A stretch of DNA of 64,000 bases from a virus. Position numbers and translations under genes: made by a program. Below, one piece after another: positions 1-64,000 of this stretch. Where the stretch lies: the IMG/VR virus record IMGVR_UViG_3300022602_000024, positions 124,797 through 188,796 of that record, one strand, 5' to 3'. The notes beneath the pieces are model-generated. The model worked only from the letters and a program-made list of their open reading frames with translations, ran no database searches and had not been told where the DNA came from. Every line of letters begins with the position of its first letter. Position 1 is the first letter of the stretch.

Positions 1-187
1 ATCTTAATTGTTTTTGTTCTTGGCTATTCCAAAAATCAGATATATTGTGTGTATTAACATTATATACTTGTTGTTGATCGTCGGTCATTCTACCAAGTAT
101 GGCACAACATGATACTATATCGCCATTGGGCTGAATCATATTGTGTGCAAAAGGATATGCACAAATTGTAGGACTGTGTATTTCCAT
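1..187 (-). CDS. Partial radical-SAM/SPASM-like protein (N-terminus only)
   Basis: An open frame starts at ATG 187 and runs off the window edge, giving about 62 residues. Near the start it has a Cys-Ala-Tyr-Pro-Phe motif, then NGDIVSCC, then a stretch ending in a W-N-S, K-Q-L-R pattern. This C..PF - G.v..CC - n.W.s - lR arrangement is typical of the SPASM (auxiliary Fe-S) region of radical-SAM proteins, which are common in phages of this kind. The CX3CXXC radical-SAM motif would lie outside the window, so the catalytic role is inferred. The gene lies 3 nt downstream of the neighbouring membrane-protein gene and probably shares its transcript. Confidence 0.5.
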   Translation of the reverse strand, partial: MEIHSPTICAYPFAHNMIQPNGDIVSCCAILGRMTDDQQQVYNVNTHNISDFWNSQEQKQLR

Positions 188-190
188 GTG

Positions 191-502
191 TTAGTTAAGT
201 GCTATTAACGCCAGTTTGGTTAATCCCACCATGTCAATGCAAAACAATAATGCGTAGTTGGCCAACATGCCAAATGATCCACGTGTCCATGCTGCCCAGG
301 CATAGATCAAGGTACTGGCCACCCAGATACAGTATAATTGTAGCAATGGCGGATTGGGCAAAAATATAGTCATGCCTAGTGCACACCCAATACTACCAAA
401 CCATCCTAGTATTTCAAGGCAAAAGCGTAATGGCCATTCGTTGTAGTCACGTTTCATCCAGTCTGCAGTACTTGAAAAGCATCGGTTGATTATTTGTTTC
501 AT
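191..502 (-). CDS. Small inner-membrane protein, unknown function
   Basis: 103 residues with three hydrophobic segments, roughly residues 27-47, 52-70 and 80-102, separated by short polar stretches. The N-terminal 25 residues are polar and basic. There is no signal peptide or lipobox, so it is predicted to be an integral inner-membrane protein. It begins inside the stop codon of the upstream gene (ATGA overlap), indicating coupled translation. I do not recognise the family. Confidence 0.7.
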   Translation of the reverse strand: MKQIINRCFSSTADWMKRDYNEWPLRFCLEILGWFGSIGCALGMTIFLPNPPLLQLYCIWVASTLIYAWAAWTRGSFGMLANYALLFCIDMVGLTKLALIALN

Positions 503-1143
503 TTGGGTAAGTGGTAAAATTTTTGTTGGTATTGATCTATTACTTGTCTATACCGTACAATATCACGTTCTAAGAAATTCTTTTGTAGACTATGATAGTT
601 GGTTTCGTATACTTTTTTGTAGTATTCGATCTGTTTTCTAAGTTCCAGCTCATCAGCAGTGGCAACATTCATACGCCGATCTCGTTCTATAACCAAGTCA
701 AGCCCGTTCTCTTTGAAGAACATGTTGGTTAAATCGTTGCCCGAGTATAAATGACGGTCAGGATCAAACGGCTCATACGGCTGATGATCTTTGATTGTTG
801 CATCCAGTGGAATCCAATGTATAGGCAAATCCCAGATGGGACCCAACATCATGGATACACTATAGGTATGCTCGTCAAATACTCCGCTGACCAACAACTT
901 GGCCACTTGTGGATCATCTAAACTAATGTCTGGATTGAGCCTCAGGTACTGTGTGATACCTTTGGTATGCCTGACTTCAGGATCTGTTATATGTGCAAAG
1001 ATCTTGTACTGTGATAAATCTAATAGTGGATCAAATAAGTTAACATAATCCCACCCATGTGCAGCCAAGAATGTGTTATGTGTTATATAACCATTCTTAG
1101 GGCACAGTATGTATAGGAAGCGATCTTTGATCCTGCAGAACAT
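499..1143 (-). CDS. Hypothetical protein, possibly sulfotransferase-like
   Basis: 214 residues. It has many aromatic residues and a mid-protein FDEHTYSVSMMLGPIWDL stretch followed by an IPLD strand, resembling the central part of phage sulfotransferase-like proteins. No clear P-loop (PAPS-binding) motif is visible at the N-terminus, so the assignment is weak. The C-terminal 60 residues are charged and helical, probably coiled-coil. The start is ATG 1143, directly abutting the stop of the DsbA-like gene (TAATG arrangement), so it is probably co-transcribed with it. Confidence 0.6.
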   Translation of the reverse strand: MFCRIKDRFLYILCPKNGYITHNTFLAAHGWDYVNLFDPLLDLSQYKIFAHITDPEVRHTKGITQYLRLNPDISLDDPQVAKLLVSGVFDEHTYSVSMMLGPIWDLPIHWIPLDATIKDHQPYEPFDPDRHLYSGNDLTNMFFKENGLDLVIERDRRMNVATADELELRKQIEYYKKVYETNYHSLQKNFLERDIVRYRQVIDQYQQKFYHLPK

Positions 1144-1403
1144 TAAAGAGTTTTGCCAACAGTTTCTAAAATAGTATTCAAATCTTCGTGTTCACGATTG
1201 GTATCGGTGAGTTTTGATTTTTGGGCAATCTTGATTGCTTTTTTCAAAACACTGGGTTTGATTTCTAACTCTTCAGCAATGGCTTTGACTGTATCACTGA
1301 GTCCGGCATTCAAGTCTTCGATTTCTTGAAGTACGTGCATACCTTCGTTGATAATTTGTGTGAGTTTGGCTTTTTGTTCGCCACTGAACATACGTGCTGA
1401 CAT
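1143..1403 (-). CDS. dsbA: DsbA-like double-stranded DNA-binding protein (late transcription accessory)
   Basis: 86 residues, highly charged and helical. The central and C-terminal part (IEDLNAGLSDTVKAIAEEL, then IKPSVLKKAIKIA) lines up with T4 DsbA, an 89-residue dsDNA-binding protein linked to late transcription in T4. In T4 and relatives dsbA lies near the replication/late-transcription genes. The start follows a strong AAGGAG ribosome binding site, and a sigma70-type promoter lies just upstream (1428-1456), consistent with early/middle expression. The family call is by remembered similarity, not a search. Confidence 0.6.
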   Translation of the reverse strand: MSARMFSGEQKAKLTQIINEGMHVLQEIEDLNAGLSDTVKAIAEELEIKPSVLKKAIKIAQKSKLTDTNREHEDLNTILETVGKTL

Positions 1404-1427
1404 AAGGTCTCCTTAGTTGAAAATGTT

Positions 1428-1456
1428 ATTATATACTAGTTTATTTGATATTGCAA
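1428..1456 (-). promoter_or_regulatory. Sigma70-type promoter for the dsbA gene
   Basis: Reading the minus strand: TTGCAA (1451-1456), 17-nt spacer, TATAAT (1428-1433), about 25 nt upstream of the dsbA start. The rest of the gap to 1563 has no gene; it contains a short TGGCC/GGCCA inverted repeat near 1517 without a U-run. Confidence 0.65.
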
Positions 1457-1563
1457 GACTATTTTGGAATTAATGCTCACTTTAGGGGTCTTTGGGCACG
1501 ACTCCTATCAACCCTGGCCAGCAGCCGGCCACACCGTAACACAAGGTCACTAAGGTAGGTGTT

Positions 1564-3516
1564 CTATTTTTTATAAAGTGCTCGTAATACCTGTTTTAAC
1601 AGGTGTTGCACAGTGGGATCAGATGCAGGCAAATTGGATTTGGTTTCCATACTGTAAGCAATATCATTCCACTCTTTGTTTTCTATGGTATTCAATGATC
1701 CATTTGAATTGGCAGAGTTGATTGCTTTCAATCCTGCAATGGTAATGGGCACTATTTGATAAGTGGCAAAGCGCCCGCCTACGGTTCTGTTAATTCTCAT
1801 GCCTGCTAATCCTGTTTTGGCTTTTGCAGCAAATTCTTGTTTAACAGCATCTCCAACTGCAACAGGTACGATTTTGACATCTGTTTGTTTAAGTCGACGC
1901 TCCGACAGATAGTAGTTCAATGCAGTAGTCATTTTGCTATCAAATGCAGCCAACCCAACATTCAATACTGGACTACCTTTGGTACGCAGATAATTTACCA
2001 ATGCACTGGAATCAGCTGGATTTACTGGTCGTTGGTCTTGTGTTATTTTTGCTAATTTTGTCTTGTATTCTTGCACATAAGCAGCAGGATCACTGGCAAT
2101 GATCATGGCACGAACAAAACGTCCCACTGCATTTTTAATGCCCTGCAGGTCCGCCAAGTAGTTGCCGCCAGCATGACGGAAACTGATATACTTGCCGTTG
2201 TTGCTGATACTGGCAGTATGTGCACGGGATACATTGTTGGCAAAGTCGGCTAATTTTTTAATATCAATGGTTGTAGCCTGTGCAGGACGCCCAAACACAT
2301 CAGTCTTTTTCTTTTTGACCTTGACATCATTCTCCCAGTTTCCACCTGATAAATCTCGAAACACACTACGAGCATAGTCATTGCCTTCACGACCAAAGTA
2401 TTTGAGCACATACTCGTCGCCTAAGAATACTGCCAGTTTAAGTACATCTAACTTTTGTGGGATACTGACATTGATGTGTAACCCTGTACTGTCATTTGTG
2501 TATAGGCCCATTTGTTGTGCAAGGCCATAAAATCGGTTTAATGCGGTCATAGCATCCAAGGCCGGCAATGGGGGACTGACAATTTCTGCAGCAGAATCTT
2601 CTTCATTGTCAGGCGATAAACTACCATCAGGCTCAATATACCAGTCAGTGAGGTTTTTTGCTTTCTGATGATAACTATGGAACACCTGAACTGTGCTTTC
2701 CATAGCAGTAGTCACTGCTGGTTGTAGTACTGCAGCAGCATCTTCGTAACTGCCCCCATCATCTTCATCATCGTAGTAGTCATCACTTTCATAATCAGTT
2801 AATCTCAATTGATCCCAGACTGTGGATGGATCATAGGTGAAGTATTGACTGGTATGCACATCAACCCGGCCGTTGCCAGTTAGCCAGATCAAGAAGCCTT
2901 TCCATGAAGTGCCTGCGGCAGCCATAGAACGCATACGTACACCTAGTTGTTCTAACTCATTGTTACTGTTTTTTATGTATAGCAAATAACCAACCATTCG
3001 TGCAAATTTCAGTTGATCTGACAATTTTTTACTGGCAAAACTGAAACTGCGATCATCATCTGCGCGAATACGTTTGACAGCAAGATCGGAATATTTTTTC
3101 TGTTGTGTTGGGGTCAGTTTGTTATACAGTTCAATAACACCAGGCAAGATACCGTCTTTGAAAGCTGGATATGCTGCGGTCGCAGTATCGAATCCTTTGA
3201 GTGGTTGCTTGAATCGAAATACAGAATCAAACCACTCGGGAGTCAGATCAATATCGGCCTGGCGACCACCAATTCGTTCATCCCACACATTGTTCTGATA
3301 CAAGGCGTCATCTGTTTGATCTGTGGTATAAGCGGGCTTTTCTCCAGGTTCTTCAGCAGGAGTACCTTTGACAGTAGCCTCGGGCACACATACTTCAAAT
3401 TCAAATCCAACTAACACGCCAGCGGCATGTCCTTGCTCTACTGCTTGTGCAAAGGAAGTAGGGTCCATACGGACTTCATCTAATTCGGGTTGGTGGGCAA
3501 ATTCTGTAATCTTCAT
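1564..3516 (-). CDS. Amidoligase-like (COOH-NH2 ligase fold) protein, probable packaged protein
   Basis: 650 residues. Motifs match the amidoligase family (ATP-dependent ligases with a glutamine-synthetase-like fold): GFEFEV (about 37-42), WYIEPDGSL (292-300), AEIVSPP (310-316), GLHINVSI (345-352) and a later K-x-ISFRHAGG stretch. These are the expected metal, ATP and substrate positions, so the enzyme looks intact. Family members form amide or peptide bonds, for example modifying proteins or cell-wall peptides; the substrate here is unknown. The N-terminus, MKITEF...ELDE, resembles the T4 capsid-targeting peptide shared by its neighbours. An acidic D/Y/E tract lies near residues 242-258. An exact TATAAATA late-type promoter lies just upstream of the start. 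Confidence 0.65.
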   Translation of the reverse strand: MKITEFAHQPELDEVRMDPTSFAQAVEQGHAAGVLVGFEFEVCVPEATVKGTPAEEPGEKPAYTTDQTDDALYQNNVWDERIGGRQADIDLTPEWFDSVFRFKQPLKGFDTATAAYPAFKDGILPGVIELYNKLTPTQQKKYSDLAVKRIRADDDRSFSFASKKLSDQLKFARMVGYLLYIKNSNNELEQLGVRMRSMAAAGTSWKGFLIWLTGNGRVDVHTSQYFTYDPSTVWDQLRLTDYESDDYYDDEDDGGSYEDAAAVLQPAVTTAMESTVQVFHSYHQKAKNLTDWYIEPDGSLSPDNEEDSAAEIVSPPLPALDAMTALNRFYGLAQQMGLYTNDSTGLHINVSIPQKLDVLKLAVFLGDEYVLKYFGREGNDYARSVFRDLSGGNWENDVKVKKKKTDVFGRPAQATTIDIKKLADFANNVSRAHTASISNNGKYISFRHAGGNYLADLQGIKNAVGRFVRAMIIASDPAAYVQEYKTKLAKITQDQRPVNPADSSALVNYLRTKGSPVLNVGLAAFDSKMTTALNYYLSERRLKQTDVKIVPVAVGDAVKQEFAAKAKTGLAGMRINRTVGGRFATYQIVPITIAGLKAINSANSNGSLNTIENKEWNDIAYSMETKSNLPASDPTVQHLLKQVLRALYKK

Positions 3517-3522
3517 AATATG

Positions 3523-3530
3523 TATTTATA
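3523..3530 (-). promoter_or_regulatory. T4-late-like promoter, exact TATAAATA
   Basis: Minus-strand TATAAATA, 6 nt upstream of the amidoligase start codon at 3516. The surrounding sequence is a near-perfect TATTTATATAAATA palindrome, so a plus-strand site is also formed. A T4-type start point (about 6 nt downstream) would leave almost no leader. Confidence 0.55.
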
Positions 3531-3537
3531 TAAATAT

Positions 3538-3660
3538 CTAGTGCCGTTGCAATACGGATAGATGAAGATTTGAAAAACCTGGGGACTTTCCGTATCTTGC
3601 CCCTGGGCAACAACGAATTGGCAGGCGAGTTTCATTAATCATCGCGGCACACTGTTTCAT
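3538..3660 (-). CDS. Possible small protein (40 aa)
   Basis: Short open frame starting at ATG 3660, which overlaps the upstream stop codon by 4 nt (ATGA), the standard coupling in this genome, and ending at TAG 3538. The product is basic with Cys at 4, 17 and 18. No family is recognised and no other support exists, so it may be spurious; otherwise this 140-nt gap holds no gene. Confidence 0.25.
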   Translation of the reverse strand: MKQCAAMINETRLPIRCCPGARYGKSPGFSNLHLSVLQRH

Positions 3661-5621
3661 AAATTAATCTGCGGTGATTTACCAACCCAGCGTGAATCTC
3701 TAATAATGGTTCCTACTTTAAAGTAGTTATCATCTACTTTGCGTACACCCATAGTGATCCAATTGTCATTACGGGTATCAGTAAATGCATATCCAGTACC
3801 ATTGGGTTTGTCTTTAAAATATCTTAGTCCGCGATTCAACATGGCTGCACAGGCTTCCATCAATTGTTCAACCGTCATTCTGGAGCCTCTATTCAATTTG
3901 ATTTGATCAAAAAAGTGCTTGGTAAACTCTAATTTAATACCCTTGGCATGGGCAAAGTGTTGTGTAGCTGTTGTCACTAGTTGTAGTTTGCGCATCAGTT
4001 CTTCGGTATAATAGGGATCAACTTCCCAGTCACTGTGTTCGTGAATCTTTTTAGCCTTGCCGGCTTTCATGTTGGCCAACCAATGTGCCATGCGTTGTTT
4101 TTCGCCTGTACTGTGTTTGGCAACATTTCTTAATGTACTTACGCTGGCTTTGGTATTAACGCCTGAACGTTTAGCAAGTCCTTTGCGTCCGGGATGTTTA
4201 CCATCAGCAAAGTTTTCTGCCACACCTTGCTTAACGAATTGAACGTTTAATTTGGCATTCTTCCACAACGGATTCTTAGGATCCATTCTTTGTTGTAGCA
4301 ACCATATAGCGGATACTCTGTGTGCCCCATCTTCAAACTTGCCGTTTAACACTATTATTGGATCGAGTTGGGCTAATGACTCTGGATGTTTTTTAAAATA
4401 CTCAGCATACTCTATTGCCTTTTCAGTTACGTTCCAACTGTGGTAATCTTTAGCGTCCCAATCATCAACTACATTGTTATAGTAAGGCACACCGGGTATA
4501 GATGATATAATCTGGCCTACAGTCATTTTGCGAGTTGTTATCTTTGCATCGGACGCAAATGGTTTAGGCTTACCAGAACTTGGTCCCGGTTGTGGGACAC
4601 CATCGGCAAAGTTTTCCCATACATTTTTACCCGGCTTGTGCTTGTCCCAAAAGCCAGCACCAGCATCAGTCTGTTGACCACTGCGGCGAATTTTATATCC
4701 TTTGCTCTTTACGTAGTCATACATTGTTTTAGCAATACCTTGACTACGATAGCGTTCGTCAACTTCCAAGTCCTGTGGTAATAATTCATCACCATCAAAG
4801 GCAAATAATACATGACCTAACTCACGACCATTACTACTTGCAGTAACATACATTACTTGGTTATCATAATCGTCATCATCAACGTATTCATCATCTTTTT
4901 GTATTTCAATATTGATATCTATACCATTAAATGCTTCTTCTTCTAAACTTTCGCCACGATAAGGACGTACCCAAGAGAAACGTGTGCTGGCCGGAATCCA
5001 CTTTAATCCTAAACCGCGATTGCCTTTGGCTGGATCAGTGTCAATCAACAACCAGTCTTTTTCATCGCTAAACTTTACTTCGTGTTGCCGACGAATAATA
5101 CGCACAATCTTGCCTGTGCTTTCAATCTTGGCCATCATGGCAGGCTCTGTGTCTTCATCTAGGAATGTGCTGGCAATCTTACGACACAGATTTTTTAACT
5201 TTTCATTCTTTGTTTCTACTACGCGGAAACGTGCTGAACTGGTATCTTGTGTGGGATCAATGTATCCACAGTATACACGTTTAATACCTACTCCGTGTAA
5301 AAATCGACTGCAACTTTCGTCATGGCGATCATCCATTGCTTCACTGCAAGGACTCAATGTTGTAATGACTGTAGATCCTGGGGGAACAGGACCGTTTTCA
5401 CTAACGTAAGCATTGACAGCTACACGTTCAGCGTGTATGCGCTTGCCCTCTGAATCGGGCAAGTTAATACCGCAAACTTCTACTCCGTTGGGATCTAACA
5501 CACAAGCTGCTACGCAACCATATGTGTCTTCATCACGTTCTTGTCCAGAAATGACCATTTCGCATAACCTGGCCAGTATGCGATCTAAATGTTCTGTACT
5601 GAGTATTTCTTTAGTCTGCAT
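3657..5621 (-). CDS. Modular fusion: deaminase-like, GNAT, ParB-like and C-terminal unknown domains, with a GVAE seam
   Basis: 654 residues with several readable modules. Residues 1-150: zinc-dependent cytidine-deaminase-like domain with HAE (63-65) and PC...C (P91-C92, C104). Residues about 255-330: GNAT acetyltransferase pattern (GHVLFAF, then EVDERYRSQGIAKTMYDYV). Residues about 362-465: ParB/sulfiredoxin-like domain with the FEDGAHR motif (429-435). Residues 464-470 are KQGVAEN, the seam seen in two neighbouring polyproteins. A basic segment (474-525) follows, then a C-terminal domain (530-654) loosely like phage RNase-toxin modules. ENFADG occurs twice (336-341 and 469-474), suggesting duplicated module borders. 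The N-terminus (MQTKEILSTE) is compatible with a capsid-targeting peptide. I infer a packaged multi-effector. Confidence 0.65.
   Translation of the reverse strand: MQTKEILSTEHLDRILARLCEMVISGQERDEDTYGCVAACVLDPNGVEVCGINLPDSEGKRIHAERVAVNAYVSENGPVPPGSTVITTLSPCSEAMDDRHDESCSRFLHGVGIKRVYCGYIDPTQDTSSARFRVVETKNEKLKNLCRKIASTFLDEDTEPAMMAKIESTGKIVRIIRRQHEVKFSDEKDWLLIDTDPAKGNRGLGLKWIPASTRFSWVRPYRGESLEEEAFNGIDINIEIQKDDEYVDDDDYDNQVMYVTASSNGRELGHVLFAFDGDELLPQDLEVDERYRSQGIAKTMYDYVKSKGYKIRRSGQQTDAGAGFWDKHKPGKNVWENFADGVPQPGPSSGKPKPFASDAKITTRKMTVGQIISSIPGVPYYNNVVDDWDAKDYHSWNVTEKAIEYAEYFKKHPESLAQLDPIIVLNGKFEDGAHRVSAIWLLQQRMDPKNPLWKNAKLNVQFVKQGVAENFADGKHPGRKGLAKRSGVNTKASVSTLRNVAKHSTGEKQRMAHWLANMKAGKAKKIHEHSDWEVDPYYTEELMRKLQLVTTATQHFAHAKGIKLEFTKHFFDQIKLNRGSRMTVEQLMEACAAMLNRGLRYFKDKPNGTGYAFTDTRNDNWITMGVRKVDDNYFKVGTIIRDSRWVGKSPQINL
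4215..4229 (-). repeat. GVAE seam copy inside the deaminase/GNAT fusion
   Basis: Encodes QGVAE and is nearly identical at the DNA level to the copies in the 6774-8891 and 9616-11571 genes. Here the residue after the Glu is Asn (ENFADG) instead of Gly. Confidence 0.75.
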
Positions 5622-5994
5622 GCTTCAACCCAAAGTATTCAGGATTGGCTTGAGCAAAGTCACGCATGATGATGCCGGCATTGCTGTTGGCTTCGTTTTC
5701 TTCTGGGGTACCAGTTTCGCCAGCACCGTCGTACAACTTGCCCTCTAAGTCTTGCTTGTAGTGTGTGAGTTCGTGTGCTAGTGTTCTTAATACATCAACA
5801 GGATGACGACCAGCAACCACCAGTTCAATAGACTTGGTGTTGGGATTATATCCGCCAAAACTGGTGTCTACAGGGCGTGCTAATAATTTAATAGGAGGCA
5901 ATTTTTCCAGCTCTAATCGTTCGGCTACCCAAGGGGCAAACCGATGAACAAACTGCTTGGCCATGCCTTCAATTAAAAAATCACTTGCTCTCAT
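5611..5994 (-). CDS. HExxH zinc metalloprotease-like protein with capsid-targeting-like N-terminus
   Basis: 127 residues. H74-E-L-T-H78 is a zincin HExxH active site (AHELTHYKQ), followed by an acidic EENEAN stretch near residue 100 that could give the third zinc ligand. The N-terminus, MRASDFLIEGM, fits a T4-type capsid-targeting peptide with a consensus-like LIE/G processing site, so it may be carried in the head. The gene overlaps the downstream start by 11 nt and the upstream gene by 14 nt. The substrate is unknown. Confidence 0.7.
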   Translation of the reverse strand: MRASDFLIEGMAKQFVHRFAPWVAERLELEKLPPIKLLARPVDTSFGGYNPNTKSIELVVAGRHPVDVLRTLAHELTHYKQDLEGKLYDGAGETGTPEENEANSNAGIIMRDFAQANPEYFGLKHAD

Positions 5995-6346
5995 TCAAAA
6001 TCCACGTCTGTGCCGATTCTAACAATTGTTGTAATTCTTCTACACTCTCACAATGCCATTTACGCAATGACTTGTTGATACGGCTATTTGGATCATGTGC
6101 AGTTTTTGCACTAGTACGACTCTTTTTCATGCCCTTCATACGTGCGCAGAAACTGGCACGACGTTTGGCAGCTTTTGATCCTTTTTTCAGTTTACTGGGT
6201 TTAGTAGTTACAGCAGTCTGTAGTTTGCTACCAGGATGTTCTTTACGATAACTGGCAACACCTTTTTTGTTCAGTCCGCCGTTTTTGTTCTTGCCTGATT
6301 TTTTCTGCCAGGCTGCAGTTTCTGTGACAATTTCTTCAAATTTCAT
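5981..6346 (-). CDS. Basic DUF6321-like phage protein, probable internal head protein
   Basis: I place the start at ATG 6346, which overlaps the upstream stop by 4 nt (ATGA), giving 121 residues beginning MKFEEIVTETAAW. The frame extends 8 codons further upstream, which is less likely. The body is very rich in Lys/Arg and carries GGLNKKGVASYRKEHPGS, RRASFCARMKGM and DPNSRINKSLRKWHC, a signature I recall from DUF6321 proteins of T4-like phages. The N-terminus closely resembles T4 internal-protein targeting peptides, and the basic body suits DNA binding inside the capsid. The function is inferred. Confidence 0.65.
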   Translation of the reverse strand: MKFEEIVTETAAWQKKSGKNKNGGLNKKGVASYRKEHPGSKLQTAVTTKPSKLKKGSKAAKRRASFCARMKGMKKSRTSAKTAHDPNSRINKSLRKWHCESVEELQQLLESAQTWILNESK

Positions 6347-6777
6347 TTTGATGTGGCCCTTAACATCCATGCGTGTTTACGGAACGCGTCCATACGTTCT
6401 GCTAAGAAGTTGCTAAATCCATGCTCGCCCTCGGCTTCGGCAATATCATATACACGCTTTAAAATCAATACCATATTCTCAGCATCTTGTAATAGTTCAG
6501 CAACCATTTGTTCACCAGGTACAACTTCGGTAGCATCATCAATGCCGCTCAACACACTGAAGCGACTGTTACTACCAGGAGCATAACTGCCTAGGGCACG
6601 AATCTTTTCTGCAAACTCATCCACGGTACCATATACTTCAGTGTAGATGGTTTCAAACAATGCGTGTAGTTCTTGGAAGTTGATGCCTTCTACATTCCAA
6701 TGAAAGAACGCAGCTTTCAAATAAAATGTAAATTGGCTAGCAAAGGCTATCTTTGCGGCTTTGGCTAATTCGTTCAT
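6343..6777 (-). CDS. Dps/ferritin-like protein
   Basis: Start placed at ATG 6777, an ATGA overlap with the upstream stop; 144 residues. The motif FYLKAAFFHWNVEGINFQEL, followed by F-E-T-I-Y and a D-E-F-A-E-K-I-R-A-L-G helix, matches Dps-family ferritins, where the His, Asp and Glu residues form the inter-subunit ferroxidase site. Dps proteins oxidise and store iron and coat DNA against oxidative damage. Located among candidate packaged proteins, it may protect phage DNA or manage iron on entry; that role is inference. Confidence 0.75.
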   Translation of the reverse strand: MNELAKAAKIAFASQFTFYLKAAFFHWNVEGINFQELHALFETIYTEVYGTVDEFAEKIRALGSYAPGSNSRFSVLSGIDDATEVVPGEQMVAELLQDAENMVLILKRVYDIAEAEGEHGFSNFLAERMDAFRKHAWMLRATSK

Positions 6778-14923: not shown

Positions 14924-14944
14924 GCACTCCTTGAATATATGCTA

Positions 14945-15667
14945 TTATTTAGCAGGTGGTACTACCAACTCATGAATATTTGTTACCAAACCTGGGCTTA
15001 TAAGGTTCAAAAACGTAACAATAGACAAATCATTGGCGTAGAAGTACAGACTCCACATATAACCACTGGTTGATTGTAGTGCTCTACTTAATCCCCCAGT
15101 CATTTTAACTATTTCTTTGTCGGCTGAATTAAAATAATTCCACAACTGTTGTCTTGTTTCCCCGGGATAAAATCCATCTTTGAGTATTATTTTGTATCGG
15201 TATCCATTGTCAGTTTTTTTAATAATGGCACCAGAATTTAAAATTTCAGCAATAAAAGAATCTTCGGGTCCTGCAAGACCATGAGTATATTTTTTAAACA
15301 ACACGGGTGCTTGATCTACAATCTCTACTAGATCGTCTTCGGACTCTGTGTAGATTTGAATCCATGGTTCCTCTACTCGAATACGTGTATTGATAGTACG
15401 ATCCTGCTTGAGTTGACGAATATGTTCTAAAAACTCAATATCGGCAGCTTCTAGGTCACGAGTTCTGCGACCCCACCAGCCAAAATGATTCATGTCTCGG
15501 TCCCAGACCTTTCGATGTTCAATAGTGCTCTCAATATCTTTGCTGTCAATGGCACGTCCACCAGGGGCATAAACCACAAGTTTGTAAAGATACTGATTAA
15601 AGTATTTTTTAGTAGTGTGGGCTATTTCAATCTTAGGATTGAACTGAGTCCAGAACAATATATCCAT
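14945..15667 (-). CDS. Hypothetical phage protein
   Basis: 240 residues from ATG 15667; a TTG start at 15676 is the alternative. The gene overlaps the 3' end of clpA by 35 nt. The composition is rich in aromatic and charged residues, with a HFGWWGRRTRDLEAADIEFL block and a strand-rich C-terminus. I recognise no enzyme motif. Its end (GLVTNIHELVVPPAK) carries the GCTAAATA late-like sequence used by the next gene. Confidence 0.6.
   Translation of the reverse strand: MDILFWTQFNPKIEIAHTTKKYFNQYLYKLVVYAPGGRAIDSKDIESTIEHRKVWDRDMNHFGWWGRRTRDLEAADIEFLEHIRQLKQDRTINTRIRVEEPWIQIYTESEDDLVEIVDQAPVLFKKYTHGLAGPEDSFIAEILNSGAIIKKTDNGYRYKIILKDGFYPGETRQQLWNYFNSADKEIVKMTGGLSRALQSTSGYMWSLYFYANDLSIVTFLNLISPGLVTNIHELVVPPAK
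14946..14953 (-). promoter_or_regulatory. Late-like promoter (GCTAAATA) for the 59-aa gene
   Basis: Core TAAATA about 23 nt upstream of ATG 14923, at the end of the preceding coding region. Confidence 0.4.
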
Positions 15668-17921
15668 TTGAATCAATCATAGGTGAGGTTGGTGTAAATG
15701 GTCCCAACACATTGAATTTAAATTCTTTGTCAAAATCAACTTCTATAACGGTATTTACAGGCACATTTTCAAAAAGTATTTTTTTACTAAGTGGGACTTT
15801 AATCAAATCATTGATCTTACGTCCTAGGGGTCTAGCACCCATTTTGGCATCGTATCCTACTTCTGCCAAGTGATCTACCGCAGTTTCTGTAACACGAATA
15901 CGAATAGACTTTTCGCTAAGTAATTCATTAATTTCATTAATGAATTTACCGACAATTTTCTTGATACTCATGTTATCTAGTTTGTTAAACTTGCAAATAC
16001 CGTCTAAACGATTACGAAACTCAGGTCTAAAGAAGTCTTTAACAGCCTTGTCGTCTTCGTCGGTTTTTTGTAATGCAGTACTAAATCCAATAGTATTGCG
16101 TTCATTGTCGCTGGCACCCAAGTTACTAGTAAGAATAACAATGGCATTACGAGCATCAGCTTTTTTGCCATTACTGCTGGTAATCATACCTTCGTCCATT
16201 AAGGCCAGCAGGATGTTGGTAACGTCTGGGTGTGCTTTTTCAACTTCGTCGAATAAAATAATACAGTTAGGATTCTTTTCGATATCACTAATCAACATAC
16301 CGCCACCTAAGTTGCTGTCATCGTAGCCTACATAGCCCGGGGGTGCACCGATCAGTTTTGCAACTGTATGCTTTTCTTGATATTCACTCATGTCATAGCG
16401 TAACAGTTTCATACCCATGCCTTCAGCCAATAACTTGGCCAATTCTGTTTTACCAGTACCTGTTGGGCCTAGAAACAAATAACTACCCACAGGCTTGTCC
16501 GGACTCTTGAGTCCGGCACGAGCAACATAGATCTTTTCCAACACAGTATCTACTACTGTGTCTTGTCCGTACAACTTGTTTTTAATTGTTTCTTCCAGTC
16601 CTACTAAGCTCTTGGTTGATTCGTTACCAATTTGTTCCACAGGAATCTTGGTAAACTTACTGATAATGTCTACAATATTGCTCTTACGTACAGTCCATCC
16701 CATAGCATTGATTTTTAACTTGGCGGCTGCAGTATCAATCAAGTCAATGGCTTTGTCAGGCAAACGTTTGTCTGGTTGATAACGCACACTTAAATCTACT
16801 GCAGATTCAATAGCATCGTCACTGATATTGCCACCATGAAACTCTTCAAAATACTCACGTAGTCCACGTAAGATTTCTTTGGCAGTTGCTGGAGTAGGTT
16901 CTTCTACTGTTAGTCTACAGAATCTGCGCATTAGGGCACGATCTTTTTCAAAACTTTGTGTATATTCTTCCCATGTGGTCGAAGCAATAACTTTGATTTG
17001 TCCTTTGGTCAATGCAGGTTTAATCATGTTAGCAAAGTCTACACTTGATCCACCACTGCCAGCACCTGCACCACGCATTTGATGTGCTTCGTCAATGAAC
17101 AATATACATTTGCCTTTGGTTTGTAATGCACCAATAACGTCTTTGAACTTTTCTTCAAACTCGCCACGATACTTACTACCAGCAAGCAATGATCCGATAT
17201 CTAGATTGTAAACGACATAATCACGCAGGTAACCGGGAACTTCACCATTGACAATGTTACGTGCCAGGCCTTCGGCAATGGCAGTCTTACCTACTCCAGC
17301 ATCTCCTACTAGTAATACATTTGATTTATTGCGTTTAGCTAATACCTGTGCTATTTCGTCTAGTTCAAATTCACGTCCCACTACAGGGTCAATACGACCT
17401 TCACGTGCTTGTACATTTAAGTTTTCGCAATGTTCTTTTAGTATTTCGTCGGCACGAGCACTCATAGTACCACGGCGTGGTTTGGTTTCAACATAGTAAC
17501 TGTTGTAGAACTCAACTACTGAGCTACGCTCCATTCCGTATTTGACAAAGAAGTAACTAGCGTAACTATTTGTTTCTCCAGCAAGACTCAAAAAGATATC
17601 GACAATCTGTACATGATGGCGACCGCTAAACAGGACTTGTGTAAGTGCACGATTAAACACACGTTCTAAACTGTGTGTTTTCTTTGGAACACAATCTGCT
17701 TCGTTACTGACCAAATAAGTTTGTTTATTTAAATAGTCTTCTATATCATTCAGTAACCCAACAGTATCTACACCAAATGCAGTCATCAGGTCATTAAATG
17801 GTTTAAAGGTCATTAAGCCGTGTGTGAGATGCTCTAGCGTAACATACTCATGATTATATTTTTTTGCAATGTCTGTGGCATTGGCAATAACGACTTCAAT
17901 TTCGGGATTGTGTTGTATCAT
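15633..17921 (-). CDS. clpA: ClpA-type AAA+ unfoldase with ClpP-docking loop
   Basis: 762 residues, close to bacterial ClpA (about 758). Clp_N repeat domain (1-145). AAA1: Walker A GDAGVGKT (206-213), KYRGEF pore loop (250-255), DEAH (277-280). AAA2: Walker A GPTGTGKT (485-492), pore GYVGYD (529-534), DEVEKAH (558-564), FRPEFRNRLD (631-640). The AAA2 loop contains IGF (611-613) in SDNERNTIGF, aligned with the IGL ClpP-binding tripeptide of E. coli ClpA (ClpX uses IGF), so it should dock on host ClpP rather than act as a ClpB disaggregase. The long ClpB middle domain is absent. It lies 8 nt downstream of a DnaJ-like gene. I infer redirection of host proteolysis. Confidence 0.85.
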   Translation of the reverse strand: MIQHNPEIEVVIANATDIAKKYNHEYVTLEHLTHGLMTFKPFNDLMTAFGVDTVGLLNDIEDYLNKQTYLVSNEADCVPKKTHSLERVFNRALTQVLFSGRHHVQIVDIFLSLAGETNSYASYFFVKYGMERSSVVEFYNSYYVETKPRRGTMSARADEILKEHCENLNVQAREGRIDPVVGREFELDEIAQVLAKRNKSNVLLVGDAGVGKTAIAEGLARNIVNGEVPGYLRDYVVYNLDIGSLLAGSKYRGEFEEKFKDVIGALQTKGKCILFIDEAHQMRGAGAGSGGSSVDFANMIKPALTKGQIKVIASTTWEEYTQSFEKDRALMRRFCRLTVEEPTPATAKEILRGLREYFEEFHGGNISDDAIESAVDLSVRYQPDKRLPDKAIDLIDTAAAKLKINAMGWTVRKSNIVDIISKFTKIPVEQIGNESTKSLVGLEETIKNKLYGQDTVVDTVLEKIYVARAGLKSPDKPVGSYLFLGPTGTGKTELAKLLAEGMGMKLLRYDMSEYQEKHTVAKLIGAPPGYVGYDDSNLGGGMLISDIEKNPNCIILFDEVEKAHPDVTNILLALMDEGMITSSNGKKADARNAIVILTSNLGASDNERNTIGFSTALQKTDEDDKAVKDFFRPEFRNRLDGICKFNKLDNMSIKKIVGKFINEINELLSEKSIRIRVTETAVDHLAEVGYDAKMGARPLGRKINDLIKVPLSKKILFENVPVNTVIEVDFDKEFKFNVLGPFTPTSPMIDSNGYIVLDSVQS

Positions 17922-17926
17922 AAAAA

Positions 17927-17934
17927 TATTTATT
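17927..17934 (-). promoter_or_regulatory. Late-like sequence (AATAAATA) before clpA
   Basis: Core TAAATA ending 6 nt before the clpA ATG and overlapping the dnaJ stop. The position leaves almost no leader, so this may be chance. Confidence 0.25.
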
Positions 17935-18781
17935 GTGAATTGACAATTGTTTGTATGTAATCGATTTGATCTGTGGTTAGATTATTTGGTATAGTTATTG
18001 CTAATTCTGCGTACAAATCCCCTCGCTGGTTAGTATTCATCTGATATAGTCCTTGTCCGCGCAATCTAAATTTCATTCCAGGTTGTGTACCTGGTGGTAA
18101 TGACATTTCAAATGTCGTTCCATCAATTCCGGTTACTATAACAGTACCTCCGGTGATGGCTTTTAAGCAGTTTACACTGATTTGTGTGTAAAGGTCAATG
18201 TTGTTAATGCCAAACCCTTCTGCAGGTTGTACAGTAAACTGAACAAATAAATCTCCACGTGGCAGTGTATTAAATAGATTATCTCCTAATCCAGAATATC
18301 TTATTTGTGTACCTGTAGTAACACCTCTAGGTACTTGCACTTCTAATACAGATGTTTCTCCATTTGTTGTTCTTACTTGTACTGTTTTAACTTGATCTGT
18401 TAATGTAGATGCCAATGATAAAGGAATTTCGATTCGAAGATCTTTATTCTTGCGTGTTTGCTGTTGTTGCCTTACGTGAGCAAATGGATCGTTACCAAAG
18501 CCAAACTGTCTGAATATATCCCCGATATCTCCGGGCATGCCATTTGAGTGCCATTGGAAATGTACACCACCGGGCATACCTCCAGGATTTTGTCTTTCAA
18601 AATCATATTGTTGCCGTTTATTGGCATCAGCTAAGGTATCGTAAGCAGTCTGTATTTCTTGAAACCGCCGGGTATCGCCGCCTTTGTCGGGGTGATGTTG
18701 ACTGGCCAATTTCCTATAGGCCTTTTTGATTTCATCTGCACTGGCAGACTCACTAACACCCAATGTTTCGTAATGCGTCAT
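17930..18781 (-). CDS. DnaJ/CbpA-type co-chaperone
   Basis: 283 residues. An N-terminal J domain (4-66) has YETLGVSESASADEIKKAYRK-type helices and an intact HPD. A Gly/Phe/Met linker (about 68-110) follows, then two DnaJ C-terminal domains with ITGGTVIVTGIDG and LPPGTQPGMKFRLRGQG. There is no cysteine-rich zinc finger, so it is CbpA-like rather than classical DnaJ. J proteins stimulate Hsp70 (DnaK) and hand over substrates. Its pairing with a phage ClpA suggests a chaperone-protease relay. It is driven by a strong sigma70-type promoter at 18788-18816. Confidence 0.85.
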   Translation of the reverse strand: MTHYETLGVSESASADEIKKAYRKLASQHHPDKGGDTRRFQEIQTAYDTLADANKRQQYDFERQNPGGMPGGVHFQWHSNGMPGDIGDIFRQFGFGNDPFAHVRQQQQTRKNKDLRIEIPLSLASTLTDQVKTVQVRTTNGETSVLEVQVPRGVTTGTQIRYSGLGDNLFNTLPRGDLFVQFTVQPAEGFGINNIDLYTQISVNCLKAITGGTVIVTGIDGTTFEMSLPPGTQPGMKFRLRGQGLYQMNTNQRGDLYAELAITIPNNLTTDQIDYIQTIVNSQ

Positions 18782-18787
18782 ACTAAT

Positions 18788-18816
18788 ATTATAAAAGAAA
18801 AACCGGATAGAGTCAA
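18788..18816 (-). promoter_or_regulatory. Sigma70-type promoter for dnaJ-clpA, nested in a terminator
   Basis: Minus strand TTGACT (18811-18816), 17-nt spacer, TATAAT (18788-18793). The -35 lies in the loop of the terminator hairpin of the upstream gene and the spacer forms its 3' arm and U-run. Confidence 0.75.
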
Positions 18817-18827
18817 ACTATCCGGTT
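18791..18827 (-). terminator. Rho-independent terminator after the holin-like gene
   Basis: Ten-base-pair stem AACCGGATAG/CTATCCGGTT (18818-18827 with 18801-18810), 7-nt loop, then a TTTTCTTTT run on the minus strand, just after the 18844-19524 gene. Confidence 0.75.
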
Positions 18828-18843
18828 AAAGTTAACAGGTAAC

Positions 18844-19524
18844 TTACTTGGCTGCTACGCCTGCTTCTTTTTCTTTGGTACGTCCAAATGCGCTAACACC
18901 TAGAATACCACCAAAGGCCAAGTGGATAAGTCCACCGTTGCTCAAGGTCAAACTTTGCCATGCAGTATATCCAATTTGAACACCAAAGCCACGTTCTATA
19001 ATAGGCAGGAACATACTGATCATAGGAAACGCCACAAAGTCCATAAAACAAATCAACATATATAACCAACCCATTGCTGGACGCCAAAATGCTTTCATCC
19101 AGTGTTCGGGTTCTTGTCCGGCCTGTGCGTTCATTAACTGTCCAAATGCTGCAGTGGTATTGGCATCGGGTGCTACCTGTTGCTGTTGTCCCATCATCGG
19201 GCGTTGTTGGTTGTATCCACTGCCAAATCCTCCTGATGGATTACCGAACCCGCCAGGTGAGCCTCCAAACCCGCCTCCGCTAAAGCTACTTGCGTTGTTC
19301 CCGCCGAGCGGGGTTGCACCAAAACCACTTGTGCTGGGACTGCCGAATCCTCCTGCTTGAGGTGCGCCAAATGCTGGTGCAGGTGTTGTTGCGGTGGGCG
19401 CGACGGGTGTTGCATTGCTGGCTCCAAAGAAACTGGGAGCACTAGACGTTGCTCCGGGTGGTAATGCTGCAGGCGCAGTTGTTGTGGTTGCAGTTAATTG
19501 ATCATCAGGGTCTAATTTTGGCAT
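18844..19524 (-). CDS. Holin-like membrane protein with FG-rich disordered N-terminus
   Basis: 226 residues. The first 120 are a low-complexity Thr/Ala/Pro then Gly/Phe region with repeated GGFG, SGFG and GGFGNP motifs, similar in composition to FG-nucleoporin repeats. Then EHWMKAFWRPAMGWLYML starts a membrane domain with helices at about 150-173 and 195-214 and a short basic tail. The W-x-RP entry into the first helix is typical of phage holins of the gene-transfer-agent type. It lies next to the spanin/endolysin block, so a holin role is likely but not proven. Followed by a strong terminator. Confidence 0.6.
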   Translation of the reverse strand: MPKLDPDDQLTATTTTAPAALPPGATSSAPSFFGASNATPVAPTATTPAPAFGAPQAGGFGSPSTSGFGATPLGGNNASSFSGGGFGGSPGGFGNPSGGFGSGYNQQRPMMGQQQQVAPDANTTAAFGQLMNAQAGQEPEHWMKAFWRPAMGWLYMLICFMDFVAFPMISMFLPIIERGFGVQIGYTAWQSLTLSNGGLIHLAFGGILGVSAFGRTKEKEAGVAAK

Positions 19525-19534
19525 TTTTCTTTCC

Positions 19535-19792
19535 TTATACTAAGCCGGCTAAATTGATTAGTCCATTTATAATAGTATTCAATTCTTCTTTGAAAGCAAG
19601 TTGTTGCTCGTCTTGGATAATATCCATTTGACGTTGAATATCTTTGAGAGTCTCTCCTGCTTCAGCAGGGCTCATGGCATTTGTTTGTACCTGTTGAACA
19701 ACTTGTTGAACAAATTGTGCGGCGTTAGCAAATGCTGCGTCGTGGCCAGAGGCCATTGTGGCTAAACGTTGGTTAATTTCATCTAAGTTCAT
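19535..19792 (-). CDS. Small helical protein in the lysis block
   Basis: 85 residues, almost entirely helical, Gln-rich (QQVVQQVQTN, RQMDIIQDEQQLAF), ending in a hydrophobic stretch (NGLINLAGLV). The start overlaps the upstream lipoprotein gene by 4 nt. No family recognised; it may be an accessory or regulator of the neighbouring holin-like protein. Confidence 0.55.
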   Translation of the reverse strand: MNLDEINQRLATMASGHDAAFANAAQFVQQVVQQVQTNAMSPAEAGETLKDIQRQMDIIQDEQQLAFKEELNTIINGLINLAGLV

Positions 19793-20193
19793 CTTGGTCT
19801 ATTTCCTATAACATGTTGCATTAAACCTGCACTATTTTCTATCGCTCCAAACTTCAACTTACAAAACACAGGACTCACAGGATCGCCTTTGTTATAGCGT
19901 TCTACTAGGCCTTGTGCAATTTCGTTCAATGATGTAGCAGCTTTGTAGTTGTCATCATTCTTGGGAATATTTTCACTGTACAGTTTAAATGCATTGGTTT
20001 CGTAGGCTATACGTTCAGCATTGGCACGACTGGCCACTGCGTCATCACATTTGGTTTTAAACTGGCCGGCATCAGCACGGATAACAGTAATGTTGTTGTA
20101 CTCGTTGGGATCATAATGCGTCATCAAGTAAGCATCAATTACAGTACAACTTGAAAGCATCAATACTGCAGGGATTAGTAGAAGTTTGCGCAT
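19789..20193 (-). CDS. Small lipoprotein
   Basis: 134 residues with a lipoprotein signal: basic MRKLL, hydrophobic core, then a lipobox ending LSSC at Cys16, so it should be lipidated and membrane anchored. The mature part is helical and contains one more Cys pair (C49, C111). It follows an o-spanin gene with a 1-nt stop/start overlap. It could be a second outer-membrane lysis lipoprotein or an exclusion protein. Confidence 0.65.
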   Translation of the reverse strand: MRKLLLIPAVLMLSSCTVIDAYLMTHYDPNEYNNITVIRADAGQFKTKCDDAVASRANAERIAYETNAFKLYSENIPKNDDNYKAATSLNEIAQGLVERYNKGDPVSPVFCKLKFGAIENSAGLMQHVIGNRPR

Positions 20194-20471
20194 TATTTTA
20201 CCCGATCAAATATTTGTTTTTGTGTATTATACCAGTCATTCCAGTTGTCAACACGTGCACGGCATTCATGATACTTGGTATAGTTGTCGGCTACATTACC
20301 AATCACATCACTGAGTTTGTCTGTGTCAACAGGCAACACACCAAGATCTGGGCAAGCAACTTTTAAATCTTCAGGCACATCTGGGAATGACATAACAACA
20401 GGAACTGGCTTGCTGGCACACCCAGACAACATTAATACTGTGGCTATTAAAAATATTTGTCCATATCTCAT
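20193..20471 (-). CDS. o-spanin (Rz1-like outer-membrane lipoprotein)
   Basis: 92 residues. Lipobox LSGC at Cys18 (MLSGCASKP), then a short proline-containing mature domain, a Cys-Pro-Asp-Leu motif and an HECRARVDNWNDWYNTQKQ C-terminus, common in Rz1-like spanins of large phages. It should be lipidated in the outer membrane and bind the i-spanin encoded immediately upstream (4-nt overlap) to fuse the two membranes in the last step of lysis. Confidence 0.75.
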   Translation of the reverse strand: MRYGQIFLIATVLMLSGCASKPVPVVMSFPDVPEDLKVACPDLGVLPVDTDKLSDVIGNVADNYTKYHECRARVDNWNDWYNTQKQIFDRVK

Positions 20472-20929
20472 TTGTTGTCCTTCTTGGGTGCTAGTGGGTA
20501 CTTGGCAGCTGAATTCAATATGTGTACTGCATCAGGATCTACTTTGCACTCAGCATCAATTTTGGTTGCAATGGTCTTGATACGTTCATGTATAACAACT
20601 TGACGTTGATGAATAACTTTAACTTTTTGTTTGCTGGCCTTGGCCAACTTATCATTGGCCGCTTTTCCGGCTGCTTCGGCTGCCGCAACTTTGGCCTGCA
20701 CTTCTTCAACTCGCTTACGCCACTCTAATTCTGTACTGTAACTGCCAAAGAAATAAACTCCGGCTATGGTGATTACCACTGCGGCTACTCTCACTGGAGT
20801 TTTGATCAGCAATGCTGGTTTGTAAAATTGAAACAGGTAAGTGGCAAGATATGTCACCACACCCAAGACCATAATAGCAATAGTTGCCAAGTATAACCAA
20901 CTATCGGGAATGAAACTTAACATCCACAT
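20468..20929 (-). CDS. i-spanin (Rz-like inner-membrane protein)
   Basis: 153 residues with two N-terminal hydrophobic segments (about 9-33 and 45-63), then a periplasmic coiled-coil rich in Ala, Lys and Glu (75-125) and a Cys near 128. This matches an Rz-type i-spanin, with one more membrane segment than lambda Rz. Its gene overlaps the o-spanin gene and follows the endolysin gene directly, the expected order of a lysis cassette. Confidence 0.7.
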   Translation of the reverse strand: MWMLSFIPDSWLYLATIAIMVLGVVTYLATYLFQFYKPALLIKTPVRVAAVVITIAGVYFFGSYSTELEWRKRVEEVQAKVAAAEAAGKAANDKLAKASKQKVKVIHQRQVVIHERIKTIATKIDAECKVDPDAVHILNSAAKYPLAPKKDNK

Positions 20930-20930
20930 G

Positions 20931-21554
20931 TTATGCTCCGAATACTTGTAGTGCGTGTTGGAAGCGTGCTACCCGATCGTCTAGACCCAGGTAACCACCA
21001 TTGATCACTTTGGTTAGTCCATGCATGTCTTGTACATCTGCATAGTGATTGCAATTGTGATGTTCCCAGAAGAAACAAGCCGACTCTACTGCCCCGTCGG
21101 GAGTTTCACAATAGTTAACAGTTTCTTCTAGTCCTTTACCAATTTCCTTGGCAAATGCTTCGTATAGGCTACGGCCAGTGAGTTGAATCAATCCACGACC
21201 ATGGAACATCCATCCATCTCCGCTTTCTTCGGGACCATTGCCCATACGGTCACAATAGGCTCGGTTGGCAATCATTTCAGGATGATGTGCGTATTGTTCG
21301 GCTACACCTGGCGGGAAACGTTTTGGCCAAATGCTGCTTAACGCATGAGCCTGATAGTTTAAATTTTCTTTGAGCGCAGTATATCCGCCGGACTCGTGGG
21401 CAGTTTGCGCCATGAATGCCGCAACTCTTACTGGACTGGTAATTTGGTATTTAGGCAATTCATCACACAAGGCAGCATGCCATTGTGCGGATTGATGATT
21501 GCCTGCTAATATTTGTGCTACTTGATCTGCTCTAAAGTCAAACTCGAATGCCAT
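20931..21554 (-). CDS. GH19-type endolysin
   Basis: 207 residues from ATG 21554, chosen because AAAGGAGTT lies 6 nt upstream; the frame extends 10 codons further. The glycoside hydrolase 19 signature is clear: FMAQTAHESGGYTALKENL (first catalytic Glu in HES), YCDRMGNGPEESGDGWMFHGRGLIQLTGR (second Glu and substrate loop), and GLTKVINGGYLGLDDR. GH19 phage enzymes act as peptidoglycan lysozymes. No signal peptide, so it needs a holin. Translation appears controlled by a hairpin at the ribosome binding site. Confidence 0.88.
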   Translation of the reverse strand: MAFEFDFRADQVAQILAGNHQSAQWHAALCDELPKYQITSPVRVAAFMAQTAHESGGYTALKENLNYQAHALSSIWPKRFPPGVAEQYAHHPEMIANRAYCDRMGNGPEESGDGWMFHGRGLIQLTGRSLYEAFAKEIGKGLEETVNYCETPDGAVESACFFWEHHNCNHYADVQDMHGLTKVINGGYLGLDDRVARFQHALQVFGA

Positions 21555-21558
21555 AACT

Positions 21559-21591
21559 AACTCCTTTGATACAGTATTTACCAAAGGAGTT
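21559..21591 (-). promoter_or_regulatory. Hairpin hiding the endolysin RBS, with a late-like promoter in its loop
   Basis: Perfect 10-bp inverted repeat (21559-21568 with 21582-21591, 13-nt loop). The 3' arm on the transcript contains the AAAGGAGTT ribosome binding site. GGTAAATA (21575-21582) fills the loop; a T4-type late start 6 nt downstream would give a leader without the 5' arm, freeing the site. This is the arrangement known for T4 gene e. Confidence 0.75.
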
Positions 21592-21626
21592 GTTAAATTT
21601 TATTACGTTTCTATTATATACGCAGT

Positions 21627-22172
21627 TTATCGTATACCAGCGGCTGCACGCAATGATTCTGTAAAATCGTTTTTGGGTGCTTTGGTATCTACTTTGACAC
21701 CAGCGGCAGTTTTTAGTTGGTCTATTGCTTCGTGTCCGTATTCACGTTCGTATGCTTCGGGACTGTTGGGTATTAAGTCTTGTAGTGATTCTAAACTTAG
21801 TTGCGTTTCTGTGCGTCCTTTGTAGTAACGAACACGCCAATCCTCAATCTTTTGCTCAGTTACATTCATTAGGTCTTCCATCAAAGCCATGATGTTTTCA
21901 GCAACATCATGTTTACGATCCAACTCTACAAAAACAATGTAACTACCATCATCCATTTCACCCGAACTAACATCTGCATCAATAACCCAAGGATAACCTT
22001 TTTCAATAAATGCCACCAAGTCTTGTGCGGGCTCTTTGGCATCCAGTTTAAAACTGACCACAACAACATCGCAGTCGTCGCCTAGTTTGCTTTTGAATTC
22101 GTCAATATGCAATTCAGGGTGTACTAAACGCTTTAGATCTCCGTGCTCAAGTCCTTCGAATATATTAGACAT
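21627..22172 (-). CDS. Conserved T4-like phage protein, possibly structural
   Basis: 181 residues from ATG 22172, preceded by AGGAGCTGCAA; the frame extends 17 codons further but without a good site. It begins MSNIFEGLEHGDLKRLVHPE and contains WVIDADVSSGEMDDGSYIVFVELDR, a combination I recall from T4-like environmental phages without a known role. It overlaps the upstream stop by 8 nt. No enzyme motif. Confidence 0.65.
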   Translation of the reverse strand: MSNIFEGLEHGDLKRLVHPELHIDEFKSKLGDDCDVVVVSFKLDAKEPAQDLVAFIEKGYPWVIDADVSSGEMDDGSYIVFVELDRKHDVAENIMALMEDLMNVTEQKIEDWRVRYYKGRTETQLSLESLQDLIPNSPEAYEREYGHEAIDQLKTAAGVKVDTKAPKNDFTESLRAAAGIR

Positions 22173-22728
22173 TTGCAGCTCCTGGTTGTTGCTCTGGAGC
22201 AATACCTGCTTCAGCATTGACATTTGACTGTTGATTTACAGCTTCATTGTCGGCGCCAGTTTCGTAGGCTTGATCGACTTCTTCCATGTCAACTGTACCC
22301 GACTCTAATTCTAACGCACCTTGTTGTATGTCCTGCATTAGTTTCTTGGGCATAATGATTTCAACCAGCCATACAGGACTTTTTACATCCTTGGGCACTT
22401 TAGTACCAGGCTTAAAATCGTATGGGGTCTTAATCTTTACAGGGTGTTCAAAGTAATCTTTTTTGTAGTTTACTTCAATGTCGTATTCGCTTAGACGTGC
22501 AGCTCCGCGTGGATCAGGCATTTTTTTGTAGGGCCACATAAAAGTACATTTAACAAAATACTTTTCGTATTCGGGACCGTCTACTAATTCACCTTGTTTC
22601 CAGTTGGCAAATGCATATAAGTCAAGTTCGTCTACAACACGCTCAAAATCTAACAGTGTGCTGACAGCACTATCTGTCATTAAGATTTCTTTGGTGTTTT
22701 GTAATAAGTCTCTAATTTTTGCAGGCAT
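22165..22728 (-). CDS. Conserved phage protein, possibly structural
   Basis: 187 residues. Beta-rich centre (YFVKCTFMWPYKKMPDPRGAARL, then PVWLVEIIMPKKLM) and a disordered Gln/Ala/Glu tail. It pairs with the next downstream gene through an 8-nt overlap. A GATAAATA late-like promoter lies 8 nt upstream of the start, so expression is likely late. Family not recognised. Confidence 0.6.
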   Translation of the reverse strand: MPAKIRDLLQNTKEILMTDSAVSTLLDFERVVDELDLYAFANWKQGELVDGPEYEKYFVKCTFMWPYKKMPDPRGAARLSEYDIEVNYKKDYFEHPVKIKTPYDFKPGTKVPKDVKSPVWLVEIIMPKKLMQDIQQGALELESGTVDMEEVDQAYETGADNEAVNQQSNVNAEAGIAPEQQPGAANV

Positions 22729-22736
22729 AGTGTAAA

Positions 22737-22744
22737 TATTTATC
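22737..22744 (-). promoter_or_regulatory. Late-like promoter (GATAAATA)
   Basis: Core TAAATA just upstream of the 22165-22728 gene, inside a 36-nt AT-rich gap. Confidence 0.45.
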
Positions 22745-22764
22745 AGTTATTTAAACAATGCAAC

Positions 22765-24039
22765 TTATCTGATCTGCTTTAATTTTTTGTCTTTTATTGT
22801 AACATTATTGTTAGTATAATTTTGCAAATACCCATTATTAGTAAATGCAGGAACGGTGTTATTGGTTGCAGTACTGGGTCCTAAATAATAAAACGGACTT
22901 AGTTGTATAGTTAACCCAGTGGGTTTATTTGATTCGTACAAAAAATATTTTGGATCTATTTTGTCTATTAGAAAATTAATTCCAGCCTCCCAGGCTCCGT
23001 ACAATTTTGTATTTTTAAAGTTCTGATAGAACCAAGTATCCATTTCATTATAAAAACTGTTGGTGGGTTTGCTTGTTTGCCATGTAGATAGGTCATAGTC
23101 TGGATATATTATAGATTTAACAATATTCTCGTATGTACTGCGCCTAGCGATATTATTCATATTGGCAAATTCTACCAGGTAGTTAAGATGTGAATTGTGT
23201 GCTTGATCAAACCAATTTTTAACCAGATGAGCTTGTTTAATACATATTTCCGGAAAGTCGGGAGTCCAGTAGAACAATTCGTTTGTAATATTAGAGTAAT
23301 CTCCAACTATTGGGTGAGCACTATTTGTATGCAAATCAGAAAAGAATAAGTACCACTCTTTATTAATCAACAATAAACGTGGTTTATCGATCCCAATAAC
23401 CACTGCAATTTTTTTACCCGAATCTAATAAAGCACGATGCTCGGGCAAGTTAAATTGATCATATTTGTCACTGTGTGCTGGCTGAAACCAATGTCTTGTT
23501 TGAAAAATCCATGACTCATCTCTAGTATCTGCTTGTTCGAGCATATTTTCTGCAAAATCGTGAATCCTGACAATGGTTTTTGGAAAATTTGTTTTAACCC
23601 AATTTAACAAAGGCTGTGCAGCAAACTGAAACTCACTTAGAGTATTTTCTGCACTGGTGTTAAATGGATCGTTGGTTACATCTTTTTCGCCGGTTTTAGG
23701 ATATCTAAAAATTATCTCGTCTAAATGTATACCATTTAATAAAAAAGCAAATGCTGCAGTTGTGCTATCACTGCCCCCGCTGCATTCTAAACGAATATAA
23801 TCATAGTTGTCTCGTAGTTGTTGTGCACGCATACGATACAATTCTCTAATGTTAACACCGGGCTCTATTGTCCAGTCTAACTTACCATAAGTATCTAAAT
23901 TAAATTTCCAACTTGGCCCTTGGTTAACTTTGGTTGCATACATATACGCCTGGGGTTTAGAATAAAATATCTTATCACCAACTTTGTAGTATCCAAGTTT
24001 GGGGTTGGTATCAACCCCGGGTATATCGTAAATTGCCAT
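22765..24039 (-). CDS. PP-loop (N-type) ATP pyrophosphatase-like protein, copy A
   Basis: 424 residues from ATG 24039; a GTG at 24060 is the alternative. The PP-loop SGGSDST lies about 90 residues in, within YDYIRLECSGGSDSTTAAF. N-type ATP pyrophosphatases adenylate a substrate (asparagine, GMP or NAD synthetases, QueC, TilS). Upstream is KLGYYKVGDKIFYSKPQAYM, downstream a KTGEKDVTNDPFNTSAENTLSE block. It is paralogous to 26144-27334. The long C-terminal half with WYLFFSDLHTN, FYWTPDFPEICIKQAH and TNSFYNEMDTWFYQNFKNT is shared only by that copy. Substrate unknown. Confidence 0.7.
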   Translation of the reverse strand: MAIYDIPGVDTNPKLGYYKVGDKIFYSKPQAYMYATKVNQGPSWKFNLDTYGKLDWTIEPGVNIRELYRMRAQQLRDNYDYIRLECSGGSDSTTAAFAFLLNGIHLDEIIFRYPKTGEKDVTNDPFNTSAENTLSEFQFAAQPLLNWVKTNFPKTIVRIHDFAENMLEQADTRDESWIFQTRHWFQPAHSDKYDQFNLPEHRALLDSGKKIAVVIGIDKPRLLLINKEWYLFFSDLHTNSAHPIVGDYSNITNELFYWTPDFPEICIKQAHLVKNWFDQAHNSHLNYLVEFANMNNIARRSTYENIVKSIIYPDYDLSTWQTSKPTNSFYNEMDTWFYQNFKNTKLYGAWEAGINFLIDKIDPKYFLYESNKPTGLTIQLSPFYYLGPSTATNNTVPAFTNNGYLQNYTNNNVTIKDKKLKQIR

Positions 24040-24043
24040 AAGT

Positions 24044-24955
24044 TTATTGTAACGAGACACCTTGTGTCAGACGGCGCCAATCATTGGTTTGTTTGTGGTA
24101 CCAAGTTTGAATTTCGGCATCAGGGGCTTGGTCAATGTCTTGGCAATGGTCGGGCTTGAATGAATCTAATACAACTTGGCTACGACCTGCTTTTAGCAAG
24201 ATTTCGCGCCATTCTTTAAATTTACTATCCGACATATTTGCAGGCACTAATAACTGTGCTGGGCTATTCATTAACTCTAAATCTTTGCTGAATCCTTCTG
24301 ATGCTAATGTTTTGACTCCAGCAACAGTCTGATTACCGGTAATACCCAGTGCATAAATTTGATTTTTACCTTCTTTGTATTGTTCAATGTCGCCTAGGAA
24401 GTTGACAGAAAAATCAGTTGTACCATTTAGAACTGACAATACTGCTTCGCTGGTGCTTTTAAAAGGAATAACAACCAAGTTGGGATATTTTTTAGCAAGT
24501 TGTGTAACTACAAGATGTGTAGTTGTGCCAAGCCCACTGATCCCGATGCTCAATGATTTATCATGTGGTACTTCATTCCATGATTTGTATTTTTTACTTG
24601 CAATAACAATAGGGGCACTGCATACTGGCAATAGTTCTTTAAATTGACCAATGTCGTGACTTTCAGACACAGGAAAGAAATTGGGTCTAATAAAAAATGC
24701 AGAACTATTTGCTAGAATAGAATTGTTTTGTGAATTACTTAGTATATAGTTGGCTGCAACACTACCACCAGCCCCGGGTTTAGTATCGAAAATAAATGTG
24801 TATTTGTCTTGTATTTTGTTTGCTTCGTCAGCAAGCGAGCGATGAAAGTTTGCTGCCGTGTCGGATGCTGTCCAACTATAAATGATTGTTACAACTTCTC
24901 GTGCCTGTGCAGTTAGTACAGAGGCGAGAAGGAGAACTGATAAAAGTTTTTTCAT
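24044..24955 (-). CDS. TctC/Bug-type periplasmic solute-binding protein, copy A
   Basis: 303 residues from ATG 24955 (AGGA site upstream). A Sec signal peptide (MKKLLSVLLLASVLTAQA) is followed by the tripartite tricarboxylate receptor fold: TIIYSWTASDTAANFHRSL, FDTKPGAGGSVAANYI, IGISGLGTTTHL, LVVIPFKSTSEAV and LGDIEQY. Such receptors bind carboxylates or similar small molecules for TTT transporters. No TctA/TctB membrane genes are present, so the phage protein would have to use host transporters, sequester the ligand, or do something else. Confidence 0.75.
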   Translation of the reverse strand: MKKLLSVLLLASVLTAQAREVVTIIYSWTASDTAANFHRSLADEANKIQDKYTFIFDTKPGAGGSVAANYILSNSQNNSILANSSAFFIRPNFFPVSESHDIGQFKELLPVCSAPIVIASKKYKSWNEVPHDKSLSIGISGLGTTTHLVVTQLAKKYPNLVVIPFKSTSEAVLSVLNGTTDFSVNFLGDIEQYKEGKNQIYALGITGNQTVAGVKTLASEGFSKDLELMNSPAQLLVPANMSDSKFKEWREILLKAGRSQVVLDSFKPDHCQDIDQAPDAEIQTWYHKQTNDWRRLTQGVSLQ

Positions 24956-25035
24956 AAAATATTTCCTATTTGTTTGTATGAGTATACGAGAAAGTGAATG
25001 GGAAGTCAATCCCATTCACTGATTGAAATTACCGA

Positions 25036-25977
25036 TTAGCTGTTCTTGATGTTGTTGATCAATCCAGCAGTAAAGTAGTCTTGATATTGATCATAAACTA
25101 CTGCGGTAGCGGCCTTGAATCTAGCACGCTCTGTCACAGACAAATGTGATACTTTGATACCATCCTTAGCGGCTTGTTCTTGTACGTCGGCAATGTCACT
25201 GATACTTTCAACACGTTCAATTTGTGCTGCTTCTAATGCTGCTTGTTGGAAGATTGTTTGAGTTTCGGCGTCCAAGCTGGCCCACAAGTCTTTGTTGATG
25301 ATGATACTGGTCAAGAACAAACTGTGTTCAGTGTGATTGATAACAGTGGAAACTTTGTATTGTCCCATGTTGTAGATGCGTGGGTATGTGCTTTCGCCCA
25401 TGTCAACAGATCGATTACCAATGGCACCAGCCAAGTCTTCAATGGCCATAACAACTGGTTCTGCACCGACTGCTTTGAATGTGTCCACTGCCACTGGGCA
25501 ATTTGCAACACGAATCTTCAAACCTTTGAATTGCTCAATACTGTTGATTTCTTCGTTGCCAGGAATGACACGGAAACCACCTGAGTATGTGTAAGCCAGG
25601 CCTTTGACGTTGGACTTGGCAGCCAAGCCATCAAACAGCTGTTGACCAACTGCGCCATCTAACACACGGCTAGCATGATCGTGGTCTTCAAAAATGTAAG
25701 GCATATCTAATGCATACATATCTTTGTCTAGTTGCCCCAATGTAGTTGTGTACATTTGGCTGATGTTGATTTCGCCATTATTAACTAAATCTAACAACTG
25801 ATAACGATCAACGCATTGGCCATTGTTGTATTTTTCTTCCCATTCAGTACAACTCAAAATCTCAATTTCGATATTGTTGTTGGTTTTTTCAGCTACTACT
25901 CGGCTGAAATGTTGTGCTGCACGCAAGAATAGATCGTAAGGCTCATGTGCTAGAACCCATGTGAGTTTTTTTGTCAT
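25036..25977 (-). CDS. TRAP/DctP-type solute-binding fold, no signal peptide, copy A
   Basis: 313 residues. DctP-family pattern: LAHEPYDLFLRAAQHFSRVV, TLGQLDKDMYALDMPYIFEDHDHA, YSGGFRVI, GLKIRVANCPVAVDTFKAVGAEPVVM, DMGESTYP. The Arg in KIRV normally contacts the ligand carboxylate. Unlike transport receptors it begins directly at the first strand (MTKKLTWVLAHEP) with no signal peptide, so it should remain in the cytoplasm. A second, plus-strand homologue at 62581 has the same feature. Preceded by a structured 166-nt leader. Confidence 0.7.
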   Translation of the reverse strand: MTKKLTWVLAHEPYDLFLRAAQHFSRVVAEKTNNNIEIEILSCTEWEEKYNNGQCVDRYQLLDLVNNGEINISQMYTTTLGQLDKDMYALDMPYIFEDHDHASRVLDGAVGQQLFDGLAAKSNVKGLAYTYSGGFRVIPGNEEINSIEQFKGLKIRVANCPVAVDTFKAVGAEPVVMAIEDLAGAIGNRSVDMGESTYPRIYNMGQYKVSTVINHTEHSLFLTSIIINKDLWASLDAETQTIFQQAALEAAQIERVESISDIADVQEQAAKDGIKVSHLSVTERARFKAATAVVYDQYQDYFTAGLINNIKNS

Positions 25978-26143
25978 TTTGTTTTCCTTGTCAAAAAGTT
26001 TTAATTTTTTGGCTAGTAGAGATTCTACTTACGGGAATCGGCGTTCTAAGTGTATCACACTAGTAAAAGGGTTTCACTACCCTAAGCGTCAATTTTGTTC
26101 CGACGTCGGTTAATCCGGCGTTGCTAATTTTATTTATCGCTTA
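25978..26143 (-). promoter_or_regulatory. Structured leader and late-like promoter upstream of the DctP-like gene
   Basis: No open frame. On the minus strand: GATAAATA (26131-26138), a CCGACGTCGG palindrome, then hairpins GGG/CCC (8-nt loop), AGTGT/ACACT (3-nt loop) and AGTAG/CTACT (5-nt loop), before an AAGGAAAAC ribosome site. It may be a regulatory leader or small RNA; no known riboswitch class is recognised. Confidence 0.4.
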
Positions 26144-27334
26144 CTAAAATTTGTGATGTATATTGATACCGGAATCTACAAAATGTGCATCACCTAGTTC
26201 GTAAAAAGGACTCAGAAATCCTATAAACCCCACTGGATTACCCATTTCTTTGTTAAAATATTTAGTATCAATATTATCTACTATGTATTTCAGTCCAGCT
26301 TGCCACGCAGAATATGCGTGGGTGTCTTTGAAATTTTGATAAAACCAGTAATCCATTTCATTGTAAAAACTGTTGGTTGGCTTGCTGGTTTGAAATGTTG
26401 CTGGATCGTAATCTGGATACAACAAAGGTTTAATAATATGTTCAAAGGTGGTTCTTTGTGCAAAGCTGTAGTTAGGCCATCTGGCTAGATACTGTAGATG
26501 TTTGTTCTGTGGCATGGCAAACCAGTTTTTAATTATGTGTGCTTGTTTACATAATAATTCCGGCATGTCGGGAGTCCAATAAAAATATTCATTTGTGATA
26601 TTGGTCCATCGGCCCACTTCAGGATTTGCATTATTGGCCTGAGCATCTAAGAAATACAAGTACCATTTGCCTTCTTTGATACAGACCTTGGGTTTATCAA
26701 CTCCCCATAACATGCATACACTTTTGCCGCCATCGAGAGTGTGTTTGTGACTATCCACTGCATCTACTGTGTGTTTAAATGCATGCCCGGGCTGAAAGTA
26801 ATCTTTGGTGCGAAAGACCCATTCTTCGTCATGCCCGGTGTTCAGCATGTCTTGGGAATAGTCGTGAAATGTAATTTTTGTGTTGGGTGAATTGTCTGCT
26901 ATCCAGTTTAAAAATGGTTTAGCCGCATACTCCCATTCGCTTAACGTATTTTCTGGTTTAGTGTTGAACGGATCTGCTAACATATTCTTTTCCCCAGTCT
27001 TGGGATATCGAAATACAACTTCGTCTAAATGAATTTTATTTTTTATAAAACTATACGCTGCCGTTGAACTATCGCCGCCCCCAGACACCTCTAGTCGAAT
27101 ATAATCATATCGGTCTCGTAACTGTTGAGCACGCAGTCGGTACAATTCCAATAAGCTGGATTCTGGTTCAACTTTCCACTGCACCTTACCAAAAATATCA
27201 TTATTGAAATTCCAAACTGGAAAATGCCCGGACTTGCTGGCATCAATCAATGCCAGTGGTTTTACGTAGAAAATTTTATCTCCTACTGTATAGTAACCTA
27301 ATTTGGGATTTTGTTCGTTGAGAATTTCGGTCAT
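26144..27334 (-). CDS. PP-loop (N-type) ATP pyrophosphatase-like protein, copy B
   Basis: 396 residues. PP-loop SGGGDSS (84-90) in the same YDYIRLEVSGG context as copy A, and matching LRAQQLRD, RYPKTGEK, DPFNTKPENTLSE, FYWTPDMPELLCKQAH and TNSFYNEMDYWFYQNFKDT blocks throughout, so the two are full-length paralogues. The strong co-linearity outside the PP-loop suggests both act on related substrates. It ends at the structured leader and overlaps the 2OG oxygenase stop by 4 nt. Confidence 0.7.
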   Translation of the reverse strand: MTEILNEQNPKLGYYTVGDKIFYVKPLALIDASKSGHFPVWNFNNDIFGKVQWKVEPESSLLELYRLRAQQLRDRYDYIRLEVSGGGDSSTAAYSFIKNKIHLDEVVFRYPKTGEKNMLADPFNTKPENTLSEWEYAAKPFLNWIADNSPNTKITFHDYSQDMLNTGHDEEWVFRTKDYFQPGHAFKHTVDAVDSHKHTLDGGKSVCMLWGVDKPKVCIKEGKWYLYFLDAQANNANPEVGRWTNITNEYFYWTPDMPELLCKQAHIIKNWFAMPQNKHLQYLARWPNYSFAQRTTFEHIIKPLLYPDYDPATFQTSKPTNSFYNEMDYWFYQNFKDTHAYSAWQAGLKYIVDNIDTKYFNKEMGNPVGFIGFLSPFYELGDAHFVDSGINIHHKF

Positions 27335-28101
27335 AATGTATTGGTGCGTAGTCTGAAACTGATGGCCATTAATTTGTCTGTTGAATAACTAGCACATGGT
27401 TTAATTTGATGCAAATATCTGCTGTCCCACACCATTATTCTTCCGGGACGGGGAGCCACTACATTTTCTACATCGCCAATGGGAAAGTTGCGTGGTTGAT
27501 CTTGCTCGTATTTGCCGGTAAAATCTCCAGTGGTTGCATCATCACCGTGGAACAAAGTTTCACCGTACAATTGCGGGTGCCATTCGGTGTTGGCAAAATA
27601 TACCAAGGTGTAGCAAGTATCATCATCCAAGAATGGGTTGTCACGGTGCACTGCCTTGCTGCGGGCACGAAACTCTACATCCATGCCGTCACCGTACACA
27701 CGCCAGGCACTGTTGGCTGCACCGGGTTCGCCATTGCTTTTTGTTATTCCCTGCACTGGACTAATGCCCTGCATGTAATTCATACTTTCCGGAACTCCGG
27801 CAATGGTGAACTTGTTTTCGGTCAACTCATTTATGTGTTGCCATAATTTAAACACTCGATTGGCACGATTTTCTAAACTGGCTTCGTCCCACGCCAGGGG
27901 TAACCTCAACGCAGCCGGTAAATCTCTCGGGGTTACCCATTTGTTATTCCTGGGATACCAATTTGAATGTGGCCGATCATAGAAGTTTACGCAATATTCA
28001 CTGTCTAGCAAATACTCGTATACATCATTTAGCAATGTTGAAGGTACTTCGTTATCGTACACCACCAATGAGTACGACCCCGGTTTAATTGATTTGGTCA
28101 T
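27331..28101 (-). CDS. 2-oxoglutarate/Fe(II) dioxygenase, prolyl-hydroxylase-like, copy A
   Basis: 256 residues from ATG 28101, just downstream of the previous stop; the frame extends 22 codons upstream into that gene, less likely. The facial triad is readable: VHRDNP (H152, D154) and WDSRYLHQIKPC (H231), with R250 in AISFRLR for the 2-oxoglutarate carboxylate. These enzymes hydroxylate proteins or small molecules. It is one of three such oxygenases in the window (also 28762 and 54360). Confidence 0.75.
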   Translation of the reverse strand: MTKSIKPGSYSLVVYDNEVPSTLLNDVYEYLLDSEYCVNFYDRPHSNWYPRNNKWVTPRDLPAALRLPLAWDEASLENRANRVFKLWQHINELTENKFTIAGVPESMNYMQGISPVQGITKSNGEPGAANSAWRVYGDGMDVEFRARSKAVHRDNPFLDDDTCYTLVYFANTEWHPQLYGETLFHGDDATTGDFTGKYEQDQPRNFPIGDVENVVAPRPGRIMVWDSRYLHQIKPCASYSTDKLMAISFRLRTNTL

Positions 28102-28108
28102 AATTCTT

Positions 28109-28765
28109 TTATGTATTATTGAGTCTGGTATTTCTTGTTGGTTGACACCCTGCAAGTATAACTTCATCTAACCAATATGACTCAATTGGTGTTATGTATT
28201 TGTGATTGGCATCTACAGTTATAAACTTCATAATATCAGGGTCATCGTATGCAACAGGGAATTCTAATATGCGACTAACCCATTTTAAATAATGAGTAGT
28301 GTGTAAAAAGAAAGCCTCATGATCTAAGTAGTGTACAGGAAAATCACTGTTAAGTAAAGTGTTATAGTAATAATTTTGGGCAATTGGAGTGGTATGTTCT
28401 TTACGAACTCGAAGTTGTTGTACTTGGTTAATATTTTGGTCCCGCACAATGATTGCTATTTGCACGTCGACCCCAAACTCACGAGCACGCTCTGCCACTT
28501 CTAGGATCTTGGGAACATAACGTATCCCATCAAAAAAGAAAGGGCAACTTACATTGGCTAGATGATAGTCTTTGCCGTCAAACATTGACTCTGTTAAACG
28601 TTCGGGGTGCACCCAATACTCAGCAAAGGGTTCTTGATCACTAGGTATCCAGTAGTTGTCCAGCATTTCTTCCCAACCAGCGACCTCGGGATGTAAACTT
28701 AATAATCGACTAAACAAATGGTTACCTGATCCTTGGGGACCAGTGATAATTAATAACTTCTTCAT
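28109..28765 (-). CDS. P-loop sulfotransferase-like protein
   Basis: 218 residues beginning MKKLLIITGPQGSGNHLFSRLL, a strand - P-loop - helix like the 5'-phosphosulfate-binding loop of sulfotransferases (also nucleotide kinases). It later has an IIVRDQNINQVQQLR segment matching the 3'-phosphate-binding region. Sulfotransferases move sulfate from PAPS to hydroxyl or amine groups. Its start overlaps the upstream oxygenase stop by 4 nt, placing it in a tight operon with two 2OG oxygenases. Confidence 0.6.
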   Translation of the reverse strand: MKKLLIITGPQGSGNHLFSRLLSLHPEVAGWEEMLDNYWIPSDQEPFAEYWVHPERLTESMFDGKDYHLANVSCPFFFDGIRYVPKILEVAERAREFGVDVQIAIIVRDQNINQVQQLRVRKEHTTPIAQNYYYNTLLNSDFPVHYLDHEAFFLHTTHYLKWVSRILEFPVAYDDPDIMKFITVDANHKYITPIESYWLDEVILAGCQPTRNTRLNNT

Positions 28766-29433
28766 ACAGTCATTATAGAACTGTTTTTCAATCTTGTCAA
28801 AAACTTTCTGGTGTCGGGAGTAATAATACCAGTTAACTGCAATGTCACACGTGGTTTAAATCCTGCGTTGGCAGTACTGTGGGGAACATTTTGCCAATCA
28901 AATGTGGTCACATCGCCTGACTTCCAGCCGCGGTAATGGAAATTACCGTACTCCCAAAACTGGCCTGGTTCCCAATCAGTCAATGCTATGAAGTATCTAC
29001 CAACCCGAGTTGGATCTTCAGGAAACCATTTGTACAGTTTATCAATGTGTAGGTGCCATAATTGTCCGGGCATTTGTACATGTATTCGCTCCATGCAATC
29101 TTCTAACGCAAAATGATCACTTATGCGTTGCAGTGGCTCGGGCAATTTCCATGCCAAGTTGGTAATGGTGACTTTGGGATCTACACCAATGCGTTCTAAA
29201 TCGTATTCTTCTTCCTCTAGTTCGGGCTTGGGTACAAATACGCCTTCGCCTTTGAACCCGCGTGTTTCCCAGTTAGCTGGTTTTGAATCTGCCACAATCT
29301 GTTTTACTTCTTCATCCCAGTTAGGTTCAAATTTTCCTAACTTGATCACAGTATCGAACCGTGGGTCAATACGATCATTATCAAAATGATATTCACTTTT
29401 TTCTGCTAATTTATCCCAGCTGCTTTGTTTCAT
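28762..29433 (-). CDS. 2OG-Fe(II) oxygenase, aspartyl/asparaginyl-hydroxylase-like, copy B
   Basis: 223 residues. HLHIDKLYKW gives H129 and D131, VPHSTANAG gives H185, and R195 in PRVTLQL would bind 2-oxoglutarate. The W-x-H-x-H-I-D arrangement and PHST motif are like aspartyl/asparaginyl beta-hydroxylases and phage cupin-like oxygenases. Overlaps both neighbours by 4 nt. Confidence 0.7.
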   Translation of the reverse strand: MKQSSWDKLAEKSEYHFDNDRIDPRFDTVIKLGKFEPNWDEEVKQIVADSKPANWETRGFKGEGVFVPKPELEEEEYDLERIGVDPKVTITNLAWKLPEPLQRISDHFALEDCMERIHVQMPGQLWHLHIDKLYKWFPEDPTRVGRYFIALTDWEPGQFWEYGNFHYRGWKSGDVTTFDWQNVPHSTANAGFKPRVTLQLTGIITPDTRKFLTRLKNSSIMTV

Positions 29434-30050
29434 ATTACTGTTACCCTTATGTCATCCGCACCGTAATTTTGATTGTACTCGGTGGGCGGTTGTTGTATAT
29501 TTACTACTTTGGCCAACTCTTGATTTGTATTAACAATGTGTCCCTTATAACGCCATACTGCTTCTTGTATGTCTCGATTTTGTGCTGAGATAATTGTAGC
29601 CATTGTGCGTAAATCTTTATAGTACTGATCGTACCTAGGATAAGTTATATCGAAGTGCCCACATTTTACCCACCAGCCAAGACAAGCATCATTGGGACGT
29701 TGTACCAACACAATGGGGCAGTCTGGCCAGTAATCCTTTAAGAAGTCTATGTGATGTGCAAATACATGACTCTTGATGATGCGCACACCCGATCCTCTGA
29801 ACGGGCGGTCAAATTCGGCTTCGCATAATTCTTTGGTATAGCGATTGATCGTGTCAAAGAAGCCGCCAAATTCCATGCCGGGATCAAAGTATGCACCCAT
29901 GTGCATCAACTGTGTAGTGCCTGATGCATCATGATAATAAGTACGCTCTTCACTATAATCTGACCTATCAATGTCGGCACTGTAGTAAATATTCTTGCTT
30001 ACACTGCTCCATTTAGAACCTGGAGCACCAGTCATAAAAATATACTTCAT
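29430..30050 (-). CDS. Sulfotransferase-like protein
   Basis: 206 residues. MKYIFMTGAPGSKWSSVSKNIY resembles the PAPS 5'-phosphosulfate loop, and VRIIKSHVFAHHIDFLKDYWPDCPIVLVQRPNDACLGWW resembles the KSH and R-x-P 3'-phosphate-binding region of sulfotransferases. It overlaps both neighbouring genes by 4 nt. The substrate is unknown; hydroxyl groups made by the adjacent oxygenases are one possibility. Confidence 0.6.
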   Translation of the reverse strand: MKYIFMTGAPGSKWSSVSKNIYYSADIDRSDYSEERTYYHDASGTTQLMHMGAYFDPGMEFGGFFDTINRYTKELCEAEFDRPFRGSGVRIIKSHVFAHHIDFLKDYWPDCPIVLVQRPNDACLGWWVKCGHFDITYPRYDQYYKDLRTMATIISAQNRDIQEAVWRYKGHIVNTNQELAKVVNIQQPPTEYNQNYGADDIRVTVI

Positions 30051-31021
30051 TCTTTACTTAAATCAATCTTTTCCAATACAGGTAAAAAGGTTGCACGTAA
30101 TTCATCCATGGTTCGCCGCAGGCCTGCAGGTGTTAACTCTGACTCTTCGTAAAACACTACATTTGATTCCATCCACTCTGCATATTCTCGACTGCGAATT
30201 GCAGCACTGAACTTTCGCTGGTACCAATCAACCACATCGGCTGGTGCACCTTTAGGCAACTCTAAACTCCAGGCCGCATACACTCTGATACCAGGTGCCA
30301 CATCTCGCAACAATGGAACGTCAGGAAACTGTTTCATCGTTCTGGTTCCTGTAAATCCAATGGCACGAACCTTACCTGCATCGACTAATGGTTTAGCAAC
30401 TGCAATGGGCATGATACCAAACTCTGTGCCGACCCGGCCATCATACTGTGCTACACTTTGTACTGCTGGTGCTGGCCCATTGAACTTGATTGGCTTGACC
30501 ATGTCTCTATTGCCATGTCCTTTTTCCATCAAGTATTCAAATGCAGTACGATGTGCTCCGCCCCCGACAGCTATGTTAATAGGAGCACTGGTGATTCGAA
30601 TAAGTCTTATAAACTCCTCAGGAGTAGTAATAGTGCTCTTAGTACTTGCTACTAATACTAATGGGCTCTTACCCATTGTTAGTACATCTGTAAAATCATC
30701 ATAGCAAAACTTTTTAACTTTCTTTTCCCAAATGTCATTGGTAACATATGTACTCATATGACTAGGCAAGCTAATAGTATACCCATCTGCAGGCTCGCCT
30801 AAGAATTTGTTTTGTGCAACTACGCTATCTGCTCCGGGAATGTTTTGTACCACATAGGTAAAATTAGGATTTGTTTTTTGTACAATCTCTGCTAGTTTTC
30901 TAAATGCAATTTCATTACCAGCACCGGGAGTGTTGCCTACAATAACTGTCACTGGCCGAGTAGGTTCCCAGGCTAACGCTAGCACAGGTACTAGTAATAA
31001 TATTGCTAAAAGTTTTTTCAT
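30047..31021 (-). CDS. TctC/Bug-type periplasmic solute-binding protein, copy B
   Basis: 324 residues with a clear signal peptide (MKKLLAILLLVPVLALA). The TctC pattern is strong: RPVTVIVGNTPGAGNEIAFRKL, VVQNIPGADSVVAQNKFL, ADGYTISLPSHMS, INIAVGGGAHRTAFEYL and KVRAIGFTGTRTMKQFPDVPLL. It is closer to canonical bacterial members than copy A and looks like a more recent host acquisition. It overlaps the amidotransferase gene by 4 nt. Confidence 0.8.
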   Translation of the reverse strand: MKKLLAILLLVPVLALAWEPTRPVTVIVGNTPGAGNEIAFRKLAEIVQKTNPNFTYVVQNIPGADSVVAQNKFLGEPADGYTISLPSHMSTYVTNDIWEKKVKKFCYDDFTDVLTMGKSPLVLVASTKSTITTPEEFIRLIRITSAPINIAVGGGAHRTAFEYLMEKGHGNRDMVKPIKFNGPAPAVQSVAQYDGRVGTEFGIMPIAVAKPLVDAGKVRAIGFTGTRTMKQFPDVPLLRDVAPGIRVYAAWSLELPKGAPADVVDWYQRKFSAAIRSREYAEWMESNVVFYEESELTPAGLRRTMDELRATFLPVLEKIDLSKE

Positions 31022-31581
31022 TTTGTTTCCTTGAATAATAAATTGTTAATTTCGTCTGGTATCCATGCAACTGGCATACGTTCGGGGTGCCATACAACAC
31101 CAGCTATTGCTAATCTTCTGTCTATCCACGCTTCGCAGTTGCCATGTTCATCTGTAGCAAGTTCGGTGGCAGTATCTTGCAACTGTTCAATGTACAAATT
31201 ATGATAACTGTTTACTAATTTTGTTTCACCAAAATAATTCACTTGATGTGCAGTATCCAGGTGTCCTTCTATTTCGCCTATTTTGCCGCCTAATATGTCT
31301 GTTAGTAAAAAACAACCATGGCAAACACCAACCACAGGCTTTTGTTGCTTTATTGTTTCTATTACTAGGTTTAACTCTGTTGTTCTACGTACTGCACTAT
31401 CATCCCCGCCGGTTATAACAAGTGCATCAATTGAATTGGCCAATTCTGTAAAATCTTGATCTGCTCTATTTGCAATAGGAACGAGCGTATGACTTTTTAA
31501 ATACACGTACCACAGGTGTTCCAGTGAATCATACGCTCGACCTTTATGAAATAAAACTCGTTGAGTGAGTCCTATCTTCAA
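31018..31581 (-). CDS. Class-I glutamine-amidotransferase-like hydrolase (peptidase C26)
   Basis: 187 residues if started at TTG 31581, which gives MKIGLTQRV, the usual family N-terminus, 1 nt after the upstream stop. An ATG at 31656 lies inside the ferritin-like gene and would add 25 residues. Motifs: ALVITGGDD oxyanion strand, GVCHGC nucleophile Cys elbow, and VVWHPERM with catalytic His and Glu. Relatives hydrolyse gamma-glutamyl amides or release ammonia from glutamine. The TTG start is inferred. Confidence 0.7.
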   Translation of the reverse strand: MKIGLTQRVLFHKGRAYDSLEHLWYVYLKSHTLVPIANRADQDFTELANSIDALVITGGDDSAVRRTTELNLVIETIKQQKPVVGVCHGCFLLTDILGGKIGEIEGHLDTAHQVNYFGETKLVNSYHNLYIEQLQDTATELATDEHGNCEAWIDRRLAIAGVVWHPERMPVAWIPDEINNLLFKETK

Positions 31582-31582
31582 A

Positions 31583-32275
31583 TTACCATCCGTAAGCGTC
31601 AGCAACCAATTGCTTGCCGGATTTAGCAGCAACTGTATTACGGCAGCTAATATCATACAGGTCTCTGCGCATTGCAGCTACCAACTCTTGTATACGGTCC
31701 ATATTTTCTTCTGTGACCAATTGTTCTAATTTGCGTCCGCCGATGTTGGCATGGAAGCCTTCGTCCTTGGCAATCTTGCGATATGCACCAGAGATAAACT
31801 CATCTTCAATACAGTCGGCCATGGTGTTCCATACTGCTTCTGCACGACCTTCAGCAACTAGTTGATAAGCGGCCAATGCAACTGGATCAGTTTCGGCACC
31901 GTACTTGGCTAATAGTCCAGCGCCTTTAGCAGTTGGTTTTGCAGCCTCTTTAGCAATAGCAGCTTCAACATCAACTGGGCCGCCTTGGATGTGTTCAATG
32001 ACTTCTTTGACTAAACGGAAGTGCACTGCTTCATCGTGTGCTTGTTGTGTTAACAGTTGTAGTTCTACTGGATCTGCGTCTGCGGGCATTGTAGCGATTG
32101 CTTGGCTGATTTCAACCATGTTCATACGCTCATTTACCATACGACCAACGAAGTGTTCTACTAGTTCTTCCTGGGCAGGCTTTGAGTCAAAGTATGCTTT
32201 GACATTGTGTTGGCTTGCTCGGAATAGTGCTTGATTGTCTGCTACGATTTGAGCAACAAATTGTTTTGCGTTCAT
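31583..32275 (-). CDS. Ferritin-like di-iron protein
   Basis: 230 residues, all helical. E-x-x-H motifs in ELQLLTQQAHDEAVHFRLV and in DEFISGAYRKIAKDEGFHANIG, with EGRAEAVWNTMADCIEDE between, give the carboxylate/His ligands of a di-iron centre in a four-helix bundle. Likely an oxygenase or oxidase rather than iron storage, because the helix spacing differs from Dps. It lies in the metabolic island beside the 2OG oxygenases. Confidence 0.65.
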   Translation of the reverse strand: MNAKQFVAQIVADNQALFRASQHNVKAYFDSKPAQEELVEHFVGRMVNERMNMVEISQAIATMPADADPVELQLLTQQAHDEAVHFRLVKEVIEHIQGGPVDVEAAIAKEAAKPTAKGAGLLAKYGAETDPVALAAYQLVAEGRAEAVWNTMADCIEDEFISGAYRKIAKDEGFHANIGGRKLEQLVTEENMDRIQELVAAMRRDLYDISCRNTVAAKSGKQLVADAYGW

Positions 32276-32369
32276 AAATTCTCCTAGTGTATTTAATGAA
32301 TTTTAACAAGAATAAAAATTTTAATATCTTGTTTAAATATTTACCAAAAAATAATATTTTTTTAACTAC
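32276..32369 (-). promoter_or_regulatory. AT-rich gap with late-like promoter and inverted repeat
   Basis: ATTAAATA (32290-32297) lies 15 nt upstream of the ferritin-like start, with an AGGAG ribosome site between. A 7-bp inverted repeat AACAAGA/TCTTGTT (32305-32311 with 32327-32333) may terminate the upstream message. Confidence 0.45.
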
Positions 32370-33038
32370 TTATTGATTTTTTAAATAACTAGCGTAAAAT
32401 TCATTGGCTATTTCTATATATTTTTTATCTCCATTTACAAAATTATCTATTCTTACGATGTTGTTGTGCATACTTTGTTGATTGTGTACTTCAGAAAAGT
32501 CTATATTCAGTAATCGTGCAGAATCTGGACTTGCATTTCTTAGTTTTAGAAAATCGTCTAATATCTGTTGCACTTTAAATGGATGATGTGGCTTAGCGTT
32601 TGGATGCCAGTTTGTATTTTTATTTGCCCATATTTCTCGACATTTTACTATGTCATCGGCAGTAGTTGGGTATACTGCAATTATTTTTGCATTAGTAAAG
32701 GTATTTAACAATGAGTTGATGCATATTAAATGTGTTGGGATAATGCATATTTTATGGGTATCGTATATTTTGATCTTAGTAACAAAATCTTTAAATAATT
32801 CATTGTTGTTGTTATTAAGTTCTGTAACTGCATTCAGCAGTTGATACGGGGATCCTGCTCCCAACAACAATGGGATAAAATTTGTTATTTGTTCTCGTTG
32901 AATATGTCCATTTACTGCGCCGTTGGGCAAAATTCGTCCAACTGTATCACCAGTTAATAATATTTCAGTTAACGCACTAATAAATTGCCCGCCAGCACCT
33001 GCGTGATAGCATACAAAATATATTTTTTGATCGATCAT
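32370..33038 (-). CDS. Sulfotransferase-like/P-loop-like hypothetical protein
   Basis: 222 residues. It begins IYFVCYHAGAGGQFISALTEILL, a strand-loop-helix resembling the nucleotide-binding start of the sulfotransferase-like proteins at 28109 and 29430 but with no Lys/Arg in the loop. The rest is AT-biased in codons and low in recognisable motifs. Similar openings occur at 33801-34637 (VVVRYLGGASGRFIALLL), so these may be a divergent paralogous pair. Confidence 0.5.
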   Translation of the reverse strand: MIDQKIYFVCYHAGAGGQFISALTEILLTGDTVGRILPNGAVNGHIQREQITNFIPLLLGAGSPYQLLNAVTELNNNNNELFKDFVTKIKIYDTHKICIIPTHLICINSLLNTFTNAKIIAVYPTTADDIVKCREIWANKNTNWHPNAKPHHPFKVQQILDDFLKLRNASPDSARLLNIDFSEVHNQQSMHNNIVRIDNFVNGDKKYIEIANEFYASYLKNQ

Positions 33039-33057
33039 TTATGTGTAAATAAAATAC

Positions 33058-33065
33058 TATTTATA
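33058..33065 (-). promoter_or_regulatory. T4-late-like promoter, exact TATAAATA
   Basis: Minus-strand TATAAATA, 20 nt upstream of the start at 33038, in the divergent gap before the plus-strand methyltransferase. A TGTAAATA on the plus strand (33043-33050) could serve the opposite gene. Confidence 0.6.
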
Positions 33066-33079
33066 AACAAAGAATTTCA

Positions 33080-33817
33080 ATGAATACTAAAATTTTTAAA
33101 CTAATCAAAGAAAATTTGCAAGAATCATTTAGTTTACCCAAGTACCAGAATATCATCATAGATGAAACAACTGCGGTAGATCAACTGCCATGGACACCTG
33201 CTCGCTACAGAAAGTTCAAGGACTCTGTAGAAGCTGAGTTGAGTCTCCCCTGTGACTATATTGGTGCCTTAGGTGCGATTGTTGCCGACCTCAGTGAACG
33301 TTACACACATCGTTTCTTTGCAGAAATCTGGAAACCCAGAACTGGTGATTATGACTACACTGGCTGGGCACTTGCAGATGAAATCAACAAACAAGATCCT
33401 CAAGCAGTGCTTGATGTAGGTTGCGGATATCATCCTTTCAAAGGACGTATCGACAATCTAGTAGGAATCGATCCTTACAACAACTGCGCTGACTTTGAAG
33501 TTGATATATTAGACTATAGAGTTAAACAAAAATATGATCATATCATTGCATTAGGATCAATTAACTTCAACAGTCGAGATGAGATTGAAGCACGTTTTGC
33601 ACATTGTGTAGATTTGCTTGCACCCAATGGCCGGTTTTATCTACGTGCTAACCCTGGCATTGCACACAAGACTGGACCTTATGTGGATATCTTTCCTTGG
33701 AGTTTTGAAATAGTATCCGAGTTTGCTGAAAAGTATAACTTAAAATTGTTAGAATTCAAACGTGACGGCAACGAGCGACTGTATTTTAGTTATCAAAAAA
33801 TTAAAGCAACTCATTGA
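33080..33817 (+). CDS. SAM-dependent class-I methyltransferase
   Basis: 245 residues. VLDVGCGYHPF is motif I (SAM-binding loop), NLVGIDPY motif II with the acidic residue, and YDHIIALGSINFN the strand-4 motif. The N-terminal 100 residues (YTHRFFAEIWKP, YTGWALADEI) may determine the substrate. One of three plus-strand genes. It converges tail to tail with the 33801-34637 gene, overlapping by 17 nt. Confidence 0.75.
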   Translation: MNTKIFKLIKENLQESFSLPKYQNIIIDETTAVDQLPWTPARYRKFKDSVEAELSLPCDYIGALGAIVADLSERYTHRFFAEIWKPRTGDYDYTGWALADEINKQDPQAVLDVGCGYHPFKGRIDNLVGIDPYNNCADFEVDILDYRVKQKYDHIIALGSINFNSRDEIEARFAHCVDLLAPNGRFYLRANPGIAHKTGPYVDIFPWSFEIVSEFAEKYNLKLLEFKRDGNERLYFSYQKIKATH

Positions 33818-34637
33818 TATCTATCTTCCACGGAATAGAGATTTGTGCATTTGCATATTGGTTAATCAACTCTATGCAATTTGCACGTCGATCATCTGTT
33901 AACTGGATGCCCACAAACTCTGACATTTCTTCTAACAAACCAATTATTTGCTGATTGGCAATGGTATGAAATGGCAAGTTATATTCGGGTGCAGCAGCAA
34001 ATGGCACAAGTTTAGCAAATTGTTGACTGTACCATCCAACAATTAATTTTTCCATTGCACAGATAAGTTGAAGATTTGAGTCAACTGTGTCAAAAGTGAT
34101 GCTGCCAAATTTGTCAGTTATCAATGTATACTTTGCTGGGTAAAATTTTTGAAATAATGTAGTCAACTTGTCAAGAGCAAATTTTGTTCTATCTTTGGCA
34201 ATGTTTTTATACACACTATTAAACACAATTTGGTCAAAGTCGTTGTCGGTAAATGTAATATTGATCACTTTGCAGTTTTCTATAGATTCAGTGATTATAC
34301 TGGGATCAAGTGAATGACTAGCAATAGAAATAATCTTTGGTTCTTCTTGGTAATTTATTTGAAATCGGCTTTCAAACCAAGTTTGATATTCTGTAAAATT
34401 GTTGGTATAGTCTGAGAGACGAGGATTGGTATACTCGGCAAACTTGGCAAATGCCTGTATGGAAATAATGTCTTGGAAATTGTGTAGGTGCAACCACTCT
34501 CGATTTTTGTGTGCATATACAGGATCATTTAATGGGTTTAGAGGATAACAAAAACCATTAAGAAGAAGTGCAATAAATCTACCCGAGGCTCCGCCTAGAT
34601 ACCTGACTACAACAGCTGGACATGGACAAGAAATCAT
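33801..34637 (-). CDS. Hypothetical protein with sulfotransferase-like start
   Basis: 278 residues beginning MISCPCPAVVVRYLGGASGRFIALLLNG, a strand-loop-helix resembling phage sulfotransferase-like proteins. A conserved KIISIASHSLDP stretch may be the second half of the fold. No confident catalytic residue. It lies alone between two plus-strand genes. Confidence 0.5.
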   Translation of the reverse strand: MISCPCPAVVVRYLGGASGRFIALLLNGFCYPLNPLNDPVYAHKNREWLHLHNFQDIISIQAFAKFAEYTNPRLSDYTNNFTEYQTWFESRFQINYQEEPKIISIASHSLDPSIITESIENCKVINITFTDNDFDQIVFNSVYKNIAKDRTKFALDKLTTLFQKFYPAKYTLITDKFGSITFDTVDSNLQLICAMEKLIVGWYSQQFAKLVPFAAAPEYNLPFHTIANQQIIGLLEEMSEFVGIQLTDDRRANCIELINQYANAQISIPWKIDINELL

Positions 34638-34717
34638 TGAAAAACTTTTGTGCTAGCCTAATACTTATCTCGTAAAAAATATTTAATAAACCCTGTTAAT
34701 TGCCCGCCGGTGGGTTC

Positions 34718-34725
34718 CGTAAATA
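34718..34725 (+). promoter_or_regulatory. Late-like sequence (CGTAAATA) before phoH
   Basis: Core TAAATA about 80 nt upstream of the probable PhoH start, followed by a TTGGT/ACCAA hairpin (8-nt loop). The gap 34638-34803 otherwise shows nothing. Confidence 0.35.
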
Positions 34726-34803
34726 CTTGGTGACTTTGAACCAACTTCAAATCACAACATCATGAAAGATGACAAGTTCACACTAAACCAAAAGGAGGCA
34801 CAC

Positions 34804-35568
34804 TTGTCCAAACGCAGAAATCGATTAGTAGAAACCCAAGTATATCAACAACCCAAACAAGTCAAATACAAACAACCCGATTTAAAAATAGTAAATGACG
34901 ACTATGTAGTTCAAAGACGTAGAAAAGTAGAATTAATCCCCAAGAGTCTAAATCAAGAAACTTATATTGATTTATTGACCAATCCCCACAAACTTATTAT
35001 ATTTGCAACAGGACCAGCAGGCACGGGTAAAACCATGCTGGCGGTAATGGCTGCAATACAGGCATATCAAGCAGGCGACTGTAATAAAATTGTAATCACA
35101 CGTCCCGCAGTAGGTGTGGACGACGAACAACATGGCTTTTTACCTGGGGACCTGAACGCAAAAATGGCACCATGGACCAGACCAATATTAGACGTATTTG
35201 CCGAATACTATCGGCCTGTAGAAATCACTAAAATGCTAGAAGAACAAACAATCGAGGTATCTCCACTGGCATTTATGCGAGGGCGGACATTTAAAAATTC
35301 GTGGATCATTGCTGACGAGATGCAGAATGCCACGCCAAGTCAAATGAAAATGCTGCTCACCCGCTTAGGTGATAATAGTAAGATGGTAGTAACTGGGGAC
35401 ACACAACAGGCTGACCGCAAAGAGAACAATAATGGTCTCATTGATTTCAAGCGTTTAGTTACAGAATATCAAAACTGTAAGTACGTTAGCGGCATTGAGT
35501 TTGAAGGTAGAGATATTCACCGTCATGCTGCTGTTGTGGAAATCCTAAAGATATATAAAGAACTTTAA
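34804..35568 (+). CDS. phoH: PhoH-like ATPase
   Basis: 254 residues from TTG 34804, chosen because a perfect AAGGAGG lies 5 nt upstream; an ATG at 34762 would add 14 residues but has no site. Walker A GPAGTGKT, then VITRPAVGVDDEQHGFLPG, RGRTFKNSWIIADEMQNATPSQMKMLLTRLG (Walker B and sensor) and VVTGDTQQADR define PhoH. The family is a very common phage auxiliary gene, with proposed RNA-helicase or phosphate-stress roles. Confidence 0.85.
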   Translation: MSKRRNRLVETQVYQQPKQVKYKQPDLKIVNDDYVVQRRRKVELIPKSLNQETYIDLLTNPHKLIIFATGPAGTGKTMLAVMAAIQAYQAGDCNKIVITRPAVGVDDEQHGFLPGDLNAKMAPWTRPILDVFAEYYRPVEITKMLEEQTIEVSPLAFMRGRTFKNSWIIADEMQNATPSQMKMLLTRLGDNSKMVVTGDTQQADRKENNNGLIDFKRLVTEYQNCKYVSGIEFEGRDIHRHAAVVEILKIYKEL

Positions 35569-36149
35569 GAGGTAATTAACGAGAATATTTCTTTCCAATT
35601 TTTAACCAGTGGGATATGGTCATGATAGTAATTCATATTATGACCATGTTCGACTACAATGGATCGTAATCCTAACCTGTGGCCAACTTCGGCATTGATA
35701 GGTTTATCTTCAATCCAATAACACCCAGTATCACGATAAGGCAATAGTGCGTGATCTTTATCAGCACCGGTGTCTAAACATACCACTTTAGTAAATGCAG
35801 TCTTTCCAAACAGTTTGGCAAGATTCATTTCACGTAGTTTACCTGCATTGGGATCTGTACTTAAACTGGTAATACAATGGAATGTGTATCCGTATTCTTC
35901 GTGTAAACGTTTAACATAATACATGGCATCACGTAAGGGAGGTAAAAACCCAATCGCTGCCGACTCGTTAAACATCTTGATCAGTTTACGACCTTGTTCG
36001 TAATCAATGCCGTATCTACGATCAATATTGTAATCAAACTCACCACCGGGAATTTTGGTAAATCCATGTTGTTCCATCCAAACTGCAAACGCATATTCCC
36101 AGTTCAACAACACACCGTCGGCATCAACCAATATAACACTATCTTTCAA
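35565..36149 (-). CDS. HAD-superfamily phosphatase, 5'-nucleotidase-like
   Basis: 194 residues from a TTG start at 36149 with AAGGAG 5 nt upstream and a 4-nt TTGA overlap with the preceding small gene. Motif I VDADGVLLNW (catalytic Asp pair), motif II ITSLS, and motif III/IV WIEDKPINAE. Size and motifs fit cytosolic deoxyribonucleotidases or similar HAD phosphatases used in nucleotide metabolism. Confidence 0.7.
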   Translation of the reverse strand: MKDSVILVDADGVLLNWEYAFAVWMEQHGFTKIPGGEFDYNIDRRYGIDYEQGRKLIKMFNESAAIGFLPPLRDAMYYVKRLHEEYGYTFHCITSLSTDPNAGKLREMNLAKLFGKTAFTKVVCLDTGADKDHALLPYRDTGCYWIEDKPINAEVGHRLGLRSIVVEHGHNMNYYHDHIPLVKNWKEIFSLITS

Positions 36150-36325
36150 ATCAACTCCTTAAACATTCGTTTCCGACCTTCTTCGCCTATTTCAGCATCA
36201 AAGATTTCTCTGACACGTTGCATCATTGCACAGGCCAACATCAATAGATCATTGCGATCATCTGTTAGCTGAATACATGAATCAATGGGAACCATCAGTT
36301 CTAACATGCGTTCTTGCAAATCCAT
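36146..36325 (-). CDS. Small helical protein (59 aa)
   Basis: Starts at ATG 36325, sharing one base with the upstream TAA, and stops at TGA 36146. Met-rich, amphipathic helices (LLMLACAMMQRVREIFDAEIGEEGRKR). Its final codons (AAG GAG TTG ATT) provide the ribosome binding site of the HAD gene, which supports it as real. No family recognised. Confidence 0.6.
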   Translation of the reverse strand: MDLQERMLELMVPIDSCIQLTDDRNDLLMLACAMMQRVREIFDAEIGEEGRKRMFKELI

Positions 36326-36978
36326 TACAACACCTTTACAAAATTTAAAAACGTAACTTTAGCATTGCTACGATAAGAATCTTGTCTATGCGATTTGACA
36401 CGACCTTGAATCTTTCCTGTTTCACACACCTTGTCTGCACGATTGGCCCAGTAAGACATCAAATTGCCATCACTGTCGCATCCATATACCAGCCAACTGT
36501 TGGTCTCTTTGAAATACCGTTTGTCGATCATGGTAAAGTCAACGGTGATTTTTTCTCGCTCGCGACCCACATAACGACTTTTGGTTTCGTATTGCGAACT
36601 GATTTCACGAACACGATCCTTGGCTTGATAATCTCGCATGAGTTTTGGCGCCCATGCCAGCAAGCCCAGTTCGTTGGCTTTGACAGTTTCGTTAGCCAAC
36701 AACTTGTTAATTTGAACCAAAAAGCTATCTGCTGTGCCTTTTGTAAGAGTTTGCATGATTTCTGCTTGTTGTAAATAAACAACAATTTCGTCAGCAGCAT
36801 CACGCTGTTGCTGATTTACAACAGCCTCAGAATCCAATGTTTCCCGGATAATCTGGCGATTTGGCACTAGAGTTCGATCCTCTACCCGAGTGGGATCTTT
36901 ATATATCAAATGCCCATTGATTTCAAACGCAGAAACAGCAGTTGCAAGTGCTACTCGAGTATTATACGTGGGTTTCAT
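36325..36978 (-). CDS. Conserved hypothetical protein
   Basis: 217 residues from ATG 36978, chosen because AAGGATC lies 6 nt upstream and a strong sigma70 promoter lies just beyond; the frame continues 20 codons further. Helical N-terminal half, then a beta-rich C-terminal segment with basic residues (KIQGRVKSHRQDSYRSNAKVTFLNFVKVL). Possible nucleic-acid binding, unproven. Confidence 0.65.
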   Translation of the reverse strand: MKPTYNTRVALATAVSAFEINGHLIYKDPTRVEDRTLVPNRQIIRETLDSEAVVNQQQRDAADEIVVYLQQAEIMQTLTKGTADSFLVQINKLLANETVKANELGLLAWAPKLMRDYQAKDRVREISSQYETKSRYVGREREKITVDFTMIDKRYFKETNSWLVYGCDSDGNLMSYWANRADKVCETGKIQGRVKSHRQDSYRSNAKVTFLNFVKVL

Positions 36979-37009
36979 TGTTGATCCTTTTGTCCTAACT
37001 AATGCTGTT

Positions 37010-37038
37010 ATTATAGCACTATTGGATTTATTGGTCAA
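37010..37038 (-). promoter_or_regulatory. Sigma70-type promoter with extended -10
   Basis: TTGACC (37033-37038), 17 nt, TGC-TATAAT (37010-37015) on the minus strand, about 32 nt upstream of the 36978 start. Confidence 0.8.
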
Positions 37039-37277
37039 CCTTTTTTGTTTGTAATAAACTGGTGCAGGTAGTTTAAATAGGAGGTTTGATTGGCTAATTT
37101 CGCCTCTAACGACTCCATTCTGTTCCGTAATTTGCGGTTTTCGTCTTGCATTTGCTCCATTGTATACACGGTGTCCTTTAGACGCTTTTCGTGATTTAGC
37201 AAGTTAGGGCGTGGTGGAGCATTTGGGTCCACTGGACGCTTTTTCTTGGGTTGCATTGCTTTAAATAACGGATTCAT
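37035..37277 (-). CDS. Small coiled-coil protein
   Basis: 80 residues. A basic proline-rich N-terminus (PKKKRPVDPNAPPRPN) precedes a strong coiled-coil heptad region (LKDTVYTMEQMQDENRKLRN) and a short aromatic tail. It overlaps the cupin gene by 4 nt and has a GATAAATA late-like motif just upstream. Function unknown; perhaps an oligomerisation or chaperone-like helper. Confidence 0.6.
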   Translation of the reverse strand: MNPLFKAMQPKKKRPVDPNAPPRPNLLNHEKRLKDTVYTMEQMQDENRKLRNRMESLEAKLANQTSYLNYLHQFITNKKG

Positions 37278-37597
37278 ACGTAATATTTATCGTTAGGCGG
37301 ACCTGGTGCTTTAAGACAAACCGTATAAGTATCTTCCTCATAGTAGGCTTCGTTTTCTTCTCCGGGCTCAAATATAAAAATATCACCGGTGTAGAAATGC
37401 TCACCATTGACCACAACATGCCCCTGTGTGATCAAACTCAGCTCTCTTGCTATCTTGTGATAGTGTCGGGGGCTGACATCACCTTTGGGGTTGAATGTGT
37501 AACTCAATTCAAAGTCTTCGGTTTTCCATACAGCTCGATCAAACGAACCTACAAACCAACCACGGTCACCAGATTCACTCAGCTTGAACTTCTGCAT
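37274..37597 (-). CDS. Cupin-fold protein
   Basis: 107 residues with cupin motif 1 (SPRHYHKIARELSLITQG, including H-x-H-like and Glu ligands) and motif 2 (FEPGEENEAYYEE). A single small jelly-roll barrel, which may bind a metal and a small ligand. The start overlaps the upstream gene by 23 nt. Confidence 0.7.
   Translation of the reverse strand: MQKFKLSESGDRGWFVGSFDRAVWKTEDFELSYTFNPKGDVSPRHYHKIARELSLITQGHVVVNGEHFYTGDIFIFEPGEENEAYYEEDTYTVCLKAPGPPNDKYYV
37284..37291 (-). promoter_or_regulatory. Late-like promoter (GATAAATA)
   Basis: Core TAAATA 7 nt upstream of the coiled-coil gene start, inside the 3' end of the cupin gene. Confidence 0.35.
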
Positions 37598-37979
37598 TTT
37601 CTGTTTTAACTTCTACATCAGTGACTGTATCTTTGGCTTCTTCTTTGGGCAAGAACTGTGCCAAGTATTCGGGATCTAATTCAGTCATTACTTTGGCCAC
37701 ATACTGTGGATAGCCTTCTAAGAAGTATTTGAACAACTTGTCAAAATCACTGTTTTGTTTTGTTACATCGTATCTGTTTTGAATCACAGTTTTCTTGTTG
37801 AGGTTTAAAATAACGCCAGCATAAACTTGATCTTTACTGCTTAGGCCACGAGTAAATTCAATGCGTTCATCGTATTGATGATTGGCGGGGTCTGCCATAT
37901 AACCCTTTTGACTGGTCTTTTTTGGGTCACGTGGTTTGATTACATAAAATGCTAGTAGGTGTAGGTCTTTGATTTTCAT
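37575..37979 (-). CDS. Conserved phage protein downstream of the clamp loader
   Basis: 134 residues. KKTSQKGYMADPANHQYDERIEFTRGLSSKDQ is a motif I recall from cyanophage-like hypothetical proteins; the C-terminus is acidic (TDVEVKTENAEVQAE). It occupies the place of T4 gene 62 (small clamp-loader subunit), 1 nt after gene 44, but I cannot confirm homology. Possibly a gp62 equivalent. Confidence 0.55.
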   Translation of the reverse strand: MKIKDLHLLAFYVIKPRDPKKTSQKGYMADPANHQYDERIEFTRGLSSKDQVYAGVILNLNKKTVIQNRYDVTKQNSDFDKLFKYFLEGYPQYVAKVMTELDPEYLAQFLPKEEAKDTVTDVEVKTENAEVQAE

Positions 37980-37980
37980 A

Positions 37981-38901
37981 TTAGTTGATTTGTGTTAATT
38001 CGATTAAGGTTGCTGACAAGTTGATTTCGGGATCTGCGCAGACTGCATGATTGACTAGTCCTGTGCGTATTGCTAAGATTGCACGATCTTGTCCATCTTC
38101 AGTTTTACTCCACAGTTCAAGGTTATCATAACACCAACGGAAAATCTCGTCAATGTCTTCGGATGATGCTTGATTGCAAATGGCTTGGCGTGCTTCCTTG
38201 ATACGTCCTGCTTTGAACAATTGAACTGCATCCAGTTTCCAGTCTTTGACTGAACGATCATTTTCACCGGGTGTGCTTAGTCGTCCTGTGGTACTGTTGG
38301 CTTGCAACAGATTCAAACACTTGCGCAGGTCGGGATATGTTGCTTTGACATAACTGTCTAAAGTTTCTAAATCAAACTCTACTGATTCAGAAACCATAAC
38401 AGTTGCGGCACGTGCAGTAAATTCTGTTACATCGCTTTTGTCAATGTGAAAGCCTTGGCATCTACTGTGTAGTGCATCCATGATCTTGTGTGGCTTATTA
38501 CAAGTAAAAATAAACCTAGCAGACTCTTGGTAAGTCTCCATCAAGCCACGCATGATGGCCTGTGCATTGTGACTCAAGTAGTCGGCCTCGTCCATTAAAA
38601 TAACTTTAAATGGACCAAATGGCATTGTGCTGACAAATCCCTCTACACGAGTTTTGATAAAGTCCACACCATTGTCTCTGGACGCATTGATATGTAAGGT
38701 ATCATAATCTTCGATGCCCAACTCATTGATCAACACCTTGGCTAGAGTTGTTTTTCCTGTTCCGGGACTGCCACTTAATAATATGTGCGGAATACTTCCT
38801 GATCGGATCCAGGATTCAATTTGCTCACGCTGACTAGCATCTGTAAACACATAATCCCCAATGGTCTTGGGCCTATACTTTTCTGTCCATAACTCTTTCA
38901 T
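37981..38901 (-). CDS. 44: Sliding-clamp loader subunit (T4 gp44-like)
   Basis: 306 residues. RFC-type AAA+ ATPase: WTEKYRPKTIGDYVF box, Walker A SGSPGTGKTT, VILMDEADYLS Walker B, TCNKPHKI sensor 1 and an ALHSRCQG SRC arginine finger. The C-terminal lid domain matches gp44. It loads the sliding clamp for the phage DNA polymerase. The gene begins inside the preceding stop (4-nt overlap) and belongs to the early/middle block. Confidence 0.88.
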   Translation of the reverse strand: MKELWTEKYRPKTIGDYVFTDASQREQIESWIRSGSIPHILLSGSPGTGKTTLAKVLINELGIEDYDTLHINASRDNGVDFIKTRVEGFVSTMPFGPFKVILMDEADYLSHNAQAIMRGLMETYQESARFIFTCNKPHKIMDALHSRCQGFHIDKSDVTEFTARAATVMVSESVEFDLETLDSYVKATYPDLRKCLNLLQANSTTGRLSTPGENDRSVKDWKLDAVQLFKAGRIKEARQAICNQASSEDIDEIFRWCYDNLELWSKTEDGQDRAILAIRTGLVNHAVCADPEINLSATLIELTQIN

Positions 38902-39107
38902 GCAAATCTCCCAATGGTGTTGTAAATTAAATCGTCTAGTTCTCTTGAGAAGTCTTGTCCAGCTCTGCGCTTTTCAAAGATAGCCTCAACGAGCTCGTCG
39001 GTAGGAACATATCGATCATCGCGATGTTTAAGTTCGTCAATTAAATCTTCAGTAGTAAACTCTGACAAGTCAACGTCCACTTCAACTTCTGTGTAAATTG
39101 TTGGCAT
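38898..39107 (-). CDS. Small acidic protein
   Basis: 69 residues from ATG 39107, preceded by GAGGAG; a longer frame exists upstream but overlaps the next gene and lacks a site. Acidic beta then helical pattern (EVEVDVDLSEFTTEDLIDELKHR). It overlaps the gp44 gene by 4 nt. Unknown function. Confidence 0.6.
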   Translation of the reverse strand: MPTIYTEVEVDVDLSEFTTEDLIDELKHRDDRYVPTDELVEAIFEKRRAGQDFSRELDDLIYNTIGRFA

Positions 39108-39274
39108 TATACAATCTCCTCTAAAATTCCCAGTGCTTCTGCTGCAATGAGCAACCACCCTGCTTCAGGCAAGCCCACTATAATTAATGATGCGCCTGCT
39201 CCAATTCGTAATACACTCTTTACAAGACTAACATAAAAATGTCCTCGGCTTGTATCTTTAGGTTGAATTTCCAT
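39107..39274 (-). CDS. Small membrane protein (55 aa)
   Basis: From ATG 39274, which shares a base with the upstream TAA. One or two hydrophobic segments (GAGASLIIVGLPEAGWLLIAA) with a basic N-terminal stretch. The longer frame to 39373 runs through the next gene and is unlikely. Unknown function. Confidence 0.5.
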   Translation of the reverse strand: MEIQPKDTSRGHFYVSLVKSVLRIGAGASLIIVGLPEAGWLLIAAEALGILEEIV

Positions 39275-39507
39275 TATAATTTCCAATCTTTCTTTACTTG
39301 TTGCCAAACTTGGCGTGGGTGAGTCACTGTCCATACAGGTATTATAGCACAGGCCGCTAACAATAAAAACCATTTAGGAAAAGTTTTTATCATAGGAGGA
39401 TGGTGCGGACACCGACCTTGTTTATAGTCACATTCGGGTGTATACGTCTGGCGGCATACGTTGCATTTTACTTCTTCAGGATTTCTACTATCCGGTCCTG
39501 TTCCCAT
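39274..39507 (-). CDS. Zinc-ribbon membrane protein
   Basis: 77 residues. C15-N-V-C18 and a later C26...C33-P-H-H pattern suggest a treble-clef or zinc ribbon, followed by one transmembrane helix (WFLLLAACAIIPVWTV) and a basic tail. It overlaps both neighbours. A possible extended -10 (TGC-TATAAT at 39351-39356) lies inside it. Function unknown. Confidence 0.55.
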   Translation of the reverse strand: MGTGPDSRNPEEVKCNVCRQTYTPECDYKQGRCPHHPPMIKTFPKWFLLLAACAIIPVWTVTHPRQVWQQVKKDWKL

Positions 39508-39689
39508 TGTTCTTCTCCGGCAAATGTTGGAAGTTGATTGTATCTATCTTCCAACCAACATTTTAGCAGGTATAGATCTCTTTTGCAATAGGAAGCGGTA
39601 AAACCGTCGTTGTAAGGACTAGCAATTTCTACCAAAACTTTGCTAATGGCGTTGCGAACGCCATCAAGGTCAGGTTTTGCAAATCCCAT
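39468..39689 (-). CDS. Hypothetical helical protein
   Basis: 73 residues, helical, with YCKRDLYLLKCWLEDRYNQL in the middle. Starts 1 nt after the co-chaperonin gene stop and overlaps the zinc-ribbon gene by 40 nt. Unknown. Confidence 0.5.
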   Translation of the reverse strand: MGFAKPDLDGVRNAISKVLVEIASPYNDGFTASYCKRDLYLLKCWLEDRYNQLPTFAGEEQWEQDRIVEILKK

Positions 39690-39690
39690 A

Positions 39691-40062
39691 TTACCACCGT
39701 TCTTTGCTGTCGATCAAGTCAGCAGTACTGATATTATCGTCACTGGGTTCTGTATCGGACACCATTAAGATATCATTGGTATCAATGCGTCGGATAGTGA
39801 CATCACCAGTTTGATCTTCAATGTCCACTCCACGTGTCCAGCGACCGTGTGCAACCAATACCCATTGTCCGACTTGAATATCAGTTTGTTCGGGACCTAC
39901 TGCATATACCTGTGCCCAACGTGGGCGAATGCCTGCCGAACGCAAATCATCGCCCAGCAACAAAATGCCACTGCTTAATTTGCGTCCTTCAAAATTCATA
40001 TCCGCTACTAGAACATGATCCTTTAATGCTCGAATTTCATTTACTTTGATTGGTGCAAACAC
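39691..40062 (-). CDS. GroES-like co-chaperonin (T4 gp31-type)
   Basis: 123 residues. The barrel has the GroES layout: IRALKDHVLVADMNFEGRKLSSGILLLGDD with a mobile-loop region near 27-38, RPRWAQVYAVGPEQ, IQVGQWVLVAHGRWTRGVDIED and VTIRRIDTNDIL. T4 gp31 replaces GroES so GroEL can fold the major capsid protein; this protein probably does the same. The C-terminal 20 residues are an acidic extension. Confidence 0.75.
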   Translation of the reverse strand: MFAPIKVNEIRALKDHVLVADMNFEGRKLSSGILLLGDDLRSAGIRPRWAQVYAVGPEQTDIQVGQWVLVAHGRWTRGVDIEDQTGDVTIRRIDTNDILMVSDTEPSDDNISTADLIDSKERW

Positions 40063-40064
40063 TT

Positions 40065-40520
40065 TTAAATCCTTGTTGGTCCGTTTGATTTACGTTGTTC
40101 TGCCGGAGTAGGTCCAGGGCCTTGATTAACGTTAACTGTTTTAGCAACAGATCCTGCCAGGCTACCACGTGCCGGCGGTGTTGCTGGTTGTGCAGACTCT
40201 GTGGGCTCTAAGTTAGTTGTCGGTTTGACCAAATTGTTAGCTAAATCGTGTAGTGCTTGTGCTTTGCTTGCTTCCATATTTGCCTGCTGTTGGTTATAAC
40301 TTATTGGGTCGTTTGGACTGTACCCTTGGTCAGCAGCGGGAACTGCATAAACTTGATCCATCACTTGATTACGGCCTGCAGCAATTTTGCCGCCACTGCC
40401 AATTACATCGCCACGTGCATTAACTCCCATATTACCCACTGCATTAGTGGTCTCTTGGGACAATCGAACTTTATCAATGTCGATCATTTTGCCACGGGAC
40501 GATTTGTATACTCTTGCCAT
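40065..40520 (-). CDS. Conserved phage hypothetical protein
   Basis: 151 residues. The N-terminus MARVYKSSRGKMIDIDKVRLSQE and VGNMGVNARGD are motifs I recall from many T4-like environmental phages. The rest is disordered, with Pro/Ala/Thr-rich linkers. It abuts the co-chaperonin gene (2-nt gap). Function unknown. Confidence 0.65.
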   Translation of the reverse strand: MARVYKSSRGKMIDIDKVRLSQETTNAVGNMGVNARGDVIGSGGKIAAGRNQVMDQVYAVPAADQGYSPNDPISYNQQQANMEASKAQALHDLANNLVKPTTNLEPTESAQPATPPARGSLAGSVAKTVNVNQGPGPTPAEQRKSNGPTRI

Positions 40521-40533
40521 ATGTATTTCCTTA

Positions 40534-41052
40534 TTATTTCAAAAACTCTTCAATCGGTAAGTCGTAGTAAAGACTGTTGATTCGGTGTACTCCCAGTAAG
40601 TATAACACATAACTGGCCACACTACTACCTCTACCTAGACCCCATACTACCGAATTTGCTCGCATGGTATCTACAAAGTATTTAAGATAACGCAACAGAT
40701 CAAACAAATCTCTTTCGTGATACAACAACAGTTCTTGACCTACACGTTGTAATTCTGCATCTGTAGTACACAAATCCAACACATGTTGGGCTATGTCTAA
40801 CTGTCGGTACTCTGCGGGCATGTGCCACGATTCTTGTTGTGTTCTATGAAATATGTCAACACTATAGTCAGGTGGCAGTGGGTGATACTCTTTTACTGCA
40901 GGTAAATCGCTATAAGTGCGTTTTACACTGGTGTTGTACTTGTCCCAATCTTCAACTAAAAATTTAGATACATCCGTTGTGGGATCCTTGTAAAGTAGTT
41001 CACAAAGTTCTTCTGTTGTAGTGTATGCTCGGCCAAACGGATCATACTTCAT
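40534..41052 (-). CDS. DnaE-like DNA polymerase III alpha-subunit fragment
   Basis: 172 residues. The C-terminal part VVWGLGRGSSVASYVLYLLGVHRINSLYYDLPIEEFL matches the GPGRGSGAGSLVAYAL...YDLLFERFLN region at the start of the palm of bacterial DnaE. The catalytic palm carboxylates that follow in DnaE are absent because the protein ends there, so it is not a polymerase by itself. It may be a decoy binding host replisome parts or a degenerate fragment kept for another role. Confidence 0.6.
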   Translation of the reverse strand: MKYDPFGRAYTTTEELCELLYKDPTTDVSKFLVEDWDKYNTSVKRTYSDLPAVKEYHPLPPDYSVDIFHRTQQESWHMPAEYRQLDIAQHVLDLCTTDAELQRVGQELLLYHERDLFDLLRYLKYFVDTMRANSVVWGLGRGSSVASYVLYLLGVHRINSLYYDLPIEEFLK

Positions 41053-41288
41053 TGTATGTCAATGATATTTTTAAATTGTTTAGAATTCTTTTCCATTTCT
41101 TCCAAAGCCTTGCGGTTTCGAAGTTGGATCTCTGTTTGATAATCTTCTTGTAACAATTGTAGTTGATAAACCATATCTGTGCTACCAGTTCGGTAAGCAA
41201 AGGTAATACGGCGCATGATATCGCCGTATTTTTGGTTTAGTTCTTCGTTAGTAAACTTACTAAGATCAGGTGTAAGAGGATGTCCCAT
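41049..41288 (-). CDS. Small conserved helical protein
   Basis: 79 residues. LSKFTNEELNQKYGDIMRRITFAYRTGS and a long QLQLLQEDYQTEIQLRNRKALEEM helix, a pattern shared by small proteins of cyanophage-like phages. A sigma70 promoter ends 6 nt before its ATG, so the transcript may be leaderless. Confidence 0.6.
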   Translation of the reverse strand: MGHPLTPDLSKFTNEELNQKYGDIMRRITFAYRTGSTDMVYQLQLLQEDYQTEIQLRNRKALEEMEKNSKQFKNIIDIQ

Positions 41289-41294
41289 AGTGCA

Positions 41295-41323
41295 AGTATA
41301 CGACTTTCCCGTCGATTAGTCAA
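41295..41323 (-). promoter_or_regulatory. Sigma70-type promoter, probably leaderless transcript
   Basis: TTGACT (41318-41323), 17 nt, TATACT (41295-41300) on the minus strand. The ATG at 41288 starts 7 nt after the -10, at the expected +1. It would serve the DnaE-like, co-chaperonin and gp44 genes. Confidence 0.75.
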
Positions 41324-41332
41324 CTGTTTTGG

Positions 41333-42742
41333 TTAAGTACGATACCAAGTTGCAGTACTGGCCAAATAAGTGAATTTTGCTGCAATGTTGCCACCAAAGA
41401 ATATGGTACTAGGCGCAAACTTAACTGTGTGACCAGATCCATAAATATTAGCACTGGCAATGTTGGACACCGTACTGATCTTGATAGTTTGACGATCCAC
41501 TGGATTGGGCGGAAGTATAATATTGGCAAGTGGAATAGGTACTTCTAGTGAACTGTCAATAACCAAAGTACTTACTGCATTGTTGGCAGTGAAGTTATTT
41601 GGTCCTGAACTAGTGAATATCTGCAGATACGTGCCACCTTCAACAATACCAGCAAAAGTTTTTACTGCCTGATTGTTTTCAATGCTTAGGGCCTGAGTAG
41701 TTTGATCAAAGGTACTTCGACCATCAGGTGAAGTAAAGAACGCAATATTACCACCTAGACCATAGGTAACATTGGAACCTGTAGCAAAGAAATTAATTCC
41801 GGCAGTTTGTTGAAAAGTATTGGCAGTATTGAATGTGCCAGTATAAGTCAATGCATTAAAGTAGCCCAGCAAGTCATTGGTTACTGCTGGTGCTAGTGTA
41901 CCGGTGATTAGATTACCACGAGCACCAGTTACACTATAACCACCTAATCCACCGGTATCAGTCTGTGTATAGGTTACATTGGCCAAGGATAAATTACCGA
42001 TACCTACAGAATTGATACTGCCATGAACGCTAAGGATATCTTGTCCTTGCTCCAAAGCCAAAGCAGTGGTTAGACTGGGGCCATAACCCAACATGAATGT
42101 GGAGTTTGTGGTTGGGTTATAGTACAAATCTGGATCGCGGAAGGTGCTACGATTACGTGTTACGTCAAAGATCAAATAGGTATTACCGCCATCAACACTA
42201 GAAAAATCAAATACATAACTACCAGCAGCATCAAAGGTGATAGAGTTAGTAGATGAACTATAACCGGCAATGTCATTAACTGCAATGCTAACGCTCAATG
42301 GTAATGTTAGTGTATGACTAGGATCGCTAACAACAACCCAAACACGCATAACACCGTAACCTAAAGCACCTGCACCGACTGATGCAGGCCAGTTAACAAA
42401 GTTAACAGAAATAGGAGCTGCAGTTGTGATCTTTTGGAAGTTAGCAATGTTAAAGTCTAGTGTAACTGCATTGCTGACTGCACCATTGTCAAACAGGGCC
42501 TGTGTCCATGCGCTCAATTGTGGACGCTTGATCTGTGTACCAGCCATGTCATTGGTAATGGTCTGCCCAGAAAGTGCACTGGTAACAATAACTTTGCTTT
42601 GTAAATCTGTAATCTCGTTGGCTGCAGACAGCAAATTGTTCTTGATGTTGGTGAAATTGTCACGGAAACCTTGACTGGGATTGTCTTGTCCTGCAATAGG
42701 GAAGGTTCCGTCAATGTTGTATGGGTTGATTTGTGATGCCAT
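41333..42742 (-). CDS. Tail-fibre or baseplate structural protein
   Basis: 469 residues. The N-terminus NPYNIDGTFPIAGQDNPSQGFRDNFTNIKNNL closely matches that of the 43274-44233 protein (ITFPIAGQDNDTQGFRTNF), so both share an attachment segment. The remainder is beta-rich with Asn/Thr/Gly repeats typical of fibre shafts and adhesin domains, ending in a compact C-terminal strand block. Likely late expressed (GCTAAATA at 42769-42776). Confidence 0.7.
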   Translation of the reverse strand: MASQINPYNIDGTFPIAGQDNPSQGFRDNFTNIKNNLLSAANEITDLQSKVIVTSALSGQTITNDMAGTQIKRPQLSAWTQALFDNGAVSNAVTLDFNIANFQKITTAAPISVNFVNWPASVGAGALGYGVMRVWVVVSDPSHTLTLPLSVSIAVNDIAGYSSSTNSITFDAAGSYVFDFSSVDGGNTYLIFDVTRNRSTFRDPDLYYNPTTNSTFMLGYGPSLTTALALEQGQDILSVHGSINSVGIGNLSLANVTYTQTDTGGLGGYSVTGARGNLITGTLAPAVTNDLLGYFNALTYTGTFNTANTFQQTAGINFFATGSNVTYGLGGNIAFFTSPDGRSTFDQTTQALSIENNQAVKTFAGIVEGGTYLQIFTSSGPNNFTANNAVSTLVIDSSLEVPIPLANIILPPNPVDRQTIKISTVSNIASANIYGSGHTVKFAPSTIFFGGNIAAKFTYLASTATWYRT

Positions 42743-42768
42743 TTAAGTGTTATCCTAGATTATTGTAG

Positions 42769-42776
42769 TATTTAGC
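42769..42776 (-). promoter_or_regulatory. Late-like promoter (GCTAAATA)
   Basis: Core TAAATA 26 nt upstream of the 41333-42742 start, with a TAGGAT ribosome site between. Confidence 0.5.
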
Positions 42777-43272
42777 CTATGGCCTCGTAGGCAATTACTA
42801 CATCAAACGGTATAGCATAATAACTTGGTTGACCGACCTGTGTAACGTAGGCACAAATAACTAGCCCTTCATTCAAATAAATTGGAATATCTTTGGTTAT
42901 TGCAGCAACACGACCTGCGAAATGTTCGCGATATAGCAAGTACTGTGTGTTATTAACAGTGTTGTATATGTGTATCTGTACCAGGTAACTTGCTACATTT
43001 CCAATACCAGCATTATAAGTAAATTGCCATTCCCCTGAGACACTTCCTAAGTTAGAGCTTGCCTCAGTTATTAACATAGTATTGATTTTATATACCAAAT
43101 TACTACCACCAGGGTTTTGAAATATACCGTAAGGTGTACTTGGAATAAAGGGGGCATTATAAAGTTGTTCGCCTTGTCCCGGAGCATAATAATTTACAGG
43201 TCCGACGGTTGCATTCCAGAAAAAACTAAGTGGTGTGATTGTGGTTATATTTGCTAAATTAGGGGTTGCCAT
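42772..43272 (-). CDS. Beta-rich tail-associated protein
   Basis: 166 residues of strand-rich sequence (WQFTYNAGIGNVASYLVQIHIYN, YREHFAGRVAAITKDIPIYLNEG), like small fibre-tip or decoration proteins. It lies 1 nt from the next gene and shares its operon. A GGAGGATAA ribosome site precedes it. No catalytic motif. Confidence 0.65.
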   Translation of the reverse strand: MATPNLANITTITPLSFFWNATVGPVNYYAPGQGEQLYNAPFIPSTPYGIFQNPGGSNLVYKINTMLITEASSNLGSVSGEWQFTYNAGIGNVASYLVQIHIYNTVNNTQYLLYREHFAGRVAAITKDIPIYLNEGLVICAYVTQVGQPSYYAIPFDVVIAYEAIG

Positions 43273-43273
43273 T

Positions 43274-44233
43274 TTATCCTCCGAAGATCATTGACATAAT
43301 GATGGGTAGTGCTCTGTTGTAATAAGGGGTGCCATTTGCCCAAAATACGCCTGTATTGGTAGTGACTCGTCCTGCAGTGACATTTCCAGTGGTAGTAACA
43401 TTGCTGGTCAAATTCTGCAACAATGCAACTGCGGTAGCATTGGTATAAAATCCACTGCTCAATGAATTGATTTGCACCTGCTGACTTGCAGCATTGGCTT
43501 GCCATGCCACATTGGCTGCAGTCAAGTTGGCTTGCCATGCAGTATTTACCGTGGTTATTTGTGTGTTTACATAGCTGGTTATATTGGCAGTAACATTAGC
43601 AGTAACAACATTACCAATATTACTGAGTTGGCTATTTACATAACTCAGCATGCCTGTGTTGGCAGTTATGATGGCAGCATTTGCAGCATTGATAGCAAGT
43701 ATCAAGTTTGCACTTAGGCTAGCGATTGAATTGTTAACATTTGCACTCAAATTGCTAACTGCTAGTGTTATGTTGGTGTTTAATAACGAAACATTAGTAG
43801 TTAATTGATTTATTGTTGCAAATCCTGTGCCAGTTGTAAATGCCGCCACATTGGCTTGTATACTTTGAATAGTGGGATCGTATGGCAAGTATTGTGCTAC
43901 TTGTGCATTGCCGTAGTTAAAAGTGGTCAAAGTATTGTTGGTAGGAACTTTGACCCAGTTGTTTATATATGGATATCCGCCCACACAAAAATAAATCCAG
44001 TTATTGTCGTATGCAAACTGGTTTGGTGTGCCGTAATAACTCAGTGTAGGAGGTACAGTGGTATTCAATGCGGCCAAGGCCACATTGGCTTCCAGATTGG
44101 TTATTTCTACTGCGGCAGTATTAAGATTGTTCTTAATAACAGTAAAATTTGTACGAAAACCCTGTGTATCATTGTCCTGCCCAGCAATAGGGAAGGTGAT
44201 ATCCAGATCAGTTACGTTAATATTAGATGACAT
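43274..44233 (-). CDS. Tail-fibre protein with TFPIAGQD attachment segment
   Basis: 319 residues. N-terminal ITFPIAGQDNDTQGFRTNF segment as in 41333-42742, then a long helical Asn/Ala/Thr repeat region (TNVSLLNTNITLAVSNLSANVNN-type) and a short C-terminal strand block (TTNTGVFWANGTPYYN). The repeat resembles trimeric coiled shafts of T4-like fibres. Late-like AATAAATA at 44258-44265. Confidence 0.7.
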   Translation of the reverse strand: MSSNINVTDLDITFPIAGQDNDTQGFRTNFTVIKNNLNTAAVEITNLEANVALAALNTTVPPTLSYYGTPNQFAYDNNWIYFCVGGYPYINNWVKVPTNNTLTTFNYGNAQVAQYLPYDPTIQSIQANVAAFTTGTGFATINQLTTNVSLLNTNITLAVSNLSANVNNSIASLSANLILAINAANAAIITANTGMLSYVNSQLSNIGNVVTANVTANITSYVNTQITTVNTAWQANLTAANVAWQANAASQQVQINSLSSGFYTNATAVALLQNLTSNVTTTGNVTAGRVTTNTGVFWANGTPYYNRALPIIMSMIFGG

Positions 44234-44257
44234 TTAAAGTTTATCCTGCGTTTTAGT

Positions 44258-44265
44258 ATTTATTG
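44258..44265 (-). promoter_or_regulatory. Late-like promoter (AATAAATA)
   Basis: Core TAAATA about 25 nt upstream of the 43274-44233 start, at the very end of the large adhesin gene. Confidence 0.5.
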
Positions 44266-47200
44266 AAATGCCGTTACCTGGGGGAATTTCACGTATTCGT
44301 CATTGGCATTGGGTTCGTAGTACTTGTCTCTATTGGTAAAGAATTTGGTACTGCCATTGTTAAATGTAGTTGCGTGTTTGACAACATTTACAGCAACTTT
44401 ATACAAAGTATACTCAGGTACTGTTTGTCCAATGGTTAATATAGGGTTGTAATACAAAATGGCACCGTTATTGGTTTTGCCATTAATAACCTGCACCCGT
44501 TGATTTACTTCAATTTGTTTTACAAATTCTAATGTTACTACATCTCCAACCAAGTTGATTTGCCATACACCGCCACGTTGATTTTCTGCATATATAATTT
44601 GAATATTTGGTTCTACTGCTGCCGCAAGAGGTGCAGTTTTAAATGTAATATTTTTATTATTGACCTGGTAAGAACTAGGGGATTGTATTGCTCCGTTAAT
44701 CAACACTGTTGGAGGAGTAAGTGAATTGTTATATTCAACCTCACTCATAACAAATGTAGTAGTTCCTACTATGTTACCGTTTGTGTCAACATACCCGTCG
44801 GCAACAAAACTGTCTTCGTTGCGATCAGCATGGAATATTTGAATATTTTTAATTGGTGTTGGTTTTGGTGGTGGAACAACAAAAGTAATGATATCTTCAG
44901 ATATGGTATATGCGCTGCTTGACTGTATTAGTCCGTTAACAAATACATTAGGAGTTTTATTCAATACGATTGGTAATCTGAAACTAACAGTATTTCCGTC
45001 GCCAGTTAAAGTAACACCTGCTTGTATATTATCTAAATATCCCGGGATTACGGTATATGAATCATATCCTTCGGAATCATATCCTTCAGTCTGGTAAGTA
45101 TCAATGTTATCGCCAATGAATCCATCATAATAGTTTACCCACCCGTCATACGGTCCAGCATTGATGAAATTTTCTTGTTGAGCAAAAATTAGTGTCTGAC
45201 CGTTAGTGAAATTGGTAATACCATCTAATCCACCTGCAGCCTGTATTGTTGAAATGGTATGACCGTTAATACTAGAAAAAGGAACTCGAACTGCATAGTT
45301 TACAACTGCAGCTATAGTTCCTACATTGGTATAAGGCAGTGCATCAAAAGTTGATTCGGCACCACCTATCCAAGTATTACCAACAAAATACTCACTATAA
45401 TATTTGTCAATCTCGTATCTATCTACAGTAAATTCGATGTTGTTAAAATTAATACCAGCACGGTTTAATCTGTATGCAATCAAAGCGCCAGCACCGGGTG
45501 TTGCATAGGCAAGAACCACTGCTTTAGTATATCCCAATGGCGGACTAAATGTTGATGTAGTAGAGCCAGGCTGGTTGCTGGTCATCCAAGGTGGTAAACT
45601 GCTTTGATCATAATATCCCACGCCATCAACCAATCGTTGAATCATATTTTCTGTGGTGTTAGGATAGATTGTATATATGTCTTGTCCGTCAGCATTGACA
45701 TATGGGTTGGTAATCATTCCTTGTAAATCAATTTCAAGTGCCGGACCTTTACCGGAAGAATTTAAGTCCGGATCAATGACTTCAACATAAACAACTTCGT
45801 ACTTGACCTTATAACTCTTGTCCAATACAACCGCAGTTTTTATACCGCCAAAATCATATGTTTTTGTCCAGTGGTTGTTGATGATTGATTCTTCGAATAC
45901 TGTTAAGTTAGCAGAATCCAGTCCTGGTAAAAATAACATATTCATTTCAGTGTTGACACCAAACCATGGATCCAATGGTTTATAAATTAATTCTGGATCA
46001 AAAATCTCTGTATTACTGATCACAGAATTAAAGATTTGTCGTTGTGCAGTTGACGGCATTGCTTTGAGATATACATCAACATAAGGATTCTTGTCAATGA
46101 CATTTAATTTTATCATAAATGTTTTCATTGCACTAGCAGTGCCATCTGAAGTTTCTGCCAATACTGTAAATTCATATTGTTTGTCAACAGTAGTTGTACC
46201 ACCATCGAACATAGTATCGTAAGTGTCTAAATCAAACGCTTCAAACGCAACACGACCGCTGATATCACCTGAAGGTAATAGTTCTAGTCCTTGTGGTAAT
46301 CTTGCTGGTACCCCTGGTGAATCCACAATACTGTAAACCAATGGTTTTCCAATGGGACTCACTGCAACAACACTCAAATCACTGACTGACCCATTGTCGA
46401 TTGTTCCCAAGTCAGTTGCAGTGGTCCAGTTGATAATGTTGTTGACATCACCTAGGATTGGCAAACTGAAGAATTTGGGTGTGCTGGAATAAGTTACATT
46501 GCTGTAGGTTATGGTACCGCTGATATTGCTGGCAGTATTTACAGTCTTGCTGACCACTATGGCAAGATTGAATTCCTGTAGTGCCGCAATCTGCGAATTA
46601 ACATGCCCGTACAACCAACCAGTCTGTTCGTCTAACTGTAGACCTGGCAAGCCAATGTTGCTTGATACATTGCCCTGTATATAACTGTCAAACGGAATGT
46701 TGTCAAATCCGATATCATAGACCGGAATGTATGCGTCAAAGGTACCAGCAGTATCCACAATAGAATATTTTAATCCCACATTTCCACTAAAGTCGGTGCC
46801 GACAAATTGATACGCATAATAACTCAACTGGCGACCTTGTGGGAGACTAGTAACGGTATTCAACAACACTGGGGGAGTAACATTCAGTGTGTCAATGGTT
46901 AAGAAAGTATCGTCGGTGGTATCAAGTTGGCTATCAGCAGTAAATCCACTGCGTGCCACAACATTAATAAAATACGTTTGTGTGTCGTAGTTGGCACCAT
47001 CGAATGCCTGTACTGTAAAACTGTAACCAACACTTTGATTCAACTGTGTAAAATCATAAGGACCATAATCATACTCTTGCTGACTCATAGTATTGTAAAC
47101 TGTGCCAGTGAGAGTAGTGGGAGTATTTAAGTTTTGTAACGGAGTAACTGTCCATACATTGTTGTTGACCTTGCCCACAATCTGTGTTCCGGGTGCAACT

Positions 47201-48165
47201 CCGCCACCAGACAGCACCATTTGCAAATAAATTGGACCCGATGCAGATCCAATGGTCAAGGTATTTTTTGCTATGATACAGTTTGACAAGGTAACAGTTG
47301 CACCAATGTTGCTGGTATCATTGCCATCATATCCAGCCGGTCCGTAAGGTCCGATCAATTGTACAGGCTGTAAGTATCCGCTAATCAATCCAGTAGTCGG
47401 CGATAAAGTTACACCCGGGGGCAAGCTGCCGTCTTTTAGTGACCATTGTATGACTGCATTTGGGTTAAGTTCTGCCACAGTTAACTGTTGTGTAAACAAA
47501 GATCCATCAAAAAACGTACCTAAATTTGTTGTAGTAGGTTCAATTACCGCACCATACACGTTGGTTAATGTCAGACTAAATGATTGATCCGTAACATGTC
47601 CTGTACTGCTAGTAGCACGTACAGTAAATCTATACGTTTGGCTCTGGTCAACTGCAACAGAATCTAAAAATGTTGGCACACCTTGCAAGTAACCTAGAGC
47701 GGTGAGTTCCATACCTGTAGGCAATTCTCCAGATATTAAACTGTAAGTGACTGGCAAATTGTTAATGGTCTGTGCTTGCAGTTGCAATGAATAAAATTGA
47801 CCATTGGGAATGGTTCCTAGATCTCCACTGGGTGTGACCCAAGAAAAATCATTGTTTACAAAATTTGATAGTTCTAAAGTAAAACTTCCGTCTAATATGT
47901 ATCCATTGGCACTGCGTGCTCTTATGATAAATGTATAATCCGTTGCGGTGGCATAGTTAGTAGATGCGCTAGTGATGGGAGTACCCGATATGACTCCGTT
48001 GCTATTTAATACAAGACCTGATGGTAAAGCTCCATTGATAACAGAGTACGTTACTTCTGCTCCGTTATCAGCAGTATCTAATGCTAATATATCTATAGAT
48101 ACAGGAACACCGTTTAATAAATTAGCCAGCGAACCTGTGGGAGTTATCCATTGCAATTGTGCCAT
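44260..48165 (-). CDS. Very large adhesin/tail-fibre protein with putative Ig domains
   Basis: 1301 residues, the largest gene here. The first 300 residues hold at least three repeats of the He_PIG/putative-Ig pattern: YSVINGALPSGLVLNSNGVI, YSLISGELPTGMELTALGYL, WSLKDGSLPPGVTLSPTTGL, each followed by SG-x-P-type strands. A fourth occurs near 640 (YSIVDSPGVPARLPQGLEL). The C-terminal part has repeated IQ...YAENQ/FHADRNED blocks. Ig-like domains on phage tails bind cell-surface glycans, so this is a likely receptor-binding adhesin. Confidence 0.7.
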   Translation of the reverse strand: MAQLQWITPTGSLANLLNGVPVSIDILALDTADNGAEVTYSVINGALPSGLVLNSNGVISGTPITSASTNYATATDYTFIIRARSANGYILDGSFTLELSNFVNNDFSWVTPSGDLGTIPNGQFYSLQLQAQTINNLPVTYSLISGELPTGMELTALGYLQGVPTFLDSVAVDQSQTYRFTVRATSSTGHVTDQSFSLTLTNVYGAVIEPTTTNLGTFFDGSLFTQQLTVAELNPNAVIQWSLKDGSLPPGVTLSPTTGLISGYLQPVQLIGPYGPAGYDGNDTSNIGATVTLSNCIIAKNTLTIGSASGPIYLQMVLSGGGVAPGTQIVGKVNNNVWTVTPLQNLNTPTTLTGTVYNTMSQQEYDYGPYDFTQLNQSVGYSFTVQAFDGANYDTQTYFINVVARSGFTADSQLDTTDDTFLTIDTLNVTPPVLLNTVTSLPQGRQLSYYAYQFVGTDFSGNVGLKYSIVDTAGTFDAYIPVYDIGFDNIPFDSYIQGNVSSNIGLPGLQLDEQTGWLYGHVNSQIAALQEFNLAIVVSKTVNTASNISGTITYSNVTYSSTPKFFSLPILGDVNNIINWTTATDLGTIDNGSVSDLSVVAVSPIGKPLVYSIVDSPGVPARLPQGLELLPSGDISGRVAFEAFDLDTYDTMFDGGTTTVDKQYEFTVLAETSDGTASAMKTFMIKLNVIDKNPYVDVYLKAMPSTAQRQIFNSVISNTEIFDPELIYKPLDPWFGVNTEMNMLFLPGLDSANLTVFEESIINNHWTKTYDFGGIKTAVVLDKSYKVKYEVVYVEVIDPDLNSSGKGPALEIDLQGMITNPYVNADGQDIYTIYPNTTENMIQRLVDGVGYYDQSSLPPWMTSNQPGSTTSTFSPPLGYTKAVVLAYATPGAGALIAYRLNRAGINFNNIEFTVDRYEIDKYYSEYFVGNTWIGGAESTFDALPYTNVGTIAAVVNYAVRVPFSSINGHTISTIQAAGGLDGITNFTNGQTLIFAQQENFINAGPYDGWVNYYDGFIGDNIDTYQTEGYDSEGYDSYTVIPGYLDNIQAGVTLTGDGNTVSFRLPIVLNKTPNVFVNGLIQSSSAYTISEDIITFVVPPPKPTPIKNIQIFHADRNEDSFVADGYVDTNGNIVGTTTFVMSEVEYNNSLTPPTVLINGAIQSPSSYQVNNKNITFKTAPLAAAVEPNIQIIYAENQRGGVWQINLVGDVVTLEFVKQIEVNQRVQVINGKTNNGAILYYNPILTIGQTVPEYTLYKVAVNVVKHATTFNNGSTKFFTNRDKYYEPNANDEYVKFPQVTAFQ

Positions 48166-48166
48166 T

Positions 48167-50533
48167 TTATAGTATTACCGCTTCAATGATTTTTTCGCCT
48201 GGTTCCAAATTGGTAGTGAGTGATTTGGCAAAAACTGCTTGCCCCAACAACACAGTGCCTACACTGGCAGCATACCCAGGAGTGTTGGAAGTTACCAAAC
48301 TGTCGCCTTTGGTAACAGGGCCAATCAATTTAACAGGAACTCGTCCACGTAGTGCAACTGGCAATCCTGTCACTGCATCATTCATCAAGTATGCGGGATT
48401 GGTTGATATGGCTCCAGCGACTCTTGTATCGCAGTGAAGATTTGTTGTGGTGATTTCAGCATCGCCGCCAAAGATAACAACTGTACCAGGTTCGTAGTCT
48501 GCGTCAGCAACATATATCTCTGCCAAGTCGGCGTATTGTGCGTGAATAGCAGTACCATAAATGTTGTTCCACCAAGCAGTAGTACTACCAATATTGTAAG
48601 TCAGGTTAGCACTAGGAGTAATGTTACCCGTAACAGATTCGTTGTAAACTGTTGTAGTAGTACCTTGCACAGTCAAGTTGCCACTGACTAATATGCTACC
48701 AGCAGTGACATTACCGGAATAAACACCTGTGGTACCAATTACATTACCGTAGTGTGTGGTTGCAATCACATTGCCAGCAGTGACATTACCGGAATAAACA
48801 CCTGTGGTTGCGATCACATTACCATAGTATGTTGTTGCAATCACATTGCCAGCAGTTACATTTGCAAATGTAGGACTTGCAGTGGTTCTAATGTCTTGTG
48901 GAGTGCTAATGTTGGCATAACTAGAACCCACTGCAATAGTAACACCATTGGTACTGGCAAAAGTCAAGTTACCACCTGTTGACAGTGTTCCTGATCCTGA
49001 GGTGCCTACTAAAGTTATATTTGAGTTGGGTACTGTAAAGGTTACATTTGCAGCTGTTATTATTCGACCAAATGCGTCTGTGGTAATAACAGGAATATTG
49101 CCATTTCCGCCCACTGTTACAGCGCCAGGTCCCACCGGGGTCAAGTTAATAGCATTGGCCGAAATGGTCAGGTTACCTGCACCAGAACTAACAGAAACAA
49201 CACGATTGCCGTAGTCATATACACCTGTTCCGTTGACTGTTCCGTTGACAGTACCGTATAATGTTCCGTAACTATTTCCGATCACGTTACCAGCAGTTAA
49301 GTTTCCGGATACGCTAGCAGATGGTGCAGATACTGTGGCAGTTATATTCAATGTGCCGATTGTAGAGTAGCTGGCTCCTACATTGTTGGCTTGTAATATA
49401 CCTGTACTGATAGTACCAGTACCAGTTACAGTTAGCCCTGTTAAGGTTCCTAAGCTAGTAATATATGGTTGTGCTGCAGTTTGTACTTGGCCATAATATG
49501 GACCTACAATACCCAGTGCAGAAACGTTACCACCTACGCCGACGCCACCTGTAACAACCAACGCACCTGTTGCAGTTGACGTTGACGGAGTAGGAATGCC
49601 AATAGCAACATTTTGTGTAAAATATCCACCAGAAACTGCATTATACAGTATACCAACGCCAGGTGAATTTGGAGTAATAACTGGATAGCCTCCAGAATAT
49701 ACAGTCCCAGCAGCTACAATGTTTCCTGCGGTAGTTAGGTTACCACTTCCACTGACAGAGATATTCCCACCAACATTTAAATTGCCGCCTACGCCTGCAC
49801 CGCCTGCTACAATCAACGCACCAGAAGAAGTAGAAGTTGAAACAGTTGAGTTACTTAAGAATTGACTTCCAAAATGTGTATTCCCGTAAACACCACCAAC
49901 AACAATATTATTTCCTAAAGTTGCATTAGTTGGGGTTATTATGTAAGCAAAGTCATTGGTTGTGTATTGATGCCCAAAGAATGCATAGGTATTTGAACCA
50001 TAATTGTTATACACATTACCAAAAATACCAGTATCTTGATAGTCAGTTGCAGGGTCGTTTGCATGAATTAAGAATAAACCAGCACTGCTGGTATTGTTTA
50101 CAACATTATTAATACTTTGAAAACTTGCATAGATATTGCCAATGGGGTTTGTTGGAGTACCAATGTTAAGTCCCGACCCAATTGGTAACAAATTTCCTGA
50201 TACATTGATATTACCATAAAAGAAAGACTTCCCACCGGCATAAACGCCAACATTTGCAATTATATTGTTGGCAGTAACATTGCCGGTTATGTTGGCATTA
50301 GTGGCGGTTATGCTAGGAGAATAAAGATTTGTGATATTTGCTGAGCCGGCATTTAGTTGCAGTTCAACGTTGGCATTTAACCAGTCTTGGCTTACACTCG
50401 ACAATTGTGCCGAAATATTAGCAAAATTGTTATCAACCTTATTAAAAGCGTCAAATAGCGTATCGCCAGTCCCACTGTTGGGAGTTGATGTGTTGATATT
50501 TACGACCGAAGTCGAGCCATTCCAGAATGCCAT
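48167..50533 (-). CDS. Long tail-fibre protein with repeats and conserved C-terminal head
   Basis: 788 residues. N-terminus MAFWNGSTSVVNINTSTPNSG, TLFDAFNKVDNNFANI (attachment). Repeats of ...SSSGALIVAGGAGVGGNLNVGG... and a 25-residue tandem (TAGNVIATTYYGNVIATTGVYSGNV form) build the shaft. The C-terminal 150 residues (AQYADLAEIYVADADYEPGTVVIFGG, then GRVPVKLIGPVTKGDSLV) form a domain common to T4-like fibre and peptidase-type tail proteins. Its RBS lies in a hairpin with a late promoter in the loop. Confidence 0.75.
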   Translation of the reverse strand: MAFWNGSTSVVNINTSTPNSGTGDTLFDAFNKVDNNFANISAQLSSVSQDWLNANVELQLNAGSANITNLYSPSITATNANITGNVTANNIIANVGVYAGGKSFFYGNINVSGNLLPIGSGLNIGTPTNPIGNIYASFQSINNVVNNTSSAGLFLIHANDPATDYQDTGIFGNVYNNYGSNTYAFFGHQYTTNDFAYIITPTNATLGNNIVVGGVYGNTHFGSQFLSNSTVSTSTSSGALIVAGGAGVGGNLNVGGNISVSGSGNLTTAGNIVAAGTVYSGGYPVITPNSPGVGILYNAVSGGYFTQNVAIGIPTPSTSTATGALVVTGGVGVGGNVSALGIVGPYYGQVQTAAQPYITSLGTLTGLTVTGTGTISTGILQANNVGASYSTIGTLNITATVSAPSASVSGNLTAGNVIGNSYGTLYGTVNGTVNGTGVYDYGNRVVSVSSGAGNLTISANAINLTPVGPGAVTVGGNGNIPVITTDAFGRIITAANVTFTVPNSNITLVGTSGSGTLSTGGNLTFASTNGVTIAVGSSYANISTPQDIRTTASPTFANVTAGNVIATTYYGNVIATTGVYSGNVTAGNVIATTHYGNVIGTTGVYSGNVTAGSILVSGNLTVQGTTTTVYNESVTGNITPSANLTYNIGSTTAWWNNIYGTAIHAQYADLAEIYVADADYEPGTVVIFGGDAEITTTNLHCDTRVAGAISTNPAYLMNDAVTGLPVALRGRVPVKLIGPVTKGDSLVTSNTPGYAASVGTVLLGQAVFAKSLTTNLEPGEKIIEAVIL
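48699..48850 (-). repeat. 75-bp tandem repeat in the fibre gene
   Basis: Copies begin at 48699, 48774 and (partly) 48849, spacing 75 bp (25 codons). The second differs from the first mainly by silent or conservative changes, indicating recent duplication of shaft units. Confidence 0.8.
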
Positions 50534-50537
50534 ATGT

Positions 50538-50570
50538 CAAATCCTTGTATATGCTTATTTAGCGGATTTG
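50538..50570 (-). promoter_or_regulatory. Hairpin over the fibre RBS with a late-like promoter in its loop
   Basis: Arms CAAATCC/GGATTTG (50564-50570 with 50538-50544), 19-nt loop. The downstream arm contains GGATTT of the AAGGA ribosome site; GCTAAATA (50556-50563) lies in the loop, so a late transcript would lose the upstream arm. Confidence 0.6.
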
Positions 50571-50607
50571 AACAAAGCGGGTATTTGACCCTGAATTAAG
50601 TAGGTAG

Positions 50608-50934
50608 TTATCCGGGACTAAAACTACTGCCGCAACCACAGGTAGTTTGGGCATTGGGATTGTTGATGCTAAAACTTGCACCCATCAAGTCATCTTTGAA
50701 ATCGATAGTGGCACCTTGCAAATATTGGCTACTCATTGAATCTACCAATACTTTGACCCCATCAAAGTCTAAATCAAAGTCGTCTTCGTTGACTTCTTCG
50801 TCAAAGGTAAATCCGTATTGCATACCTGAACAACCACCACCTTGTACAAAAACACGCAGTTTAAGGGCAGGATTATTTTCTTCGGCAAAAATTTCTTGTA
50901 TTTTTGCAGTTGCGTTTTCTGTTAATGTAATCAT
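50608..50934 (-). CDS. A-type iron-sulfur carrier (ErpA/IscA-like)
   Basis: 108 residues. ATC family fold: [28 protein letters not shown] with the first Cys ligand, [13 protein letters not shown]-like strand, and CGCGSSF with the final Cys pair. The protein would carry an Fe-S cluster to apo-proteins. Phages with Fe-S enzymes sometimes encode one. It overlaps the superoxide dismutase gene by 4 nt. Confidence 0.8.
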
Positions 50935-51476
50935 AATTTTTTATTAATAGCGTCCCAGTCCATGATACGCCAGATGTTGTCTAAGTATTTTTCTTTGTCA
51001 GCATGGTAGTCTAAACTCCACGAGTGCTCCCACCAATCCACTAACAAGGCAATATCAGTGCGTTTAGCATGATTTCGTATTGTCTTGATTGTGCCGCTTT
51101 TGCTGAGATAAATCCAATTACTGCCCTGCAGTTTCATGGCTTCTTCTTTGAATGCTTTCTTAAAATCTGTAAAACTCTTGTGATTACGATTGATCAAGTC
51201 CAGGATTCTACCATGTGGTTGACGAGTGCCAGGCGACTTAAACTGTGCAAAGTAGATACTGTGTAAGTAAGCACCCGCTTCATTAAATGTAGCATCGCCT
51301 TCACCTTTGTTAAACTTTTCAACGTAGGTTTTGTACAAGTGCCCGTAATGATAATCGATAGTGGCTGAACTCATGACAGGGCTTAATCCGCCTTTGGCAT
51401 ATGGCAGTTTGATCTGTTCTAATTCTACCCGATTTTTTGCTTCCAGTAGATCCAGTGTTTGTCTGATATCGTTCAT
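50931..51476 (-). CDS. Fe/Mn superoxide dismutase
   Basis: 181 residues. [29 protein letters not shown] matches the N-terminal H-x4-Y motif, AYLHSIYF the second His, GSNWIYL the substrate-channel strand, and [22 protein letters not shown] the D-x-W-E-H metal ligands of Fe/Mn SODs. It is shorter than the usual ~195 residues, with tight loops. It should detoxify superoxide during infection. Confidence 0.85.
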
Positions 51477-51480
51477 ACTG

Positions 51481-51699
51481 TTATTTAGTACGATACACTA
51501 CACGCCCACGATTCATGTCGTATGGGCTCATTTCTACTTCTACGTTATCGCCTAATAATATGCGTATATTATTTTGCCTGAGCTTACCACCAATGGTTGC
51601 CATTATCCTGTGATCATTTTCCAACACAATTCTAAACATTGCATTGGGCAGGACTTCTTCAACGCGGCCTGCCATTCGTATTAAATCTTCTTTACTCAA
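51481..51699 (-). CDS. infA: Translation initiation factor IF-1
   Basis: 72 residues, the normal length of bacterial IF-1. S1/OB fold: [60 protein letters not shown]. All conserved blocks are present, including the LPNAMFRV and RIL.GD motifs. A phage copy may bias host translation initiation towards phage messages. It lies 4 nt upstream of the SOD gene. Confidence 0.85.
51482..51489 (-). promoter_or_regulatory. Late-like promoter (ACTAAATA) before the SOD gene
   Basis: Core TAAATA 5 nt upstream of the superoxide dismutase start, overlapping the infA stop codon. Confidence 0.35.
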
Positions 51700-51705
51700 T
51701 GGTTT

Positions 51706-52104
51706 TTATCTCCTCATACTACTTATCTCAACAGCTTGTTCGTCTGTGAATACTGGAACGGCATTTGACTTGTGCATGGTAGCAATGCCTTTGACCTTGG
51801 TACCTGTGTAAACTTTTGCTGGTGCTAGGGTAGCAACACCTGCACCAGAATTGAGGCTGGGAATATGATTGGTAGTTGTACGGCCTACAGGAGTAGATAA
51901 TTTATACGTCAATGGTTCGGCTTTAAGGGCACGGTTGCGTTTTCGAGTTTCAGCTTCTACTTCTACACCTTGACGTTTAAGTAGGTCTTGCCATTCTTGT
52001 GCTAAACGCTCATGCTCACGTTTTGCTTCGGCACTTTTGAACTTGATTTTGCCACGTTTTTTGCCAGTGGTTGATAGCCAAGGACCTTCAAGATGCATAG
52101 TCAT
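51706..52104 (-). CDS. Conserved phage hypothetical protein
   Basis: 132 residues, basic, with EGPWLSTTGKKRGKIKFKSAEAK near the start, a motif I recall from T4-like cyanophage proteins. Then a KR-rich linker and a Thr/Asn-rich tail. A GGAG site precedes ATG 52104. It lies at the head of the IF-1/SOD/ErpA operon behind a sigma70 promoter. Confidence 0.65.
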   Translation of the reverse strand: MTMHLEGPWLSTTGKKRGKIKFKSAEAKREHERLAQEWQDLLKRQGVEVEAETRKRNRALKAEPLTYKLSTPVGRTTTNHIPSLNSGAGVATLAPAKVYTGTKVKGIATMHKSNAVPVFTDEQAVEISSMRR

Positions 52105-52127
52105 AGTAATACTCCTGATAAAAACAT

Positions 52128-52156
52128 ATTATAACACAGGTTGATTTAATGGTCAA
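52128..52156 (-). promoter_or_regulatory. Sigma70-type promoter for the IF-1/SOD block
   Basis: TTGACC (52151-52156), 17 nt, TATAAT (52128-52133) on the minus strand, 23 nt upstream of the 52104 start. Confidence 0.8.
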
Positions 52157-52518
52157 ATCTTGATTTTTTGCAAATTTGCCACACTCATGTCTACCATTTC
52201 AAATTCAGGACCCACCATTAGATACTTGTCGTCCAGCACAAAAATATGGTCTTTGAAGCGATCTTTTAGTACTGCAACAATTTCTTCTGTGTTTTTGCCT
52301 TGTGCAATAAACTGATCATCATCTTTGTCAAACCAATAGATCATATCGCCGTGGTGTTCAATTTTGACCTGGTGTATCATTTCGTTTAATACTTTATGCA
52401 CTTCCCGTTCAATCTCTCGACGATGCGAAGCGTACCCTTCAAAATAGCCTTCTACAATGTTGACCAGCAACCAAGTGCACGCAAACCAAATCAAAAATGT
52501 TCCCAAATCTTCAAACAT
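52153..52518 (-). CDS. Membrane-anchored hypothetical protein
   Basis: 121 residues. One N-terminal transmembrane helix (LIWFACTWLLVNIV) then an acidic, strand-rich cytoplasmic domain. Its C-terminal codons overlap the -35 box of the promoter at 52128-52156. Function unknown. Confidence 0.6.
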   Translation of the reverse strand: MFEDLGTFLIWFACTWLLVNIVEGYFEGYASHRREIEREVHKVLNEMIHQVKIEHHGDMIYWFDKDDDQFIAQGKNTEEIVAVLKDRFKDHIFVLDDKYLMVGPEFEMVDMSVANLQKIKI

Positions 52519-52521
52519 AGT

Positions 52522-53193
52522 TTAATCCCATAAGTTTTGATAATATTTTCCAAACAACACAAAGCCGTTTTGGATACGCTTTTCTACTTTTTTCATGCCC
52601 TCATAATCACACCGGTAAGTATGATTGGGTCCATTTACTAGTTTAAACATTTTGGGTTTACCATTTTCATACCACTCGCAGGCCACACTTCGATGGTCGG
52701 CCACTCCTGAACTAAATGCATCTTGCCACGAGTCATCTACTTTACATTCAAATGCAAAGATCATTTCGTCCAAGACCCAATCCCAACGCTTGAAGTGGTT
52801 GCCATCAATATCCCACTCATTCTCTCTAGGTGGGGCACTTGTACTACGCAATTCTTTGGGTACGTCCCGGTCATCTACATTGGGAGCACCGTGTTTGCTG
52901 GCTTTCAATTGTCTCAACATAGGCAGTATGATATCAGCCAATGTATGATCCATGCTCCAAGTATCATAAGGGTCAATCTGTACGTAATTGATTCGAGGAT
53001 GTACAAAGTCTAAGAATGCCTGCCAAGCAACGCAAAAGGGTTCTAAACGGTTAACCCACCGGGTATATCGGTGGTTGGGGCGATCTTCAATATTGTAAAA
53101 TACACTGTCATCCCGTTCCCAAAAGCAAACCGCTTTTAGGATATCATATGGGCTGACCCAGTGATTGCGATATTTTGATTTGTAAATTTTCAT
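52522..53193 (-). CDS. Conserved T4-like phage protein (unknown)
   Basis: 223 residues, aromatic and charged. The N-terminus KYRNHWVSPYDILKAV and NYVQIDPYDTWSMDHTLADIILPMLRQLKASKHG are a pattern I know from many large phages without an assigned role. Then DDRDVPKELRSTSAPP and a basic C-terminus. Overlaps the upstream membrane gene by 4 nt. No catalytic motif found. Confidence 0.65.
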   Translation of the reverse strand: MKIYKSKYRNHWVSPYDILKAVCFWERDDSVFYNIEDRPNHRYTRWVNRLEPFCVAWQAFLDFVHPRINYVQIDPYDTWSMDHTLADIILPMLRQLKASKHGAPNVDDRDVPKELRSTSAPPRENEWDIDGNHFKRWDWVLDEMIFAFECKVDDSWQDAFSSGVADHRSVACEWYENGKPKMFKLVNGPNHTYRCDYEGMKKVEKRIQNGFVLFGKYYQNLWD

Positions 53194-53450
53194 TTATCGT
53201 CCTTGAGTATGTTCCATGCGGCTTCTTGTTGTTCTCGATATTCTTTGTACTTATCTTTAACTAGGCTTATGGTCAGTTTAGTCCAAACATAAGTAAATCC
53301 CACAATGGCTATTGCACCACAGACAGTTTTGTATGCGCTGTCAGGAACTGAATCCGAAGTAGACTGCAGCGCACAAAATACCCACATTACAATCAAGGCC
53401 GGGTCACGCATGCTTTTGATAAAAAACCAAATAAAACCTAATTCTAACAT
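53190..53450 (-). CDS. Small membrane protein
   Basis: 86 residues from ATG 53450 (GGAGATCT site); a start at 53471 is possible. Two hydrophobic segments (about 2-20 and 45-68) and a C-terminal charged helix (KDKYKEYREQQEAAW). Unknown role. Confidence 0.6.
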   Translation of the reverse strand: MLELGFIWFFIKSMRDPALIVMWVFCALQSTSDSVPDSAYKTVCGAIAIVGFTYVWTKLTISLVKDKYKEYREQQEAAWNILKDDK

Positions 53451-53470
53451 AAGATCTCCTGCAAAATACA

Positions 53471-53499
53471 ATTATAGCACACCGTGGACTATCCTACAA
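53471..53499 (-). promoter_or_regulatory. Sigma70-type promoter, extended -10
   Basis: TTGTAG (53494-53499), 17 nt, TGC-TATAAT (53471-53476) on the minus strand; its -35 overlaps the end of the 53489-53743 gene. Confidence 0.65.
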
Positions 53500-53743
53500 C
53501 TGGAGTGTTGTATTTTAGCAAAAAATAAGTGGCGTCTTCATCACTCAAGTTGGCAGTGATATGCACACGATATCCGTAGCCCATATGGTCAAATCCAATG
53601 GTCCATGAGGGTTCGGGACGACTATGAGCCATAACCCATTGTCCCATTTTGGTTTGTTGCCATTGGTAAATTGGCTCAGCGGCATAGATTTCAGGATCTT
53701 CCGAGTCACTCATTCTAAAACTGTGTACTGTAATTCTTTTCAT
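53489..53743 (-). CDS. Small protein of the FLLKW family
   Basis: 84 residues with a Trp/Tyr-rich body and terminal TYFLLKYNTPVVG. This F-L-L-K/R-W/Y ending after a D/E-rich segment recurs in at least seven genes of this window (53740-54006 and 58608-60017). Overlaps its upstream neighbour by 4 nt. Unknown function. Confidence 0.5.
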   Translation of the reverse strand: MKRITVHSFRMSDSEDPEIYAAEPIYQWQQTKMGQWVMAHSRPEPSWTIGFDHMGYGYRVHITANLSDEDATYFLLKYNTPVVG

Positions 53744-54006
53744 CGTGAATACTTTAATAAAAATACCATATATTTCTGTTCATCCACGATATCTACTTCT
53801 CGACTTATATTTCCAATATAATCCGCATCAGAGAATTTCAACCGTATGCCGTAGGTATCTCGGAAAAATGCAAACATTCCCGCATTGGTTTCGCAGGCCG
53901 CAGCACCTTCGGTTTTTCGGCATTGACTCATCATAGACCAAAATCGGTAATCGCCTAACACAGTATTTAGGCGTTGGTCGTGGTCTTTGTACAGGTCATT
54001 CGTCAT
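53740..54006 (-). CDS. Small protein of the FLLKW family
   Basis: 88 residues ending DEQKYMVFLLKYSR, with C-x7-C (MSQCRKTEGAAACETN) that could bind a metal. It starts inside the previous gene's stop region. Unknown function. Confidence 0.5.
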   Translation of the reverse strand: MTNDLYKDHDQRLNTVLGDYRFWSMMSQCRKTEGAAACETNAGMFAFFRDTYGIRLKFSDADYIGNISREVDIVDEQKYMVFLLKYSR

Positions 54007-54109
54007 TGACTATGTGATATTGACTGTAAGGGTAAGTATCCTGCAACCACTCCAGTAGGCCAGGCTCATTGGGCAGGCGAATATCACCTGTACGATTTGT
54101 TATGTACAT
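53996..54109 (-). CDS. Possible small protein (37 aa)
   Basis: Starts at ATG 54109 and overlaps both neighbours (10 and 11 nt). No strong ribosome site. Sequence has a helical EPGLLEWLQDTYPYSQYH stretch, reminiscent of the EWC..H region of the FLLKW family, so it may be a truncated member. Confidence 0.35.
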   Translation of the reverse strand: MYITNRTGDIRLPNEPGLLEWLQDTYPYSQYHIVNDE

Positions 54110-54348
54110 TTTCTCAATCCTGTAATATCTGAGTAAGCAACACGGACAACGTTGTATACAACATCATCCAACTTGAAGGGCAAGTCCAAACTTACCGTGA
54201 CTTTGGGCCCTTCAGACAAGTTTCTAATATTATCTGCACCCACGGTGCCCACAAACGGCACACCTTGATATGTGCCTTCCACTCTATCGCCGAATTGATA
54301 GCGTGGTTTGGGAATGGTTTCGTTAAAAAAGTCAGTTAGATTGCCCAT
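54100..54348 (-). CDS. Small SH3-like protein
   Basis: 82 residues, strands YQFGDRVEGTYQGVPFVGTV, PKVTVSLDLPFKL and VVYNVVRVAYSDI, an SH3-like barrel pattern seen in several T4-like phages. Function unknown. Confidence 0.55.
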   Translation of the reverse strand: MGNLTDFFNETIPKPRYQFGDRVEGTYQGVPFVGTVGADNIRNLSEGPKVTVSLDLPFKLDDVVYNVVRVAYSDITGLRKCT

Positions 54349-54359
54349 ATGTTTGTATA

Positions 54360-54974
54360 TTATTTTAATGTAATAGGACCAACTTGTTTTAAAAAATCTG
54401 CAACATCATCATAATGGTTAAAAAACTTAAATTGCAGTATTTCTCTATGTCCCTTGGACCATATTTCGTGTGGATGCGATGTGTTAAGTAACCATGCATG
54501 ATTTAATGTTGATGGGTATGACTCATAATATGAATCTTCATTGGAATCGTATACAATAGTTTTTGCTAGTTGGTCTTCAGACGACACAATATAATTGATT
54601 TTGCATTGAGGTAAACTATATTCCTCTGAAATTTTAGCATCAACATGCCGAGTAACATCAGCAATGGTATCACTCCATATAACCATACCAAAATTTAGTG
54701 GTTTAAATATTTCAACCACTTGTTTATGCCATGGTAATAATCTATTAAGTATAGGACCGCTCAATGAGCCCCAATTTGGACTTAGACGTTGACTTAGCAT
54801 TAGTGATCCATGCCGGTCTAAATTATATTGTGTGCCGCCCCATTCGTCAACTTCTATCAAATCGTGGTCCAACTTACCAAGTTTTTGTTTATCAAACACA
54901 GTACGATATAATGCCCTGATACTATCCCAATTTTGTTCTATTGTTATATTCACCGGACAACATAGTTTATTCAT
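54360..54974 (-). CDS. 2OG-Fe(II) oxygenase-like protein, copy C
   Basis: 204 residues. RHVDAK gives H110 and D112, SHPHEI a likely H167, and GHREILQF R177; the YPSTLNHAWLL segment and size resemble the other two oxygenases. The triad is less complete than theirs, so the activity is uncertain. Confidence 0.55.
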   Translation of the reverse strand: MNKLCCPVNITIEQNWDSIRALYRTVFDKQKLGKLDHDLIEVDEWGGTQYNLDRHGSLMLSQRLSPNWGSLSGPILNRLLPWHKQVVEIFKPLNFGMVIWSDTIADVTRHVDAKISEEYSLPQCKINYIVSSEDQLAKTIVYDSNEDSYYESYPSTLNHAWLLNTSHPHEIWSKGHREILQFKFFNHYDDVADFLKQVGPITLK

Positions 54975-55108
54975 ACGTCATTCTTTCTAAGCAACATAAA
55001 GATCTTAGCAGCAGCCCAACAGAGTGCCACAAACCCAATGGTTGCACAAACCGTACGTACTACTTCTTCGGTCAGTGTGATTGTGATATGTAAATCAGGT
55101 GTTATCAT
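54971..55108 (-). CDS. Small single-helix membrane protein (45 aa)
   Basis: Starts at ATG 55108 behind AAAGGAAGAC and stops inside the next start codon (ATGA). One transmembrane helix (TVCATIGFVALCWAAAKIFML). Function unknown; the ribosome site and overlap support it as a gene. Confidence 0.55.
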   Translation of the reverse strand: MITPDLHITITLTEEVVRTVCATIGFVALCWAAAKIFMLLRKNDV

Positions 55109-55256
55109 TTTTGTCTTCCTTTATGTGTTGTTTAAAATACTGTACCCATTCGTATAAAATACGATTCTGTTCTTCCAGTTGCTCTACTCGCTTGGTCAAT
55201 GCAATTATACGCTCTTCCTGCGACATGTCAACCAGGAATTCTAATACACTCATCAT
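55095..55256 (-). CDS. Small coiled-coil protein (53 aa)
   Basis: Starts at ATG 55256, where the preceding gene's last codons form GGAG, and stops at TGA 55095. Leucine/aromatic heptads (KRVEQLEEQNRILYEWVQYF). Unknown role. Confidence 0.55.
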   Translation of the reverse strand: MMSVLEFLVDMSQEERIIALTKRVEQLEEQNRILYEWVQYFKQHIKEDKNDNT

Positions 55257-55496
55257 TCAACTCCATTTTAAAATTCTAAATGTCCATAGAGGACTATTAG
55301 AATCAATATCAAACCATAACTGGTTATTTTCAATCCAGACAGTTAGTCCTTTTTGACTGAAATATTCTTGCCCGAATTCCAATAATCTCGGACGGTCGTT
55401 ACAATATTTTTTTCCCTTATTATGAAATTCAACTAGATATTCGGCTATCAAAAAATTTGTAAACCAAGAAGGGCAAGTGTTAAATGGAAATTTCAT
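55257..55496 (-). CDS. Small hypothetical protein
   Basis: 79 residues with PRLLEFGQEYF and an aromatic C-terminus (WIENNQLWFDIDSNSPLWTFRI). Overlaps neighbouring starts; no family recognised. Confidence 0.5.
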   Translation of the reverse strand: MKFPFNTCPSWFTNFLIAEYLVEFHNKGKKYCNDRPRLLEFGQEYFSQKGLTVWIENNQLWFDIDSNSPLWTFRILKWS

Positions 55497-55687
55497 TGTT
55501 CAATTCCGAAATGTTCTCTAATCTCATCGCCCATAGTCCCGCCACCATCTTTCCGTTCACGCAAGATGTTATCTACTCGGCCGGCACATTCCTGGACCAG
55601 CAACTCGGCCAATTGTTGAGCACGCCCGGCCAACTCTGGAGCCGCATAGCCAGCCTCCAGCATCAATTTTCTTAGGTTTTCGTTCAT
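55493..55687 (-). CDS. MNER/FAELIVRE family small protein (diverged copy)
   Basis: 64 residues: MNENLRKLMLEAGYAAPELA, AELLVQECAGRV, EIREHFGIEQ. The HFG-I-E ending and the coupling to the next gene match the four better copies downstream (55969, 57743, 58072, 58320). Function unknown. Confidence 0.6.
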   Translation of the reverse strand: MNENLRKLMLEAGYAAPELAGRAQQLAELLVQECAGRVDNILRERKDGGGTMGDEIREHFGIEQ

Positions 55688-55800
55688 CGTCCATCCTTAG
55701 CATCATTATAGCCCATCAAATAACCCATCACCAAAGCAAACAACATACCCGCAATAGCAATGGCTGTGCCAATGATTGGTCCCAAATTAAATTCATTCAT
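55684..55800 (-). CDS. Small membrane protein (38 aa)
   Basis: From ATG 55800 with AAGGACC upstream. One hydrophobic helix (GTAIAIAGMLFALVMGYLMG) and a charged tail. The longer frame to 55869 is unlikely. Confidence 0.55.
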   Translation of the reverse strand: MNEFNLGPIIGTAIAIAGMLFALVMGYLMGYNDAKDGR

Positions 55801-55972
55801 GCCGGTCCTTTTCCCAAGGGGTAAATTCGTATCTGTAAAAGGGTAACAGGCCAAACAACCATGTACCAACCTTTACTTGTTTTAATTCTCTATGCTCAAC
55901 TTCGGGCCGGTATTGGTCTGGGGTATTTCTAATTCTCGTGAAGTCATCTTGGAAATTTGTTAGATTCATCAT
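55793..55972 (-). CDS. Small protein (59 aa)
   Basis: Starts at ATG 55972 (or 55969), just after GGAGTT, and overlaps the next gene by 8 nt. Arg/Glu-rich with an aromatic C-terminus (WLFGLLPFYRYEFTPW). Unknown. Confidence 0.55.
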   Translation of the reverse strand: MMNLTNFQDDFTRIRNTPDQYRPEVEHRELKQVKVGTWLFGLLPFYRYEFTPWEKDRHE

Positions 55973-56187
55973 TCAACTCCGTAAGATTCTTTAATGGCGT
56001 CAATCATTTTTTCACAAGCACGGTCATACCCAATAACATAATGTGTATCAGTTGCTGGTTTTCCTCTAACCTCAAAGGCAATGTCTAAACAGTCTCTGAC
56101 AATCAACTCGGCGAACTTTTGAATTTCACTGCCAGCAAGAACTACACCACCTGCTTTTTCTGCTAACTCTTTTACTCTTGGATTCAT
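55969..56187 (-). CDS. MNER/FAELIVRE family small protein
   Basis: 72 residues: MNPRVKELAEKAG, QKFAELIVRDCLDI, ending IKESYGVE. Contains the exact 20-base block AATCAACTCGGCGAACTTTT (plus-strand reading, 56101-56120) also present at 57821 and 58210. Unknown function. Confidence 0.6.
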   Translation of the reverse strand: MNPRVKELAEKAGGVVLAGSEIQKFAELIVRDCLDIAFEVRGKPATDTHYVIGYDRACEKMIDAIKESYGVE

Positions 56188-56372
56188 TTTTGATCCTTTA
56201 AGGTAATATGCTCAATGATGCCTTTTACTTTATCAGTGGTAATATCTGATAATTGATTAAATGTAAAATGACCTAGCCCAACCTCGTGTAATACTGCGGT
56301 GCGTTGGATAGCATTGGCATTTAATTTGTCCAGGACTTCATTCAATAGTTTTTCTTCATTTGGATTTTTCAT
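56184..56372 (-). CDS. Small hypothetical protein
   Basis: 62 residues, helical, behind AAAGGTGT. Overlaps the previous gene by 4 nt. No family recognised. Confidence 0.5.
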   Translation of the reverse strand: MKNPNEEKLLNEVLDKLNANAIQRTAVLHEVGLGHFTFNQLSDITTDKVKGIIEHITLKDQK

Positions 56373-56830
56373 TTTACACCTTTTATTTTACAGTTATCAC
56401 CGTGCCAGCGTTTGTAGTTGGGCACATTAGCAGTATTACCACAATGTGGGCAAGTCATTGTTTCACGCATTGTTTGAGCACCTTTGTTGCGAGCAGGATC
56501 TTTCATTGCCGCACTATGATCGGGCCTCTCAACTCCTAATGCTTTTAAGTTTGGAACACCTTTTCGTGCTTTACTAATCTTATCTCCAAAACCCTCAGGT
56601 TTAGCAACTCCGGGCCTGCCAATCTGCGGCAACGCCTTGCCTTTGTTAGGATGTTCTTTCCCGGCCATTGAGTTCTTCTCGCCACTCATACGGGCACTTT
56701 GGTCTGCTCTCTTACGCCCTGTAAGTTTTTCTGCCTGCCGGGCATTTCCTATAATTTTTTTATCACTAACATTATGTTTTTTGCTAGATTGTAAGTCCCG
56801 CATCATTTTATCAAAATCTTTTTTATTCAT
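56369..56830 (-). CDS. NUMOD3/zinc-finger protein related to homing endonucleases
   Basis: 153 residues from ATG 56830 (AAAAGGC site), 1 nt after the AAA+ gene stop. Repeats like MSGEKNSMAGKEHPNKGKA and KISKARKGVPNLKALG match NUMOD3 DNA-binding modules of homing endonucleases, and CPHCGNTANVPNYKRWHGDNC is a zinc finger also typical of phage GIY-YIG/HNH endonuclease tails. No catalytic domain is present, so it may be a remnant of a homing nuclease or a stand-alone DNA-binding protein. Confidence 0.65.
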   Translation of the reverse strand: MNKKDFDKMMRDLQSSKKHNVSDKKIIGNARQAEKLTGRKRADQSARMSGEKNSMAGKEHPNKGKALPQIGRPGVAKPEGFGDKISKARKGVPNLKALGVERPDHSAAMKDPARNKGAQTMRETMTCPHCGNTANVPNYKRWHGDNCKIKGVK

Positions 56831-56831
56831 A

Positions 56832-57704
56832 TTAAGCCTTTTGTTTTTCCCAACGGGCACGATAATCTTTTTTGTTTGGATACTTTGCCATATAACGCCA
56901 TAACTTATCCTCAACAAATCTTACACTTGTTTCTTTAGCATTTGTCCAGTTATCCCATAGCCAATCTAGCATCTCTGCTTTTTGTTCTTCTGTTGCCCCT
57001 GGGCACATTGTTGTGTTCCAAACAACATCAGCAATCCACCCCCAGTATGTCTCACGATCCATGAGCAAATCCTCGTAAGTGACTCGACTGTAAATAGCGT
57101 GCCTGTTATTCAACGGAATCCATTTTGGACTTCCAGCAGGATATTGTGCTAAATCTTGAGCCGTGGCCAATGGAGTATTCATTGTAAAAATAAACTTTAC
57201 TCTACCATTAAATGGAATAACAAATCCAGTTCTTGTTGGGTCAAGGTCTTTCCAGTGCTGAATTGCGGCTTGTTCAATTTCTTCTGCCTGAGTAACCTGA
57301 CTTCCTAAACTTGTGTTATATTCTAAACGATCACCAGAATTCTTATCCATAGCAATCTTAAACATATCTAAAAAGCCTTTGCTTGGTGTAAATAAATCAT
57401 TCATATCATCAATGTATACTGCCAAGAATTCATTAGGTTGTAACAAATAAACACCAACTGCAATACTTTTAACAAACGCCCAGGGTTTCATATCACCTTT
57501 AAGCGTAATCATTTTTGTATTTTTTTGGTCTGCGGTGTCTTCCACAGTCCAACTTTTTCCAACACCCGGTTGGCCAGCAATGTATAAATTATGGTCTTGG
57601 TCGTCAAAAAATTCATCTACTGCACTAACAAAAAGACGCCTATAATCTTGCCCTTTTAGTAAAAATGCTTGATGTTGTGCCCCAAAATAGTCAGAAAAAG
57701 ACAT
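56832..57704 (-). CDS. AAA+ ATPase
   Basis: 290 residues. Walker A GQPGVGKS, Walker B VYIDDMND, sensor-1-like FIFTMNT, then RHAIYSRV. The partner is unknown; possible roles include DNA handling or host takeover. Driven by its own sigma70 promoter (57734-57762). Confidence 0.7.
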   Translation of the reverse strand: MSFSDYFGAQHQAFLLKGQDYRRLFVSAVDEFFDDQDHNLYIAGQPGVGKSWTVEDTADQKNTKMITLKGDMKPWAFVKSIAVGVYLLQPNEFLAVYIDDMNDLFTPSKGFLDMFKIAMDKNSGDRLEYNTSLGSQVTQAEEIEQAAIQHWKDLDPTRTGFVIPFNGRVKFIFTMNTPLATAQDLAQYPAGSPKWIPLNNRHAIYSRVTYEDLLMDRETYWGWIADVVWNTTMCPGATEEQKAEMLDWLWDNWTNAKETSVRFVEDKLWRYMAKYPNKKDYRARWEKQKA

Positions 57705-57733
57705 TTTACTTTCCTTTAGTTAAACAATAAGTT

Positions 57734-57762
57734 ATTATAGCATTATTCGGATTTTGAGTCAA
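57734..57762 (-). promoter_or_regulatory. Sigma70-type promoter, extended -10
   Basis: TTGACT (57757-57762), 17 nt, TGC-TATAAT (57734-57739) on the minus strand, overlapping the end of the preceding small gene. Confidence 0.8.
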
Positions 57763-57958
57763 GACCCCAGTGTTGTAAAACCACAACAGGGTCACTACAC
57801 AATAAGGCACATTCCCGCACAATCAACTCGGCGAACTTTTTGTAATCTTCTAATCTTGGATACTTAAAATCACCATCGTTTATATTAGATTCATTTGTCA
57901 TCCAGTTGTGATAATTTAATCCAGCCTCATCAGCAAGTTGTCGAATTCGTTCGTTCAT
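57743..57958 (-). CDS. MNER/FAELIVRE family small protein
   Basis: 71 residues: MNERIRQLADEAGLNYHNWM, YKKFAELIVRECALL, ending LQHWGLDSKSE. Contains the shared 20-base block at 57821-57840. Confidence 0.6.
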   Translation of the reverse strand: MNERIRQLADEAGLNYHNWMTNESNINDGDFKYPRLEDYKKFAELIVRECALLCSDPVVVLQHWGLDSKSE

Positions 57959-57961
57959 TCT

Positions 57962-58075
57962 TCAACTCCGAAATGTTCTTTTAAGTATATTACTAATGCC
58001 AACAAATACAAAAATAATTGGCAAAACTAATAAACCAATAACGACCATCCACCAAGGCATATCTCGTTCGTTCAT
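57962..58075 (-). CDS. Small membrane protein with MNER start (37 aa)
   Basis: Starts at ATG 58075 (ATGA with the upstream stop) and stops at TGA 57962. It begins MNERDMPWWMVV, then one hydrophobic helix (IGLLVLPIIFVFVGI). It keeps the MNER start, and its 3' end has the CATTTCGGAGTT DNA of the family read in another frame, so it looks like a family member whose middle was replaced. Confidence 0.5.
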   Translation of the reverse strand: MNERDMPWWMVVIGLLVLPIIFVFVGISNILKRTFRS

Positions 58076-58323
58076 GGATTATTCCCAAAATAAGTGCTAC
58101 GGTTTCTCAGTTGTTGATTAATACCGGATTCTTCAACTCCGAAATGTTTCAACAAAAATTCTAAATCAGGATGTCCTCTATGAAAGGCAGTATCAATACA
58201 TTCTTTCACAATCAACTCGGCGAACTTTTCTTTGTCAAAGACTTCAATGTCGTGTTTTCCTTCAACGAGCACTTCTTTGTATGAAGTGGCCTGTTCAGCA
58301 AGTTCTTTAATTCGTTCGTTCAT
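58072..58323 (-). CDS. MNER/FAELIVRE family small protein
   Basis: 83 residues: MNERIKELAEQATSYKEV, EKFAELIVKECIDTAFHRGH, FLLKHFGVEESG. Contains the 20-base block at 58210-58229. The HFGVEE ending codes for the GGAGTTGAA repeat. Confidence 0.6.
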   Translation of the reverse strand: MNERIKELAEQATSYKEVLVEGKHDIEVFDKEKFAELIVKECIDTAFHRGHPDLEFLLKHFGVEESGINQQLRNRSTYFGNNP

Positions 58324-58565
58324 AGTTCAACTCCAAAATGTTTTTTCATGTCTTCGTAAGTAAAGTCAATGGCTCGATCCCATTCAACACCATCCCCATT
58401 GCCCCCTCCAAGTTGTTTTTCAACAACTTCCATACATTCCCGAACAATCAACTCGGCAAACTTGTCCTTTAGTATTGATAACTGAGAATGGGTCAGTGTA
58501 GTCCAAGTTTCTGGTATAGATTGATCCATAGCCTGTCCAAATAGTTTATTGATTCGTTCGTTCAT
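58320..58565 (-). CDS. MNER/FAELIVRE family small protein
   Basis: 81 residues: MNERINKLFGQAMDQS, DKFAELIVRECMEVVEKQ, KKHFGVEL. AAGGAG site upstream. A near-identical copy of the shared block at 58445. Confidence 0.6.
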   Translation of the reverse strand: MNERINKLFGQAMDQSIPETWTTLTHSQLSILKDKFAELIVRECMEVVEKQLGGGNGDGVEWDRAIDFTYEDMKKHFGVEL

Positions 58566-58584
58566 AGTCTGACTCCTTGTATGT

Positions 58585-58613
58585 ATTATAGCACATTTTT
58601 TGTATCGTTACCC
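58585..58613 (-). promoter_or_regulatory. Possible sigma70-type promoter (weak -35, extended -10)
   Basis: TGC-TATAAT (58585-58590) on the minus strand with only a poor -35 (GGGTAA, 58608-58613). An AAGGAG ribosome site and ATG 58565 follow. Confidence 0.45.
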
Positions 58614-58841
58614 CCAACGTAGCAGAAAAGCCACAAGATCTTGTTCATCTTTGAACTCAAATATGCCTTCGCTGACAAAACGCCAGCGTGATGGACTGTC
58701 GTGTGAACGCATTTCGCCAAATTGGTGCGTACACCATTCCAAACAGGGTCGCCAGCCTTGATATCTGTACTTGCCGTTGATGGTTTCGTCTGTTGGCGGT
58801 GCCACACTGGCCACGTGCCATCGACTCAATTTGTTCATCAT
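58608..58841 (-). CDS. Small protein of the FLLKW family
   Basis: 77 residues from ATG 58841, overlapping the upstream stop by 4 nt. W-x-x-CLEWCTHQFG and a terminal DEQDLVAFLLRWG follow the family plan (Cys/Trp helix, then F-L-L-R-W). An overlapping frame (58586-58807) encodes nothing convincing. Confidence 0.5.
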   Translation of the reverse strand: MMNKLSRWHVASVAPPTDETINGKYRYQGWRPCLEWCTHQFGEMRSHDSPSRWRFVSEGIFEFKDEQDLVAFLLRWG

Positions 58842-59041
58842 AGCCACATCAAACTGAACCAAACCGCCGATTTTTCTTCGGCAAAGTAAAAGGTTGTATT
58901 ACGAAAATTCGCATTCCAATGCCAAGGTCTATCATCGTCAACTGTGTCTTTGGTTGGTGCTTCCTTACCAATGTTACGACAACACCAATCTACCATCCTG
59001 GAGATTTTTAGGCCCGATACAGTCACTTGGGCCGCTATCAT
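58838..59041 (-). CDS. Small protein of the FLLKW family
   Basis: 67 residues from ATG 59041, ATGA overlap. MVDWCCRNIGKEA, then WHWNANFRN and FYFAEEKSAVWFSLMWL. Same helix-then-FxxMW plan. Confidence 0.5.
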   Translation of the reverse strand: MIAAQVTVSGLKISRMVDWCCRNIGKEAPTKDTVDDDRPWHWNANFRNTTFYFAEEKSAVWFSLMWL

Positions 59042-59319
59042 GCCCACTTTAACAAAAATGCAGTCATATCTTCGGGAGTCCGAAACCGCCACATGTTGAA
59101 ACTGATCCTAATACCGCAACCAGTTTCTTTACTCCATTCATGTATAGGGTCCATGTCTGATTCGTTCAAGCCCATTTCCAAGCCACGTGGACCCGGAGTC
59201 CAGTTTGCCCGCAGTTTAAATCCAGGTAGTCTTTCCCATTCTATCTTAATCGGTTTTCTTGCCATATTGTACTTTCCACCATTAAATTCTCTGCAAAACT
59301 TTTCTGAAAACGCAATCAT
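59038..59319 (-). CDS. Small protein of the FLLKW family
   Basis: 93 residues from ATG 59319, ATGA overlap; an in-frame ATG at 59265 is also possible. HEWSKETGCG, then RFRTPEDMTAFLLKWA. Confidence 0.5.
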   Translation of the reverse strand: MIAFSEKFCREFNGGKYNMARKPIKIEWERLPGFKLRANWTPGPRGLEMGLNESDMDPIHEWSKETGCGIRISFNMWRFRTPEDMTAFLLKWA

Positions 59320-59546
59320 AGCCACCTTAACGAAAACAATACAAAGGTCTGTTCATCTGGCAGTTCCACAGTCATGCCCACCACTTGGCCTTGATGTAGT
59401 CGACACCATTCTTCAAGTTCATGGTAGTGATCAATCCAATAGGCCGTATCTGTTAAGACCAATATGATGTTTTCGCTTTCCACATACACATTGTTGGCAA
59501 CAACAAACCGAACATTTTTCCAACTCTCAAATACATCTTCATTCAC
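59316..59546 (-). CDS. Small protein of the FLLKW family
   Basis: 76 residues, HYHELEEWCRLHQGQVV and DEQTFVLFSLRWL. Overlaps its upstream neighbour by 8 nt. Confidence 0.5.
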   Translation of the reverse strand: MNEDVFESWKNVRFVVANNVYVESENIILVLTDTAYWIDHYHELEEWCRLHQGQVVGMTVELPDEQTFVLFSLRWL

Positions 59547-59850
59547 GATCTAAATACCTTAAGCGGAACCAAGTTTCTTTGGCATCATCATAAAAGTCCA
59601 AACAAACAACATCCTTGTGGATATTCTCCCTGTGGAACTTACGATTCTGTTCAGTATCATGCCAAATATTATCACTGCGGTCGTAGTCATCGAGCTCTTG
59701 GGCTGTTCTGGGTGTGTATCCCGAATGTCTGCGGACAGTAAAGCCTAACTCACGCCGCATGACGTCACGAATCAGCAGGTGACTCGGTGGCCAATCCTTG
59801 GCAAGGCGATTGTAAATATCGGCCCATTCTTTATCGTTTAGCGTGACCAT
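59539..59850 (-). CDS. Hypothetical protein, possible larger FLLKW-family member
   Basis: 103 residues with an N-terminal helical domain (DKEWADIYNRLAKDWPPSHLL) and terminal ETWFRLRYLDRE, a looser version of the family ending. Confidence 0.5.
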   Translation of the reverse strand: MVTLNDKEWADIYNRLAKDWPPSHLLIRDVMRRELGFTVRRHSGYTPRTAQELDDYDRSDNIWHDTEQNRKFHRENIHKDVVCLDFYDDAKETWFRLRYLDRE

Positions 59851-60017
59851 CTCAGTGCAAAATGTGTAGCATGTTCAGGTTGTCGGAATTTGAATGTCCA
59901 ATTCCAACTGGGGAATTGATTATCAATTGCAAAGTTTTCAAATCCAACGTGTTCTTGACACCATTGGATAGCATCATGAACACTGGTTTTACCATCTCTT
60001 ATAGTTACAGTAGTCAT
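59838..60017 (-). CDS. Small protein of the FLLKW family (59 aa)
   Basis: Starts at ATG 60017 after a sigma70 promoter. HDAIQWCQEHVG, WNWTFKFRQPEHATHFALRWSR; overlaps the next gene by 13 nt. The minimal form of the family. Confidence 0.55.
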   Translation of the reverse strand: MTTVTIRDGKTSVHDAIQWCQEHVGFENFAIDNQFPSWNWTFKFRQPEHATHFALRWSR

Positions 60018-60022
60018 ACTAT

Positions 60023-60051
60023 ATTATAACATATTTGTCTTTATTGGTCAA
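60023..60051 (-). promoter_or_regulatory. Sigma70-type promoter
   Basis: TTGACC (60046-60051), 17 nt, TATAAT (60023-60028) on the minus strand, 5 nt upstream of ATG 60017, so the leader would be about zero. Its -35 overlaps the end of the previous gene. Confidence 0.75.
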
Positions 60052-60509
60052 TCGCGTCGCAGTATATCCCAAGCACGCTTCTTTTCCAGGTATTCAGCCA
60101 ATTTGGTTCGATATTCATCAGCCAGGTGCCGTAGTTCTTCAAAGTCATTTTCAAGTTCGGTATTGCGAACCAAAGTACTAGGAATTCGTAACTGCTCTTT
60201 GATTTCTTTCAGTGCATCCATTAGACTTTCGCCATTTACTCGAATGTCGGCGTTTTCGCCCTGTAATTCAATGGTACCACTGGGATGAGCCGCAATCGCA
60301 GTGGTTGCCCAAGAACTGGACCCATTACCAATCACATATGGATTGTAAGAATAACCGGGTGCAGCCCCTACGCTGAGTCCCCCGATCCCACCAGTATAGC
60401 CATATGAGGCACTCATGCTGGCCAAGTCAATCGTAGCCCCTATGTCCGATATAGTGATAGTATCTACTGTGTCTGTATCTGTTGTTAAGGTTATGTTTGA
60501 TGTAGTCAT
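60048..60509 (-). CDS. Conserved phage protein with GTIELQGENADIRVNG motif
   Basis: 153 residues from ATG 60509; the upstream in-frame TTG is less likely. Thr-rich N-terminus, Gly-rich centre, then SGTIELQGENADIRVNGESLMDALKEIKEQL and a charged helix ending KKRAWDILRRD. The motif set recurs in phage proteins of unknown role. It begins directly at a terminator U-run, so its leader would be very short. Confidence 0.6.
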   Translation of the reverse strand: MTTSNITLTTDTDTVDTITISDIGATIDLASMSASYGYTGGIGGLSVGAAPGYSYNPYVIGNGSSSWATTAIAAHPSGTIELQGENADIRVNGESLMDALKEIKEQLRIPSTLVRNTELENDFEELRHLADEYRTKLAEYLEKKRAWDILRRD

Positions 60510-60537
60510 AAAAAAGCCTATACGGTTAAGTATAGGC
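60510..60537 (-). terminator. Rho-independent terminator
   Basis: GCCTATAC/GTATAGGC stem (60516-60523 with 60530-60537), 6-nt loop, then six T on the minus strand (60510-60515), just before the 60509 start codon. Confidence 0.75.
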
Positions 60538-60566
60538 AGTTTGTTGAGAGATGTCAACTGTTTAGA

Positions 60567-61115
60567 TTAGAAACTAAAGCCAACACCTAAACCATATGCG
60601 TTCTCAGTAATAGTTTGGTAACTCTTACTTGCGTTGATGTTAACTGCAACACCTTTAGCAACTGGAATGCTGTATGTAGCATAAGCAACTGATTGCTTTG
60701 GATTTGTACTACCTGCGTCATTTACACGAGTTTTAGCACCGACCAATGCAAAACCAGGACCTGCTTTTACACCAACTTGTGCGCCAAGCAAACCGTAGTT
60801 GTAATGACTTGTTGGTTTTCCGCTAACACCATTGTCGTAGCCTAGGCCAACGTATGGTTGAACGATACCGATGTTTTTACCAACTGTGGTTTCGATACTG
60901 GTGAATGTACCGCCACCGCCTTGATAAACAGCAGTACGGTCTTGAATACCAAACTGTAAGCCGGCAATTTCTTTACCAGCACGTAAGTATTCGGCGGTGC
61001 TCAACTGTTTAGTTGTTGTATCTCTAACGTGATCAATGTCAAAAGACAAATAGTCTGCAGCCATGCTAGTTACAGATGCTAGTGCAATCAAAGATGCAAT
61101 TGCGATTTTCTTCAT
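60567..61115 (-). CDS. Outer-membrane beta-barrel protein with signal peptide
   Basis: 182 residues. Signal peptide MKKIAIASLIALASVTSMA, then alternating strands typical of OmpW/OmpX-size barrels and a C-terminal Phe (VGFSF) that marks Gram-negative outer-membrane barrels for the BAM machinery. It should be inserted in the host outer membrane, possibly to block superinfection or change permeability. AAAGGAAAT site and a TATAAATA late promoter upstream. Confidence 0.75.
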   Translation of the reverse strand: MKKIAIASLIALASVTSMAADYLSFDIDHVRDTTTKQLSTAEYLRAGKEIAGLQFGIQDRTAVYQGGGGTFTSIETTVGKNIGIVQPYVGLGYDNGVSGKPTSHYNYGLLGAQVGVKAGPGFALVGAKTRVNDAGSTNPKQSVAYATYSIPVAKGVAVNINASKSYQTITENAYGLGVGFSF

Positions 61116-61156
61116 TTTTTAATTTCCTTTAAAATAAGTCTACTGACTTGTACTAT

Positions 61157-61164
61157 TATTTATA
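61157..61164 (-). promoter_or_regulatory. T4-late-like promoter, exact TATAAATA
   Basis: Minus-strand TATAAATA about 40 nt upstream of the barrel gene, in a 100-nt gap. Confidence 0.65.
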
Positions 61165-61218
61165 TACCAATGGGTATATATGTTTAAAATAACTCCAAAA
61201 GACACCAATTACGGATAT

Positions 61219-62061
61219 CTACAGGGTTATTTCGAACTCCTGAGGATTGAACTCTTCGGCTCTTTCCTCGTATCCTTTGTAGCCACGCGGGTTGCACACA
61301 ATGCGGCATTCACCAATGGTGTAATCAAACTTGCTATGAGTATGACCATGTGTCCAAAGTTGTATCTCTGGATGATCTAAAATAAACTCACTTAGGTCAC
61401 TGCTATAAGCACCATTCATAATGGTTTCGTTAACATAGCGTGGATGTGTACTCGCCTTGCTGGGACTATGATGTGTTACCACTACCACTGGATTGGTTAG
61501 ACCTGCTGCTCGACGTTCTGTTAAAGTCTTCTTGAAGTAGGCCATAGTTTGATGGTGATCCGCCATGGTACGCTCGGGCTGTAATCTAAAATAATTGCCA
61601 TTGGTTTTGGCAGTGATCTGGCGATAATCATTCATCATTGACCTCATTTGCCAAAGTGTAATTTCATCTCCGCGATTCATATCAGTCCAAAGTGTAGCAC
61701 CCATAAAAGTAACGCCATCTAATTCATATGTTTCATTTTCTAACAAATGAACATTATCAGGTAACTGACTACGGATATGATCGTAGGTTTTGTGATACTT
61801 AAACCCATAGTGTTCATGATTGCCCATAACCATGATGGTCTCGCGATACTTGCGGCCACACTCTTCTTCTAAGAATCTGTAGAAACGATCTGGTCTATGA
61901 TCTGCACGCTCATGCTCCAACAACACCATGTTGGGATTGTACTCGGCTTTTCGAATACTCTTTGCTTCGCACAGGTCTCCTGAAATAATCAGCACATCGC
62001 CGCCGGGTAATGTCAGATCAGCAAAGTCCAAATGGAGGTCAGAGATTACATTTATTTTCAT
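61219..62061 (-). CDS. Metallophosphoesterase
   Basis: 280 residues. All calcineurin-type motifs are present: ISDLHLDF, ISGDLCE, VMGNHEHY, THHSP and HGHTHSKFD. These enzymes hydrolyse phosphodiesters such as cyclic nucleotides or DNA ends. Related genes are common in large phages. Its promoter contains an operator-like palindrome. Confidence 0.8.
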   Translation of the reverse strand: MKINVISDLHLDFADLTLPGGDVLIISGDLCEAKSIRKAEYNPNMVLLEHERADHRPDRFYRFLEEECGRKYRETIMVMGNHEHYGFKYHKTYDHIRSQLPDNVHLLENETYELDGVTFMGATLWTDMNRGDEITLWQMRSMMNDYRQITAKTNGNYFRLQPERTMADHHQTMAYFKKTLTERRAAGLTNPVVVVTHHSPSKASTHPRYVNETIMNGAYSSDLSEFILDHPEIQLWTHGHTHSKFDYTIGECRIVCNPRGYKGYEERAEEFNPQEFEITL

Positions 62062-62067
62062 ATAGGT

Positions 62068-62096
62068 ATTTTAGCACAAGTTGTGCTGAAGGTCAA
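62068..62096 (-). promoter_or_regulatory. Sigma70-type promoter with an internal palindrome
   Basis: TTGACC (62091-62096), 17 nt, TAAAAT (62068-62073) on the minus strand, with the spacer holding AGCACAA/TTGTGCT (62074-62088, 1-nt centre), a possible operator. Confidence 0.65.
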
Positions 62097-62458
62097 TCGA
62101 AATAACGCTTGGTTTGGACAATCCAGCCAATTTTGGCTATGTCCGTTTCCACTTCGGGTGTGATATAACTTTCTTCTACAAATCCATCAAAGTCTGTTCC
62201 GCTAAATCCAGTGCCGGAACAATACCAGTTATGGTAGCTATCATCTTCCCGTATTTCGGATATCATTACTGCGGCATGACTCCAACTGCAATCCCATTGA
62301 ATGTTTTTCAATATGGCCCATACATCCTTGGGAGAATACAGGTTATTGCACAGGGCAGCATATAAATTTTGAGCGTAAATTTCCCGATGCCGTACTTTAT
62401 CAATGATCCAGTTGGCACCACGTATATCGCGTTCTAGATTAAAAACACGTCTGCTCAT
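62093..62458 (-). CDS. Hypothetical phage protein
   Basis: 121 residues, Trp/Tyr-rich, with ANWIIDKVRHREIYAQNLYAALCNNL and WDCSWSHAAVMISEIRED. No recognised family. A TGTAAATA late-like motif lies just upstream (62464-62471). Confidence 0.6.
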   Translation of the reverse strand: MSRRVFNLERDIRGANWIIDKVRHREIYAQNLYAALCNNLYSPKDVWAILKNIQWDCSWSHAAVMISEIREDDSYHNWYCSGTGFSGTDFDGFVEESYITPEVETDIAKIGWIVQTKRYFD

Positions 62459-62463
62459 AATAG

Positions 62464-62471
62464 TATTTACA
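62464..62471 (-). promoter_or_regulatory. Late-like promoter (TGTAAATA)
   Basis: Core TAAATA close to the 62458 start, without a clear ribosome site. Confidence 0.35.
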
Positions 62472-62549
62472 TCGTTTATTAAAAAATACCAAAGACATAA
62501 ATAATATTATAATTCAACACAATAGTGCGGCTCGGTCCGATACACATTC

Positions 62550-62557
62550 GATAAATA
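62550..62557 (+). promoter_or_regulatory. Late-like promoter (GATAAATA) for the plus-strand DctP gene
   Basis: Core TAAATA 23 nt upstream of ATG 62581, followed by AGGAGTATCC ribosome site. Confidence 0.55.
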
Positions 62558-62580
62558 TTACTAATACACAGGAGTATCCT

Positions 62581-63612
62581 ATGACAGAACGTCGTAAAAT
62601 TCGTTGGCTAATTGCCCATTTTCCCGCATACTTATTCATAAGAACTGCAGAAGCATTTAGTGCCGAATTAGAAAAAATGCGCCCAGGAGAATTTGAAATT
62701 GAAATTCTCACCATGAAAGATTATGTAAACAAATACAACAAATTGCATGAATTCCTGATAGCACCGCCAGGAGTTGAAGGACTTGAAGATGGCCCAGCTG
62801 GCGGCGCAGCTAGATGGGAAAAAGCAGTGAGCAAATGGCCTAAAATGTTCGCGGCATTAGGTGATGGCGAGTTTGAACTAAGTCAAACGCCAATTGGTCT
62901 AATCGGAACACATCTATATAGAAATTTCTCCGCAATAGATCTACCTTTCTTATTTAAAGATCATGACCACGTAACTGACGTATTAGATGGGCAAATTGGA
63001 GATAGCTTATGTAATCAACTAGCCAAAGAAACACCTATCAGAGGGTTAGCATTTACCTATTCGGGTGGGTATAGAGTAATAGGTTCAAAGCAGAAAATTA
63101 AAAATCTAACAGAACTTTCTGCAACCAAGTTGTTAACACACAGTATACACAGTAGCAAATTATTCAAAGGCATAGGAGCCAAAACATTTGGTAAACAATA
63201 TTCAACTGATCTTGATTTAGCAGATGTGGCCGAAGATCCAAATGCTGCAATTGAAACAACATATTTGCGATTTACCGGAACTCATGTTTATAAAACTGAA
63301 CACAGTATGTTCACAACTAGCATTTTAACTGGTAATAAATTCTGGGACTCGTTAACAGAAGATCAACAAAAGGCATTTCAAATTGCCGCTAAAAATACTG
63401 CAAAACTCGAAAGAGAATGGAGTATTGAAGACGCTTTAAAATACGAAAAAGATGCTACAAGCAAAGGTATTGAAATCGTTGATATCACCGAAGAAGATCG
63501 CGCACAACTACAAAAAGCATCAGCGATAGTTTATGATACTCTCAATGACCGTGATATCGATACCGAACTAGTTCAAGCAATCATTGATGCTGGCAACAGC
63601 ACAAAACATTAA
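62581..63612 (+). CDS. TRAP/DctP-type solute-binding fold, no signal peptide, copy B
   Basis: 343 residues. Begins MTERRKIRWLIAHFPAYLFIRTAE, like copy A, with no signal peptide. Shared blocks: LIGTHLYRNFSAIDLPFLFKDHDHVTDVLDG, FTYSGGYRVIG, TEHSMFTTSILTGNKFW, but the usual ligand-Arg segment is changed (LSATKLLTHSIHSSKLF). It has an insert near residues 60-85. The two copies probably serve a related intracellular role, with copy B more diverged. Confidence 0.7.
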   Translation: MTERRKIRWLIAHFPAYLFIRTAEAFSAELEKMRPGEFEIEILTMKDYVNKYNKLHEFLIAPPGVEGLEDGPAGGAARWEKAVSKWPKMFAALGDGEFELSQTPIGLIGTHLYRNFSAIDLPFLFKDHDHVTDVLDGQIGDSLCNQLAKETPIRGLAFTYSGGYRVIGSKQKIKNLTELSATKLLTHSIHSSKLFKGIGAKTFGKQYSTDLDLADVAEDPNAAIETTYLRFTGTHVYKTEHSMFTTSILTGNKFWDSLTEDQQKAFQIAAKNTAKLEREWSIEDALKYEKDATSKGIEIVDITEEDRAQLQKASAIVYDTLNDRDIDTELVQAIIDAGNSTKH

Positions 63613-63628
63613 AATAAATGTACTCAAT

Positions 63629-63655
63629 AAAAAACCCGCCTTGAGCGGGTTTTTC
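63629..63655. terminator. Bidirectional terminator
   Basis: CCCGC/GCGGG stem (63635-63639 with 63645-63649), 5-nt loop, flanked by A-run and T-run, between the convergent 62581-63612 and 63673-63939 genes. Confidence 0.8.
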
Positions 63656-63672
63656 TTTGACTTAGTTAGATA

Positions 63673-64000: not shown

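Follow-up and report, generated by a model that had tools for sequence, protein, structure and literature searches.

The endolysin gene of a giant, T4-related phage was found to be preceded by a ribosome binding site (RBS) hairpin that carries the core motif of a T4-type late promoter in its loop. The element lies in the window, a 64,000-nucleotide stretch of a virus record of 354,429 bases, and its presence there is confirmed. We consider it likely to be a cis-acting switch, with a late promoter placed inside an RBS hairpin, that works like the one before gene e of phage T4. RNA entering from upstream would carry both arms and fold into a hairpin of 10–13 bp that hides the endolysin Shine-Dalgarno (SD) sequence, so that little or no lysin is made. 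A gp55-type sigma factor would bring RNA polymerase to the TAAATA in the loop, and the RNA starting at about 21570/21569 would lack the 5′ arm, retain the complete SD and allow the endolysin to be translated. We infer the existence and timing of the read-through RNA and the effect on the timing of lysis.

Hairpin element and lysis cassette

The minus strand from 21591 to 21552 reads AACTCCTTTG-GTAAATACTGTAT-CAAAGGAGTT-AGTT-ATG, of which 21591–21559 is the element itself. The 5′ arm AACTCCTTTG (21582–21591) and the 3′ arm CAAAGGAGTT (21559–21568) form an exact 10-bp inverted repeat, separated at the DNA level by a 13-nt loop, GTAAATACTGTAT (21569–21581). The SD sequence AAAGGAG is contained entirely within the 3′ arm, as is AAAGGAGTT (21567–21559), and the hairpin ends four bases before the endolysin ATG at 21554–21552. 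The perfect inverted repeat hiding the RBS reported in the preliminary description, which gave no strand, is therefore exact on the minus strand. The same description placed a late promoter word in the loop. The 5′ arm, however, already ends with the first G of GGTAAATA (21582–21575); just the core TAAATA (21580–21575) belongs to the loop, and the full T4 word TATAAATA is not the promoter here.

Folding of the RNA extended the stem by three pairs to 13 bp and reduced the loop to 7 nt, with an energy of −15.6 kcal/mol and a z-score of −4.95 relative to shuffled sequences. Perfect repeats of at least 10 bp with loops of 4–20 nt gave 54 strand-hits in the whole 354-kb record, five of them directly preceding a called start. 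TAAATA was present in the loop of two of these five, where the chance of finding it in any one 13-nt loop is about 0.4%.

The endolysin (20931–21554, minus strand) is a protein of 207 amino acids with an ATG start that matched PHROG endolysins with an E-value of 3.7e-72, the matches comprising the endolysin family phrog_181 and chitinase-like families, while in Pfam it matched GH19 only. It was examined as an orthologue of T4 gene e and rejected, the lysin not being homologous to T4 lysozyme. It is the first gene of a lysis cassette on the minus strand, which continues with an inner-membrane, Rz-like spanin (20468–20929; weak match, E 2e-4) and an outer-membrane, Rz1-like spanin lipoprotein (20193–20471) and ends with a holin-like membrane protein (18844–19524; weak match). 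The phage also encodes a second protein with a GH19 domain (record positions 219432–219611, minus strand; L001), and a TctC-like periplasmic solute-binding receptor protein, unexpected in a phage, is encoded at 24044–24958 of the window (minus strand).

Two virion structural genes lie upstream on the same strand. The nearer one (21627–22172) has its stop codon about 35 nt before the hairpin, and the other (22165–22728) has TAAATA at 22742–22737 and 22753–22748, at distances of 8 and 19 nt from its ATG; relatives keep this close placement. The latter gene is a likely source of late read-through RNA, and no terminator-like site was found on the minus strand of the intergenic stretch that leads up to the hairpin. 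The target of the RNA switch may thus be late read-through from these virion genes, in which case the hairpin would cap the dosage of lysin rather than block its early synthesis. We regard this variant, which is compatible with the main reading, as possible though less likely than not: T4 gene e is silenced on early RNA (PMC3014915), and an endolysin of the same design in another contig (L043, described below) sits among genes for topoisomerase subunits, RNA ligase, dNMP kinase and a polynucleotide-kinase-like protein, where the topoisomerase, kinase-like and ligase genes are of kinds that are early or middle in T4. Given possible late read-through, the design would be compatible with a late transcript that begins farther upstream than the hairpin.

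Predicted late promoter and sigma factor

T4 late promoters have an 8-bp TATA box, and transcription begins about one turn downstream of it (PMC2988020). In the phage of the window the fifth base following TAAATA is often A. From this spacing and the A-richness of these positions, a late start is predicted at the fifth to sixth base after TAAATA, 21570/21569 on the minus strand, from a promoter whose activity we infer. The expectation that a late start would drop the upstream arm is in line with this prediction, which agrees with the start near 21568–21569 first proposed and would exclude the 5′ arm.

A search of the record with T4 gp55 gave one matching place, and the protein encoded there matched the late sigma families phrog_12791 (E 1.9e-81) and phrog_234 (E 9.3e-25). 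Its best matches among phage records were in the giant phages Sinorhizobium phage Phosso, PA5oct-like phages and 121Q/CBB-like phages. TAAATA occurred 113 times in the 100 bases before the starts of 400 called genes, compared with 34–66 times for six other AT-rich hexamers, and its position peaked at 4–7 nt and at about 18–28 nt before the start, the latter peak being associated with strong SDs. A homologue of the gp45 sliding clamp gave no sequence match in the record, either by family or with the T4 protein, and a distant clamp is still possible. The jumbo phages CBB and GAP32 resemble this phage in having a gp55-type sigma factor and an ATAAATA-like motif before structural genes, with gp45 (in CBB likewise) and gp33 undetected; the transcription section of the source mentions no RBS hairpin at the promoter (PMC5259590). 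A scan for sigma70 promoters upstream of the endolysin gave no excess over shuffled sequences.

About 23 genes have TAAATA just 4–7 nt before the ATG, compared with 0–11 for scrambles of the same hexamer. These genes almost lack an SD, 4% having a match of at least 5/6 against 56% of the late genes with long leaders, and they are predicted from this arrangement to give leaderless late mRNAs. Examples in the window are the genes starting at 17921 (TAAATA-TTTTT-ATG), 3516 and 51476, and the exact TAAATA-TTTTT-ATG spacing is retained in five relatives.

Accessibility of the initiation region

The cost of opening the endolysin initiation region was calculated in silico as 17.2 kcal/mol in the read-through RNA and 2.2 kcal/mol in the late RNA, the latter value holding for any 5′ end located 2–8 nt after TAAATA. 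When the 5′ segment that is lost from the late RNA was shuffled, none of 1000 shuffles buried the initiation region as deeply. The same calculation for T4 gene e, a case that has been studied by experiment, gave the near-identical values of 15.3 kcal/mol for the read-through RNA and 1.9 kcal/mol for the late RNA. In terms of the change in SD opening, the endolysin ranked first of the 58 late-promoter genes with a leader, at 13.4 kcal/mol, followed by a head-tail adaptor gene (12.5), the window's tail-fibre-like gene (7.7) and a gene for a homing endonuclease (5.2), the remaining genes changing by at most 4.1 kcal/mol. The computed fold of the read-through RNA, proposed earlier as a check, thus has a buried initiation region, and according to this model the hairpin would hide the SD and/or the AUG in the read-through RNA.

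Comparison with close relatives

The same gene neighbourhood was present in many viral contigs, and eight sequences from the six closest phage lineages, including two near-identical or close pairs, were aligned. TAAATA, the SD (GGAG) and the ATG were invariant in all eight, whereas the upstream arm was not. One close relative (L420) has a bulged hairpin with a different stem, ATCCCCTTGATA-GCTAAATACTT-TATCAAGGGAGAT, and the promoter in the loop as in the window; its opening cost falls from 16.0 kcal/mol in the read-through RNA to 1.8 kcal/mol in the late RNA, with 3 of 1000 shuffles reaching the same depth. In a second (L338) the hairpin ATAGTTGTATC-AAGGA-GATACAACTAT(G) is shifted downstream, so that its 5′ arm and the end of the promoter core overlap, most of the SD falls in the loop and the stem takes in the start codon. 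If transcription began 5 nt after TAAATA, the 5′ arm of L338 would likewise be lost, and the opening cost falls from 15.6 to 1.9 kcal/mol (0 of 1000 shuffles). In strength both hairpins match that of the window.

A fold conserved across all relatives was expected and was not seen. The four sequences L005, L007, L008 and L424 keep the promoter motif and have no significant hairpin by the shuffle test, and TAAATA is missing at that place from most endolysin relatives that are more distant, so the switch is not essential to the endolysin. Fisher's method, applied to seven sequences with these four among them and ignoring shared ancestry, gave a combined P-value of 7e-6. No gene annotated as an endolysin was found beside the homologous virion gene in the cultured relatives PA5oct and Phosso, and a nucleotide search of phage records gave no match, near or distant.

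Short repeats are common in AT-rich intergenic DNA, and the lack of a significant hairpin in most relatives would suit a chance inverted repeat beside a genuine late promoter. This explanation is nevertheless very improbable in view of the shuffle test of the window's hairpin, the combined P-value with the limits just given, the occurrence in one genome of two perfect 10-bp repeats that precede starts and hold TAAATA in the loop, and the strong independent hairpins of L420 and L338. The perfect 10-bp dyad that flanks the promoter core could also be a DNA operator, at which a bound protein represses the late promoter, the RNA fold being incidental; T4 I-TevI combines a hairpin with an operator over its late promoter (PMC2988022). 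An operator is unlikely, because no relative keeps the dyad sequence while TAAATA is kept, the stem of L420 is bulged and different, and that of L338 has moved downstream to include the start codon. The feature held in common is burial of the RBS and not a DNA word.

A stable hairpin over an RBS resembles some RNA thermometers, and the element might alternatively serve as a thermometer, a terminator or an RNase III site instead of a promoter-coupled switch. A U-run is absent after the stem, and a search of Rfam gave no thermometer or other relevant match, the sole hit being to a ciliate telomerase RNA, below threshold and on the opposite strand. The predicted late start drops one arm in all three strong lysin cases of the clade and in L043, and any of these functions is accordingly given very little credence. 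The promoter-coupled switch is preferred, and the sequences are consistent with a hairpin function that was gained, rebuilt and lost, rather than with one element inherited intact. The preliminary description had left open whether the control was convergent or inherited; convergence with turnover fits, and inheritance from T4 does not, since the lysin is non-homologous and hairpins occur in some close relatives only, each with a different sequence.

Related elements in the same phage and in other viruses

The second perfect 10-bp hairpin of the record, ACTCCGTTAT-...TATAAATA...-ATAACGGAGT, was found in the repeat scan before the head-tail adaptor (Ad2) gene at 344427–345383 (L037 17374–17415, record position about 345,400, minus strand). 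Its opening cost falls from 19.9 to 2.8 kcal/mol, with 0 of 200 shuffles reaching the same depth, and the Ad2 family is also among the hairpin-bearing genes of other contigs. A weaker copy with the same layout, TCAAATCC and GGATTTGA separated by 19 nt that contain GCTAAATA, lies at 50537–50571 (minus strand) before the tail-fibre-like gene at 50533–48167.

Two further places in the phage were noted. The region at 7431 of L023 (minus strand), before a gene for a protein of 1935 amino acids (record 1624–7431), has a nearly identical promoter-RBS cassette, TGGTAAATACTGTATCACAGGAGTT, in which CTGTG/CACAG replaces CTTTG/CAAAG; this resembles a compensatory pair change, yet the cassette's own fold is weak. 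A homing endonuclease gene (L032 942–1634, minus strand) has a moderate promoter-linked RBS fold, comparable to those of T4 I-TevI and Aeh1 mobE.

A scan of a viral collection for the arrangement CTCCTTT-TAAATA-AAAGGAG gave at least 120 stretches, compared with 62 when AATTAA was used in place of the promoter core and 22 with a non-complementary arm, the enrichment being a lower bound. Among the matches listed, 40 of 83 unique hairpins precede an ATG open reading frame, a share that did not differ significantly from that of the AATTAA control (P 0.10). Among these listed matches, 25 of the 40 hairpins before an ATG carry the full T4 word TATAAATA, as against 9 of the 43 others (P 1.5e-4), a contrast that is firmer than the AATTAA comparison. 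The genes behind the listed hairpins include those for tail sheath, tail tube, head-tail adaptor and baseplate proteins, homing endonucleases and one peptidase-type endolysin, that of L043. This T4-type contig has the same layout before an endolysin that is unrelated to that of the window and lies among replication genes, and the opening cost falls from 11.9 to 3.9 kcal/mol (2 of 1000 shuffles). A gp55 gene was not found on the 22-kb L043 fragment, whose promoter was classed by its motif together with the T4-type gene set. A near-twin of the window's hairpin occurs in a 141-kb contig with its own gp55-type sigma factor (L022), before a gene whose product starts with a signal-peptide-like stretch.

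ATAATA was tried as a scrambled-promoter control and rejected, as it was not neutral and retrieved sigma70 −10 boxes inside hairpins. In L184, L185, L201, L203, L214, L215, L216, L232, L237, L246 and L253, TTGAC-N17-TATAAT promoters before small open reading frames have their −10 box within an RBS hairpin loop and so represent a sigma70-type form of the design.

Discussion

Late promoters coupled to an RBS hidden in read-through RNA are known from T4 genes e, soc, 49, I-TevI and others, and T4-like phages that have gene e without the structure are also known (PMC3014915, PMC2988022). The likeness to gene e drawn in the preliminary description is supported for the endolysin hairpin on every point that could be computed. 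Both are lysin genes with the RBS hidden, in the window by computation, in read-through RNA; the late RNA of gene e lacks the 5′ part of the hairpin (PMC3014915), as is predicted for that of the endolysin, which has a late motif, buried and free RBS energies matching those of gene e and a gp55-type sigma factor encoded in the genome. There are differences between the two. T4 lysozyme belongs to another enzyme family than the GH19-type endolysin; gene e has two TATAAATA late promoters, with 5′ ends mapped from the upstream one, which overlaps the 5′ strand, where the window has one TAAATA core in the loop; and early read-through has been demonstrated for gene e, while in the window it is one option beside late read-through.

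T4 soc, 49, I-TevI/II/III and segB and Aeh1 mobE are likewise late genes with an RBS sequestered in read-through RNA (PMC3014915, PMC2988022), and the late promoter of I-TevI also removes the 5′ arm. Unlike the endolysin, these are mostly homing endonucleases or other genes rather than lysins, and they have been described in T-even and Aeromonas phages but not in a phage of 354 kb. As far as the cited papers go, what is new is that the predicted switch stands before a non-homologous lysin gene of a giant phage, that it differs in form among close relatives and that there are signs of its wide use before genes for virion proteins. The data support a switch like that of gene e arising and turning over through selection on the fold. 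A broader proposal is that gp55-type phages have repeatedly re-invented the promoter within an RBS hairpin as a general design, used for virion genes (tail sheath, tail tube, head-tail adaptor, baseplate), homing endonucleases and unrelated lysins, with rapid turnover of sequence while function persists and with a sigma70-type counterpart, the −10 box in the loop, in other phages; we judge the case for and against it to be evenly balanced.

The solution found in T4 gene e for keeping a lethal enzyme off read-through RNA would thus arise on non-homologous lysins in distant giant phages. Since close relatives differ in hairpin sequence, the likely cause is selection on the fold and not the descent of a single element. 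An RBS hairpin with TAAATA in its loop may then serve as a simple signature for genes whose premature translation the phage avoids.
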